Assembly (NCBI RefSeq): GCF_030247195.1
Contig: NC_080672.1
Coordinates: 394,089,037 to 394,153,036 of the forward strand
DNA from: Topomyia yanbarensis
Lineage: Eukaryota > Arthropoda > Insecta > Diptera > Culicidae
Direction of reading: 5' to 3'
DNA: 64,000 nt
A model generated the notes under the pieces. That model ran no database searches. It worked only from the letters and a program-made list of their open reading frames with translations, and was not told where the DNA came from. Position numbers and translations under genes: made by a program. This document shows positions 1 through 64,000 of the stretch, piece after piece. Position 1 is the first letter of the stretch; each line of letters starts with the position of its first letter.

Positions 1-306
1 CCTCCGGAACATCAAACTTGTGCTGGGCGGTGAAGAACAGTAGCCCCCGAAGCTGCCGAAAGTTCGTCTTGATGTAAGTCCTCATCATTCAGGATGAAAC
101 AATGAGACAACGGCTTCGTCAGCATCTGGGTGAACAGTTTCGACGCCCGTGACTTTTCCACGGTATTTTGCCGTTCTTAACCATTTGGAGCCTTCTGCAC
201 TTTGCACATAAGCAGTCCCTCCTGGTCCTTGGCTCTCTGGACGAGAAACTTGGATAGATTCAACTTTTTGGCTACAGCCCTGACCGATGCATTGGGATTC
301 CGCTTA
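1..306 (-). pseudogene. Tc1/mariner (ITmD37E-like) transposase fragment
   Basis: Read on the minus strand, this is the middle of a Tc1/mariner-type transposase, a DNA-binding and strand-transfer enzyme. The helix-turn-helix part reads KRNPNASVRAVAKKLNLSK, followed by VQRAKDQEGLL and CKVQKAPNG. A TAA stop then interrupts the frame. After it come KSRASKLFTQMLTKP and the region of the first catalytic aspartate (LNDED), and a one-base frame change leads to LLFFTAQHKFDVPE near the window edge. The wording matches my memory of mosquito ITmD37E transposases, but the subfamily is not certain. The gene is dead (one stop, one frameshift) and cut by the window start, so the C-terminal DDE part cannot be seen. 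Confidence 0.75.
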
Positions 307-602
307 AATTCATGTGATACTTAATATCCATTCTGACTGCATTTCACCTTCCCTTTGATACTGACTTTGGTAGTAACGTTTAATCACACAACTGCACGAT
401 TCCGAGTTGTTTTCCGACGTCCTGATGAGACGAACATTTTTTTCCAATTTTTGAAAAATTGACATTGACCTAAATACAGTATAAACAATACATTCAATAC
501 TATTTCTACCCAACTTTTCAATAAAAAATACCAAATGGGTTAATTTCGACAGCGTTTTTCCCACGATGCAGTTTGATGTGGGACACCTTTTAGAAGAGCT
601 TC
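307..602 (-). mobile_element. Non-coding end of the mariner-like element
   Basis: This stretch follows the transposase fragment on its 5' side. Its part at about 475-595 resembles 30480-30590: both contain a CTTCTACCCAA/ACCCAAATGGGTTA-like segment followed by ACAGCGTTTTT and a GATGCA(A/G)TTTGA motif. It is therefore a dispersed element end rather than unique DNA. A 106-codon minus frame here has no recognisable protein. It joins a truncated composite-retroposon copy at about 603. Confidence 0.5.
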
Positions 603-1645
603 TCCCCATATCACTACATTTCTCGGTCATGTCGCCATGGAACGTGTTGTCTAGTGGATATGAGTGACATTATTGTGATATTATTGGTCCAACTGAAGGC
701 ATGAGTAGGCTGCGAGGATAGGGACATCCGATTAATGATCGCGCGAACGGTGGGTTAATATTGGAGACCGCGTTTGTGACCTTATAAGTACTTAAACGTA
801 CACTTAATTGCTAGAGTGTTTTAATGTTGGCGAGGTCGCGAGCGTACGTATGTGTGGAAGTAATCGAATGCTCGTGTTTGTGACGAGGTATGTGTTATCG
901 CAAGAGCCACGAGCGTTTGTATGTTTGGATTGAGAGAGATTGTGAGTGTTAGTATGAATCTAATTTAGGATATAGTAATGAAAGGAAAAATAACATGTCA
1001 AATGAAGAAAAAACATGCAGAGATTAATTAGTAGTGTAAATTGGCCGATATTATTTTTGGTATAAATGAGTAGTAGAAAAGCCAAACCAATAGAAACACA
1101 ACAAAAACAGATTAATTAAGTAGAAGAAAAGAGCACACGTAACATCCAGTCAAACTACTTGAACTCGTCTAAATACCAGCAAATGATATTTATTTACCAT
1201 TAACGATAATTACATTCTGTTAGAATTTTATCGTGCTAAGCTGACCGGGAATAGATGTTCCACGTGCGTCGGTAAATTAAACGTTCCTTAATTTATCCAA
1301 CCCGATTGTTCAGAATGAATCGAACCGAATGCACGGATTGGACACCGGAAAAAAGTAACCAGCAAATGCTAGGAAGGTAAAAAAATTGCACGCGAAGTAA
1401 TAAATTACCCAGTATTCTATCATATACGCCAGTTCTAGTTGATCGTTAGTTTGGGATGGCGTAAAAAATACAAACATTAAGAAGGCCCGTAAGCCTTCTC
1501 GATCTGCTCGATGCACCACTATCGAGGTGTAATGCAATAACCATCTTAAAGCTATTGCCTGTCAAAGGTCACTTTATCACTGATGAGTGAAATATGATGA
1601 TGTTTGCAATACCGCCAAACCTATCAACCTAGGGGAGGGGAAAAT
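603..1645 (-). mobile_element. Composite retroposon, 5' half, minus strand
   Basis: The reverse complement begins near 1645 with a CCCTCCCCTAGGTTG head and a GGCGGTATTGCAAACATCATC stretch. It continues through CACCTCGATAGTGGTGCATCG and a segment collinear with 51480-51950 (for example TTTACCGACGCACGTG and GGTAAATA). It ends at 603-660 in the body motif CCATGGCGACATGACCG. The head matches the start of the complete copies at 10754 and 46476, and the interior matches the long copy at 50963. The 3' half and A-tail are missing; the break falls at the border with the mariner-like element. Confidence 0.7.
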
Positions 1646-1770
1646 ATTGTACAGCCGCCATCTTGTGACAAAATTACTCGAAAAAACTGTTTTTTTTTGT
1701 GTGCTTCACCACTAGTATTACGAAACCCATTTAACAAGGTCTCGATTCCCGGATTTTAGAGCCTAAAAAT

Positions 1771-1845
1771 AAGAAGGACTTTTGAATATTGGCCGACGTT
1801 TCGGCCATTGGTTGTGGCCTTTTTCAGGGGACACTGTAACATTTA
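1771..1845 (-). ncRNA. Penelope-type hammerhead ribozyme remnant
   Basis: On the minus strand the order is CTGAAAA (1827-1821), then a GGCC...GGCC hairpin (1819-1803), then GAAAC followed directly by GTC (1802-1795). The contiguous GAAACGTC with a stem II of the GGCC type is the layout known from hammerheads in the terminal repeats of Penelope-like elements, which have a minimal stem III and act as dimers. The catalytic box should read CUGAUGA, so the UG-to-AA change predicts an inactive copy. The neighbouring sequence (about 1740-1960) is probably decayed Penelope terminal repeat, but I see no reverse transcriptase. Confidence 0.45.
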
Positions 1846-1849
1846 TTCA

Positions 1850-2640
1850 TATGTAAAAATTGTTATCATGTTTTCCCTAATAATTTTGACTTTAAATTTG
1901 TGTGTCATAGTAACTTCGGCAAGTAATAATCTGATATTGTAGGAATCTCTCAGTAGCAGTATTCAGTATTGACTAGTCTCATAGTAAAAAGAATCAGAGT
2001 AGCAAGTTAATTCAGTTTTGACAACCTGATATGCCAATACTGTGTACGTATGCTTTTGCTACGTCGCAGTACTACCCAGCTGAAATCGTGTGATCTGCAA
2101 TATACAGAAAATCTTCAGTGCCACGCGACTCATCCTTTTGTGTTATTAATGTGGTTTCTCGGTTGTAAAATTGTGGCACCATTATATATTTTCCCTCCAT
2201 CCTTAACCCCCACCAACCGGAACGACCGACAGTCCGGAATAGAAGATGACAACAATCGGGGAAACGGATGACAGATAAAGATACTACGTGTTTTCGATGG
2301 GGATGCCGGTGGCGCCACTCCGAAGGAGATTATTATCCAAGTCACGATTCTTCCGCATTGGTGCTTGCGTAGTTTTTTTTCCGTTTTTGCAGAAGTCCTC
2401 CGATTATTAATCACAACTGACAACGGCCCCCGTATGTTCATTCGGAGTTTAAAGCAAGCTTGCAGACAGCTCAAGTATTTGCTTAATCAGCATTCTTCTC
2501 GGAAACAGACGGGCACCCGGACCGGTGAAGTCATCAATAACCGTAGAAATTAAATTTTGACCAGAATTGGAATAGTCACCGATGACTCTGGTCAAAAACA
2601 GTCAGGCTTTAGAACGGCGTATAAGGTGTGGCAAATGAGT
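1850..2640. other. No gene seen; unassigned DNA
   Basis: I find no recognisable protein, RNA or repeat family here. Reading frames of 60-115 codons on both strands (2050-2271 plus, 2130-2474 minus, 2365-2553 plus) overlap each other and show no domain. Confidence 0.4.
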
Positions 2641-2663
2641 GTTGTCACGAGCTCCAGTGTTCA

Positions 2664-2758
2664 AGATAAGTGAACGGCACCCTTTTTGGCGTTGCCAGCA
2701 CCACCTTATCACTAATCCGCCCTTATCAATCGGCGAGCATGTGTCGGCTTGCGATAAG
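2664..2758. promoter_or_regulatory. Cluster of four GATA-type sites
   Basis: Four copies of the GATA-factor core GATAAG or its complement CTTATC lie within 95 bases: AGATAAG at 2664-2670, CTTATC at 2705-2710 and 2722-2727, and GATAAG at 2753-2758. Two lie in each orientation. Such clustering is typical of insect enhancers bound by GATA factors, but no promoter or gene can be tied to it in this window. Confidence 0.3.
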
Positions 2759-2759
2759 A

Positions 2760-3976
2760 ACTATGCCGTTCGTTAAGAACCCCGAACGATCGAAAATTTG
2801 CCTGGAAAGCTTCACACCAGCAACAGCAGCAGCGACGTATACCAGGCAAACAGAACCTAAGAGGTGAAGAATTTGTGTAGGTGGTGAACGAATGATTCGA
2901 ATGATTCTATATTTATGCACAAATCGAGACGAATAAATTTGTCCAACCTGATTGGAACTAAAGAAGCTGAACGCTCCGAACAAGTGTTACGAGTTTCCAT
3001 CCCCGGGGTGGAGTGTGGGTTCTCAAACATGGCTGGTCAACATTTTCTTAGTTGGTCCCCCAGTCGTTATTTGTTTGTTTTTCTCATCCATCGCAAAACG
3101 GCGGAGCAAAAAAAAATGCTAAATGGATGAGAAAGTATATTTTGAAGGGTTCTCGGATGGTCTCGTTTGTTGCTTGGAAGTAAATTTTACGAATCGAGAT
3201 TTGGGTCATTTTAATGAAGCTCGTTAACTACGCTCTGTTCGAAAATCGAAATAGTGAAATGGCATGGAAATATTTCAACAATGCTGCTCTCACCGCACAT
3301 TTCGATAGCGAAATACAACCCAATTCACGCGAATATCCGTCGAAAATCGCTGGCCCCCGCTCCAGCCCGGCTGTAAACAATATTAAAATTCCACGCTAAA
3401 GCGGAGTCGGATTTGGCGCGCCGTTTGAATGGGTACCTCTTTCCAATCTTCGGAAAGGTAAACTTGCTTATACACACACACGTATCGCAAACTGCTGCCG
3501 GAGGTACTCAAATCTGTTGACTTTTCTCCAATGAGGAAAGCTATACAATCATTTGTTGCACGCGATTTTTTTCGTGATCATAATAAGAAATTCTTGACCG
3601 AAGCACAAAAAAATTCTTGACCGAAGCACAAATTTCAATATGGCATCACTGCTTCAAGCCTAAAGTGGTTTTAAAACAATGCTTATCCCCAAGGCAGCAA
3701 CTTAACTTATTAAATGATAAATTCAAACTGAAAAATGTTTGAACTTGAAATCAAAAGAACTGTATTTAATCCTAGATATCATATTCGTAATATTTGCGCA
3801 GTTTCTTCGAATATCCGCTCAATATGGAACTAGATTCGTCTTCTGATGGTAAGATTAGCTGATATTGTTGTGAAAACATGGTTGAGATCATATAGCAAAT
3901 TGTTGGCAATACACTCCTCGTTAATGCTGCCAAATGGTGAAGTGATTTAATGAGTTTCCCACATAGATTTCAATAT
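2760..3976. other. No gene seen; small tandem duplication
   Basis: This DNA is apparently non-repetitive. At 3589-3633 a ~22-bp unit containing TTCTTGACCGAAGCACAAA occurs twice in a row, probably a replication-slippage duplication. Frames of about 60-70 codons (2915-3130, 3214-3399) show no recognisable domain. Confidence 0.4.
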
Positions 3977-4328
3977 GGGATGATCCATAAATGACGTAGC
4001 AGTTTTTGAGTGATTTTTAACACCCCCCTCCCCCATCGTAGTATTTCGTCACAAAATTCTCTATACCCCCCTAATAATTACGTAGCTTGACGGTAACCCT
4101 CACCCCCCTCGTTGTCCCCGTAAATTTTTTTTTAAAAAAATCAAAAACGATGTTAGTTAGATGAAACGGGTAAGATTGTCGTGACACCAGGTCATCCCCT
4201 ATTCCCCTTTAAAAAGCTACGTAGCATGACATGACATGACCCCATACCCCCCCTGTCGTCACACATCATCATAAAATACAAAACTCCCCCCTCCCCCATA
4301 TAATGCTACGTCATTTATGGATGGTCCC
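3977..4328. mobile_element. MITE family M2, copy 1
   Basis: A 352-bp element with terminal inverted repeats: the left end starts GGGATGATCCATAAATGACG and the right end closes with GCTACGTCATTTATGGATGG then TCCC. Subterminal runs of CCCC(C/T) on both sides add to the symmetry. A second copy lies at 15025-15347. No coding capacity is seen. The DNA-transposon superfamily is unresolved. Confidence 0.75.
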
Positions 4329-4577
4329 TGTGATAATATGTTTCACTGGTTCGAGAAATCCATTTACTTTTTTATTTCCATTCTTTGGAACATGAGCTGT
4401 TTTTTGACAACTTTAATTTGTTAATTCTTTTTTTAACCCCTAACTCATATTTATTAATTACTTCCTATGTCAATTGATGCTCCGTAAGAGTATATTCTTT
4501 TCTTGAGAGCAGCTCTGTAGACTTATAGTTTATAGGTTTTATAGCTTCTTGTTTTTTTTTGAATTGGCAAGCCTTTA
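4329..4577. other. No gene seen
   Basis: A+T-rich spacer between MITE M2 and the 3.5-kb TIR element, with nothing recognisable in it. Confidence 0.4.
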
Positions 4578-4962
4578 TACTGCCGTTCTACGCCCAATTG
4601 TCCCATGTTGCAAAACTGGCAACTGAGAAAAACGCGATTGAAGATGAAAATTGTATTAGCCATCTGGAGGGATACGGTGTAACAAATAAAGCTTTATTGT
4701 CCAAAATTGCGTTCATGGCAATCGTTTTCATTATAATCAGTCCAAATTTTTATTATAGAGATTCAATTAACGTTAGTTTTTAAGAAAAATGTTAAGTGGG
4801 ACTGTTATGCCGAGAAATCGAGCGGAAACCGGAAAGTTCTACGCATATCAGTCCCATAACGATCTATGTAAATGATGCTCATAACTCATTTTTTTACCAA
4901 AGTGTATGTCGTGAGTTTTTCTGTTACTCGGGAGATTTGTTGCTCTATCAAAATTGGACATA

Positions 4963-5280
4963 GGGTAAAGTACCTATTTTTACACTATTTAGAAGGGTAC
5001 CTCATAAGATCATTAATTACTCTGCCTACACTCGATGGAGTGCATTAATTTGCCATTCACAACCTTGCTTCGTTCTTAAGAACCAATCTAATAACACAAA
5101 TGGCCTAAAAACGATGAAATGCTAGTGTTTGATCGCAACTAAAGTTCCAATCGAGTGCTCCAATTGTCGCCCTACCATTTGATCCAATTTGTTGAACAAA
5201 GATAGCAAACGCTGCACTAACCAACGGCTTCAAATGGGTAGCGTGATAATAGAAACATTGCGAAAATAGGCTCATTATCC
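4963..5280. mobile_element. MITE family M1, copy a
   Basis: 318 bp flanked by TA (4961-4962, 5281-5282). The left end reads GGGTAAAGTACCTATTTTTA and the right end AAAATAGGCTCATTATCC, imperfect inverted repeats. It shares long interior segments with 21970-22288 and 29789-30107, for example CCAACGGCTTCAAATGGGTA and AGCGTGATAATAGAAACAT. It has no coding capacity and looks like a Tc1/mariner-type MITE. It is inserted in the 3.5-kb TIR element. Confidence 0.8.
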
Positions 5281-5899
5281 TAGATGCGTTCGCCATGTTA
5301 TGCAAGCGACGATAGTAATGAAGAGCTTTACAGGATGGTTCTCACTGCTGTGATTAATATTGCCACTGCCATTTTTAATGATCCTGTATATTTCCATCAA
5401 TTGTTTCAGTGCCCGACATCTAGCGTAATGTACTTCTTAACTAAACGCTACGTAATTATTTTTTTATTGCGCACTTTTTTGGGATTTTCATTAGTGGGAC
5501 AATTATGCGTAGAATATGGGACAAACAGACTTGGTATTTTTTCACGAAGTCTTCGAACAAACTTTATGATTTGGATGTGTTTTCTGAAAATATACATCAA
5601 AAAGGACTGTTTGCACTGAAAACCATTCGATGAAAATAATAACAAAACAAATTCTTGTTTTCCTAATTAGTTGATTTTAACAGAAAAATGAAAAACGTAA
5701 CTAAATTTTCTCTTAATTTTGCGAGATTCTCAAATAATAGTTATTGAAAATTATTATTGATTTTGATTCAAGACGCACATCATACGAAATGACAGCAAAG
5801 TAGCCAACATGCACAGCGTGTAGTCGACTCCTGTACGAGACTGATGTGTTTTTTCGCCGTGCCTTCATAATTGTGCAATTTGCGCTAATATTAAGTGAT

Positions 5900-7020
5900 C
5901 GAAGTGAAGCCATAAGTCATTCGGGAAATATTGTTAAATTGTCAGTTGCAAGAAGTTGTTTTGTAGAGATCTTTTCAGCGTAAAACCGAAAAAAGAATCA
6001 TTTGCAACCTTTGCCTCTACTAGCCTATTATAGACAATAGGAACGAACCACTTCTCTCTACCAAAGCCGCCGAGATGATTTGCAGAAAATGCGCCGTATG
6101 TATTACACCGGTCGAGCACAGTATTGCGTGTGGTGGTTTCTGCTCAGACCGATACCATGCTGAATGTGTTGCGTTAAGTATCTCAGAAGTGACGAGTTGT
6201 AATAAGCATCGCAATATTCACTGGATGTGCACACCATGTACCGATATTTTGAGCGATGTTTGTCATATCCAAGCGTTTCGTGATAAGCGTGAACTGCTGT
6301 CCGACGCTGCTGCGATTATTCCTATTCGTGCCCCTTCTATTGCTTTTCATGCACAATCCCAGACGGAAGATTCAGCAGTGCTCGAAGAGGTTTGTAAATT
6401 AAAAAAGCAAATTGAAGATATTCAACAAACTGTAGCTGTAATTTCCCGCTCGCACACTGATCTACGCACACGAGAGGACTCTTTTTCCGTTCAATCATCT
6501 CCTTTATCTTCGACGAGACTGCTGCAAGGCACTGGAAATGGATCTAACTATGGCCACTCATCAATGTCAAGTCCTTCTTTATGTTGGTTATTCTTTACAA
6601 GAGTCAAAAATTCTACGAGCGAAACAGATATCTCCAATATGGTTGCTGCCGCACTTGGACCTACCGCAGTAGTAGTGAAAAAGTTAGTGCCAGATTGGAA
6701 GGAAGAAACTTTGATGCCTTTTATTTCGTTCAAAGTGGGAATAGACGCTAAACTAAAACAAATCGCACTACGCCCATCAACCTGGCCACGGGGAATTTGT
6801 TTTCGCGAATTTCACGATCAATATGGAGTGTGGAGTCCGAACGATGTACGCTAAAACAAATGTGATATGTAATTACCAATTTTGTAAACTATTCCGTAGA
6901 GTTAACCGTTATATATTGTTTGTTTTGTGCGCCTTTGTTAAATAATATTAAGTTTGAGTTCTATATTTTAAGTTGTAATCTGTATGCGCTTGTCGCAAAG
7001 ATGAAAATAAATAAATATTA
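5900..7020 (+). mobile_element. ORF1-only LINE (half-LINE)
   Basis: The unit consists of a leader, one intact PHD-finger ORF1 (6075-6854), about 165 bp of 3' UTR and a tail at about 7005-7018 of the form (AAAT)n, typical of LINE ends. The usual second gene with endonuclease and reverse transcriptase is absent, so the copy would depend on enzymes made elsewhere. The 5' border is not defined: I could not find target-site duplications, and about 5750-5940 is only a plausible range. The sequence returns to the surrounding TIR element before 8062. Confidence 0.45.
6075..6854 (+). CDS. Non-LTR retrotransposon ORF1 with PHD finger
   Basis: A 259-codon intact frame starts at the ATG after GCCGCCGAG and ends TAA. 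Residues 6-55 form a PHD-type zinc finger: C6-x2-C9, C19-x3-C23, H28-x2-C31 and C52-x2-C55. A short helical segment follows at about 110-125 (LEEVCKLKKQIEDIQQTVAV), likely a coiled coil, then a Ser-rich linker. The C-terminal domain (about 175-250) includes WLFFTRVKNSTSETDISNMV, VVVKKLVPDWKEE, PFISFKVGI and WPRGICFREF. This PHD plus FTR/FVSFKVG layout is what I know from ORF1 proteins of CR1-like mosquito LINEs, which bind element RNA. No reverse-transcriptase gene follows. An intact frame amid decayed repeats suggests a fairly young insertion. Confidence 0.8.
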   Translation: MICRKCAVCITPVEHSIACGGFCSDRYHAECVALSISEVTSCNKHRNIHWMCTPCTDILSDVCHIQAFRDKRELLSDAAAIIPIRAPSIAFHAQSQTEDSAVLEEVCKLKKQIEDIQQTVAVISRSHTDLRTREDSFSVQSSPLSSTRLLQGTGNGSNYGHSSMSSPSLCWLFFTRVKNSTSETDISNMVAAALGPTAVVVKKLVPDWKEETLMPFISFKVGIDAKLKQIALRPSTWPRGICFREFHDQYGVWSPNDVR

Positions 7021-8061
7021 ACTGGAATACATCAAGGTAGCGACAGTATATTCATACACGCTGGGCATAACGGTTATGCAGGTAGGTACTTGTCTCAGCT
7101 TGGAAAGCTTGTTTTAGCGCGGACGCAACTACCTGAACCAGTACACAAAAATCAGAAATTCAACTGACTTCATTTTGGTTTTACCTAGTTTTTCTTTAAA
7201 AATATTTCAATACAGGAATGATTTTGATTGACATTTTTTTCAATACATGTATACTGAAAGTTGAAAGTATTGTCGAAGTTTGCAAAATCATTCTATTTCG
7301 GATTTAGTCGATTATATAGTAAAATTTCAATTATTAACAAATGTAATATGTAATATGCAATACGATAATTATTTTTCATCTTTTGAGATTCCAAACTAGA
7401 TCTGGAATAAGTATGAAGTTTTTTTGTAGTGCTGGCTGACTAAATAGAAAAGAAATAAAAATTATTCCTTTCATCTAAAATTGAAATCATCAATCAATTA
7501 CCAACAATCCTTAAATAGCTTTGGTTATTTCGTCGCATTTAAGAGTGCAGTTTATAAAAAGATAACATTATGAGAAACATAACTCTATATTATATTTACG
7601 TGTGGATTACTGGCATACGGAGTATTTCAACAATTTAATTCCATACCTTCATCCGTCGGTCGGTGAAACAAAACGTTTGAAATATCGTATGTTGTATTTT
7701 ACGATGAAGCAGTTTAATTCAACAATGAGATTAGTTGAATTCCAATCGTTTGTGTCTTGGCTGAAAAGGTAGTGTAACGACATATGCAATTGTATTTGAA
7801 CTAAAACAAGCGTTACAAGCTGAGACAAGCTTTTCAAGCTTTAGCTCAGGTAGGCTTTTTAAGTTTTGTGCTAGGCTGAAACGTTCATGTCCAGACTGAA
7901 ACTGACAGCTTCAAACCAACAACGTTGGATTATTGTTTTCAACAAAAATTTAGTTCGCCCAAATATTAACTAGACGAAACCAAAAACTCAACTAATTTTT
8001 TAGTTGAAATTGTGATGAATCGGTTTTCCGTGTGGTTAAAAAAAGTGAAAATGACCAAAAA
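7021..8061. other. Interior of the 3.5-kb TIR element
   Basis: A+T-rich, with no recognisable gene. The segments near 7090-7120 (TTGTCTCAGCTTGGAAAGCT) and 7808-7840 (AAGCTGAGACAAGC) are partly complementary, giving an inner inverted repeat around the insertion. Confidence 0.4.
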
Positions 8062-8186
8062 GCAACATGGGACAATTATGCGTAGAACGGCAGTATACAT
8101 CTCATACTAGACCTTCTATTGAATATTTTGATATTGGTTATCTACTCTTTTAATAGTAAACTGTTCTTCACATGTATTTATCTACA

Positions 8187-8375
8187 CTCAGATTTTTTAC
8201 GCGGTTTTTCTGAGCGGTTTTTTACGCAGTTTTTCTGAGCGGTTTTTTCGCGGATTCCGCGTAAAAAACGCGTTAATTGAAAAATCCGCGTAAAAAACCG
8301 CGTTAATTCGAAAATCCGCGTTAATTCTGAAATCCGCGTAAAAAACCACCGTAATTCGTACATCCGCGTAAAAGA
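8187..8375. repeat. Minisatellite with CCGCGTAAAAAACCGCG units
   Basis: Degenerate tandem units of roughly 30 bp combine AAATCCGCGTAAAAAACC and GCGTTAATTCGA; the first part is present in inverted form (ACGCGGTTTTTCTGAGCGG). A 69-codon minus frame here is only the translation of the repeat. Confidence 0.7.
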
Positions 8376-8487
8376 AACTCTCAGCAAAAGACCTAAAAAA
8401 TTATTTCTGGAAGTTTTTTTTGCGCGAATTTCGTAAAAATATTTTAAATCTTTTTGAATGCAGATTGTCGGAAAGATGGTGAATACG

Positions 8488-8760
8488 GGTCTGGAAGACT
8501 CCTTACGGCCCGAGCCTCAGCAATATGGACAAACGGTCTTGACGAGTACGTGCCAGAAATTGATTTTTGACACCATTTTGAAATCCAAGATGACGACTTC
8601 CGGTTTAGTGGATTGGGTTATAGCGAATTTTGCAAAACCGAAAGTCGCCATCTTGGATTTCAAAATGGCGTCAAAAATTAATTTCTGGCACCTACTCGTC
8701 AAGACCGCTCCGAAAATACCGAAATTGTTAAGGTGCGGGCCATAAGGAGTCTTCCAGACC
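8488..8760. mobile_element. 273-bp fold-back element
   Basis: The outer arms GGTCTGGAAGACTCCTTACG (8488 on) and its near reverse complement ending at 8760 are matched by inner arms. GACGAGTACGTGCCAGAAAT and AAATCCAAGATG on the left pair with CATCTTGGATTTCAAAATGG and TTCTGGCACCTACTCGTC on the right. The result is a largely self-complementary, non-coding element. Related text with CCAAGATGGCG(A)TTTCCGGTT occurs at about 53570-53800. Confidence 0.7.
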
Positions 8761-8847
8761 GTCTCATCATCTTCCAGACCCGATATGCATTTTCAAATTC
8801 GCAAAGTGTTTACGGTTAAGTGTACGGCAACAAATTGGTATACTATG

Positions 8848-8922
8848 TTGCGTTTCGGCTTCGCCTCATCAGAAACCGACACTAACACATTGTCGGAATA
8901 GATTAGCGCCGGCTTGACGCAA
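8848..8922 (-). ncRNA. Hammerhead ribozyme, type III order, copy 1
   Basis: Minus-strand order: stem III strand TTGCG, whose last G starts the cleavage triplet GUC (8918-8916), with predicted cleavage after C8916. Stem I follows as a 14-bp hairpin (8915-8902 with 8886-8873, four G-U pairs) and a 15-nt loop. Then come CUGAUGA (8872-8866), stem II GGC-GAA-GCC (8865-8857), GAAA (8856-8853) and the stem III partner CGCAA (8852-8848). Every conserved core nucleotide of the hammerhead family is present. The small GAA-capped stem II and 5-bp stem III are minimal, so activity as a monomer may be weak. Self-cleavage is inferred, not shown. Confidence 0.8.
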
Positions 8923-9191
8923 ATCCCTTAAAACTAAAACACACTATGTGTTTCAATCAAACGACTGATCAAACGTGATGTCCCGTTCGAGCAGAAGTTC
9001 TGTTTATGCCGATGAGACACAAGTGAAGCCGAAACTTGTCTTGGCTTAGCAGGCCTATGCAAAAGCACTATGCTATATTTCACCCTAAGGAGGAAAATTT
9101 GGTAAAAACCAAAATTTCTCACTAGGGTGAAAATTTGTTGGTAAAAACCAGTCTTTGTACAGGAGGGCACAAATCCTTATTTCATACTATG

Positions 9192-9266
9192 TTGCGTTTC
9201 GGCTTCGCCTCATCAGAAACCGACACTAACACATTGTCGGAATAGATTAGCTCCGGCTTGACGCAA
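9192..9266 (-). ncRNA. Hammerhead ribozyme, type III order, copy 2
   Basis: This has the same structure as the copy 344 bp away: TTGCG with GUC (9262-9260), stem I hairpin, CUGAUGA (9216-9210), GGC-GAA-GCC, GAAA and CGCAA. The only change is C-to-A at the eighth base of stem I, which makes one mismatch. All core bases are kept. Confidence 0.78.
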
Positions 9267-9400
9267 ATCCCTTAAAACTAAAACACACTATGTGTTTCAA
9301 TCAAACGACTGATAGACTGGTTTTTACCAACAAATTTTCACCCTAGTGAGAAATTTTGGTTTTTACCAAATTTTCCTCCTTAGGGTGAAATATAGCATAG

Positions 9401-9537
9401 AACAAATTGGTAGTTTTCGAATCGTTTCGCTGTATATGTTGGTGCTCGTTTACGTTTACGTACACCAGCGTCGCCGACGTCCAAATAACCATCCAACAAA
9501 CGTCCATTATTGGACCCGTGTTGAACGATTTTCAAAC
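9401..9537. other. Short spacer
   Basis: Sequence between two hammerhead-bearing repeats. It contains an alternating GTTTACGTTTACGTACACC stretch, and nothing else is recognised. Confidence 0.3.
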
Positions 9538-9945
9538 TGTGCTATATTTCTCTTTACTGGAGAACAATTTTGGTAAAAACCATTAGTGAAAAAATTGTTT
9601 AAAACCATCTTTGCGCGTGAATAGCACAAAATCTATAGCTATATTAGATATGGAATTTGCTTTTCGACTTCGTCTCATCAGAATTCGTTACTAACGTAGT
9701 GGCAATAGGAATAAGCTAGCGCCAAATTAATGCCAGCTCAAAAAAAAACGCGGTCGCGGTTTGTGTTCCAGTGCAAACCCCTAGTCAACCGTGATGTCCC
9801 ACAAGAAAAGGGGCTCATTTTAAGCTGATAAGAACTAATAAATTTTCGAATTTATTTGGTTTGGCTTAACAAGCCAATGCATGATACACTATGCTATATT
9901 TCTTCTTGGTGGAGAGCAATTTTCGTAAAAAACCATTTACTTTTC
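9538..9945 (-). mobile_element. Retrozyme-like unit with degenerate hammerhead
   Basis: One monomer is bounded by TGCTATATTTC at about 9540 and again at about 9892 (~353 bp), followed by the start of another. The order matches 8840-9184: GGTAAAAACC segments, hammerhead on the minus strand, GTGATGTCCC, then TTGGCTTAACAAGCC. The hammerhead core keeps CUGAUGA (9681-9675), stem II GAC-GAA-GUC (9674-9666) and GAAA (9665-9662). The cleavage triplet has drifted (GGCATTAAT instead of GCGUC), so this copy is probably inactive. Stem II differs from the 8.8-kb copies yet still pairs. Confidence 0.6.
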
Positions 9946-9956
9946 AATTTTACAAT

Positions 9957-10317
9957 TTTTAATTGTTTTTTTTTGCTATTTTATTCTTCTTAATTTTTCA
10001 TTTTATCATGCGCTTCGTTTTTTTTTTTTTCATTTTATTCTCTTTATAGATGACATTTTATTAATGTTCATCACATTTTCAATCAATTTAAACTATTTTT
10101 TTTTATTTTGTTTATTTTATCCATTTTTTTGTTGATTAAAATTGAGACAAGAAATAAATATAACAAATAAAATAACCCTTTTAAAAGGAATTTTAAAAAA
10201 TATATTGAGTAACACGAATAAAATATCATTTATAAAGAGAATAAAATAAAAAAAAGACAAGATAAAAAATAAATAAAATTAATTTAAAAAATAATAAAAA
10301 TTAAAGAGTGAATAAAA
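9957..10317. repeat. T-rich then A-rich low-complexity tract
   Basis: T-rich on the plus strand up to about 10135, then A-rich AAATAA-type sequence. It continues on the far side of the inserted TIR element (13321 on), so the tract existed before that insertion. No gene. Confidence 0.7.
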
Positions 10318-10753
10318 TACCGTAAACCGGGGTGACTTTGATCACTCGACACTCGTAGATCGATTATAAAACCAGAATAGTCTACCGAATCATTTTAATT
10401 TGAAATGGTTTTTACTCTAAACTTATAAAATACTGATTTGTTATACATTTTGAGTATATTGTTTGGTTTTTGTGTACAAAAACTACAAAAAACCGAAATT
10501 TGACTTTACCTGATTTTTACGAAGCTTCGTAAAGTGTCTATTTTTTATAAAACAAATAAATCTCAGATTTGAGCAAAAGTAATAAATTACAAGCGAGTTT
10601 TTGTTTTCCTTTAGATTGGGATATGCCAAATTTAGTTTTAAGAGTTTGTTTATTTTTAATACATTTTTTGTGAAATTTCAATTATTTCAAAAAATTTTAA
10701 GTTAAAATTCGCAACATTTTTTTTATTGTTCAATATTCCAACATGTTAAAATG

Positions 10754-12830
10754 ACCCTCTCGCAGGTTGATGGGATTGACGGTATTGTAAACATCATCAA
10801 GCCACAATATATTCAATAGAGTTATCTAAATATAAGGACCTTCGCTCTTTTTAGTTTTTATTTGCACCAAGTTCTACTACGAGAGGTTAATTAGTTCTCA
10901 TGTTAATAATCCACCAAACATTATGACTACTGAGGACTTGATTTATATAAGAAGCCCGCTTCAAGATGTTGATTACAATACGCCTCGATAGTGGTGTGTC
11001 GGGGAGGCCGGGAGGGCTGATATGAGCCTTTTGTCTGTTCTATACCTTTCCTCTATTCACCAGCTCATAACCAACAATCAACCAGTAACAAATAGATAAT
11101 TGAGAAAGGATGTGCTATGTGTGGTGATTGGCTATTCAAGTATTAGTAGTGTATGAAGTACTAATGTATGTCTCATGTGATGATCATAACTTCAGCTGTA
11201 TCTTGTACCTATCTAATCTATTACGTCTCTCATATATTGTCTTTTATTTCTTCTTTTCGAGTCCTATACTTATACACCCGCCTTCAGCTGGGTCAACAAA
11301 GGTGGTGATAGTGAACGTCTTAACACTCACACATTCTCAAACGCGGTCTCAGCGGGAACCTACAAAAATGCCATCGTGCACGTGATTACGAATCGGTCAA
11401 GTCCGAAAGTCTATCCTTGATCCTAGAAGCCTAGGTCCATGCCTTCAGCTGGACCAATTAAGAAAATACGCCCGTACCTATTAGACAACACGTCTCATGG
11501 CGACATGACCGGGAACCCTATCGATATAAACGATCCCACTCTCTGCCAGAATTCAAACCGCGCACTGAAAATTTAATATCAGACTCACGGTTCGCGCAAC
11601 CATTCAAGAACACACGTTACAAAATCACGTCAGCGCACAAACGTTAGAGCCCCTCGCGATTTTCCAAGCAACCTACGAACTCGCAAACATGATTACACCC
11701 CGGTGATAAGGTGAAAATCTCAGCACTCATAAACTTACCAACACGATCTCAAGTGTCAACCTACAAACTCCTGCGCTCGCGCCATCATGAATCGGGATCG
11801 TCCGGAAGTATATATCCTCGGTACAAACAATCTAGGTCCTTGTTAATTATTAAAAAAATAATAAAATTGAAAGTTAACTACCATATCCACTAGACAAAAC
11901 GTTCCATGGCGACATGATCGGAAACTCTAGTGATATGAGGTAACTCTCTCCCTGTCAGAATGTGATCCGTACAGCGAAAACTAAAGATCAGAATGACGGT
12001 CCGCGAATATATGAATCGCCGCAGGGTTTCAAAATCGAATTTATACACGCGAAGTCACATACACGCGAGCACACGCGACAAACACGACGAACATACGTCA
12101 ACATACGAACGCTTAAGCCCTTCGCGATCATCTACGCACACCTATGCCCGCGATCGCGTAAACTTGATAACACTGCGACAATTGTGTGAACGTTTTAGTA
12201 CTTACGAAGTTACAAACGCGATCTCAAACGCCAACCCGCAAATGCGCGATCATGAATCGGTCACGTCCGGAAATCTTTAACCTTTATTCTAGCAATTTAG
12301 GTCCATACATTCAGTTGGACCAATCAAAAAAAAATGAAGCTCATATCCACTAGACCACGCGTTCTACGACGACATGATTGGGAACTCTAGTGATATGGAA
12401 GAACCCACTTCCTTCTGGAATCTGAACCGTACCCAAAAAATTAAGTATCAGATTCACGGTCCGCGCGCGATCATTCTAGAACACACGCGAATATGCGAAA
12501 GGCACACGGTTATGAAATAGAATTTATGCACGCGAAGTTACACGTTAGCACACGCGACATACAAACGCACACGCGATCGAGCACATTAACGTACAAATGT
12601 TCGAGCCCTTCGCGATGATACACGCGATCGCGAGTCCCTACGCCCGCACATGCCTGAACCGTACAATGAATATCACATTCAGAATCACGGCCCGCTACAA
12701 TTGGCCTATTGCAGTGTTTTATTGGGCGACATTGCCTGTCTCGTCTGCAAATTGTAGTATGTGATTCTGACGGGGAGCCCTTCCGAGAACCTAGCTCTAC
12801 AGGTCCAGTAGGACAACTCTCGAAAAAAAA
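10754..12830 (+). mobile_element. Composite retroposon, complete copy A
   Basis: A 2.08-kb non-coding element flanked by a perfect 22-bp target duplication (10732-10753 and 12831-12852, AATATTCCAACATGTTAAAA then TG) and ending in an A-run. This indicates target-primed reverse transcription by a LINE machinery. Order: head CCCTCTCGCAGGTTGATGGG; a ~700-bp unique leader; three body units marked by GCGACATGA(C/T)(C/T)GG and GTGATATG at about 11499, 11908 and 12369; and a 3' end that folds into a hairpin (12680-12769). Near-identical to 46476-48530. Short frames (for example 11128-11385, 11993-12280) show no domain. No tRNA-type A/B box was found at the head. Confidence 0.85.
12680..12769 (+). other. 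3'-terminal stem-loop of the retroposon
   Basis: CAGAATCAC (12680-12688) pairs with GTGATTCTG (12761-12769), and CTACAATTG (12695-12703) pairs with CAATTGTAG, the latter interrupted by one extra A (12748-12757). The arrangement recurs near the 3' end of the copies ending at 21455, 31232, 48530 and 53548. It may be the structure recognised by a LINE reverse transcriptase. Confidence 0.55.
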
Positions 12831-13320
12831 AATATTCCAACATGTTAAAATGGATGACACTTTTTGTACATTGATAAAACACTAAAAACAATTTTAGTAG
12901 TTTTAAAGGTTTTCAGAATTTTTTATTCAAGTTGAAAAAAATTATACGAATTTTGGTTACTCAAATTTTACAGTACATTGAAATACTTTGTATAGTACTA
13001 ATTAACATCTATTTAACAATGAGTATCCTTCCAGAATTAGTTTAAACAATCATTGGAATGAAAAACATTGACATCAATAACTTAATGTGGGTGAACATGC
13101 AGGTTATCAAAGTCACCCCGGAACACGAAAACGGACTTCAACTTGAAATCATATTTGTAAAAATAGCTGTAGACGGACCATTTTAGATAAAAGCAACCCA
13201 TCTTGTTCTCAATACATCAGTACATGGTTTAAAAATATTAAACTTGAAAAAAAGATGTTGCGTCTAAAAATATGTAATGATTACTTCGAAAAGTGATCAA
13301 TGTCACGCCGGTTTACGGTA

Positions 13321-14760
13321 TATGAATTGAAAAATGTAATGGGAAAAGAAATTGAATAACATAAATCAAATGAGTAATAGTACGAATAGACTTAATGAAA
13401 TGGATATTATTAATAAATTAATAAAACAATTAAAATAATTACGAATGAACCGCAAACATGAATTAAATTACAGGATAAAATGAAATGCAAAAAAAAATAA
13501 AAAAACCTGAACAATATACTTCCGAGTCTTGTACGAAGAAAACCTCGATAAAAAAAATAGATTGTAAAATTCAATCAAATGTAAATGAAATTAAAAAAGT
13601 AATAAAATGAAATGAAATAAAATGATTGGAAATAATTGAAACATATTAAAATAACAAAATGGTTTAAGAAGAAAATAGTAAAATTTAAATGAAAAAAATA
13701 ATAAATTAGCAGAAGAATAATAAAATCAAATCAAAGAAATAAATAATATGCCCGAAACAAATAAAATAAAAAAAATCGATAAATGAAAAACGAAAGTAAA
13801 ATAAATAAAAGGAACGAAATAAATGAAATAACTAAAATAAAATTTAAAAAGGACTAAATTATATTATATGAATGAATTAAATAAATGAAGTAACCAAAAC
13901 TAATTAAATGAATAAAATGAATTAAATACAATAAATTCAATGAATAAATAGAATAAATGGAACAAAATGGATGAAATGACAAGTTCAATAAAAAAATGAA
14001 CGAAATGAGTACAACGAACAAGGTGAATAAATTAATTGATACAACTCACAAAACAAAACGAATAAAAGTGATATAATGAAATGAAACAATTAAGATTAAC
14101 ATTGCAAACAAATCTATGAAATGCACAAAATGTAAATAAAGAATGCAGAGCCATGAAATAAAAATAATAAAATGTTCACTGAAATAAAAAATAAAAATAA
14201 AATTTATGGAATAAACAGAAGGAAGTTAATGAATTGAATAAACAAAATGATTAGAATTATTACCCAATGTTGGTGAAATATTACAGTTGTCGATAGAATA
14301 AAGTTAATAAAATTAGTAAAACAAATAAAATTTATAAAATAAGTTACGCTGTAAATATGTACGCAATGAATGAAATGAACACTATGAATTAAATAGTTGT
14401 AATTAAAAAAAAAATGATACAAAATATTAAGTAATTAAAATAAAGGAAAGAAATGAATAAGTATAACAAACTGAATAAAATAATGGAAACCAATGCAATG
14501 AAAAAATTACTAAAGCGAAGTGATTTTCTAAAATACTTCAAATGAATATAATGAAGAAAATAAATAACATCTTTAATAGAAATAGAATACAATGTATAAT
14601 ATTTACGAAATTGAATAAATGTATAAAAAAATAAAGTGAACGAAATAGATTGAATGAATGAAATAAAATGAATCAAATATAACAATTAAATTGCATAAAC
14701 TGAAAAAAACTAAGTATGAAGAATGAAATTGCAAACGTTAGTAAATACATAAAAAGAATA
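13321..14760 (+). repeat. A-rich (AAATG/AAATA)n-like low-complexity tract
   Basis: About 1.4 kb built of degenerate AAATGAA, AATAAA and AAATA words. T and especially C are strongly depleted on this strand. It resumes the tract interrupted by the TIR element at 10320-13318 and is followed at 14860-14950 by a T-rich mirror. Minus-strand frames of 70-100 codons rich in Phe, Ile, Leu and Tyr (14204-14422, 14389-14685) are translations of this composition, not genes. Confidence 0.75.
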
Positions 14761-15024
14761 AGATGAATTCAAGAACCATGCTTGTGAATTTCCTATTCCT
14801 ATTATTTGAAGGTTGGTTTATCAACACCTGAAGAAGTGATCAATTTAATTCATTTTTAGAAATTTATTTATAATCTTTACTTCATTTTTTTAATTTTTTT
14901 TTCCTTTTCTTTGTATTATTTTTTATTCTTTACATTGGATTTTTTTTAGCAGGAGTCGACATTCTACGTATCGCGCAATGAATGCGCTATTTGTGGTGTG
15001 AGAAATATCAATTTAATCAACCTA
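14761..15024. other. T-rich spacer, no gene seen
   Basis: Short unassigned stretch with a T-rich run at 14860-14950 next to MITE M2 copy 2. Confidence 0.4.
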
Positions 15025-15347
15025 GGGATCATCCATAAATAACGTAGCATTTTTTGAGTGATTTTTAACACTCCCGTCCCCCATCGTAGCATTTCGTCAC
15101 AAACCTCTAAGTACCCCGCCCCCCCTGGTAATTACGTAGCTTGGCGGTAACCCTACCCCCCTAAAAATATAAAAAAATAATGTTAGATGAAATGAGTAAG
15201 GTTGTCGTGACATCAGGTCAACCCCTATTCCCTTTAAAAAAGCTACGTAGCATGACATGACCCCCTACCCCCCTGTCGTCACACATCATCACAAAATACA
15301 AAACTCCCCCTCCCCCATATAATGCTACGTCGTTTATGGATGGTCCC
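15025..15347. mobile_element. MITE family M2, copy 2
   Basis: 323 bp with ends GGGATCATCCATAAATAACG and the complementary CGTTTATGGATGGTCCC. The flanking triplet CTA (15022-15024, 15348-15350) may be a 3-bp target duplication. Same family as 3977-4328, including the CCCCC-rich subterminal parts. Confidence 0.8.
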
Positions 15348-15350
15348 CTA

Positions 15351-18125
15351 GCAGTGAGATGAGGTTGATTGAATCGAGTTTTTATAAATAAATAACAATT
15401 TTTCAGAAAATTGATTAATGTTAAAAAATCATGTGTTTTTCTTATCATATTTTATTTTTTCATGTTTTTTTATTTTTCTAGTATTTAGTGAAAATTTTTG
15501 CAGCAATACGAATTTCCCTGCATTGTCGACGTCCCCCATATATATTGTCAAATTGGCATATTTAAAGATGATAATTTCTTGAAACATTTTTTTCGTTTTA
15601 TTTGTTTTCATTGAATTATTAAGCTATTTTATCATAAAATAAACGATGAAATATAAAATAAACGATGAATGATAAACTGGCCCAGTTGTCAAAATGTCCT
15701 TTAGATCTTTCTTAGCGATTAATGCTTCAAAATTGAAAAAAAAACCCTTACGTCCAGCAATATTCATTATCACTGAGTCGGTGGCCTTCCATTAAGTCGG
15801 TATTTTCTCCTCTTTTCCCGAAAAATCGGTGACACTGTAATTTAACTCTCGGCAAACATAATTAGAAAGGTACGCAACATCATCACTAGGTGAGCTTGCG
15901 CATGGATTAGTTCGAATAGAGTCAAGTAAATATTGTTTTGTTATTCAATGAACACGCACAAACAACAAATCCGGCCAACATGCTGCCACCGGCGAAGGGG
16001 GAACGGAAGAAAGCGAAACCGGCTTCGATCCGAAAATCCCTAACCGTAGTAAATCCCAACCACTCTGAGGCCCCTCAGAGACGCCGCCACCACCAAGGTT
16101 GATGAAAACCACGACGACAGCAAATAATGGGCGCCGTGCGATTGGCAGTTCCTGCCTAATTTGTTCATATTTATGCGGCTATTAGACACTGCCAGATCTG
16201 GTAGTAAACGTGCGGATTTACATAAGTCCACACAATTTACGGCGAAAGCGTGGACAGTTTGGTGATCTTTGCATAACTGATTGAGATTGACTTTTGAGTT
16301 GTCTCAACGCGAAAATACGGTCAGAACTATTTACGGGAAGTATTTGATTTACTAATGTAAAAAGTAAAATACATTGTAGCCACCAAGGAGAAGGGGGGAT
16401 AATATCGTTGGATTAGATAAGCAAACATCTCAGCTGAGCTGCACACTTCCTAGTACTTTGCACACGACTGTTTGCTGTGCAAGCAGGAAGCGAATCAACC
16501 ACGCTTGTAAAGTTATTTTTCTTTTTCAATTTTCCACCATAATTGATTTTAAACCCGAAGAAGGGCCCTCGGAAGATGTGCTGAATCTCATGTATCGAAA
16601 GCATCTCCGCACCTGAGATAGGTATGTATTCCATGGGCCGGGGTTGATTCGAGTAATCAGGAGAAGGCAAACGAACAAACAAACACCCGACAATCAAACT
16701 CTGCACACAATCGTACGGATCACGAAATGTTTTAATGTAATCAATGAAGTGGATAAGCCACTTGTTGTTGTTCCTCATTCACACAGACCTGCAGAACAAG
16801 TCTCGGATTTGAAGATAAAACTGCCGTCGGCTGTGCATCAATCAAAGTGATAAAGGAAATGAAAGTGCACTCTTACACCGTAATATTATGATGATGATGA
16901 TATTGGTTTAGATATCCAGTACGGAAAGTCTCTCGTTCAATCTGACTAATCTTAGAATCTAGCGTTGATTGGTACGTTGTTCCGGGGAGTTGGAGTTTCA
17001 GCAGACTTTACTGCCAACGACCGACCGACCGCGATCGATGTGACAGTGGGTGATGATGGTGTGGAACCGCCGTGTTTACATAGATTGGATACATGATACC
17101 GGGCGTCTGACTGAGTGACTGACTGACTAAATGAGCTGTGTGACGTTCACGTTTACTGCATCGGCGGTGGCGGTTTCTTGAACAGGTTCCGCAACATTGT
17201 TGTTTGTTGTGAGCAAAAACTCACAGCGCGCAGTAGGTTAGTGGTGTTGGTCTGATGCAATGTGGCGCTGATCGTGGTTTGGATGGGTGATTTTAGATAC
17301 TTATTTCATTGCATATGAAGTCAGTAGTATTTTAATTTAATCATTTTGTGCATAAAGAGCAGTAAGTTGTGAAATTTGCATTTCAACTTTGGTTCATCAG
17401 TATCGTGGTAGATTGTAACCAGAAAGTAACTGATCCAAAAAATGGAAACTTATGTTCACAATAAAACCACCGATAATTTTCGCCACATTAAAAGATCGAA
17501 AATCTATTTCAGTTGGTAAAGCCCCAACTTTTATAGTAAATATATTCATCAAAAAACACATTTGTCATCTCGTGCCCACAGGGGGGCAAAATGAGCACAC
17601 TTACTAATTCATCCAATTTGCGCTAGCCGTCGCATAAATCATAATTCTCCCGTCGTTTTTTCTGCTGTCCCAGCATAAGTACAAACCTGCTGGATACGAC
17701 GAACGACGACTGTGTCTTACAGCGTCTGCCACATCTTGAATCAATTTTTTAAAGTCGAACCAAATTCGCTGTATCTGTGAACGACATACGATCATTTCCT
17801 ACACACGAGTTTGCCATGAGTCGGAGACGGAAAAGAGACAACAGTAGCGTAAGAAACTGTCGTCAATGACCGAAATGTCACTGAACGGCACAATTAAAAT
17901 CAATTAGAAAATTTGCATGCCACGTACAGTTTGAGGGATTCAACCCGCGTAGAGGGACGATAGATGTTGGATCGTTCTGGGCTCGTTGGGTTGTTTCAGA
18001 CGCAGGTTTAATGGGTTCGAAAGAAGGAATTTTGACTTAGGCAATACATTAAATTGTATCTGGATGCCTTTTCGCTATTTTTTTTAATCACGGGTTTCTT
18101 ACAATAATATCTTTATTATTATGTT
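15351..18125. other. Mostly non-repetitive DNA; no gene seen
   Basis: This includes a more G+C-rich, apparently unique segment (about 15950-17950) with features such as CTGCCACCGGCGAAGG, GGCGGTGGCGG and GACTGACTGACT. The longest frame (16413-16778 minus, 121 codons) has no recognisable domain. The 18-bp text CTGAGTCGGTGGCCTTCC near 15775 recurs near 55358, so at least that part is a dispersed repeat. It could be intron or flanking DNA of a host gene outside the window. Confidence 0.4.
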
Positions 18126-18129
18126 ACAT

Positions 18130-18365
18130 TTAGGAGAAAATTGTTTGAAACCCCCTTTGCGTGTGAAGAACACAAAGCCTATAACTAACTGTGGAATTTG
18201 CGTATCGACTTCGTCTCATCAGAATCCAACACTAACGTAGTGACAGGAATAAGCTAGCGCCGGGGTGACGCTAGCCACAAAAAAAACGAACAAACTAATT
18301 GTGTTTCTAAGCAAACCCCTAGTCCTGCGTGATGTCCCGCAAGAAAAGGTGTTCATTAATTCTCA
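18130..18365 (-). mobile_element. Retrozyme-like partial unit with hammerhead
   Basis: A partial monomer of the family at 8840-9400, containing the hammerhead (18198-18271, minus) and the GCGTGATGTCCCGCAAGAAA block. In the hammerhead, stem III GCG/CGC, GUC (18269-18267), stem I with two mismatches, CUGAUGA (18222-18216) and stem II GAC-GAA-GUC are kept. GAAA has become GAUA, a change expected to abolish activity. Confidence 0.6.
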
Positions 18366-18469
18366 CCAACTTCAGTATACGAGTTGTACGTCTATCTAAC
18401 CTTTGCTGAATGTATGTCAAATTAATCTTATGTTTCTTCTTTTGCTGTTTTTTTTTCTGGGCAACACTT

Positions 18470-19545
18470 TAAAGCACGCATATGCGCGAAATTACAAACG
18501 CGCCAGAATATGTTACATGCAAACGCTCAAGTGATAAAAAGAACGCGAACAATATAAACGCTCGAGACCTTCGCGTTAATACAAACTCGGTCGCAAAGGC
18601 GATGATTCACGCATCACTACACCCACGATCTCGCAATTATATAAACGTCCCGGTGATTAAATCAACGTTAGCACCTACGAAGCTATAAACAAACATACAT
18701 GCAAACATACTCGTCCCGGAACTCTCACTCTAAAATACGGAGCTTATATACTTTATACAACAAATCTCAGCGCGTCATAGTTGTAGATCCCGGTGAGGTG
18801 GGGAACTCACTTTCTTACTTCATTTGAACCGACCTACACTCAAAATTACTAATCAGAATAACGGCTCGCGCAAACATTCAAGAGCCTATGTGATTATGTA
18901 AATTGCTACACGATTGTATAAACGAATGCAAACCTGCGCAGGTATAAACACGCAAGCATACGCGACATACACGATCAACATAGAAACACTCGTGTCCTTC
19001 TCGATAATGCAAATCTGGTCATGCATGCGATCACGTTATGGCGATTAGTTGCGCACTCCTACGCTCGCGATATCGCATACATAGAAACGGTAATCAAGTC
19101 AAGATGTTAGCACTTAATTTTTAAACATCGTCGCAAGTGCGTTTATACCAACGCCCGTATCAACGCAAACACGAATCGGTCTCGTCCGGAATCCTCTATT
19201 TCTGACCTGGGCTGCTAGTCCATGCCTTCAATGTTTCAGAAGGGCCAGATACTTTAGTGATACAGGGGAACTCAAAATCTGAACCGTACACTAAAATTCT
19301 CGGTAATATGTGAGAGGTCACACGGGTATAAAAATGAATTTGTGCACGTGAAGTTACGACACACGCCCCACACATACACCCACGTGATCATACTCGTTAG
19401 CATACAAACGCTCGAGTCCTGCACGATAATACAACCCTGGTCACAAATTCGAACATCCGATTGCGATTATTCACGCAAAACGACGCACAGTGATCACCTT
19501 TCATACAAAAGTCGGTTAAAACCTCAAACCGAATTTGATGAAAAC
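18470..19545 (+). mobile_element. Composite retroposon, body fragment
   Basis: Body motifs of the family run through this stretch: CTCGAGACCTTCGCG, GATCCCGGTGAGGTGGGGAA, TACACTCAAAATTACTAATCAGA, GGCTCGCGCAAACATTCAAG and CGACATACACGATCAACATA. The copy is more diverged than copies A and B and lacks both head and A-tail. At least two body units are visible. Confidence 0.65.
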
Positions 19546-20475
19546 ATCAAATTAGGTTAATTTTCTGACGCTGAATTCATATTTGATGTTAATTTTTCAT
19601 TTCTTTTTTTTCTCAAAATTTTGTCGCTTCGGAAATTCAATATTTCAGTGCACTATTTATGAAACTTCATTTTCAAAAAGTTAAGTTTAGTGAATTTTGA
19701 ACAGAGTAAATTTTTTTACAACTGTTGATATCTATAAATTCTTTTTTTACATTTTGAAGACATTCAATTAGCTAGAGATTACCGGGTTGAAAAAGTAATA
19801 TTGAGCAAGGATGTGAAGAATACTGATCGGGAAACTAGAAGTGGCAGGGTGATTAGAAATAGGCTTAATATCCTTCAGGCTTAACTTTTGTCTTCTGTTG
19901 GTGGGGGTCGAGCCTAGGCAGCATAACTACGAATCACTCAAGTTCACCAACATGCCTCCTGGTAAAGACAGATTTGTCTGTCTTTACCGTGAGAAGCCTA
20001 GGTAATCAAACACTACCATTCGTCTCCTTCTGACATATCATGAAAAATCACCTTTTTCATACCTCGGGGCAGAAAGGGGCAAAACAAGACATTCATTTTC
20101 GGAAAGTACAATTTGAATATTGTAACTGTAATTTAATGCTTGAATTATTATTTGTTCTCTATGTCTGAGCGAGAAGAAATGCTTTTATCGACTGAATCGA
20201 ATGGCACGTATAAGTGCAGCGAATAACCTTTCAAATAAAACCAGTTCGTGCCTAATCAAAATGTTATCTAAAAAGATATATTCATTTGAATAGCATTAGT
20301 TTGAATACCATTTTTTTATGAATTTATCATCTATTTCACCTTAAAAGTTATGTAAAAAATCTATTCAACATGTTTATAAACAGAGAAAAAATGAAATAAT
20401 GAAAAACTAAGAAAATAGAGGTTTTGTCCAGCTAGGCGACACTGTGTGACGCCAGCGATCCGGCAAACATAAAAA
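19546..20475. other. Spacer between retroposon copies; no gene seen
   Basis: Unassigned A+T-rich DNA. A perfect 12-bp hairpin with a 4-base loop sits at 19962-19989 (GGTAAAGACAGA paired with TCTGTCTTTACC). Confidence 0.4.
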
Positions 20476-21455
20476 ACCCTATGTTATCAAGTGAACGTTT
20501 CAACACATATAATTTATAAACGCAGTATCAAGTACGATTATACAAACGCGCATCATGAATCGGTCGCGCCCTGAAGCCACTACCTTTGGTCCTAGCGCCC
20601 TACGCCCATACCTGTAGTTTTAGCATCTGAGCTGTAAAATTAGAATTAAATATCAGACTCGCGGTCCTCGTGAAAATTCAAGAATCCATAAGAATATGTA
20701 AATAACAACGCGGTAGATCAATCGAATTTGTACACGCGAAGTTGCATACACTCTAGCACACACGACATACAAACGCCCACGTGATCAAGCACGTTAACAT
20801 ACAATCTCTCGAATCCTTCGCGATCATCCTCGTGCACTTTGGTTCACTTATAAACTTATGAACGCGCTCAAGCGTGAACGTATAAACGCCCGTGCTCACG
20901 CGATCATGAATCGGTCAAGTGCGGAAGTCCGCAGCTTCGGCCCTAGAAATCTAGGTACAGGCCTTCAGTTAGCATAATCTAATAAAAAAATGACGCTGAT
21001 ATACACTAGAAAACGTGTGTTAGTGATATGGGGGAACTCAGTCTCTTCTAACATCAGAACCGTACACTGAAAATTAATTTTCAGATTCACAATCCGCGCG
21101 ATTATTCAACAACACACGCGAATATGCGAATGACCAAACTGTTATAGAATCGAATTCATACTCGCGAATTTACATACACGCTAGCACATGCGACATACAA
21201 ACGCCCACGCGATCGAACGCACAAACGCTCGAGCGCTGCGCGATGATATACGCGATCGTGACGTCCCTATGCCCACACATCTGAGCGGGAAGCTTAATAA
21301 TACAATCAGAATCACGACTCGCTGCAATTGGCCTTAAGTAGTGTTTTATTGGGCGAAATTTGTGGTTTCGTCTGCAATTGTAGTCAGTGATTCTGACTAG
21401 GAGCCCTTTCGCGAACCCAGCTCTAGTTCCAATAGGACAACTCTCGGAAAAAATA
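20476..21455 (+). mobile_element. Composite retroposon, 3' half
   Basis: Two body units (TATCAGACTCGCGGTCC near 20655 and TTCAGATTCACAATCCGCGC near 21080) are followed by the family 3' end. That end contains CAGAATCACGACTCGCTGCAA, the paired CAATTGTAG...GTGATTCTGAC strand, and a terminal ACAACTCTCGG plus short A-run. It is 5'-truncated, as is common for LINE-driven insertion. Confidence 0.7.
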
Positions 21456-21475
21456 AAGCGTAATCAAATAAATTC

Positions 21476-23556
21476 GCCTCTTGTAGGTTGATTGGATTGA
21501 CGGTATTACAAGCATCTTCAAGCAATATCACATGTATCAGTTTTAATTAATTTTTAATTAGTGCACAAATTTTGAAAACGATCACACATTTCTTGGCACG
21601 CATTAGTATATGCGAAATTACTATCGAGTTAGCATATGCGCCATACATACGTCCACGAGTTAAAAAGAACGCGCAGATTTGCATTCAAACGCTCGAGTCC
21701 TTCGCGATAATACTAATCCGGTCGCAAACGCGATCTTGTACGCATGTCTACGCCCACGATTTCGCAATTATAAACGTCCTGGCGATTAAGTGAACGTGGT
21801 AGCAGTTACTAATTTAAACACGCAGTTACTAATTTAAAAACGCAGTTTTTAAACACGTAAACGACTACACGGTTATATAATGTTATATAAATGAATTCAA
21901 ATACACGCTAGCGCATACCTGACATAAAAACTGCCAAATTATCAAAATGACTGGCGCCCTTCGCGATTAGGGTGATGAGCCTATTTGCGCCATGTTTCTA
22001 TTATCACCCTACCCATTTGAAGCCGTTGGCTAGAGCAGTGTCTGCCATCTTTGTTCAACGCATTGAGTCAAATGGTAGCGCAACAATAGGGGCACTCGAT
22101 TCGAGTTTTCATTGTGCTCAAACACGAGAATTTTACTGTTTTCAACGCATTTGTGTTATTATATTGGTTCTTAACAACGAAGCGAAGCGGTTGATGTCCA
22201 TTTTTATGCATTCCATTGATTGTAAGGCAAGAAATGACCGAATTAGTGAGGCACCTTGCTTAGTATGGTGAAAATAGGCTCATCGCCCTATATAAATCTG
22301 GTAACGCATGCGAAAATGCAATCGGAAACATCCTCGCACACCTACGCCCGACACGCATAAAACACTCCGGTGATTAAGTTAGGATGTTAGCACTAACGAA
22401 TATATTAAAAATGGTCAAAAGTGCGATTTTACCACGACCGTTCCGATACTATTATTAATCGATCACAAGTGGAAGCCCCAACAATTAGTTCTAACACCCC
22501 TAGTCCATTCCTTCCATCTTTGCCTAAAAATGAAACTCATATACATTAGGAGTTTCAGGGCGCCATGTTCTGATACTCTTGTGATATGAGGAATGTTACT
22601 CCCTTCCAGATCTGGATCATACACTCAAAAAAGCAGTTCGCGCGTAAATGCAAAATCCAACACGAATATGCAACTGGTTACAAGGCTATACTAACGAATT
22701 TACGCACACGAAATTACATGCATGCAGCACACACACCCTCGCAGTCAAACCTGTTAACATACAATCGCTCGAGCACTGCGCGATAATACAACCCTGATCA
22801 CAGTCGTGAACATGAAATTGCGATCATCCACACAAACTTACATAAACCTACGTAAACCCGTGAATTCGCAAACATAAAACAGCGCTTTGATAAGTGAACA
22901 TTTCAATACCTACGACTTTATAAACGCGGCTTCAAGTTCGATTATACAAATGCGTGTTCCGCTCGTACTTAAATAATTTCCTTCCTGGCCTTCAGTTGGA
23001 CCATTCTTTAAAATTAGGTTCACATATACTAGACAACAAGTTTCAAGGCGACATATGACGGGTACTCTAGTGATATGGGGGAACTCACCCTGTTCTAGCA
23101 TCTGAACCGTACATTCAAAATAGAATATCAGACTCGCGGTCCACGCGAATATTCAAAAACCTACGTGAATATACAATCGTATTTATACACGCGAAGTTTC
23201 ATGTAAGCTAGCACTCGCGATATACCAACGCCCACACGATCAAACACGGTAACATGCAAACGCTCGAGCCCTTCACGATGATGCGCAAAGGTGAACACAA
23301 AAAAAAACCCTTGCGATTAAGTGAACGCTAAAGCATTTATAATCTGATCGACGCAGTCTCAAGCGCGAACAAATAAACGCTCTGAATTGTACACTTTATA
23401 TCACAATCAGAATCACGGCCCGCTGCGATTGGTAGTAACGAGTGTTTTAGTGGCATTTCTCCTCTCGTCTGCAATTGTAGTGAGTGATTCTGAAAGGAAG
23501 CCATTCCAACAACCAAGCTGTTGAGCTTCAGTTGGATCACTTTCAAAAAAAAAAAA
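21476..23556 (+). mobile_element. Composite retroposon, diverged near-complete copy
   Basis: It starts with the family head (CCTCTTGTAGGTTGATTGGA, GACGGTATTACAAGCATC) and ends in a 12-base A-run at 23556 after TGGATCACTTTC. It holds several body units and is interrupted by MITE M1 copy b. A 19-bp tandem repeat lies at about 21805-21843 (ACGCAGTTACTAATTTAAA-like). I could not find target duplications, in keeping with greater age. The 3' hairpin strands are recognisable near 23408 and 23475. Confidence 0.7.
21970..22288. mobile_element. MITE family M1, copy b
   Basis: 319 bp between TA dinucleotides (21968-21969, 22289-22290), with ends GGGTGATGAGCCTATTTGCG and AAAATAGGCTCATCGCCC. It is inserted in a composite retroposon copy. 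A 99-codon frame spanning it (21972-22271) is a by-product of the MITE sequence; similar frames appear in the other copies only as fragments. Confidence 0.8.
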
Positions 23557-24560
23557 TCCATATCTCAATTTAACAATTCATTTATGCAATTGCCACCTGG
23601 AATTTGGAAACAAATATTATACATGCTATATTAAAAAGTTTTTTTACGAAATATAAGGTAATGGAAAACTATCGATTGTTTGGTATATTATTTATTACCA
23701 TTTTTTTAAAAAAGGAGCAATGCCGATGAAATCGGAGTAGGCAGTTTCGCGAAGGGTAGGAGGAAGCTACAACCAAGCCATCCTGCTTCCTATTAGGGCT
23801 GAAATGGAACGATAGAATCACCTCCGGTAAATATAGCGATCTAAAGTAGATTTCACAGCGTTGCATAAATGTCAAGTTAGATAAAAAGCAGACGGAAGCG
23901 TATTCGATTAGTCGATTGCGATTTTGCGAAATAAAAAATTAGGTTTTGTTTTAGGTAATCCTAGTAATTGAGAAAACAAAAAAAACACGATTAGCCCGGG
24001 ATATTTCCTATGTATTCATTCTCTAAAATTCAACCAAATAAGCTCGTTACAGGACTTTTTTTTTCTTTTTTATTCTTTTAAGAGTCCGCTGAATATATAA
24101 ACCACTACGCGGCAGATACATGCCACGTAAGAAAGTCGGTGTGATTTTGTGAAGGAAAAGAGCCCGGAGAAAAACCGGAAAACATTACGTAACTCCGCAA
24201 AAATTACGCATCAAACAATGCGTATAAAAGAATCCAGTGTATTAGAACGTATCGGAATTCACAGCTCTACAAGAATTCCCTCAGTTCAAACAAATATAAT
24301 TAAATTAGATGCTTCGGAAGCTCATGAATTTGGTAGATGATTTATGATCACCTTCCACATCCACAAATTGCTTGCTAGATCCGAAATGTTTGTCGAATTT
24401 GGAATATTTTTATTACGGATGTGTTCAGGATTTTGAATGGGGAGAATAAATATTCTTTTCTCGGGATCTCACAATGTTTGGATCAACAAGTACGTATAAA
24501 GTTTCCTTAGACAAGTTTTCGCGATAACATTTTGCTTAACGATCTGGTTTGGTGTCGTTG
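23557..24560. other. No gene seen
   Basis: A+T-rich unassigned DNA. Frames such as 23669-23875 (minus) and 24149-24340 (plus) are short and unrecognised. Confidence 0.4.
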
Positions 24561-24574
24561 ATACTAGAAGTGCA

Positions 24575-25110
24575 ATTAGGACCCTGTTATGCAATACTAA
24601 TTCCCAAAAGAGAAAATTGGATTAAACCAAGGAAACAAGACGTAACCTAAAATAAGTTTGATGTTTCTAATTTATCTCGTCAGTAACTAGCATCAACTGG
24701 GTGTCTAGTCAGACGATGTATCTAAACTAGTACCTAAATTAGCACTAGTTAGACACAAAAAATCCAAACAATTCACATGACACATAGGAACTTTTTTTTA
24801 CTTTTTTATTTACGTAACTTAAAAAAATTCATTCGTTACGCAACACATGTGAACGCATCATATATCTGGCTCGTCCCGAGTGATGACCCGGGAAGCAAAT
24901 GCAGAAGCTCTGGTTTGCTGACAAGAAAGCGAAAACGAACTCTTGTCTTTTGGCTAGAAAACCAAGCGCCTGGTATTATGCAATCTTAATTTCCAAAGAG
25001 GAAAATTGGATTAAATCGATTTACGCATTAAGGGCACAAGACATAACCTAAAATAAATTTAGCACCCAGTTGGTGCTAGTTACTGACGAGACGAATTCGA
25101 AACACAAAAA
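24575..25110. mobile_element. Hammerhead-bearing repeat family 2, two units
   Basis: The block TTATGCAATACTAATT(C)CC...GAGAAAATTGGATTAAA occurs at about 24585 and about 24972, giving a ~388-bp unit. It is followed each time by CAAGAC(G/A)TAACCTAAAATAA. Unit 1 carries a hammerhead-like fold on the minus strand (24661-24754): GUC, stem I ACTAG/CTAGT type, CUGACGA and GAAAC. Unit 2 ends in a plus-strand fold: TAGCACC-CAGTT-GGTGCTA, CUGACGA (25083-25089), GACGAATTC, GAAAC (25099-25103). Unit 2 lacks a GUC. The spacer GTGATGACCCGGGAAGC parallels GTGATGTCCCG of family 1. Confidence 0.5.
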
Positions 25111-26934
25111 TCGAAATTATTTTAAGATCCTGTTTCAAAGTTCGTCTTAAGATACAAAGTATGATAGAGGGAGTTCCAGGTGGGGCCCACATCACGTCGG
25201 CTGTAAAAATCCCGGTTTTTTGAGTCATTCATGAATAATACTGTTAGAGTATTTCTATCATCGAAAAAGACGACACAAACATATAGAGAGCAATTTGAGA
25301 AAACGCTTCATCAAGTAACGTATTTTAGGAACAACTTTTCCGCATTCCGAAAAACTGCATAATAAACACGCGATATTAAACGATTTAACCAGAGTTTCCT
25401 CCATTACTTCATATATAATATTCCAATAATTGACGATCTGGGGGAGCCGAGTGCGAAAAAAAACCTGCAAACATTTTCACAGCGCCTAACCTCATTCCTC
25501 GGGCTGACCGGAGATTATTAAAAAGTCAATGGTTAGCGAAAGTTTTTTTTCTTCTCTTTCTCTCTCTTCCTCAAGCGTTACTATTTCCTCGTCTGTTTTA
25601 TGTTTCAGCCAACATCCACTTACTCCCAAGTTTACTGCTGTCTTCACCGTTGTCGCTGGCGTTCGTACCCGTTGGGGTATATCTTATATTAAACAGGACA
25701 GCAACCAGAGTCTCAACATAACCTGAATGATAACAACAACCGCCGTGCCGACAGACGTACACACACACACACACACACCACACGTCGTGGTCGGTGGTTC
25801 CAAGAGATGACGGAATCGATGATTTCATCAAATTAAATTTAAAATAGTTATCGTCTGTTGTTTTTGGTATCTTTTTTGCCGCTGCCAGTAGAAACACAGC
25901 TTCCTCCTCTGTCGTTGCAGACAACGAAAGAGATAGCGTATTCGTCGATCGGTTTGATAGGAAGTGGAATTAACACCGAAGCAAATCATAGTTGTTGTCC
26001 AGCTTCATACCTTCAACCTGTTACTCGAGCATTTCTCATAATTTCATGTCGAAGAGTTAAGTAGTGAATGTTCTTATTATTTTCGCCATCGTTCAATGAA
26101 ACCTGTTCCACTGTGCAACGTCGTGTGTCTTTGCTAATTGAACGGGAAGGAGGAAATTGATCAATGGACAGCACAAACGATAAAAAGTGGAATTCGCTGC
26201 AGTAACACGCGTCATTACATTACGGTGTCGTTCCAGAGTCGCCCGACTCATAAAAAGCATAACCAATGATTTGTCCCTCCACTGTGTTCGGTATGACTAA
26301 TTCTTTCAGTGCTGGCTTATTCACTCCCGAATCGCCGATTTTCGGCGAATATCGGTACTCTACAACAGATCGACAGGCAGGCAGACAGACATAAGCAGCC
26401 GCCAACAAGTCCGGCGGCGTGAAATTTAATGAAATTTGACGCCGATCTGGACCGTGGACCGGGAAAGTTATTAAAACGAGACAACCGTTTCCAGCATAGT
26501 TTCGTTTTGCTTGCGCAGAACAACCGTTGTACTTGATCATCATCATCATCATCATCATGATTGCTGTTCGCCACGGCGCAGCTCATAATAAATGCGATTA
26601 TTTTTTTTTTTCGGGACGGTTGCCTATTCCAATCCAGTATGACGTGCACACTGAACAGGTGAAACAGAGTGCAAAAATTGCCAATGTTGTCCGGTGATAC
26701 AGGCGTCGAGAATTGCCTTGGTTTTGGGAAACAACAGCTTTTAGGTGATTGGGGGAGTTATCAGAACTTTCAATTAACAAGGTAAACTAGTTTAATGAGA
26801 ATTCGGAATGCGTTGATTCTTCTAAAAATTCAATATCTTTCTAACTTTTCCGTCTGTATTCTTGTGGATTCACAACCGTCGAACATTGTGGCATATAATG
26901 CTAAATCAAACCAAGATTGTGTACCAAATTATAT
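25111..26934. other. Non-repetitive DNA with microsatellites; no gene seen
   Basis: Contains a (CA)n run at about 25760-25778 and an (ATC)n run at about 26536-26558. Overlapping frames of 100-112 codons on the minus strand (25598-25924, 26220-26558, 26317-26649) run through these microsatellites and show no domain. The region is more G+C-rich than its surroundings and may be host intron or intergenic DNA. Confidence 0.4.
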
Positions 26935-27222
26935 CAATAGACGTAGATTCGCGTGGAGGCATGAGATAGGAAACTTGCGACAAACTATGGTATACGACGA
27001 CCGTGATTCAGAACATTTTATTGTTTTCGAACAAAAAACTGAATTGTTCACTTTTTTGCAACATTTCAAAACGATTAGCTTATCGTTTTGAAATGTTGCA
27101 AAAAAGTGAACAATTCAGTTCTTTGTTCGAAAACAATAAAATTTTCTGAATCGCGGTCGTCATATAACATAGTTTGTCGCAAGTTTCCTATCTCATGCCT
27201 CCACGCGAGTCTACGTCTATTG
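26935..27222. repeat. 288-bp near-perfect palindrome
   Basis: The left arm 26935-27075 and right arm 27082-27222 are reverse complements with about six mismatches in 141 bases, separated by only six bases (TAGCTT). The outer ends are CAATAGACGTAGA and TCTACGTCTATTG. The mismatches include small changes such as TTCGCG versus CTCGCG. No TIR family seen elsewhere in the window matches it, and it lacks coding capacity; both overlapping frames are products of the symmetry. Confidence 0.9.
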
Positions 27223-29392
27223 CAAAGCAAAGCCAGCATGACTTTTATGACTATTTCGGATTTTTTTTAAATCTACATTCAAAACAAATGCGCTGGAGCG
27301 CAAATGTATCTGTTTTTTCCGCTATTGAAATGTGAGCTAAAAGCTCCCAAATGATTCGTTAGTGTTAAACCAAACTCATACACGATATCGAACCCCATAG
27401 GTACACGTCATTAGCTAAACCGTTCAGAGATAACTTGAATAACACATACCTTGCTATCTGCATCTCTTTGCTATTCCACTCCGTAAGATTGTGATCACTG
27501 CTGCAATGATGAGAAATTTAAACATATAGCTAGAAGTTACGTCTTGTTATGGCCTAGAGTGTAAAGAGGTGTTCTAAATGTTGTTTTTTTTCTAGTGAGT
27601 CTCAGTTGTAGAGAAAATGGAATCTTTACGAGCTTCGTTTGCAGCAAATGGACACAAAACCCAATACTAGCAAACTCAAATTATATCTGAGTGTGAGTAG
27701 ACGATTTTTTCCGAGAGCGTTGCGCTCATCTCAAACTGTGCGCGAATCGGTCCATGTTCAAAAATAAGATTGTGAGCGCAAAAACAGAAAATGTAAGCGC
27801 GCTGTTTTGGGTGTACAGGATCAGTCCTTTTCTAGCTACCGAAGGCAACGGTCACGATATACAGTATACTTTTCGCATTGTCCCGAACCAGCGTGATTCA
27901 GGGATGTCTGATTTTTAGCTTACTTGATTTGTCGATTTTTTTTGTGCTAACCGATTAGTTCAATTAATCGGGCACTATTAATCAAATATTTCGATTAATT
28001 ACCAACTTACAAAGAAATTGATAGATAGTTTCTATTCGTAACAGGGTTCAAGTTTTTTCGTAAAATTATTTTTATTTGAGGAATTTAAATTCGTTACGCT
28101 GTGTGCATGGTACTCAATTGAATACGTGTAGTGGTATAGACTTACCAAGTACTCTAATCAGTGGAAACGTAGTCCAAGTTTGGTCCTGACAAACGGTTTC
28201 TCGTTTTGGTAACATGCATCGATTTGATGTGATATATCACCCAAAATAGAAAGTTGTATTAGACTATGTTGTGCATTAGAGACACAATACCTATCATTAT
28301 ATAACGCTAAATCAGTGTCAGAGACAGTTGAGAAAAATTTAATTTGAAAATTATTTACTAAAGGTAGATATTGTGTTCTTCATGCACAAAATGGTTTACT
28401 TTTATCGGTTACTGGTGAACTATCAAGATGAGTGAGCCGCAGAAGCAAGCAGTTGAGCTCCGGCTATATGTACGGTATTTTCGTTTTAGCATTCGCAATA
28501 TGGAACATTTATGGTAGAAATTGAGGTTAGAATTACGGAAGTCGAACTTATCCAGTTGCATCATGTCAGGCATACAGTATTGATAACGTTTAGGCAAAAT
28601 CATTCATTTCGCAAAACTGTGGCTGCTATTCAAATAGTAATGATAACGCCGCAGATATCACAAAATCAGTGAGCGCCATCAGCGAGGAAACTAATACCAG
28701 CGAAGGCAAGTTCACACACATGACAAATGCAAGAAGCAAGGAAAAATATCTGATCGCGAGCATCAAGGCTGCATTATAGGGGTCTTCTGGTTGTAAACAA
28801 GAATTTCGAGCGGTTTTTTTTTCCTGAAAACTACTAAAGATATTTTTGTGCGGTTTTTTTTATTTTGTTACTTAACTTGCCTTTTTACAATTTTGAAATT
28901 AAAAGTATTTATCTATGTACAATCTTGAGCTTGCAGTGCATGACTAGGCAGAAAAATGCTCCCGATTTTGTGTTCGAGTGGTTGAAACAGGAAAAATCGA
29001 TATTTCTGTTATTGTTATTTTATTTATTTATTTTATTTTTTTATAGCCTGACACGAGATTTTCGCAAAAAAAAAATTTTTTTCGCAAAATTAAAAATGTT
29101 TGAACAAAAAAACACCATTTTTGTTTACCGGAGATATGCTGCACAAACGAATAAAAATAATTCTCCCAAATAACTCGTGACAGACCATAGCGACACTTCT
29201 GCTGAATAAATGAACACTTATAAAGACCCGATATTTTAAATATTTTAAACAAAAGCTTGCCAACACTAACGCAAAAACACGACGCGCGAATAGACCGAAA
29301 GTGGTCATGAATTTGGCCCCATATCTCAAAAACCAACAGATTTTGATCAAATCCTTTATAAGGTTCATTTGTAGTACGGTATGGATACGAAA
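27223..29392. other. Mostly unassigned; possible hAT-like end
   Basis: At about 27898-28010 the text CAGGGATGTCTGATTTTT followed by CGATTAGTTCAATTAATCG and more TTAATCGA-type words resembles the interior and left end of the hAT-type MITE at 59843-60148. No opposite end was identified. The rest is A+T-rich, with frames under 105 codons and no domains. Confidence 0.35.
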
Positions 29393-29394
29393 TA

Positions 29395-29713
29395 CAGTGA
29401 AGACCCGATTTTATCAGCTTTTTGACCCAATTTTATCAGCCTCATATGAAAATTGATAGTAGTTTGATGGGCTCTAGCAGACGAACCAAGTTGAATGCGA
29501 GTAAATCCTTTCTTAAGCTTTTTTTATCTTAGAAAACCGAAATATGCAAAAAAAACATTTTAATTTAATTTTGCGCTGTCAGATCCCCTTGAAAGAAATT
29601 TAAGCTAAATAAACAGGAAAGGTTATGAGACTATATCTATGGACTAAAGAAGAATATTTTAAGAGCTTCGGTTTCTTGAAAAGAAAGGGGCTGATAAAAA
29701 CGGCTCTTCACTG
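29395..29713. mobile_element. MITE family M4 (Tc1/mariner-type)
   Basis: 319 bp between TA dinucleotides (29393-29394, 29714-29715). The ends CAGTGAAGACCCGATTTTAT and AAAACGGCTCTTCACTG form a ~24-bp inverted repeat with a few mismatches, and both ends carry a TTATCAGC-type motif. Non-coding. Confidence 0.7.
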
Positions 29714-29788
29714 TATGTAGCAAAAATAAAATCCAAGAACACACGCGAATTTGCGAAGGACACACGATCATAAAATAGAATTTATATA

Positions 29789-30107
29789 GGGTAAAGTGCC
29801 TATTTTCACCATACTAAGTAGGGTGCCTCACTAATTCATTAATTTTTCGGCCTACAATCAGTGGAATGCGAAAAAATTTACATCAACAGCTTTGCTTCGC
29901 TATTAAGAACCAATATAATAACACAAATGCGTTGAAAACAGTGAAATTCTCGTGTTTGAGCGCAACGAAAACACGAATCGAGTGCCCCTATTGTTGCGCT
30001 ACCATTTGACTCAATGCGTTAAACAAAGATGGCAGACACTGCTCTAACCAACGGCTTCAAATGGGTAGCGTGATAATAGAAACATAGCGATAATGGGCTC
30101 ATCACCT
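29789..30107. mobile_element. MITE family M1, copy c
   Basis: 319 bp between TA dinucleotides (29787-29788, 30108-30109), with ends GGGTAAAGTGCCTATTTTCA and ATAATGGGCTCATCACCT. Its orientation is opposite to copy b. It is inserted in a composite retroposon. Confidence 0.78.
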
Positions 30108-30289
30108 TATGCGTAGTTACATTCACGCGACATACAAACGCACACACGATCGAACACGTTAGCGTACAAACGCTCGAATCCTTCGCGATGATACACGCGA
30201 TCGTGAGGTCCCCACGCCCCCGCACATATCTGAACCGTACAATAATTATCACATTCAGAATCACGGCCTGCTGCAATTGGTCTGGTGTA

Positions 30290-31115
30290 GTGGGCAAAAA
30301 AATCGACTTCTTTTTATCCGCTTAATTGTTCGTATTGAACCTCTAGAATAGTCTCCCGCAAACTTGGTGGCCACGCTGAAATTCTTTTGTTTTAAACAGC
30401 CATGCATTCCTCACGCATATTTTCTATAACACACGCCGATTTTAAACTGTCTACAATAATTTTGGACAAATTAACAGCAATAAAATACAGTGTAAATAAT
30501 GCACTCTAAACTACTTCTACCCAAATGGGTTATTTTCTACAGCGTTTTTTCCGTGATGCAATTTGAGGTGGAACAGCTTTTAATAGCGTTTTTCTCGAAA
30601 ACGCGTTTTTTTTTAAATTGGCGAACACGATAACTCAAAAACTAATCAACGAATTGTCTTGATTTTTTTTATGAAATGTGTGTAGCCTGTCGATGAACCA
30701 CAGAAAACTGAATAAATAAAAATTTCTCCCTATTTGAAGAAAAATGAGCGAATTTTACAGTAAAATATGAGATTTTTCGGTTTTTATAAAGCCATTTTCC
30801 GTAACTCGGACTTTTTCTATTTTTTGAGGTTCATCGGCTGAATACAACTTGAAGTTTTACAAATCTTACTGAATTTTCCGTGTCAGACAATTTTATCGAA
30901 GGTTGTGGTGTTCGCCGCGCTCCTCGGCGCAGAAATGGTTGGACATCTACTCTTCGATCGCTCGTATGTGTGGCTCTGCGCTACTGATTTTTTTTTTCGT
31001 GCGCAATGAATGTATAAATAAATCTTAACATTCCATAAAAGATCCATTGTTACCTTTCCTTCAAAATAGTAAAACAAAATAACCTTCGATTTGACCACTT
31101 TGCACAAGATGTTCC
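30290..31115. mobile_element. Insertion block related to the 300-600 mariner end
   Basis: This block splits a retroposon copy. Its part at 30480-30590 resembles 475-595 (ACCCAAATGGGTTA, ACAGCGTTTTTTCC, GATGCAATTTGA). The 3' portion (about 30610-31100) is different A+T-rich DNA with no recognised protein. The element class is probably Tc1/mariner but was not proven. Confidence 0.4.
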
Positions 31116-31334
31116 TCTTAAGTAGTGTTTTAGTGGGTGACCTTTCCCGTCTCGTCTACAATTGTAGTGAGTGATTCTGACAGGGACCTCTGCCGAGACC
31201 CTAACTCTACAGCTCCAGTACAACCCTCGAAAAAAATCTACATTTATTGCTTTAGCTTTTGAACATTTTTGTGGCTTTTGTTATTGACCTATAAAAGAAA
31301 GTTACTTTAAGCTGTTGCTTGCAATACACCTCTA

Positions 31335-31790
31335 CTCACTCTATATTAGCATCACTGAAAATGAAGTATCAGATGCACGGTCCGCGCCGTCATTCAAGAA
31401 TACACGTGGATATGCGAATGGCAACACAGCTATAAGATCGAATTTATGGACGCGAATTTTAACACACGCTAGCACATGCGACATACAACGCTCGAGCCCT
31501 TCGCGATGCTGCACAAGAGCGATCACCCATGCACTACTACGCCCAATATTTCGCAAGCACAACCCCGATGATATAGTGCACGCAATAGCACTTATAATCT
31601 GATCAAGCGCGAGCATATAAACGCTCATTCCCACGCGATCGTGAAGTCCGCATATGGCCGCATATCTGAAGTCGCTGTATTTGGCCTTAAGCAGTGTTTT
31701 AGTGGGTGACACTTTCCGTTTCGTCTGCAATTGTGGTGAGTGATTCTGACAGGGAGCGCTTCCGAGTTGAACCACTCAAAAAAATAATAA
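31335..31790 (+). mobile_element. Composite retroposon, short 3' fragment
   Basis: One body unit (GAAAATGAAGTATCAGATGC, GGTCCGCGCCGTCATTCAAG) runs straight into the family 3' end (GCAGTGTTTTAGTGGGTGAC, GTGATTCTGACAGGGAGC) with a short A-run at about 31780. Central parts are deleted compared with copies A and B. Confidence 0.65.
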
Positions 31791-32425
31791 TCGTAATATC
31801 AATATAAAACTATAAAACTTTTAAATGAATATATGAAATCCCAAACTAGTCAAGTGGCACGTGCCTTGTGACAATCTGACCGATTAAAATCTATAAAATA
31901 GGAATTTTTGAAAATTAGTAGATTAAGTGAAGAAACTGCAAGGATTTTAGTGGCTTAATTGAAATTGATTGGCGTAATTGTTTTACAAAAACTATCTTTT
32001 TTCAGTGCTGATTTCTAACCCTCCAAAAGGCAAGCTAAAATTGTGACTTCAAGAAGCATCATTCCTGAGATCCAATGAAATCATAGGCCTCTTTTTTGTC
32101 GTTTTATTTTTGAGAGAATCGAAAGCCCGTAAGCACTCGAACATTTGTATTTCAAATTACTAGTTCATTGAAATTAGAGAACTGTAACTAGCCGGGCCTC
32201 TGAGACCCCTTGCCTTTTTGAGGGTTACTTACAGTTTTGGGAATAACTTAGAATATACAACTTTTTCAATATTATGTGATCATCGTTTTTGCAAAAGAAA
32301 TATCTTTCTAAAGGTGACACAAGTTTTCTAATCGGCAAACAAACTGCTCAGATATACCAAGTTAAAGCGAACGCTCCCACTTTTTGGACCCCTAGGTAGA
32401 TATTCCGAAATGCACAAAAAAATGT
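31791..32425. other. No gene seen
   Basis: A+T-rich unassigned DNA without recognisable repeats or frames. Confidence 0.4.
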
Positions 32426-32429
32426 TTCA

Positions 32430-32710
32430 CATTTCACTTTGTCGTCTAACTGGCAGTAAGTTGGTATCAGTTACTGTCGAATGGAACACCAAACATTAAA
32501 ATCCAACTTCTCTAAGTTAGGTTTTGTGCCCGCAAGCGCAAATTGGAATATCGATTTTTTTCCTTTAGGAAAAATAAAGGTTGCATATTCACAGGTGTGT
32601 GGCTCTAATGCCAAGAGACAAGAGTTCGGTTCCCTATACTCGTCAGCGACCCAAAGTTTTCGTGCTTGGTTAACCGAGACATCACTCGGTATCACCCAGT
32701 TGCTTTAAGC
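32430..32710 (+). mobile_element. Hammerhead-bearing repeat family 2, plus-strand unit
   Basis: The hammerhead-like fold is on the plus strand: GUC (32444-32446), stem I TAACTGGCA paired with TATCAGTTA through a 9-base loop, CTGTCGA (CUGANGA with one change), then ATG-GAA-CAC, CAAAC (GAAAC changed). The unit continues through CTTTAGGAAAAATAAAGG and CAAGAGACAAGAGTTCG-like text to GAGACATCACTCGG, the complement of the GTGATGTC block seen in the other units. The catalytic core is damaged at two positions. Confidence 0.45.
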
Positions 32711-33509
32711 GTTCACATATCGTCGCTGTTGTGCTATCTTATGACAAGCGCCATTTTGCACATTTCGAGAAAAACGATTTTTAAAGTTTGAGATTGAATA
32801 TCTTAAAACTTATGAATGGTATAAACAATTCAAAGAAGACAAATGATGCTTCTATCTATTTTGCATTAATCTCTCAAATATTACGAAAATCGGTTAACTA
32901 CATTGCGAGTTTTCTTTAAAAATGTAAACAAAAGTCAGTCTCACACGTGTCATAGGTGTGTATTGATGACAAAATTTGTATGCCGTGTCATAATCGTGCA
33001 TGGAAAATTTTCCATAGAAAAAAATATCAATTATTAACTTTTATTCATATCTTTGGCTTCATTTGGTCTATATACAATCGGTGAGATGCATTTTGAAGGA
33101 AATGAGTCAGGGAATCTAGAAAAAATAGTTATTTTTGGTTACAGTGTTGCCAAATATGCTATATTTCCAGTTTAAACATAAATTGCATTTTTCTCACAGT
33201 TCGCGCATTTTTGTTTCGAAAATGATTATTCCATTGTGTTTATCAGATAGTTTTACATATAAAAACATCTCATACATAAAGATAATTAGAGCTAATCCCC
33301 AGACACAGTCATTTGAAGCAAAAAATTAAAAATTTCTCAGCACGTTTCTCGCTATATCTCAGTAACCAAGCAGAATGTCAAAATTCTGTAAACGCCACTT
33401 TGTAGAGACTTTTTAGACAAGTAATGTGGTATATCTAACTCAGTTTACCCCAAAATGGCGTTTGTCATAGGATAGCCCAACAGCGACGATATGTTGTGTG
33501 AACTATTCG

Positions 33510-33625
33510 GATTTAATGTCTATCTGGTGCCAGTTTGGTGTTAGTTTTGATTTATCGTCTATCTGGCAGCAAGTTGGTGCCAGTTACTGACGAATGGAAC
33601 ACGAAACATTCAAAACGCAACATGG
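33510..33625 (+). ncRNA. Hammerhead-like fold, family 2
   Basis: Plus strand: stem I TATCTGGCA (33560-33568) pairs with TGCCAGTTA with one mismatch. Then come CUGACGA (33587-33593), a GAA-capped stem II in ATGGAACAC (33594-33602), GAAA (33603-33606) and C. GUC lies just before stem I (33557-33559). A second GTC-TATCTGG lies 39 bp upstream, and its AATG could pair with CATT after GAAAC as stem III. A degenerate copy. Confidence 0.45.
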
Positions 33626-34797
33626 TTTGTTGAGTTATTCGGCATAAAATGTTTCTTGCCCAGTCGTTTGTTTTTGAATTATGTACACATGTTTCTGAAG
33701 AAAATAAACTGAATCGGTCACCTTTTTTGTCACATCTCGAATGGACTTTGATTTGACGAAGCTTGAACTCGTTTTGTTCCTTTTAAGCCTTCTTCAAAAA
33801 TCTGCTGGGACGCATTTTCTACCGGTACCAATGATTAGTCTGGTTCATAGACACTCCTTATTATGACTAAAAAATTTCAAAAACTTTTTCTTCCTTCGAT
33901 TCCATAGTTGTAACCACTTTATCAGACGTGATGAGATTTGTTAGATGAATGCAATACACACTAAACTGTTTTCACAGAAAGTTTTCAACAAAAGTTTAAA
34001 ATACTTCAAAAATTGAGTTTTTTTGGTCGCAAACAATCTCAATTTGTGCTTAAAATGAACTTTTGTTTTAGTATTTGGTTTACTAATTTGACTAAATTAT
34101 TTCGATATTTTACGAGTCGTAAGAGTTTTTTAAAAATTTCATGTGAATCAAAGATCTTGGCGGTGGTAAGTTATTTTGCCCGCGTCCCTTATTATTTTTT
34201 TGTAAGGTGATTCATCAACAGTACTATCTTTGAAAATGGACCACCTTGATTGTGCAACTAATTTTCTTGATTTAATTTTATTGCAAATAATTAATCTTCA
34301 TTTTGTGGGTGACTGGAGAACAGTGAGCCTAGTTATGTAAGGTATTAAATTAGGCTTGGTGGAACTATCCAAGTAGTCTTGGATATCACATATATTTAGA
34401 GTAACATCAGATATTGCTTCAAGCTGTTCTCAACCCCTATTCGGCAGTTTTCACGCCGCCACCCGCGTGTTTGGCTTGGTAAGGCCAAACTAGTGTCGAA
34501 GGGGTTCAATTAAGGTTGTCTGACGTATTCTTGATGGTCACATCATTAGCGATTCTGCGCTAAAATCGACAGATAGCCTTAGTTGATTATAGGATTAGGG
34601 TACATTGTTAATGTGATAAATAATAGCTTTTTCGCTTCAGATAGTTGATATTCGAGCCAGTAGAATTCCTTGAGCGTCTCATATACGAGTTTCGACGGAA
34701 ATTGAGGATTCGATAAAAGAGATCTCTTCTATGAGACAGTCGACCGACAGCGTCGAAATGCTGGAAGATATGAGCAGCGGTAAGCGAGTTTAACAAG
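33626..34797. other. No gene seen
   Basis: A+T-rich unassigned DNA; the frames (34013-34210 plus, 34608-34811 minus) are short and unrecognised. The last 20 bases belong to the left target duplication of the next element. Confidence 0.4.
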
Positions 34798-34819
34798 AGG
34801 GAATGAGACACTTACTACT

Positions 34820-36357
34820 GTGTGGTATGCGTCGGGCTGAAATCTTTTTGCACTACTTCAGCCAAGAATAGAACCTCTGGGAACTGCTCCCATGTCGTAA
34901 GAGGCGACTAACAACATGCTAGGAGTTCCTAGGTCGAGGTATTGCTCCGTACCGAAGACTGAAGGAGTTTCTAGGTCGAGGTATTGCTCCGTACCTGGAC
35001 GGACCTTAAGGTTTTACATCATAACCTTTATCCATTCTGTATTTAGTGAATCACTGACATATAGTCACCTTTTCTGATTCGCTATTCTCGATTGTGTACC
35101 AGCGTTTTAAGTTTCTTCTGGCAGTTGTATAATAGCCGTAAAGGACGAAATCTAATTCTACACTAAGTAACAGCATATATTAATATACCGGCTCTTCCAC
35201 GCAACGGTTTAACTTCCAAAGCATTTTTTTTTAAAGTAAACTTTCATGTAGGAAATTTATTGAATTGGCCTAAGATGGAGCTATTGAATTGCACAAAAAG
35301 TTTTTTATGTTGCAAGCAATCTGTAGATGTGTTAAATTAGGTTTTTTTTATTAAATCTGGAACCATCTACCAACAAATCTACATTTACGAATACCTAAAA
35401 CTTCGTAAAATCGCACTCCTGGTCCTTTCTTCAAAATCATCCAGTGCAGTACTCTACGTCACTCGTTCGAATTTGCACCGCTCATATGGTAGTCGGTATT
35501 TGCTAGTATTGCTGTTCTCCCATCCATTCTTCTTCTGGATCACCGAGGGATCCCCTGTCGTAGTGTTTATTATATTTGTTACGCAAAATAAACATGTCGT
35601 TTGCAATTGGTATTTAACCCAATTATGGGAACGTGTCTGATAGGCAGAGTGGAGATGCCAACTTGTCATTAACATTTCGCAGTGAATTTTTTCACATTTT
35701 TTGGGATATCTTGCAAACTTTGAAAATGATTATTGAAGTGTTAATAAGAAGCATTACTCCCGATGATCGGCTGTTCGGAGTTCAAATTGTTCGTTTCGAA
35801 TTCTCGGAAATTGATCGCGAGCGACTTCATACATATTTCTTAGATCATATTGTCTATAGATGAATAGACCTCTATCATATTCCACGCGGCTTTATCCTTT
35901 CATAACGACCCACGGAAGAATAGTTTTTAAAATGCCTATTTGAATGGATTCATATTTCTACTGGAGGTCGCACACCTGAAAACTTTGATCTACAATGAAA
36001 AGACAGTGCGCGTGAGTACTTAGCTAAATCACAATATCTACCAAGATATATCCTGATCAATCTCCCTACCTACTAACACCAATCCTATCCTGTGACATTT
36101 GTGGATGATGCAGAGAATTCCTCGGTCATAATAGTCACAAGTGTTGAACTAACATTCCTTCCCATCCCAAAATTGACCTGTATGGGCGTGGCCATCTACG
36201 TTATTGATCATACTATAATCTTAGTCTCTTTAGGTTGCACGTTGAGTATGATGAACTACTCCCTAAGTATCATACAATTGGTTCAATATGCAATTTCAAC
36301 AGGCTTTGATCAATCACGGGAAACTCACGGGCGGTCAACTAAGCTAAGCTAAGCTAA
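34820..36357 (+). mobile_element. 1.54-kb non-autonomous retroelement with TSDs
   Basis: Flanked by a 22-bp target duplication with one mismatch (34798-34819 and 36358-36379, AGGGAATGAGACACTTA plus CTACT or TTACT). It ends in a simple tail of CTAAG units (36339-36357), both marks of LINE-type insertion. The 5' part has the GGGAACTGCTCCCATGTCGT and AAGAGGCGACTAACAA text. A 42-bp unit (AGGTCGAGGTATTGCTCCGT) is tandemly doubled at 34921-34995. The 3' part from about 36070 (GTGACATTTGTGGATGATGC, TTATTGATCATACT, GGTTGCACGTTGAG) is similar to the 3' half of the SINE at 60871-61404. Frames (35633-35863, 36092-36352) show no domain. Confidence 0.65.
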
Positions 36358-36379
36358 AGGGAATGAGACACTTATTACT

Positions 36380-36792
36380 ATTGAAAAGAAATCTGTAAGT
36401 AGCACCAATGAAACTTTTAATTTCAGGAACTGTACGAGATGGCGCTGGGCCTGTGGCTTTCGACTGGCATGGGTCATTCTCCTTCGTTCGGAAGTCTTCT
36501 TGGCTAGTTGGTAGATATGTGCTCCTACATGCAAGTTGATCAATTCGTTTGGGTGGGGGACATGTGGATCCTACTAGTTGTCGACTCTTTAGACCGTGGG
36601 TATGAGGCTAGTTCAGGAAAGGAGTGCAGGGCGGGCACCTAAGAGATATTTAATTATTCAGGTCTTGTTCTTATGATTATTTTACTGGACCAAGCACACT
36701 GGCTCTCAGAAATGATAAGCAACCGTTTCGGGTCAGTGTGGTCTATTCGAGTTGAACCAGGCGGACATGCGGTCCGAGCAAACTTTATGGGG
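36380..36792. other. Unassigned, probably dispersed repeat
   Basis: Contains a possible donor/acceptor pair (TCTGTAAGTAG near 36390, TTTTAATTTCAG near 36425) and G+C-richer text near 36560-36640. I could not tie it to a gene or a family. Confidence 0.25.
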
Positions 36793-38590
36793 AATTGCAC
36801 ACTGATAAATAACAATAATAATGTTTATGTTTATTACCTTTACCAACAGGCCCCTTGGCCTGGTGGTTGCTTAAACTAATTTCATTTTAAAATTGCCAAC
36901 ATTTTCGCTTTTATCGCATTCCGCGTCCAGTTTGAAGTCAAAGGCCGTCGCCACACTGTTAAAAATTCGCTGGAGTCCGGTAACAGCGCTCTGGCAACCA
37001 TAGTTGGTTCTCCTGAACGGAACTCGCAGAAAAGAGTTATTACGTAGAGCTCGAACGCGGGCTTGAAGATTCAGACTTTGTAGGGTAATCCACTCTGGCA
37101 GAGAGTAAGTCCGAGACGAACAGGGCTCGAGAGCAGTCCCTCCGAATGCTGGGTGTATCGAGGTGTATTAGCTGGCAACGGTTTTCATAGCTCGGCAGCT
37201 GAAATCTGTTTCGCCATGGGAGATGCCGAAGGGCGAAGCGTATGAACCTGCGTTGGACAGCCTCGATTCTGTCAATCCCGTTCTGGTAGTACGGATTCCA
37301 AACAGCTGAACAATATTCTAACGTTGAGCGGACCAACGCGCAGTAAAGCGATTTAAGACAATATACGTCCCTGAAGTTTTTCGCTATTGGGAAGATGAAC
37401 CCAAGCTGTCGTGATGCCTTATCCACGATGTATGACGTATGTGGTTTGAATGTTAGTGCCGAATCCATGATGACTCCGAGATCTTTGATGTGAGAGTATC
37501 TTGGAATGCTCGAGCCGAAGAAATGGTAGTTAAACTGAGTCGGATGGCGTTTCCGCGTGAACGTAACAATTGAGCATTTACTCGGGTTTAAAACCATTCT
37601 GTTTAGATCACACCACGTGCTAAGGCTGTCCAGTTCCCTCTGAAGAAGCTCGGCATCGGTTTTATCCCGTATTTGTTGAAAAATTTTCATGTCGTCGGCG
37701 ACAGAAAGGCGGGGTGCTCGTAATGTGATATTGACGTCATTAAAGTAGAGGAGGAATATTACTGGACCGAGATGGCTTCCTTGTGGTATGCCGGATGTAG
37801 CGATGAATGGTGCAGATAGACGTCCTTAATGCTGATTTGGAGTTGCCTTTCATCGAGGTAGGAACGAAACCAGCGCAGAAGTTGTCCATGAATGCCGAGT
37901 TTGTCCAGCTTCGCTATTGCGATATCATGGTTGATTTTGTCGAAGGCCGCAGATAGATCCATGTAAATAGCATCGGTTTGCAATCCGTCAGCGAATCCAT
38001 CCATTACATATGTTGTAAACGAGAGCAGGTTTGTCGTTGTCGATCGTTTAGGCATAAAACCGTGTTGGTCATCTGCAATGTAGTGTTTGCAGTGAAAGAA
38101 AACAGGGTCTAAAATAACAAGCTAGAATAGTTTTGATACGGCACTTAAACACGAGATTCCCCGATAATTGTCAATGTTCGATTTATTTCCTTTTTTATGA
38201 ACTGGAAACATGTGTGCTGCATTCCAGCAGGAAGGGAATGTACCAGTAGTGAGGGATAGCTCGAAGACTCGTCGAAGTGGTTCAAGAAGCCCGCTGATGC
38301 ACTTTTTGACAAAAATCGAGGGAACACCATCTAGACCAGGGGTACAAGATGCTTTCAGTTTGGCATTTGCTGCAAGAATGGCATCATTATCGAAACAAAT
38401 TCGGTTGATAGTTCGTCCTAGAGAAGGAGTTAAATTGGCGGCGGCAGCGATTTGTTGTGGTGGCAGGCGCTCGTTGGAAAAAACGCTTGAAAATTTGTCG
38501 GAAAACAGTTGGCAAATTTCCTTAGTGTCGCACAGTGGCACCTGTTCATACAAAGTTGTGACAAAATTATAAAAATTGGTCTATGTGGCC
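36793..38590 (-). pseudogene. Non-LTR retrotransposon reverse transcriptase (broken)
   Basis: The minus strand encodes a LINE reverse transcriptase without its N-terminal endonuclease. In order: LKASCTPGLDGVPSIF, MFPVHKKGNKSNIDNYRGIS, then a TAG stop (about 38122), GFMPKRSTTTNL, motif A AIYMDLSAAFDKINHD, a frameshift near 37815, motif B SGIPQGSHLGPVIFLLYFND, and motif C VADD (Y/FADD expected). The thumb (LNPSKCSIVTFTRK) and HIKDLGVIMDSALTF follow, then a second frameshift near 37090 and the C-terminal FRRTNYG...FNSVATAFDF, with the stop at 36871-36873. The 3' UTR carries an ATTATTATTG-type tail near 36815. The clade is unresolved (CR1/Jockey-like). The gene is dead: one stop, two frameshifts, 5' truncation. 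Confidence 0.85.
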
Positions 38591-41500
38591 AAAACTTCGG
38601 GTTTTAACTAATTTTGGGTCGCTGAATCCATTTCTGCTATCAGATTTGATATTCCATATTTCATTTTTTCGACTAATTTTATATAAACCCATTTGAATGC
38701 GTTGTTCGTTGTAGGGTTGATATAAATATTAACCATAGTAGCCAATCTCATCGGAGAGCAGAAATTGTTGACAAAACTAGTTAAAATCACTAAATCATAA
38801 GTATGTATGATGTTGTTTAGGCAATTAATTTGTAAGGAGATTTATGAGCTACAGGGCGTCTCCAACTATACCAACTTCGGCGCAAAAATGCGCAAGATGA
38901 GTCCTATATATCTTGAAACTACAATAAATTTTGAGTCAGATTCATGATAAGTGACCCATGGGAGACCATCTCAAAAATTGGAAGACGTATAAAGATAAAT
39001 TACTGATATGATATAAAACTTTTCAATAGGATTTTTTGATGCAGAACAAACGTAAATCAGTTTTGTACAAAAATCTCCCATCTATAGTTTAGCATATTCA
39101 TTCTTCTTTCCAATGAACTTAACATTGCTCCAATCGGCTGTGTAGTTCTTAAGATATCGTCATTTAAAAATATCTACAAAAGAATTACAAGACATTGATT
39201 TTTGGGGTCTTGTCACTCCTCGTGCCACTGCGTGTCGTCAGTGCCTAAAACTCCATTAAACGACATACAAGATGGTAAACCGGATTCTTTTCGTTGCTCG
39301 TTAACATACTTCCAGAATGACTTGGGCTTGGACAATTATGTAGTCTTCATTTTATTATATTAAGAATCGCAAATATTTTGTCGTATGTAATTTAAAATTA
39401 GTTCTTTGATTTGATGGAGCTTCAAGGGAACACGTATCCGTTGGCTGATGTCAATCGTGCTGACATTTCTTTGGACTGATCAAACTAGTTTGTTTAGTGT
39501 TTATTTGAAAAACTAGGAAACGAACCCACTGCGCATTTAATGTGCCTGGGGAATACGTATGGTCTTGTCTGAGTCAATGATGACTTTTGAATTATATATG
39601 AGGGTTGAGAATTCACAGTTCACGAGAAGAATCTAAAACAAATCTTGTATTGAGTACTTTCGTACGCTTTGGAGTAGTACCGTAGTAGGAGCTCTATATT
39701 TTTTGTCCTGGTAACCATTTTTCTTCATGAGTATAAAAATGTTATAGCTTGAGTACTGACTCAAAGGGTGACAAGTTAGTTTCTCTTTGTTCTTCTTGTC
39801 TCCAATCTTGTTCAAGTAATTCGATTTTCGGAGATTTTTTTAACATTTAGGACAGCCATAGCTTTCGATCTGTACTATCACTGAGCGTAGTTTAACTTCA
39901 AATCGAGACACACGCACAAAATTTCTCTTTCTACCTGAAGATCCCCAAACTACTTCGCATCGATTGAAGCCAACAGGCAAAGTGTCCCCACGCGTAAATC
40001 ATCCTTTCTGTGACACGCATTCAGGTGTAAACATTTATTAGACCGTTAAGCCGTCGGACCCTGCCGATTCTCCTCCCGACATTTTTTGCCGTATCCCGCG
40101 TATCCAAACCTTACGCAATGCGGCTATCGTCACAATAAAAAAGAAACCCTCCCGGGAGACCAACACTCGGATTCGCACCATCCAATATGTACCTATAAAC
40201 ATAACATATATGTACAAGGCTGCAAACGAAGACACCGGATTCAAGTTGCAGAGCTGCGAGAAGCGTGTCCTAATCGATACTTTTGTCATTATATCAGCTC
40301 GTTCTATACGCTCGCCCTAACCGGGGGCTGTCTGTCCGTCGGTAATGTGTATCTACGGCCAGGCTGTTTCCCTAGTTTTATCATGTCACATTGACAGCCC
40401 TCTGTTGTTAGCAGATAAGTGGAATCATTATTATCGGTCGGTGTGTCTGTAGCGATTCCGGACGCGTGATCGGAATTAATTGGTCTGAAACAGGGATACT
40501 CGGAGACGTGAAACATACAGTTTGGTCCGCTTGAGAGTAGGATGAAAAAGGTTTCTGGGGATAATTATTTTTTTCCGGTTAATTGGTTCAAAAAATGGGT
40601 TAGGTACGGGTTGTTGTTACATTATAGAGCCTACCGATGAGACCGAAATGAACGAGTTCGAAAAAAAGCTAATTTACAACCGACACTTTGGGGTCAGTTC
40701 GCAAGCCTTCTAAAAAACAAGATAATTTATACCGAATAAACGGAGCTTAGCCGTCCGGTTTACATAATCAACAATTTACTGGCCATTTCCCGCGTCTTCC
40801 AGTCTACTTAAGACAGAGCTGACGCGAAATACACTCGATGCTGCGTAGTATTTTTTTCCACCCCGCCAATGTTTTCGTCACAGCCGCATCGTATTCCCCG
40901 CGTAACTCTGAATAAACTGTCTAATTGTTGTAAGTGCTCTTCGAGAACTGCGCGTCGTGAAGCGTTTGAAATTTTATTGCACTTTTTTGTATGGTACAAT
41001 ATGTATGTAATGCTGCGGTTCGGATGTTTTCGCTATACTGATGCTGCGAGTGAGCCGAACTGAAAAAAAAAATGCTTCAACCAGTTGAGTCGTCAACTTT
41101 GACTGCTGTCTGACACAACTGAAACCGAAAACAGCAAACCAAAGCCGACCGCAATGTCTGACTTAGTGCCTCACTCGAAATGAGACCGTGGGACCCTTTC
41201 TAGTGTTACGTGTTGTTGTACAGGTTGCTTACCTACCCCCATTGTGTCTCGCCCTGTACGTTCGTCTGTCTGTCTGGTTTGATCGGTTTGTTTGTCAGTG
41301 GGATTGCTGTGCCCCCTTCCCTTGTTCAGAAGCGCCACCTCTTGAAGTAATGTGAAGTAGCTTTCAGCAATATATGTATATGCAAACACTTGTTAGCGAC
41401 AGGGCGGTTATTAAAATATCACCCAACCAGCTAGCCCCGATAGTTATGCAATGTTTCCTACGGTATTTGTTGCTTGAAAACGGAAGCTTTAGAACTTTAC

Positions 41501-41767
41501 GGTGTTTCTCCATAGTCGAGAACTAATTTGTAACTGGAAACTTGAGTGTTTTATTGGAATAGATGTTGAATGTCTGAATGTCTTCACAGTACACTATAAT
41601 TCCTCAATCGGTTGTAACTCTAGAATGCTGGATGCCACTTATTGGGGACTGCAGTGAGCCTCTATCTTCATACCAGCGTTTGTCGTATTTAAGGGATAGA
41701 AACTTCTGACGAGTCAAACGCTTCTAACGTGGAGAACAGACTCCAGTTTCATTTTTCCCTGTCAAAA
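38591..41767. other. Largely non-repetitive DNA; no gene seen
   Basis: 38.6-39.9 kb is A+T-rich. About 39.9-41.4 kb is richer in G+C and looks single-copy, with runs such as TCTGTCTGTCTGG near 41262. The longest frame (40086-40394, 102 codons) has no domain. It could be intronic or flanking host DNA. Confidence 0.4.
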
Positions 41768-41769
41768 TA

Positions 41770-42713
41770 GGGTAAGGTGGGGCAAATCCGACCGTTGGGT
41801 AAACCCGACCCCCCTCTGTTACCGAAAATCAGAAGCACTACGCGAACTAATATCAATGGTTTCATGTAGAGCATCGAAAATAATCATAATGGTGGCATGA
41901 CAGCATTTTATTAATCTACATTGAGATGCTCAAACGACAAAAAGTGTGTTTTTACAACTTTTGATTTGACTTTTGTGCATTATTGCCTACAGAATATTTC
42001 TGATTGTTAAAGTGATTGCATAAAAATGTAAGTGGATTTAAATTCTTTGAATAAAGTCCTACAAAGTACGTAGATGAATTTGGTTCAACCTTTTTCATAA
42101 CTTTTTTTAATTGCATCGTAATGAAAAATGACGCGGTGGGGCAAATCCGACCTCTTAATAGTGGGGTAAATCCGACCGCTTTTTTGCTAAGAAAATGTTT
42201 ATTTATCAAATTGAAATATATTTTTATTGTTATTTTATATTATTTTTATGAAAAATGGTTCATTACAAACGAAAGACACAAAAACGTGATGATTATAGTA
42301 TTCGTCAAGCAATTGCTCCGATGCAAATGGGAATATCATTATGTGCTACTGCTCGTGATTTTAGCATTCCAAGATTGACATTGAACTCCATTTTCTTCAT
42401 GTTACAATTCAATAACACAACTTTCATTACTTAATCATTGACAAACGATAAAATTTGGGTAATATCTGCACTAAATCAACCAAAAACATAGGGGGTCGGG
42501 TTTACCCCACCATTTTTGAAAACAGCAAAAATGAACATTTTCGTTAAAAGCTTATATCTCAAAATATTCTCAAGATCCGAATAGAATGCTATATACAGAA
42601 AGTTGCCCAGGAGTCTAACCTTTAATTTGGTATATAAAACGACTTAATCCGATGTAAAATGAGCATTTTACAGCCAAAACCATTTACTAGGTCGGATTTA
42701 CCCCACCTTACCC
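41770..42713. mobile_element. pogo-like TIR element, 944 bp
   Basis: Ends GGGTAAGGTGGGGCAAATCC and the complementary GGATTTACCCCACCTTACCC, both flanked by TA (41768-41769, 42714-42715). End-like motifs recur inside: GGTGGGGCAAATCCGACC near 42137, GTGGGGTAAATCCGACC near 42161 and GGGTCGGGTTTACCCCACC near 42494. A remnant of a pogo/psq-type DNA-binding domain lies inside (42255-42434), which argues for a pogo-branch Tc1/mariner origin. It is too short to encode a whole transposase. Confidence 0.8.
42255..42434 (+). pseudogene. pogo/psq-type HTH remnant of a transposase
   Basis: A 59-codon frame starts MVHYKRKTQKRDDYSIRQAI, continues PMQMGISLCATARDFSIPRL, then TLNSI, and stops at 42432-42434. 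The pattern (K)RKT-x-R-x-x-Y at the start, Gly-(I/M)-S in the middle and AARxFxIPRxTL at the end is the classic N-terminal helix-turn-helix of pogo-family transposases and Pipsqueak-type proteins, which binds the transposon ends. The usual Ala-Ala before the recognition helix reads AT here. The rest of the transposase (CENP-B-type HTH and DDE core) is missing. Confidence 0.65.
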
Positions 42714-42715
42714 TA

Positions 42716-43345
42716 CCATGGAGATCAGGCCTATCCGATCTTTCCTAAGGTTGTTCGTACAGTACAGAAATTCTGTATCAGTGGTTAATGACGAAACAAT
42801 GAGGTCTCAACTTGGCAATGTCTAATGAGTCTCTTCAGTATCCTGGTGATTGCAGGTTACGGTAATGAATATTAAAAACAGCAGTGTCACCAAGTGGCTT
42901 CCTTATCGATATTTCGGTTCTTTCTTCGAACGGATCAAGTTTACACATATGTATAAAAATTCATATAAAAATAGATTCAAAATCAAATAACATGTTGAAA
43001 TGAACAAGTAAATGAATGAATCATGGAAAAACCGTTCCATGTTTTTTTCAAAGACTAAAAATTATATCATTCGAGCTATGGAGTCTTCGATCATACGTCG
43101 TAGACGCCATATAGTTATGTTACATTATCACACTGACCATCAAAGCACCGGACAACTAGTCAAAAGAACCAGTTTCTGATGTGAAACATTCAACTGAAGA
43201 ACAGTTTCCGACCAATTCAATAGACCAACAGCTAGCAGCACCCAAATCTTGAATCAAGATGTTAGAACCAGTAATTATTGGTATGCAGGCAACGACCGCT
43301 GCTGTTGGGAATCAAGAACCGCCACTGGCACAACGTGTGAAGAAC

Positions 43346-43393
<48 letters not shown>

Positions 43394-43908
43394 AAAAAGA
43401 CAAAATCATTTCCAGTCCCCTGTTGGATTTAGTCAATTAACTAACAGCGGTAGCCTTGTGGATGTTCCACACGCCAAAGCTGTGAACCTTGCGGCCAAAT
43501 GGCCGTAGCCTTCAGCGCTCGATTCGATCATCAGTTTCCCGCTAATTAACGTGCCAATGCGATGTGCGCTTTCCGTGCTGGTGGCTTCGGCCGCGTCCAT
43601 CCATTCCCATCCCGTCAGATTGATCGTGTCTCACAGCAGCACTCTGCTCGATTCCCGCGGTCTGTCCCGCTGAAATCCGTCGACATGTTCTATTCCATCA
43701 TCAGCATCGGTATCATCATCATCATCATGCTGAAAATGCGCAATAGTGATTGTTCTTAGAATGATGGTGGTGGTTCCGTGTGTCCGCGCGTTCGTGTCAC
43801 ACGGAAGGGCACCAGACCGGTTTTCTTGATCCAAGGTGTTAATTTGCTTTGTCAGATTTCAATTTTTTTCACAGTTAGCTAGAAGCATAAATAATAATAA
43901 ATATTTAG
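42716..43908. other. Non-repetitive DNA with (GA)n; no gene seen
   Basis: A perfect (GA)n microsatellite of about 43 bp lies at 43350-43392 and a short (ATC)n near 43713-43727. The stretch around 43440-43830 is G+C-richer and looks single-copy. Frames 43249-43440 and 43562-43759 have no domain; the first contains the Arg-Glu run encoded by the microsatellite. Confidence 0.45.
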
Positions 43909-44811
43909 CAATTGACGAATTTCGCGCCAACTCGAACAAATGTTGGCAGCAACCTCTCAGATTTAAATTAAACTTTCTGTACATGAGAACTTTGTCACAA
44001 AAAGCCACTTTGCATACTTTGTTTTTCCAAAAATAATCTAGACTGTCTTTTGAAAAGGGCCAAACTTTTTTAACCATTTTTTTTAAAATGGCTATAGTCT
44101 AAAAATGACAAATCCTACAAAAAAAATTGTAGGAGGGGTTTTCACAAAATTAGTCAAACTTTCGAATAAAAATATTGAAAAAAAACGTCATCGACTCCTA
44201 CACTGGAAAAAATCGATTTTAAAAATTAAAAGTCGATTTACAAAAAAAAAATTGATTTAGATGAAATTTTGTTCCAAGATAGGTAATTGTGTTCCCTACC
44301 TACCGTTAAAATTTCAAGTTGGGCACTTTCAAGGAAAAAATGTCATTTGAAAAAAAAAACTTTTTCTTGTTCAAACTGATTTTTTTTTCTTCAGTGCATT
44401 TTTATCGAAAACTAAATCAATGAAAGTCATAATCATCTCAGAATCCATTTTCCCAACTACTAGTTGCCTGATACATGCAAAAAGTATCAGTAACGAATTT
44501 GATATATATATTTATAACAAACTTGAATGAAGACTGAAAGACTCATTAGTTCATCTCAAAAATGATAAATTTTATGAAACAATTCAATATTAATTCGTCA
44601 AAAGGGCGAAAGTGTTTTTTGTAAACAAACTTATTTCGCTCATTAGTCTGCTGCAGAGTGGAATTTCATGAAAAATATGCGTTATTGTAAATTTTTACCC
44701 TTCGTAGAAGTAATTTCAATTGTTTTCTGCTTTGAAATTATAGTAAATTAAGAGAAACCATCAAAATAAAAATTTGTTTACAAATCTTATTCGCCCTTTT
44801 GCAAATTTAAT

Positions 44812-44988
44812 ATGGAATTGACAAACTTTTCTAAAATTTATTTTATGTCTGATGGAGTAGCAGCACAATACAAAAATAAGAAAAACTTCGCAAGCTTGTG
44901 TAGTTTCCAGTCAAAGTACGAATTAAGTGCAGAATGGCATTTTTTGCAATATCCCATAGAAAAGGACCCTGTGATGCTTCTTGATTAA
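44812..44988 (+). pseudogene. Transposase-like remnant (SDG...QYKN motif)
   Basis: A 58-codon frame contains FMSDGVAAQYKNKKNFASLC, then FQSKYELSAEWHFLQYP, and ends at TAA. The pattern (F/Y)-x-SDG-x-A-x-QYKN-(R/K)-KNF...(A/L)EWHF-(F/L) is one I associate with uncharacterised proteins of insect and cnidarian DNA transposons, with the Asp of SDG probably part of the catalytic fold. It is a fragment only. It sits at the centre of the long-TIR element, where a transposase would be expected, and supports its identity as a DNA transposon. The family name is not known to me. Confidence 0.5.
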
Positions 44989-46475
44989 GGGGTTACATAC
45001 CTTTTTGAGATAAAAATGTTAAGAAAGTTTGAATATACGTAAAGGCATAAAGCAATGATTTCATTAAATCAAACGTATAGTATTTTGGTAGTACATTTTT
45101 CAGTGAAATAAACAAGCATAAGTTTATAAAAATATATTGATATTTGGCGGAGTTATGGCTTTTTTATTTAAGAGGTTTGCGGTGATCACGATTGAAGAAC
45201 AATAGATCATCTAAAATCCCAAAACTCAAAATTTTTTATCAGTATATGAGTATTCCTCGTACCTTAACGATTAGTTAAATAAATAATAGTTTTTTCCTGC
45301 ATTCGAGAACGTTATTAGCAAAAAAATGCTGTTTTAAGCTCTAAAAATTGTATTAAAAAATTCTTATCCATGAAACAAAAATTTTGGCATAAAAATGCAA
45401 TCGTTAGATTACGAGAAAAATTAATTACGATCAATTCAAAAAAATTTAAGAAGATCGATTGAGTAGATTTTTGGCAATCGTGATCACGGAAAAACCATTT
45501 TTAGTAAAACATTTCGAGATAATCGAGTTTACAGTTTCGAATTACCACTGCTCTTGGTAGACAAAGCGCGCTTGGATCTATTTCTCGGATCTCTGTAAAA
45601 ATTTGGGAAAGCATTCTCGAAGAGTTGTACTTCCAGATAAAGCAATAAAAACAATTGATTTTATGAAAAATGAAACGGTTTGTACCCCTTAATAAAAATA
45701 TACTTAGTTGCTAAATTAGACAATATCTTCTCACAAACTGAGTTTTATTGGATTCTGAGGTGATTATGACTTTCATTGGTTTAGTTTTCGATAAAAATAC
45801 ACTGAAGAAGGAATTCAGTTTGGACAAGGAAAAGTTTTTTTCAAAAAAAACTTTTTTTCTTTGCAAGTGGCCAACTTGAAATTTTGACGGTAGGTAGGGA
45901 ACATAATTACCTATCTTGGAGTAAAATTTCATCCAAATCAAAAATGTTTTTTTTTGTAAATCGACTTTAAATTTTTAAAATCGATTTTTTTCAGTGTAGG
46001 AGTCGATGACGATTTTTTTCAATATTTTTATTTAAAAATTTGACTAGTTTTGTACAAATCACTCCTACAACATTTTTTTTTGTAGGATTTGTCATTTCTA
46101 GACTATAATCATTTGAAAAAATTGGTAAAAAAGTTTGACCCTTTTCAAAAGACAGTCTAGATCATTTTTGGAAAAACAAAGTATGCAAAGTGGCTTTTTG
46201 TGACAATGTGTTCATGTACAGAAAGGTTTTTTTTTAAATCGACTTTACATTTTTAAAATCCATTTTTTTTTCAGTGTAGGAGTCGATGAAGAATTTTTTC
46301 AATATTTTTATTCGAAAATTTGACTAATTTTGTAAAAATAACATCTGCAACATTTTTTTATGTAGGATTTGTCATTTTTAGACTATAATCATTTGAAAAA
46401 AATTGGTTATAAAAGTTTGACCGTTTTTCAAAAGACAGTCTAGATTATTTTTGCAAAAACAAAGTATGCAAAGTA

Positions 46476-48530
46476 TCCCTCTCGCAGGTTGATGGGATTG
46501 ACGGTATTGTAAACATCATCAAGCCACAATATATTCAATAGAGTTATCTAAATATAAGGACCTTCGCTCTTTTTAGTTTTTATTTGCACCAAGTTCTACT
46601 ACTAGAGGTTAATTAGTTCTCATGTTAATATTCTACCAAACATTATGACTACTGAGGATTTGATTTATATAAGAAGCCCGCTTCAAGATGTTGATTACAA
46701 TACGCCTCGATAGTGGTGTGTCGGGGAGGCCGGGAGGGCTGATATGAGCCTTTTGTCTGTTCTATACCTTTCCTCTATTCACCAGCTCATAACCAACAAT
46801 CAACCAGTAACAAATAGATAATTGAGAAAGGATGTGCTATGTGTGGTGATTGGCTATTCAAGTATTAGTAGTGTTTGAAGTACTAATGTATGTCTCATGT
46901 GATGATCATAACTTCAGCTGTATCTTGTACATATCTAATCTATTACGTCTCTCATATATTGTCTTTTATTTCTTCTTTTCGAGTCCTATACTTATACACC
47001 CGCCTTCAGCTGGGTCAACAAAGATGGTGATAGTGAACGTCTTAACACTCACACATTCTCAAACGCGGTCTCAGCGGGAACCTACAAAAATGACATCGTG
47101 CACGCGATTACGACTCGGTCACGTCCGAAAGTCTATCCTTGATCCTAGAAGCCTAGGGCCATGCCATCAGCTGGACCAATTAAGAAAATACGCCCATACC
47201 TATTAGACAACACGTCTCATGGCGACATGACCGGGAACCCTATCGATATAAACAATCCCACTCTCTGCCAGAATTCAAACCGCGCACTGAAAATTTAATA
47301 TCAGACTCACGGTTCGCGCAACCATTCAAGAACATACGTTACAAAATCACGTCAGCGCACAAACGTTAGAGCCCCTCGCGATTTTCCAAGCAACATTCGA
47401 ACTCGCAAACATGATTACACCCCGGTGATAAGGTGAAAATCTCAGCACTCATAAACTTACCAACACGATCTCAAGCATCAACCTACAAAGTCCCGCGCTC
47501 GCGCCATCATGAATCGGGATCGTCCGGAAGTCTCTATCCTCGGTACCAACAATCTAGGTCCTTGTTAATAAAAAAATAATAAAACTGAAAAATAACTCCC
47601 ATATCCACTAGACAAAACGTTCCATGGCGACATGACCGGAAACTCTAGTGATATGGGGTAACTCTCTCCCTGTCAGAATGTGATCCGTACACCGAAAACT
47701 AAAGATCAGAATGACGGTCCGCGAATATATGAATCGCCGCAGGGTTTCAAAATCGAATTTATACATGCGAAGTCACATACACGCGACAAACACGTCAAAA
47801 TACGAACGCTTAAGCCCTTCGCGATCATCTACGCACACCTATGCCCGCGATCGCGTAAACTTGATAACACTGCGGCAATTGTGTGAACGTTTTAGTACTT
47901 ACGAAGTTACAAACGCGATCTCAAACGCCAACCCGCAAATGCGCGATCATGAATCGGTCACGTCCGGAAATCTTTAACCTTCATTCTAGCAATTTAGGTC
48001 TATACATTCAGTTGGACCAATCAAAAAAAAAAAAATAAAGCTCATATCCACTAGACCACGCGTTCTACGACGACATGATTGGGAACTCTAATGATATGGA
48101 AGAGCCCACTTCCTTCTGGAATCTGAACCGTACACAAAAAATTAAGTATCAGATTCACGGTCCGCGCGCGATTATTCTAAAACACACGCGAATATGCGAA
48201 AGGCACACGGTTATGAAATAGAATTCATGCACGCGAAGTTACACGTTAGCACACGCGACATACAAACGCACACGCGATCGAGCACATTAACGTACAAATG
48301 TTCGAGCCCTTCGCGATGATACACGCGATTCCCTACGCCCGCACATGCCTGAACCGTACAATGAATATCACATTCAGAATCACGGCCCGCTACAATTGGC
48401 CTATTGCAGTGTTTTATTGGGCGACATTGCCTGTCTCGTCTGCAAATTGTAGTATGTGATTCTGACGGGGAGCCCTTCCGAGAACCTAGCTCTACAGCTC
48501 CAGTAGGACAACTCTCGAAAAAAAAAAAAA
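46476..48530 (+). mobile_element. Composite retroposon, complete copy B
   Basis: 2.06 kb, nearly identical to copy A over its whole length, flanked by a 20-bp target duplication (AAAACAAAGTATGCAAAGTA at 46456-46475 and 48531-48550) and ending in an A-run. It lacks small blocks present in copy A (for example around 47770-47790) and has a longer A-tail. It is inserted in the right arm of a long-TIR element. The high identity of two copies 36 kb apart points to recent activity. Confidence 0.87.
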
Positions 48531-48648
48531 AAAACAAAGTATGCAAAGTAGCTTTTTGTGACAATGTCTTCATGTACAGAAAGTTTCATTAAAATCTGAG
48601 AGGGTGCTGCCAACTCTGAATACGATTTGGCGCGAAATTCGTCAATTG

Positions 48649-50153
48649 AGAAAAATTCCTTTTAAATTTTTATTTTTTAGTATTAAGCTACGCGTCTGAA
48701 CTTTTAAATTTTAATTTTGAAAATCAAAAAAAAACATTGGCGACCTTGAAACGTCATTGATTACATTAATGTTAAGACTGCATGGAACCGTCTTAAGTAA
48801 AGTTGTGGTCAGTTGGGTAATCTGTAACTAGATAATTGATATTTGTCAGTATCATAGTAACTTTCGCTATATTTTCCCGAGTCAGATTTTTTTTATTTCA
48901 AAAATTGTAGAATTTATGCAACGATTTGACAATTTTTTAAATTTTTGCGTCATTTTTTGAGAGACTATAAAAATGGAATAAAATAAAACAAATTTCATGA
49001 TCGCCAAGTTCTGTCGCTAAGTTAGTGTCGGATTCTGATGAGACGAAGTCGGAATGCTAACTTTATGACAAATTTAGTTAATCGACGCACAAATATGATG
49101 TTACCCAATTTTCTCTTTAATGGAGAAAAATTGGTTTCTACCAAACTTTTCACATTAGAGAGAAAAGTAGCATATAGGTAAAATATTTTGGAATTTATTT
49201 GCTAAAAAACGGCACAATTTCGGCCCTCGAGAGTAGGGGACCCCTTGAATTGTTATGCTGTTTGAAACAATAATATAATTTTCTGAGAGCATTCTTATAT
49301 CGTTATTTTTCTGTCGTCTGACTCACAGTCTTTAAGACTTTAGATTGATAAAACCTCGCTTGCTTGGCTTATCAACTATTTCTTTTAGAGATTATCAATT
49401 TTCATTATTTTCAAAAACCGTTTGATTCTCGCTCAATGGAGAAAGCATTACCAATTGCAACTAGAGCTTCAAACTCGGGAATTTATTTCCCAAGAGTACC
49501 GGGACTTTCAAATTTAAGTTTTCTAAACCAAGAATCTCATTTTTACATAACAGCTGAATCAGCAGCGTTCTGTATGTCATCTTATTTCGTTATTATAATT
49601 ATCACCATTTATATAATAGATCCAATAAAGAATACCGTTGTATAAACTGAGTGACAGCATACAGGATTGTTTCTATAATTTGTAGTTCACCGTTCCACAT
49701 TTACTGATAGGTTTACGAAAATGCATTATATTGTTCGAGAGCTCTAATTGCAATAGATGTGCGATAATTTTGACAATTTCTTCAGACATCTGTCAAAAAA
49801 TCCTGATTTAAAAAAAAAAAATGCAGTATAGGTCTGGTTTTCTGTCCTCAAACTAATAACGAGTTGAATTTTGTAGAATCGCACTTTACTAGTAATCTGT
49901 GCTCTTTGATAATCTCGGACGACATTATATCCACATCCATTAACCGCCTGCCAAACCGGATATTTGTAAAAAAAATGTATTTTTTTTGTTCTCTTTATAC
50001 GTTTGAGAATAAATAGTTAATAATCTGTGTCCCGTTATCTTACTGAGTACCCCTACAGCTACACTCTTTGTTTTATGGCTTTCTAACGAAAAATTGAATT
50101 GATTTTAGGTTCTAATTCTCACAAATATTTTTTTTTTATTTTAATTTTTTAAT
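48649..50153. other. Mostly unassigned; hammerhead-family remnant
   Basis: At 49010-49175 a partial family-1 hammerhead unit lies on the plus strand: TTAGTGTCGGATT, CUGAUGA (49035-49041), GAC-GAA-GUC (49042-49050), then GGAA in place of GAAA. CTTTAATGGAGAAAAATTGG and an AGTAGCATATAGG end follow. Its 5' stem I and stem III strands are missing. The rest is A+T-rich with no gene. Confidence 0.45.
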
Positions 50154-50962
50154 CCCCTCTCCTAAGCTGATTGGATTGACGCTATTACTAACGCCTTGAG
50201 GCAATGCTAAATGTATCAGTTTGAATAAACTTAGTGCATTAATTATCAACAAGTAATACTACAGGGTGACTGATACGAAGTGTTGCCAGCTTCAGCCCGG
50301 TACATCTGTCAAAATGCTCATCAAATTTGCACGGATGACACCTTAAAAATTTCCGTTTCTGTTAAATAGAAAGAAAAGTATTCATAATGGAGTTTAAATG
50401 GGTTTTTGCATTATTTTGGAAATTACAACCAACTATTGTTCAAGACCTCAGTCATCCGAAAATAAATAAAATGTTCGTGTGTACCTTAAGTCTTCACATT
50501 GGCACCGGCAGCATTGATAAATGCTTTGGTAGTCGATCGAAAAAACGGCTCAATGATTATGAAGGTGAAGCGATCAATTCAGCAAAATTCATGACAGAAG
50601 TCGCAATGAATAAGCAAAATATCTGAAAATATCCCGTAAAAGATTTCTGCACATATTGAAAAACGAGCTTATGGTGAAGTCTTACATGTTCCGAAAGGTA
50701 CACGATCTTACATACGACCGCTCGAACTTTTCGCGATAGTACAAATCATGTCGCAAACGTGATCATTCACGAATTCCTACGCCCACGGTCTCGCAATCAT
50801 GAAATCCTCCCGATTAAGTAAATGTGTTAACACTTACGAATTTATAGACGCAAACGTCTCCCGCACGAACATACAAACACCCGCTCTCACGAAATCATGA
50901 ACCGTACTCGTCCAGAAGCTCCCACTCTAAAATACTTAACTCATATACATACACAGAATAAT
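50154..50962 (+). mobile_element. Composite retroposon fragment split by a mariner piece
   Basis: The head (CCTCTCCTAAGCTGATTGGA, then TTGACGCTATTACTAACG) is at 50154-50260. After an inserted mariner-like fragment the body continues (CGAACTTTTCGCGATAGTAC, CACGAATTCCTACGCCCACG) up to the start of the next copy at 50963. Confidence 0.6.
50265..50715 (+). pseudogene. Tc1/mariner (ITmD37E-like) N-terminal transposase remnant
   Basis: It starts at a CTACAGGGTGACTGATACG end. The frame 50387-50626 includes HPKINKMFVCTLSLHIGTGS and GSRSKKRLNDYEGEAINSAK, which fits the first helix-turn-helix and linker of mariner-like transposases (NKMFVYRTIKRY-type). After a stop at 50624-50626 and a frame change, text reading LHILKNELMVKSYMFRKVHD follows, the second helix-turn-helix. 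The catalytic domain is absent. It is inserted in a composite retroposon and is a candidate relative of the fragment at 1-306. Confidence 0.6.
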
Positions 50963-53548
50963 GCCCTCCCCAAGGTTGAGGGGTTTGACGGTATTGCAAA
51001 CATCATCAGGCATGTTGCGTACATCGGCGCTAAAGAACAACTGCTTTAAGATGGTTATTGCATTACACCTCGATAGTGGTGCATCGGGGAGACCGAGAGG
51101 GCTTATGCGCTTTTTTATGTTCTATGTTTCTTCATACTCTGCACCTGCGCATACAAACGCTCAACCACTGGTCTGAGCGCGGTGATGTGGCCAACTGACG
51201 GGTCGTCGTGCATTGACTTTTGCTGTGTGCCGTGTTTGCAAATAATGGCGGTATTCGTGGACGGTGCTCACAGTCGGTCGAATTCGTCATTGTGCATATA
51301 CTAATTAAATTAATTTAATAATTAACTTAATTTAATAAATACATAAGTAGAAACCTATTAGCTGTCGCTTTGTAATAATCGTAGTTTTTCGTACTAGTGT
51401 ACAGTTGTTATGTGGTAGTCGTATGTCTATCTATTTATGTGTTCGTCTGAGTATTTGTGACAGTTGGGTCAGGGAATGGATGCAAAACTGGCGTATATGA
51501 TAGAATAGTGGCTAATACTTCTGGTGATCAATTTGTGCATTTGGTTCTATTCAATCGGGAAAGTTGGATTGGATAAATTAGGGAACAATAAATTTACCGA
51601 CGCACGTGAGTCATCCATTCCCGGTCAGCACAGCATAATGAAAGTCTAACAGCATGCAATTGTCGTCGTTAATGGTAAATATACAACATTTGCTGCATTA
51701 AGACGAGTTTGATTGCATGTTACATGTGTTTTTCTATTCTACTTCATTAGTCTGTACTTTTGCACATCTATTAGTTTGCTTTTCCATTACTGATGTATAC
51801 CCAAATAGTATCGGTCAATTTATACACCTCTAATCAAGCTCTGCATCTTTTTTTCTTCATTCGACATTATATTCCTGATAGGATTCCTGATATTGGTATA
51901 TCTCTACTATACACTATCTATACTCATATAGGTACAAATGCTCGTGGCCTTCGCGATAACACAAACCTGGCCACAAACGCGACCATGCAATTGCAATAAT
52001 CTACACATACGCCCGCGATTTCGCCTACATGAAAACCCAGGTAGTTAAGTAAACGTAGCATCTTAAACTTCCAAACGCGGTCTCAAACATTAACCCACCA
52101 CTCGCGCGATCATGAAACGGTCATGTTCTAAGTCTTACCTCGGTCCTAGCAATCTGGACTAATGTCTTCAGTTGAACCAATCAAAAAAGTGACGCTCATA
52201 TTCACTAAACAACACGTTCCATGGTGACATGACCTGGAACTCTTGTGATATGGGAAACGGACTCTCTTCTACCATCTGTACCATACACTAAAAATTAAGC
52301 ATTAGATGCAGGTTCGCGCGCGATCAAACAAGAATACACGCTACATCATTATAAAATCGAAATTATACACGCGAAATCACATACACGTGACAAACACAGC
52401 ACCTACACCCGCGATCTCGTAAACATGATAACATCCCGGTGATAAAGTGAATATCTCAGCTCCTATAAACTTTCAAACGCGGTCTCAAGCGTGAACCTAA
52501 AAACTCCCGCGGTTGCACGATCATGAATCGGTCACTTCCGGATCTTTGATATCAACAGACTAAGTCCATGCCTTCAATTGGATCAATTAAAAAAAGATAG
52601 CTCTCATATCCACTGGACACCACGTTACATGGCGACATGACCGAGGATTCTAGTGATATGGGGTAACTTACTCCCTGTCAGAATGTGAATTGTACACCGA
52701 AAACTAACTATCAGAATGAAGGTCCGCGTGACCATCCAAGAACGCACGCATATGTAGGAATGGCCACACGGTTACAAGATCCAGTTTTGCACACGCGAAG
52801 TCACATGAACGCGAGCACACGTAACAAACGCGTTAACATACGAACGCTTAAACCCTTCGCGATTAACAACGCACACCTACGTTCGCGATCGCGCAAACTT
52901 AATAACACCCTGGTAATAAAGAGAACGTTTTAGCACTTACGAAGTTTCATACGCTGTTTCAAACGCGAACCTACAAACGTCCGTTTTCGCGCGCTCATGA
53001 ATCGGTCACGTCAGGAAACCATTACTCTCTGTCCTAATAACTTTGGTCCATACAGTAGGACCAATAAAAAATAAAGGTCATAGGTGCCATAGCGACATCA
53101 CCGGGAACTCTAGTGATATGGAAGATCACACTTTCTTACGTACACCAAAAATTAGCATAAGATTCACGGTCCGCGCGCGATTATCCAAGAACACACGCGA
53201 ATATGCGAAAGGCACACGGTTATAAAATAGAATTTATACACGCGAAGTTACATACACGTTAGCACGCGCGACATACAAACGCACACGCGATCGAACACGT
53301 TAACATACAAATGCTCGAGCCCTTCGCGATGATACACGCTATCGGGAGTCCCTACGCCCGCACATACCTAAACCGTACAATGAATATCACATTCAGAATC
53401 ACGGCCCGCTACAATTGGCCTAAAGCAGTGTTTTAGTGGGCGCCATTCGTCCGTCTCGTCTGCAAATTGTAGCATGTGATTCTGACGGGGAGCCCTTCCG
53501 AGAATCTAGCTCTACAGCTCCAGTAGGACAACTCTCGAGAAAAAGAAA
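50963..53548 (+). mobile_element. Composite retroposon, longest copy (2.6 kb)
   Basis: It begins GCCCTCCCCAAGGTTGAGG and runs through CACCTCGATAGTGGTGCATC and a leader longer than in copies A and B (51240-51900, collinear with the minus copy at 603-1645). It then has at least three body units with GCGACAT(G/C)ACC at about 52226, 52630 and 53090, and ends with the 3' hairpin and GACAACTCTCGAG plus a short A-rich end. No target duplication was found. It appears to represent an older or alternative-leader subfamily. Confidence 0.7.
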
Positions 53549-54039
53549 ATATATTTAGAAGATTTTTGGGAAAGTGGAAAATGCGGATCTTGAAGATTCC
53601 TTCTGGTACTTCAACAATCTGGTTGCTTTTGGATCGGTAATAAGGAGCAGACGCCACATGTCCATGTCTGAGGCCATTTTGAAAACCAAGATGGCGATTT
53701 CCGGTTCAGTGAAATTCAGTAAAATCCCATCAATATGGGTATTTTTCGAATGGGATTGATGAGTGGACGCCAGATATTGATGTCTGAGGCATTTTGACCA
53801 ATATTTTTGATAAAACGCCGAAATTACCCCTTTTCTTAAAATCGTGTAAGTCCTTTGCATTGAATGTAACGCGGTTTTTTTGCACGGTTTTCAGAATTTA
53901 TGCGGTCTATTGCAAGGTTTTTTTAAACGATACATATCCCCATATAAAAAACCTTAGTGTACTATTGACAGAAATGCAATGCATTTTAGTATTCCTTAGG
54001 TATTTTCAATTATCTTATTTCGCTGTGATATGGAAGATC
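53549..54039. repeat. CCAAGATGGCG-type dispersed repeat
   Basis: The part at 53570-53800 shares AAAACCAAGATGGCGATTTCC and flanking text with the fold-back element at 8488-8760, with an internal GAGCAGACGCCACAT / GAGTGGACGCCAGATAT repeat. The rest is unassigned. Confidence 0.5.
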
Positions 54040-54490
54040 ACATTTGTACATTTGTACCTAAAAATTTACCAACGCGGTCGCAACCATCAACCCACCGCTC
54101 GCGTAATCATGAATCGGTCACGTCCACAAGTCTCTACCCTTGATCCTAGCAGCCCAAACTCATGCCTTCAGTTGGACCAATAGAAACAAAAACTGGACAA
54201 GACGTCCACGTGCGATCATTGAATAACACGTGACCTTGCGAATGGCTTGTAAAAATAATGTATCCACACGAAGTTACATACGTACTAGCGCACGCGACAA
54301 AAACGTCAACATACAAACGCTCGAGTCCTTCGCGATCATCCTCGTACAACCATACCCACGATCTCGCAAACAAAATAACAGCCCGGTGACTAAGTGAACG
54401 GTTTAGCACTTATAAATTCACAAAGGCGGTCTCAAGAGTGAACCGCCGCTCGAGTTCGCGCGATCATGAATCGGTTTCATCTGGAAACCC
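54040..54490 (+). mobile_element. Composite retroposon, body fragment
   Basis: Contains AAATTTACCAACGCGGTCGC, AATCATGAATCGGTCACGTC, CTTCAGTTGGACCAATAGAA and CGCTCGAGTCCTTCGCGATC. About one unit, without head or tail. Confidence 0.65.
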
Positions 54491-56080
54491 CTATTCTGCC
54501 CGCGAAGACCGTTTCAGGCAGCGTCTCTACGTCCTTTATTCGTGCAGCAGATTTATTTCGCATTATATCCACTTTCTACGCTTGACTCTTTACTTTTCCA
54601 GACAGAGACCGTACGTAGGCCAATCTCGTTTTAGAGTCTGACAAACGAATAATCAATTCTGAATACTTCAGAATGTGTTCCGTTTTCGGGGAATAATTGC
54701 CGGGCACATTGGCTGAAATTTTTAATCTGGTAAGTTATCCTTACTCAGCATTGCTCATTGGTGTTCCCAGATCCGAATAGTTACGCGAGTTGATCATACG
54801 TCGATAGCCCATCTTTTCCCCCTCCGACAAACGCAATGGCAAAGCGTCACCAAGAAACCTCGGGAGTAGTAATCTTCCATACCTGTGCAATCACACCAAA
54901 ACAGATAGGCATCCCCATACATTGATGAGCACTGGTTCACAAAACACATACGTGGTGCAGCTTCTTCACTTCAAACTCCAGAGAAGGTTCCAAAACCCGC
55001 TGATCAAGTTTTCAAGCCCTAATTTCACTTTGTTAGTCTTCACAATTAACACTAGATTATTTCGAAAAAAAATCAGACTTGCTTACAGTGGTGGCAATAC
55101 TCCCACGGCCGGCTGTTTTGGAGTTCAAATTGAAGCAGTTTCGGGATCAAGTAAATTACTCTCGATGGTCGGCCATCCAGAGTTTAAACACAAGAAAAAC
55201 ATAAAATATTTCTTTCCTCTGAGTATACGTGTACTCCGAGACTAAGCATCCCACCGCATAAAAATATATTCAATTCATGGTCGCATTGCCTGCTTGTGGC
55301 GAATCCTAGACCTATACCTGTCCTTTAATCCAACTCCGTAATACCTATGGAAGCGTCGCTGAGTCGGTGGCCTTCCTTAAGTAGGTCTTACATCAACATT
55401 TCCTACCCTATCCTAAGTATCGGTGAAGATGGTCGTGGCCGGCAATAACGATTCTCATGCTATTGGTTTACTGAACTCAAAAGAGATAAAGTTCATTTCC
55501 GATCATTTATCTTACAAGCAAGATGAGTTCAACTACCTATAGGTAACATGATAATCGTTAGTATGCAATCTACGAATAGCATCGTGCTTCGCAACGCAAC
55601 TAGGAAAAATACTGGAGTAAAACGGATATCCTTGCTGATGAATTGGTTATTCTTCAATGGCACAATGAGAACCAACTCATGTTCAAAAAAATAGATCACA
55701 TTGGCGCATAACCTCTCAACCTAACAGGCAAATAGTGTATCCATTTTCCATTCGTCCAACATCCGCTGCACTCAGTCAATACCAACAACTAGAGCATACA
55801 TCTGCATATGACAAAATTAAAGCACATCCGCCACAGACCGACCCTAATGAATCAAATCTGATGACACACATACGGCACACGCCCGAACCATGCGTACAGA
55901 CTAATCAAGTCTAGGAAGCTACCCCCAGAGCGCTGTCTTTACGGCTCAATTAGCACCGAGCATACAACACTGATTAGCGCCGGCGGTCATTGGCACTGCA
56001 AGCAATTACGATTACTACCTACGAAGTGGAATGTGATTAACCTGATTCTTCCTCGTTTCCTTCTCATCTATTCATCATTC
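54491..56080. other. Dispersed-repeat-like DNA; no gene seen
   Basis: CGCTGAGTCGGTGGCCTTCC near 55357 matches text near 15775, and the following CCTATCCTAAGTATCGGTGA and GGCCGGCAATAACG look like retroelement 3' text, but I cannot name the family. The frame 54922-55245 (107 codons) has no domain. Confidence 0.35.
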
Positions 56081-56124
56081 GATCGTTCATTTTTTTTGGT
56101 CGAAACTACACTGTTTCGCTTGTA

Positions 56125-56376
56125 TCCTCTTGTAAGTTCTACATTATTGCCTCTTTTTTCTAACCGTTTGTTATTTTCTCTTCTTGTTTCAGGTTAGTAG
56201 CAGCTTCTGGTGTGTGCCCTCGCCATATCCAATCAATGAAGAGAAAAGTAGAAGCAGCAGAAAAAGCAACAGTTCCAATTCCGACGCAATCCTCACGGCA
56301 GAAGCAACCGTCCAACGCACGGTCCTAAGTGTGGCCACTTGTACATGTTTCGCCACTTTACCGGGCAGACAATTCT
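56125..56376 (+). other. Possible exon with upstream splice acceptor
   Basis: A pyrimidine-rich run (TTATTTTCTCTTCTTGTTTCAG) ends at 56192 and is followed by an open frame to the TGA at about 56376 that reads VSSSFWCVPSPYPINEEKSR and onwards, rich in Ser. This looks like a 3' splice site and exon, but CAGGTTAGT at the same place could equally serve as a donor, and the protein is unrecognised. Weak evidence only. Confidence 0.2.
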
Positions 56377-57800
56377 GACTGATGATTCTCGAGCGTAGCC
56401 AAAGTTCCTCCTATCTTCCCATGAAGGAACGAACGAACGAGAACCGATCGTGGCGTCGTCGCATCGGTTTCCCAGGCTGTAAATCGGTGTGAAATAGCTA
56501 CGGGAATTGATGACTTCATACGTGCTGCTGGGAGGTTCTGTTCTGTTCCGATCGTTCTGCGGGGCGTGAGTCAGTATTGTTAGTGGTATCGCCATTTCTC
56601 GAATTGCGCCACAGTGCGGAAAATATTTTATTGTTCCTCATAGCAATAACAAAAATCCGTTACTTTTTACGATTATGAGTTTTGTTTACTCGGACATAAA
56701 TTTTCGTTGAGCAGCATCTTTTTTCCGCTTCTGCTCCACATACATTGGAAATATGCAAGCTTCATTATTGAATACATCCGCCGCGGCGACGCAACGAAAC
56801 AGACGCGTGCCGTGGCTTTTTTTCGTCCGTTTATGCCCAATACACAAACCATCTTTTACTGTCCCATTGTTTTGGCTGGACTGAACTTGACTTTTGCGGT
56901 GGTCGTTCGTGCGGGGCGGTCAGTTGGTCAAAATATTCAGGCCGCTTCTTCGCTGAATTGCTCCAGATTTGTGCGCTGGAATTCGTTCTGCAGCTGCTGC
57001 TGCTGCCCGGCAGGTTATCTAAACACGCCTTCAGCCCTTGCAGCAGCTCTCGCTGTTCGACTCATTACAAAAGCATACCTACATACACGAATAAGAATGT
57101 GGTTCACGAGGCTGCTGTGTGTGCTGCAACTGTTGTTTGCTCGAGACCGTTTCTCATTTCACTTAAAAGCATTGTATTTATATTTCATTCCCATTTCTTT
57201 TGTGTTGTGGCTGGCTGCGATGACCACCACCAGCCAGCGGAGCCAGCGAGCGAGTCAGCCCGCACAGAACTCATGTAATGGGTATATCACTGGAATTGAA
57301 CAAGTTGTGTGTGCTTTTACGTTTATTGCTTTTTGATTGCACCAGTTCTCGTGCAGCTGTACTTTGCTCTCGAAGAAGTGTAATGTCAGTTTAGAGCGCG
57401 CTTTTTTATCGGAATTTATGATTTGGTCCGATTGCGTCAACAATGCGGAAAATCGCCGATCGATAAATAATCGACCAATACACAAATTATACGTCGTAAA
57501 CTGCATCGGTCTCTGCCGTCGTTTAGCGGAACGATTTGTATTTAATCGCTGGGTAGAGGGACACGTGCTACTTACTTTTATGGGTTGATCTGACTTTACC
57601 GTACTATGAATATGTATCCACTGGGAAAAAAAACTAAATTAAACTAAAATTCCTACTATTTAAATTATGCATGAGCCGACTTCAAATGTTTATCAAGCAA
57701 GTAACATGAGACGTGATTTCCTATTATTTTTACTCAGTTTTGCACTATTATTTGGTTTGAACTCATGTCCTCCGAATTCTCTAAAGCTTGGTATTTTTTT
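56377..57800. other. G+C-richer, apparently single-copy DNA; no gene proven
   Basis: The longest frame (56707-57336, 209 codons) begins at TTG rather than ATG, is rich in hydrophobic residues and Cys, and shows no domain. Text such as TGCAGCTGCTGCTGCTGCC (about 56990) and CAGCCAGCGGAGCCAGCGAG gives a simple-repeat look. It may be intron or UTR of a host gene. Confidence 0.35.
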
Positions 57801-57854
57801 TATCTTTTGAGTGATTCAAAAACGAATCATTTTATCTTAAATACATAAAATTGG

Positions 57855-58275
57855 ATTTTGCGAATTCTCCTCATCAGTAACTGACACCGTCTTGGTACCA
57901 GTTAGACACTGAACCAAAAAAACAAATCACACGTATTGTATGAATGCTTAAACGACTAGCTAATTCCAAGTGATGTCTCGGGAAGCACGCACCGATGTAC
58001 TGGTTAGCTGGCAAGAAAGTGGAAGCGAAATCTTGTTTTTTTTTTGACTTGCAAACCAAAGATTTTCCCTAAAGGGTTTTCCTTGGATTGAACCAAATTT
58101 ACGCTTAAGAGTACCTGAAATAATAAAATGTGATTCAATTATTTTTTCTCTTTTAGGAGTAGATATTGCATAGTGCCAGACGTTTGGCTTTCTACCCAAA
58201 AAAGAAGAGTTTGTTTTCGCTTTCTTTTCAGTAAACTGGAGCTTATTTCTCGAGACATCACTCAGGATCAGCCAG
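57855..58275 (-). mobile_element. Hammerhead-bearing repeat family 2 with inverted partial copy
   Basis: On the minus strand GUC (57907-57905) is followed by stem I TAACTGGTACC paired with GGTGTCAGTTA, CUGAUGA (57877-57871) and GGAGAATTC. The GAAAC box is deleted (the strand goes straight to GCAAAA). Downstream on the plus strand come AAGTGATGTCTCGGGAAGC and GCAAGAAAGTGGAAGCG. At 58200-58275 a second copy of that block lies inverted (TTTTCGCTTTCTTTTCAGTA, CTCGAGACATCACTC). The ribozyme is inactive by prediction. Confidence 0.5.
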
Positions 58276-58279
58276 TTCA

Positions 58280-59655
58280 CAGTGGTCCAGAATGTAAATT
58301 TAACAGGAATTTTAACTTTTTGCTAAAATTAAATGACCTAGCCTTACAATATGTTTGGGAAAGTTGTTGTACTTTGGAAGGTTATTCTTTTTGTTTAAAC
58401 AGAAGTTAGGATGGTCCTAATTTTAGCAATTTTTAAAATTAACGTTTCGAGATATAGCTTGATTGTCTTCAATGAAGTTGTAGAACTACACATTTTAGAC
58501 AAATTTGCTGAAGACACGGAAGCTCTAACTTTTATACCCTAGTAACAATTAAGGTTTTATGGTACTCTTGAAGCCTTCCTTAAAACTTAAATTACACTTC
58601 TAGTGTGCTACAAAACTAGAAATGCTACTTGGGTACTTTCCATTGCACGATAAATCCAAATGTAAGTTTTAGGGCGTTCCTTTAAAACGGTTTTATTTCT
58701 ATAACTTTTGTTTTTATTTTACACTAAAGTACCCTTTGAACATCTTGAAGATTATTTTAGGGCGCATAATTTTCTTTAAAACACCATCTACTAAACTTTT
58801 TTTGTTTTTAAAGTTATACTTTTATATAAAAATATAACTTTTTCAAATAGCATTATCTTCGATTAGGGCACTTAAGATTAAATACCGTTGCTGTCATATG
58901 AAATAGCATACTTTGTAATATAGATCACCAAACAAAAAGAAAAATGCGATTTTTTATATCTTGTAACATTTACTCAAAAAATAGTTTATTTTTAGTAAAA
59001 AGTATATAAACTTTCTAACAAAAGAAGCTAGACGTTAGGAATATTGAGAATATTGTTCTTCAAAATATCTGAAAGTATTTCTAAAGTGATCTTAATGGAA
59101 AATCAAAACTACAAAAGTTATATAAAACCAGTTTTAATCCACCTAGCGGTGTAATTGCGCCTTTCTCAATCATGAATCATAGGAATTTTTGTGGCAAATT
59201 TTGCGTGGAATGCCCCATATATTACATTTTTATTATACGTGACATGACAACTATATATAAGAAAATATTCGAGTTCTAGAAGTTTGTAAAAAGGAAAAGG
59301 ACAAATCGATAACTTTAACCACAACCAGTAATCGGCGGTCTGAGATTTAGTTTAGTCGTCTTGATTAGCTGGTGGGAGAAGAAGGGTAATGTTCACAAAA
59401 TATGTAGGAAGGATTCTTTATGCCCAAATGGACCAAACACCACATATTGTTTACGAAATTTTTTCGATAAAGCCACGGTATTATTAAACGCGAAATTGGC
59501 TAAGTCCCAAAAAGTCGATCCTTGGGAATTTTTTTTTTCAAGGTGACATAAAATCTCGACATTTCATGCATTTTAAAGCTGTTTGGCATCAAAAATACGA
59601 ATTCGATTCCTGAAATTACATGGGGTCTTTTGAAAAAAATAGTTGCGGCTTATAT
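58280..59655. other. A+T-rich unassigned DNA; no gene seen
   Basis: No recognisable gene. The text AATCCACCTAGCGGTGTAAT near 59137 is of a kind common in mosquito intergenic DNA, from memory. Confidence 0.35.
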
Positions 59656-59842
59656 AACGAATTTCGCGGTAAATCGTATTCAGAGTTAGCAGCACCCTCT
59701 CAGATTTCAACGAATCTTTCTGTACATGAAGACTTTGTCACAAAAAGCCACTTTGCACACTTTGTTTTTCCACAAATAATCTAGACTGTCTTTTGAAAAG
59801 AGTCAAACTTTTTTTTACCATTTTTTTTCAAATGGCTATAGT

Positions 59843-60148
59843 TAGCGATGTTTGATTTTTGCAAATAATCGAATACCTGATAATTGAGTAATTTTCGAGA
59901 GCTTGATTAATTGATTCGATTAATCGGCTAAGATAATCGATTAAAATAAATAATGGATTGGGTAGTAAATCTTAGTTTGCTAACCAAAAAAGGTCTATTT
60001 AAATATTTTGACTTCCTTGCACTTTTTGTTCTACAGTTTTCATGATTTACTCCATTATACCGAAGGCTTCTAATTGATTATTGATTGTTCGATTACTTTA
60101 GAAATTAATCGATTATTTGCGTTAATCGAGTAAAAAAATACATCACTA
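59843..60148. mobile_element. hAT-type MITE
   Basis: 306 bp with ends TAGCGATGT and (complement) TAGTGATGT, flanked by 8-bp target duplications that match at 7 of 8 bases (GCTATAGT 59835-59842, ACTATAGT 60149-60156). Both features are characteristic of hAT transposons. The interior is rich in TTAATCGA-type words. The uninterrupted target is visible in the sister copy at about 44090 (GGCTATAGTCTAAAAATG). Confidence 0.75.
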
Positions 60149-60467
60149 ACTATAGTCTAAAAATGACAAATCCTACAACAAATGTTGTAGTGGTGATTTT
60201 CACAAAATAATCAAAATTTTGAATAAAAATATTGAAAAAATTCTTCAATTCCCTACACTAAAAAAAAAAGATTTTAAAAGTGTTAAGTCGATTTACAAAA
60301 AAAAAACCATCTTTGATTTTCGATGAAATTTTATTCCAAGATAGGTAATTGTGTTCCCTATCTACCGTCAAAAACTCAAGTTGGGCACTTTCAAGGAAAA
60401 AAGTTATTTGAAAAAAACTACTCGTTGGCCAAACAGAATTTTTTTTCAGTGTATTTTTATTCAGGGT

Positions 60468-60870
60468 TTCAGAATCCAGAGGAAAGAACCCAGACTTTAG
60501 ATTCTATAGCCCAGAGTCCAGTGCCCCGAGGAGAGAGACCAGAATCCAGAGTCGCGAGTTCTCAATCCAAAATACTGAGGCGAGTCTAGAATTCAGAGTT
60601 CAGTGTCGAGAATGCAAAGTCCAGAGTCCACAACGCAGCGATCAGGACCCAGAGTTCCGAAGACAGAGCTCAGAGTTCAGAATCCAGAGTTCCTAGGGCA
60701 GAGCCCAGAGTCCAGAGCCCAGAGACCAGAAACTAGAGTCTAGAGTTTTTATCCCAAAATACTGAGCCCAGAGTCCTCACCATATAATCCAGAGCCCAAA
60801 GTCCAGAGCCCCTAACCCTAAATAGTGAGACCAGAGTTTAGAGTCCGGATTCCAGAGCTCAGAGTCCAGA
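60468..60870 (+). repeat. Heptamer minisatellite (CCAGAGT)n, left part
   Basis: Degenerate 7-base units such as CCAGAGT, CCAGAAT and TCAGAGT in tandem. The array is interrupted by a SINE (60871-61404) and continues to 62387. Because the period is 7, every frame reads as a 7-residue repeat rich in Ser, Pro, Glu, Gln and Arg; these frames are not genes. Confidence 0.85.
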
Positions 60871-61404
60871 TGACGGCGCCGGTGGTTGAGTGGTAAGCGG
60901 GACCGCCACTCATTCCAATTTGTCTGGGTTCAATTCCAGCCGAGGTCGTTGAGATTTTTCTGAGGTGAAAAAATCTGTGGTCACGTCTTCCTTCGGAAGG
61001 GAAGTAAAGCCGTTGGTCCCCGGTCTATGAGTTTGGTGGATCGATATCTAGTCCAGATAGTGGAGTCACCTCTCTGGCGTCGGTAAAGAAGAAGTGATTC
61101 AACTTCTATACTCTTACTAACAAAAATATCCTCCTCCTGTGATACTTGTGGAGTGCGCAGTAGTATATACGGCCTCTAGCAAAAGCAAGTATCGGACTAA
61201 CCACTCCTTCCCTTTCCTTCCGCGATCTACGTTCGGGCCTGGCCGGTGCCGGTATTGATCAATACTTTAGGATTACCAGGAGTTGCACATTGAAAGATGT
61301 TTCGCTACTCCCAAGCATAATTATCTACTGCTTCTCTGTGCAACTTCAGCTAGTCCAGATCAATAACGGAGGTGCAGCCAGGGGTGGTCGCACAAGCTCA
61401 AGCT
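60871..61404 (+). mobile_element. tRNA-derived SINE, 534 bp
   Basis: The RNA polymerase III promoter boxes are clear: A box TGGTTGAGTGG (60883-60893) and B box GGTTCAATTCC (60927-60937), 33 bp apart, as in a tRNA. A perfect 25-bp target duplication (60846-60870 and 61405-61429, CGGATTCCAGAGCTCAGAGT then CCAGA) flanks it, though the satellite target weakens that somewhat. The 3' half (GTGATACTTGTGGAGTGCGC, GTATTGATCAATACTTTAGG, AGTTGCACATTG) resembles the 3' part of the element at 34820-36357, suggesting mobilisation by the same LINE. No intact tRNA fold follows, so this is not a tRNA gene. Confidence 0.85.
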
Positions 61405-61429
61405 CGGATTCCAGAGCTCAGAGTCCAGA

Positions 61430-62387
61430 ATCCAGAGTTTAGATTCCATAGCCCAGCGACCAGAACCCAGAGTCCCGAGGAGAGCCCAGAGTCCGGAGTC
61501 TAGAATTCAGAGTTCCGAGTGCATAGTCCAGACCCCACAGTTCAGAGTCCCAAGTCCAGAATCAAGAGAACCCAGAGCCCATAGCTCAGAGACCACAGGC
61601 TACAGTCAAGTGTCCATAGCACAGAATCTTGAGGCGAGAGCTCAGAATCCAGAGTTCAAAATTCAGAGAACATAGTCGAGAATCCTGGGTCCAGAGTCAT
61701 CAACCCAAATTACTCCTCCAGAGCCCGAAATACTTAACCCAAAATACTCAGGCAAGAGCTCAGATTCCAGAGCGCATAGCCCAGAACCCAGAGGCCAGAA
61801 TCCAGAGTTCATAACACAGAATTTCGAGACGAGAGTCCCGAGTCCAGAACGCAGTGTGAAGAGTGCAGCATCCAGAGTTCAAAGTCCAGAATCTAGAGCT
61901 CAGAGTCCAGAGACGAGAATCATGAGACCAGAGTTCAGCGTCCAGAGCCCAGAGTTCTCAACCCAAAATGCTGATCCCAGTGTCCCGAGCTCAGTTCCAG
62001 AGTCCAGAGCACAGAGCCCACAGTCCAGATTCCGGAGACCCGAGTGCAGAGCCTAAAGTTCAGAGTATAGAGTTCAGATTCCAGAGTGAAGGATCAAGAC
62101 CCCAGATACCAGAGCCCATGGTTCTGAGTCCAGAGTGCGTAGTACAGAAATTCAAGGCCAGCGCCAATAGTCCATCATCCAGCGATGAGAGTGAAGAGTT
62201 CAGAATCCAAAGTCCATAGTCCAGAGACCAGAATCCAGAGTCCCGTCGAGAGAGCCAAAAATCCAGAGTCACGAGTGCAGATTTCAGAGTTCAGAGTGCA
62301 GACATCAGAGTCTAGAGTTAGGATTCTAGAGTCCAGAATCAAGACCCCAGAGACCATAGTCCAGAGTCCAGAGTTTTTGCATGTATC
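61430..62387 (+). repeat. Heptamer minisatellite (CCAGAGT)n, right part
   Basis: Continuation of the array beyond the SINE. It contains short higher-order blocks and ends at AGAGTCCAGAGTTTTTGCAT, where the long-TIR element resumes. Overlapping frames on both strands (for example 61968-62219, 62175-62393) are repeat translations. Confidence 0.85.
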
Positions 62388-62594
62388 AGGCAACTATCAG
62401 TTAAGAAATTGGATTCTGAGATGATTATGACTTTCATTGGTTTAGTTTTCGATAAAAATACACTGAAAAGAAGTTCAGTGTGGACAAGGAAAGGTTTTTT
62501 TTTTTCAAATAGCTTTTTTTCCTTGATGGCACTTTTCGAAAAGTTAAAAAGTTAGTGGCTTTAGGGTTTCACAAGAATCATGTGACTTTTTAGC

Positions 62595-62660
62595 TTTACT
62601 GTCTAACTGGTGCCAAGACGGTGCCAGTTACTGATGAGGAGAACCCGAAACGCAAAATCT
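62595..62660 (+). ncRNA. Hammerhead ribozyme-like, family 2, best core
   Basis: Plus strand: GUC (62601-62603), stem I TAACTGGTGCC (62604-62614), loop AAGAC, GGTGCCAGTTA (62620-62630), giving 11 continuous pairs with two G-U. Then CUGAUGA (62631-62637), stem II GG-AGAAC-CC within GGAGAACCC, GAAA (62647-62650) and C62651. All core bases are canonical. Stem III is poor (only about two pairs beside the core), so activity is doubtful without a partner strand. Confidence 0.6.
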
Positions 62661-63250
62661 TATTTAATTTAATTAAATTTTACTTAATTTAAATAATATG
62701 GTTTGTGTTCGAAAGTATTTATCCCCATCCTAGAAATTGAATCATCAGATAATGTATCGAATAGCAAAGCTGAGATAAATTAAGACTCAATTGTGCTACA
62801 GCGTTTACCACTACTGTTCCACTGAAAATTTTAATTGCAGAATCACAATATTAATTCAAAATAACTCATCATACCTCCTTTCGCAGCATGCTGAAAAAAT
62901 AGCTATATTTACATTTGCTACTGATAGTGCCAAATGTAGCCTTGTCTTGCAGCACCGACTCTAAATTATAACAGCTGGAAATTACGCCACGACTGATACG
63001 CTAGACGAGAGTGCAAAAACCTGACACAGTCCGAAGACTGCACACTGCATAGTGCATCTGTCTTTGGAACTGGCTCTCACTCTCGCGATTCCAAAAACTC
63101 CCACTGATCGTCATTGTTACCACCACCACCATTACCACTACCGCCACCGCTCATCTCCATCACACGAATCGCAATTCCTCGGCGTACGTACAGTCCAATC
63201 GTCTTACGCGAGCACAGTCAAGCGTTGGGTTGTGCGGACTCTGTCGACAA
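62661..63250. other. No gene seen
   Basis: Unassigned DNA. A codon-repeat-like CCACCACCACCATTACCACT run lies near 63121; the frames 63052-63303 and 63114-63308 pass through it and have no domain. Confidence 0.4.
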
Positions 63251-63254
63251 GATT

Positions 63255-63430
63255 TTCGTTATTTATGCAATTTCGACTTCGTCTCATCAGAATCCGGCAT
63301 TAACTTAGAGCCAGGGCTAAATCAGAACTACTTTTCTTGTGGGGCATCGTGTTTGACTAGCGGTTTGGTAAGGAACACAAATAGTATTACTGGTTCCAAT
63401 TTAGTATCGGATGCTGATGAGAAGAAGGGG
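63255..63430. mobile_element. Retrozyme-like remnant with hammerhead pieces
   Basis: On the minus strand CUGAUGA (63290-63284), stem II GAC-GAA-GUC (63283-63275) and GAAA (63274-63271) survive. Stem I and the cleavage triplet are not recognisable. A plus-strand TCGGATGCTGATGAGAAGAAG lies at about 63408-63428. The CTTGTGGGGCATCG block is inverted relative to its position in other units, so this is a rearranged copy. Confidence 0.45.
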
Positions 63431-63589
63431 GTAACCCCGGGGATTCCCAGCGTCCGCAAAGGGGGTAACTTACAATTTACACGTCCTTTCTTTATCTCTT
63501 GTTTAAGAGTTGTGGTGTCTTTGGCAAAGTTGTTGCATGACATCTACCACTTTATTTGATCCTTTCATATTAGTTTGGCATTCAGTCGC

Positions 63590-63915
63590 TGGGGTGGCGC
63601 TGTTATCAACTTTTTAATGCAACGAGAAAGAAAGATGGTGTCTACGACAAAGTTGTATGTCAGGTGATTATAAGTATATTTTCCGACGATACTAACTTTG
63701 TAGGTCGTACAAGTTTTGAAATATGGCGTATTCTTGAAAACATAACCTGTAAGTAAAATGTTTAACCAAAATATGCTCTATCTCGAAACATACAGGATCT
63801 ACAAAGTTTGAATCCTCAGAAGATATGTTTAAAATGATAAGACTTTCTCGAAGACACCACATTTCTATCTAGCTCTATTAAAAAGTTAATAACAGCGCCG
63901 CTCTAGCGACTGAAT
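63590..63915. mobile_element. MITE family M3
   Basis: 326 bp with ~40-bp inverted repeats: left ATTCAGTCGCTGGGGTGGCG then CTGTTATCAACTTTTTAAT, right ATTAAAAAGTTAATAACAG then CGCCGCTCTAGCGACTGAAT. The interior contains GAAGACACC and ACAAAGTTGTATGTC text. Non-coding; the superfamily is not determined. The DNA after it, up to the window end, is unassigned. Confidence 0.75.
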
Positions 63916-64000
63916 TCCGAACTAGTATAATTCAACCAAATAAAGCGCTAGGTACCATAGAGTAACTTTTCCGAAGACACCATAACTCTATAACGAAAGA

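Follow-up and report, generated by a model that had tools for sequence, protein, structure and literature searches.

Penelope-like elements have been proposed as the helpers of animal retrozymes on the grounds, in the accessible text of the relevant papers, that the two co-occur, that both lie in tandem and that they share type I hammerheads (PMC7229834, PMC7761336). The protein of a Penelope-like element is described as cutting and extending both strands of its target while starting at two internal sites of its RNA, and the available part of that study records no top/bottom strand difference between the two start sites in vitro, unlike the asymmetry of the two retrozyme sites, S1 and S2, that we describe below (PMC11167929). 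For inserted Penelope-like elements, pLTRs in inverted orientation are reported together with duplications of 8-10 bp and, in some cases, a tail (PMC3846280, partial text), and type III hammerheads of dipterans are mentioned, with details 'in preparation', in the available portion of another study (PMC7936874).

The window analysed here is the whole stretch of 64,000 nucleotides (C3:394089037-394153036) that was examined, and relatives of its repeats were sought in a genome of 1,168,131,283 bases in 1,044 contigs. We propose that it holds copies of a non-coding retroelement, dispersed in the genome, whose type III hammerhead is predicted to be self-cleaving, and that this element is probably copied by a Penelope-like reverse transcriptase starting on both nicked target strands.

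Hammerhead motifs in the 344-bp repeats

Two 130-bp direct repeats in the window (8840-8969 and 9184-9313) are 99% identical and lie 344 bp apart. On the minus strand both read in the order UUGCG-U-C, stem I, CUGAUGA, GGC-GAA-GCC, GAAA and CGCAA, with stem I closed and stem III open, which is the type III order:

8848-8922, minus strand: hammerhead copy 1, type III; core and stems intact; predicted cut between 8916 (C17) and 8915
9192-9266, minus strand: hammerhead copy 2, type III; one stem I mismatch; predicted cut between 9260 and 9259

In the first copy the CUGANGA...GAAA core, A15.1-U16.1 and the NUH site are all intact and stem I runs to 14 contiguous pairs, whereas in the second it has 7 before the mismatch, so that the 14-bp stem I that an earlier note had read in both repeats holds for the first of them only. 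A strict hammerhead descriptor (at least 5 pairs in stem I, 3 in stem II and 4 in stem III) had no match in 100 dinucleotide shuffles of the window, while a looser version (4/2/3) had one match in each of 4 shuffles out of 100.

At its gathering cut-off Rfam called no hammerhead in the window, nor in 20 older loci of the subfamily fam2 defined below. The relaxed cut-off gave, in the window, Hammerhead_3 at 18.7 bits against a cut-off of 48.5 and in another register for stems I and III; the public covariance model, which the earlier note had named as a check, is thus at background. The note's folding check gave a divided answer, as the hammerhead is the centroid structure of 8848-8922 minus (z -2.18) but its minimum-energy fold is a different one. 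The z-scores were -0.67 for the 9192-9266 copy and 0.16 for a decayed third copy; folding of the opposite, plus strand of 8848-8922 was no worse than that of the minus strand (z -2.88). The arrangement of fast type III ribozymes, a short stem I whose loop touches stem II, was not seen. The Rfam score and the folding are not decisive by themselves, and the case therefore rests on pairing that has been kept through sequence change in the other copies of the genome.

Stem pairing among genomic relatives

The pattern CTGATGANNNGAANNNGAAA, which leaves stem II free, has 10,526 matches in the genome against 4 for the reversed pattern, and the first 100 matches listed served as the sample for stem II. 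All three stem II pairs form in 63 of these, two in 27 and one in 10; when the 3' strands were swapped among copies (2,000 trials) the fully paired number averaged 35.6 and never exceeded 47. Among the 38 distinct stem II combinations 12 are fully paired, against 6.8 after swapping (12 was reached in 23 of the 2,000 trials), and the fully paired types include GGC/GCC, GAC/GTC, GGA/TCC, GAG/CTC and GAA/TTC.

From loci L002-L106 and the window we collected 137 distinct cores, which were sorted by eye into three subfamilies:

fam1: subfamily of the window copy, stem II GGC/GCC
fam2: stem II GAC/GTC, with 2,335 exact cores in the genome
fam3: stem II GGA/TCC

The three differ in stems I, II and III on both strands together, stem III for instance reading TTGCG/CGCAA, TTAGTG/CACTAA or TTAGCG/CGCTAA across the subfamilies. 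Pairs were counted separately in an alignment of 12 fam1 and fam2 sequences (A2) and one of 6 fam3 sequences (A3), because MAFFT misaligned fam3 against fam1/2; in both, copies were picked as intact. Paired cells came to 90.5% in A2, against 26-38% with slid partners, and to 92.4% in A3, against 24-45%, a control that leans towards structure, given the relatedness of the sequences and their choice as intact copies. In A2, 298 of 500 shuffles equalled the number of pairs changed on both sides and 416 of 500 the number of pair types; for the further pair types of A3 the figure was 226 of 500.

In 22 non-redundant copies with at least 11 of 12 stem I pairs, position 16.1 holds U in 16 and position 17 holds C in 15, the remainder being decayed or mispositioned. 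When stem I partners were swapped, all 12 pairs formed with the own partner in 68 of the 137 cores, and swapped partners still often gave 10-11, so that this control separates own from swapped partners poorly. Own stem III strands were not better than swapped ones, a control that is uninformative because most copies share stem III, so that the claim of stem III pairing rests on the contrast between fam1/2 and fam3; the stem III of fam2 is weak. All three stem II pairs are present in 122 of the 137 cores, which is not evidence, since most loci were fetched by patterns that fix stem II.

Pairing kept across the subfamilies argues for selection on the hammerhead fold. That the 344-bp repeats encode a type III hammerhead, predicted to be self-cleaving, is supported by this covariation, and with it the hammerhead of the earlier note.

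Three further observations concern these relatives. The variant CTGATGAGACGAAATCGAAA, in which the 3' strand of stem II has G changed to A, occurs in 6 of the first 100 CTGATGANNNGAANNNGAAA matches listed and may be a sublineage with a disrupted stem II. In fam2 loci such as L067 (1449-1560) the stretch UUAGU, part of loop I, could pair with the sequence just 3' of the hammerhead, which reads ACUAA in several fam2 copies; by eye, this is a possible pseudoknot. Exact core patterns found no relative in viral or prokaryote collections, one phage match (L001) being discarded as a chance likeness without a hammerhead.

Structure of the unit and copies in the window

The repeating unit is 344 bp long, tandem and non-coding, with a GC content of 41.6%. 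Numbered as a 344-nt circle from CATAGTATG (U1), it is laid out as follows:

U1-10: S1
about U60-114: hairpin
about U116-125: S2, within box A
then, in order: tRNA-like module, linker and hammerhead (cut predicted after U276)

In the window this unit forms a young insertion, copy B, which carries the two hammerheads listed above:

8829-8840, no strand: left target-site duplication, 12 bp, AACAAATTGGTA
8841-8847, minus strand: S1 3' end, CATAGTA outward; the first end site, read as a reverse-transcription start
9012-9082, minus strand: tRNA-like module with box A TAGCATAGTGC and a box B-like GTTTCGGCTTC; Rfam tRNA 22.1 bits, cut-off 29
9079-9131, minus strand: long hairpin between the S1 and S2 sites
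9314-9400, plus strand: inverted second cDNA piece, 87 bp exactly complementary to 9068-9154 and ending in S2
9387-9400, plus strand: S2 site, GAAATATAGCATAG, at the right end of the insertion
9401-9412, no strand: right target-site duplication, 12 bp, AACAAATTGGTA

The tRNA-like module, the inverted piece at 9314-9400, the 12-bp target duplication and the Penelope fingerprint discussed below were absent from the earlier note. Other copies and relatives in the window are older or partial:

9536-9940, minus strand: copy A, an older fam2 copy of one unit, ending at an S2-like site (9537-9550)
9657-9737, minus strand: hammerhead of copy A, decayed, with stem II GAC/GTC as against GGC/GCC in 8848-8922
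9830-9903, minus strand: tRNA-like module of copy A; Rfam tRNA 40.5 bits, cut-off 29
18130-18357, minus strand: fam2 copy; its hammerhead has the core at 18222 and GATA in place of GAAA
24658-24759, minus strand: fam3 hammerhead copy
33513-33612, plus strand: fam3 hammerhead copy
49017-49174, plus strand: partial fam2-like copy with the 3' part of the hammerhead, the hairpin and the start of the tRNA-like module
62600-62660, plus strand: hammerhead relative, core at 62631, with a different, self-complementary stem I (pairing by eye)
63271-63331, minus strand: fam2 remnant, core intact, stem I decayed

Copy A may be flanked by a 7-bp duplication, TTGAAAA (9529-9535 and 9941-9947), a weak indication, as this 7-mer occurs three more times in 8000-10100.

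The tRNA-like module lies about 90 nt upstream of the hammerhead and has a box A and a weaker box B. Under relaxed Rfam settings the copy A match has an E-value of 8e-7 in 1.3 kb and 4e-5 in 64 kb, and it is the only one above the cut-off. In gathering mode this 40.5-bit match was not reported for the window, since the fast filters miss it; in seven fam2 loci relaxed mode found no tRNA. ARAGORN likewise found none. By eye, the window, L003-type and L067 copies can each be folded into an anticodon-type stem with a loop of 7 nt. Against the box A and box B consensus, box A scored 10 of 11 (4 positions free) in three of the four sequences tried, the best stretch in L067 being elsewhere, and box B scored 8, 6, 9 and 9 of 11. 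RNA polymerase III may well transcribe the unit from this module, on weak indications. The linker between the tRNA-like part and the hammerhead has TTTT at U253 and U259, with longer T runs in fam2, and these could stop Pol III early. Folded as a circle, the window unit reaches -115.5 kcal/mol, whereas 60 mononucleotide shuffles gave -79.4 (sd 5.5); the palindromic hairpin accounts for part of this low energy.

Several neighbouring features of the window are recorded here in their own right. An inverted repeat at 8534-8707, with 73-nt arms that are 93% complementary, is nested in an outer pair (8488-8524/8724-8760) and forms a MITE-like foldback that adjoins a retrozyme copy. The strong hairpin at 27006-27151 matches the plant family MIR6140 (plus strand, 75.7 bits against a cut-off of 140) and, on both strands at 27047-27110, also MIR7696, likewise below its cut-off; a foldback repeat is likelier than a microRNA. 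Positions 60642-62374 hold a long degenerate array of the heptamer CAGAGTC/TCCAGAG, with 138 period-7 copies at 61410-62374. Finally, retrotransposon reverse transcriptase fragments and a cysteine-rich frame of 276 codons, which may be an ORF1, lie at 37040-38580 (minus) and 6024-6854 (plus), the nearest named relative of 37040-37825 being from Aedes albopictus (57%).

Copy number and insertion structure

A 40-nt core from the window has 1,519 exact copies in the genome (760 and 759 on the two strands) and its control none. Among the first 100 copies listed, there are 34 pairs of neighbours on the same strand of one cluster, of which 29 lie exactly 344 bp apart, and opposite-strand neighbours are divergent in 16 of 16 cases (12 of 12 in a second count). 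A single core match is found in 25 of 50 clusters, and sampled arrays range from 1 to about 10 units, the longest (L041) having about 10 in the same direction. The tandem 344-bp family that the earlier note had foreseen is therefore borne out. Between 96.5 and 99.7% identity to the window unit (median 99.4) was found for 53 full monomers from L002-L051, several of them from the same arrays, which indicates that the family moved recently.

For the insertion survey a flanking duplication of at least 8 bp was scored per cluster, with L052-L087 and L097-L106 left out. L002-L031 were the first 30 matches listed, 8 being dropped as overlapping duplicates, while L032-L051 and L082-L101 were chosen from the listed places in favour of clusters and varied stem II, so that the tandem and twin-insertion rates are not genome rates. 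Of 54 clusters, 39 have a duplication of at least 8 bp and 15 do not. The duplications measure 11 bp in 15 cases, 12 bp in 14, 9 bp in 3, 10, 13 and 14 bp in 2 each and 16 bp in 1, which places 29 of the 39 at 11-12 bp.

Double-ended insertions consist of two copies back to back, with their 3' ends outward, inside the duplication. Where both ends could be placed, 26 of 27 such insertions have S1 at one flank and S2 at the other, and none has S1/S1 or S2/S2; S1 ends fall at U6-11 and S2 ends at U120-129, in opposite directions and both outward. The one exception (L017) is double-ended with its other outward end at U322, neither S1 nor S2. In 13 of the 39 duplicated clusters only one end is at S1 or S2; the other end of the remaining one-end clusters is truncated or not placeable, and L034 and L040 have a very short inverted S2 piece. 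In the L002-L031 subset 12 of 23 clusters are S1/S2. Copy B of the window is of this common kind, with S1 at the left and S2 at the right of a 12-bp duplication. The inner junction varies among insertions, whose lengths run from 190 to 4,261 bp in tandem steps of whole units, and no A-tail was seen at the S1 and S2 ends inspected.

The target motif was derived from the 26 twin-ended insertions, with duplication edges set by longest match. The base before the left cut is C in 19 of 26 (P 6e-9, background 0.20) and the one after the right cut is G in 16 of 26 (P 2e-6, background 0.19); pooled over both cuts, the motif before the nick is A-R-R-C.

A resident Penelope-like element

The genome has at least 5 matches to GIY-YIG (PF01541), from 150 of 439 candidates scored. 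One locus (L106) has an open frame of 465 amino acids with RVT_1 (2.8e-13) and GIY-YIG (9.5e-6), and among the best 120 of 307 matches the closest named relatives of its protein are from Malaya genurostris (73%), Aedes albopictus (61%), Wyeomyia and Sabethes. These relatives are mosquitoes, which is consistent with the host proposed in the earlier note and is weak evidence for it.

A 24-nt pattern from the Penelope 3' end is found at 234 places in the genome, and among the 100 of these that were listed, all 22 close pairs are divergent. Four Penelope inserts were read. In each, two copies lie back to back, and the target duplications are 12, 11, 11 and 15 bp. In all four, one flank ends in ...CTTTGAAACATT and the opposite one is about 38 nt longer, ending in ...GCGTATATATTG, and their target motif is mixed. 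The retrozyme and the Penelope-like element therefore leave the same kind of scar: back-to-back copies with outward ends, one short and one long, and duplications of mostly 11-12 bp.

The sequence ACATAGT is present in the Penelope 3' region, upstream of its ends, and we considered whether S1 and S2 are copies of a Penelope start site by way of CATAGT; the idea found no support, the four inserts read ending elsewhere. A BLAST comparison of retrozyme and Penelope gave one likeness of 30 nt (fam2, 83-90%), inside the RT frame, which was set aside as chance. With this as the only likeness, and with S1 and S2 differing in sequence from the ends of the Penelope element, this Penelope element stands as one candidate for the helper. 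Separately, the Penelope 3' region at 1957-2075 of L106 has a sequence (TACCGGTA) that we read as a type I hammerhead whose stem III is palindromic; it may be the Aedes type of Perreault et al. 2011.

Discussion

These observations can be arranged as a cycle. Tandem copies would be transcribed, perhaps by RNA polymerase III from the tRNA-like module, to which the boxes point weakly. By analogy with known retrozymes, the hammerhead would then cut after GUC in successive units and a host ligase would close the 344-nt pieces into circles. A Penelope-type protein, the candidate enzyme, would bind this RNA and cut the target with the stagger of mostly 11-12 bp seen in the duplications, preferring the C found before each cut. 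One target strand would prime at S1, just past the hammerhead, consistent with the pairing of the ends, and the other would prime beyond the hairpin, at S2, which lies in box A about 115 nt from S1. Both free 3' ends could prime on the same or on paired retrozyme RNAs, and S1 and S2 could be kept close to each other by the hairpin that lies between them. Tandem units may arise as copying goes round the circle repeatedly, and joining of two cDNAs back to back could give the observed structure with its outward 3' ends.

By this comparison of sequences a helper role for Penelope is likely, and so, by analogy, is circular RNA as its template. A narrower reading, to which we give an even chance, is that the element is a hybrid of SINE and retrozyme, in which a tRNA-type promoter is joined to a type III hammerhead and the element's own circles are copied by Penelope machinery from both cut strands, at two fixed sites joined by the hairpin.

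The strongest alternative leaves the Penelope mechanism in place and supposes that the ribozyme no longer cuts, the template being a linear multimeric read-through RNA in place of a circle. The Anolis Penelope protein is reported, in the available part of the paper, to insert RNA in vitro without hammerhead cleavage (PMC11167929), and the Aedes hammerhead is described in the accessible text as inactive in vitro (PMC3088659). Since the stems keep pairing across the subfamilies, which argues for selection on the fold, we regard a linear template as unlikely.

A second alternative is a tRNA-derived SINE moved by a LINE, with twin priming giving the inverted 5' ends and the hammerhead incidental. 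The tRNA-like module with its box A and the target duplications fit this, and 5' inversions, which are known in LINEs, would fit the inverted pieces. Against it, both outer ends are fixed sites, one per flank, in 26 of 27 double-ended insertions, the duplications are narrow (11-12 bp in 29 of 39), the units are tandem, the S1 and S2 ends inspected showed no A-tail and the resident Penelope has the same scar. Taken together, these make a LINE-driven origin improbable.

It is less probable still that the family is an ordinary satellite, spread by unequal crossing-over and gene conversion, with a fossil hammerhead: the head-to-tail 344-bp arrays of up to about 10 units would suit one, but the copies are dispersed, 25 of 50 clusters hold one core match, and 39 of 54 are bounded by target duplications, 26 of those having one and the same pair of end sites. 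A DNA transposon or MITE, with the back-to-back copies as terminal inverted repeats, has outward inverted ends and near-fixed duplications in its favour and can be dismissed almost entirely, given that the two ends differ (S1 and S2), that the inner junction varies and that lengths of 190-4,261 bp change in whole-unit steps.

The shared scar is poorly explained by a LINE, a DNA transposon or satellite exchange; copying by a Penelope enzyme is the likely course. The hammerhead types differ, yet the scar is shared. It is physical evidence that the two elements use common machinery, and it supplies both start sites and a target motif for testing; this insertion fingerprint goes beyond the earlier argument from co-occurrence for Penelope helpers. 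Should the hybrid reading be true, it would show which enzyme spreads animal retrozymes, and how. In the open-access literature searched, judged by titles and the openings of abstracts, no report combines a type III hammerhead and a tRNA-like module in an animal retrozyme, or describes a tRNA-like module for any retrozyme. The type III hammerhead, described in the available literature as mostly a plant type, is here found in an abundant young animal element.

Comparison with known systems

Helenus TRIMs (Kojima 2024, PMC10886601) are likewise small non-autonomous retroelements with a tRNA-like sequence in the repeat. They differ in having, according to the accessible text, LTRs, PBS/PPT and 4-5 bp duplications, of which only the duplication length was compared with the present element; that text mentions no ribozyme, the word 'hammerhead' occurring in its reference list only. 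The type III hammerheads of HDV-like RNAs and dipterans share the long stem I, with insects among the hosts, whereas those of toad and termite have, unlike the present one, a 6-bp stem II with a loop-loop pseudoknot (PMC7936874, partial text). The hammerheads of Aedes aegypti (Perreault 2011, PMC3088659) are also from a mosquito and also lie in interspersed repeats; their closed palindromic loop III, which in the available description we read as type I, resembles the hammerhead of the resident Penelope and not the present ribozyme.

With plant LTR retrozymes (Cervera 2016, PMC4918200; PMC7761336), as far as the available text describes them, the element shares a type III hammerhead and direct repeats of about 350 bp, but where they have 4-bp duplications it has mostly 11-12 bp (those below 8 bp were not scored) and outward inverted double ends. 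Animal non-LTR retrozymes (Cervera and de la Pena 2020, PMC7229834) resemble it, in the accessible portion of the paper, in their non-coding tandem units (150-450 bp, GC below 50%) with a hammerhead in each, in duplications of more than 4 bp and in the presence of Penelope-like elements in the same genome. Their hammerhead is described there as type I, unlike the type III hammerhead and tRNA-like module of the present element, whose ends and double-ended structure are resolved here; the earlier note had drawn the same contrast of types, which agrees with the available literature. Penelope-like elements differ from the retrozyme in carrying a protein, in hammerhead type and in end sequences. 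They share with it, as the accessible text describes them (PMC3846280, PMC11167929), back-to-back insertion with outward ends and one tailed flank, and the Penelope of this genome also shares its 11-12 bp duplications (three of the four inserts read, the fourth having 15 bp).
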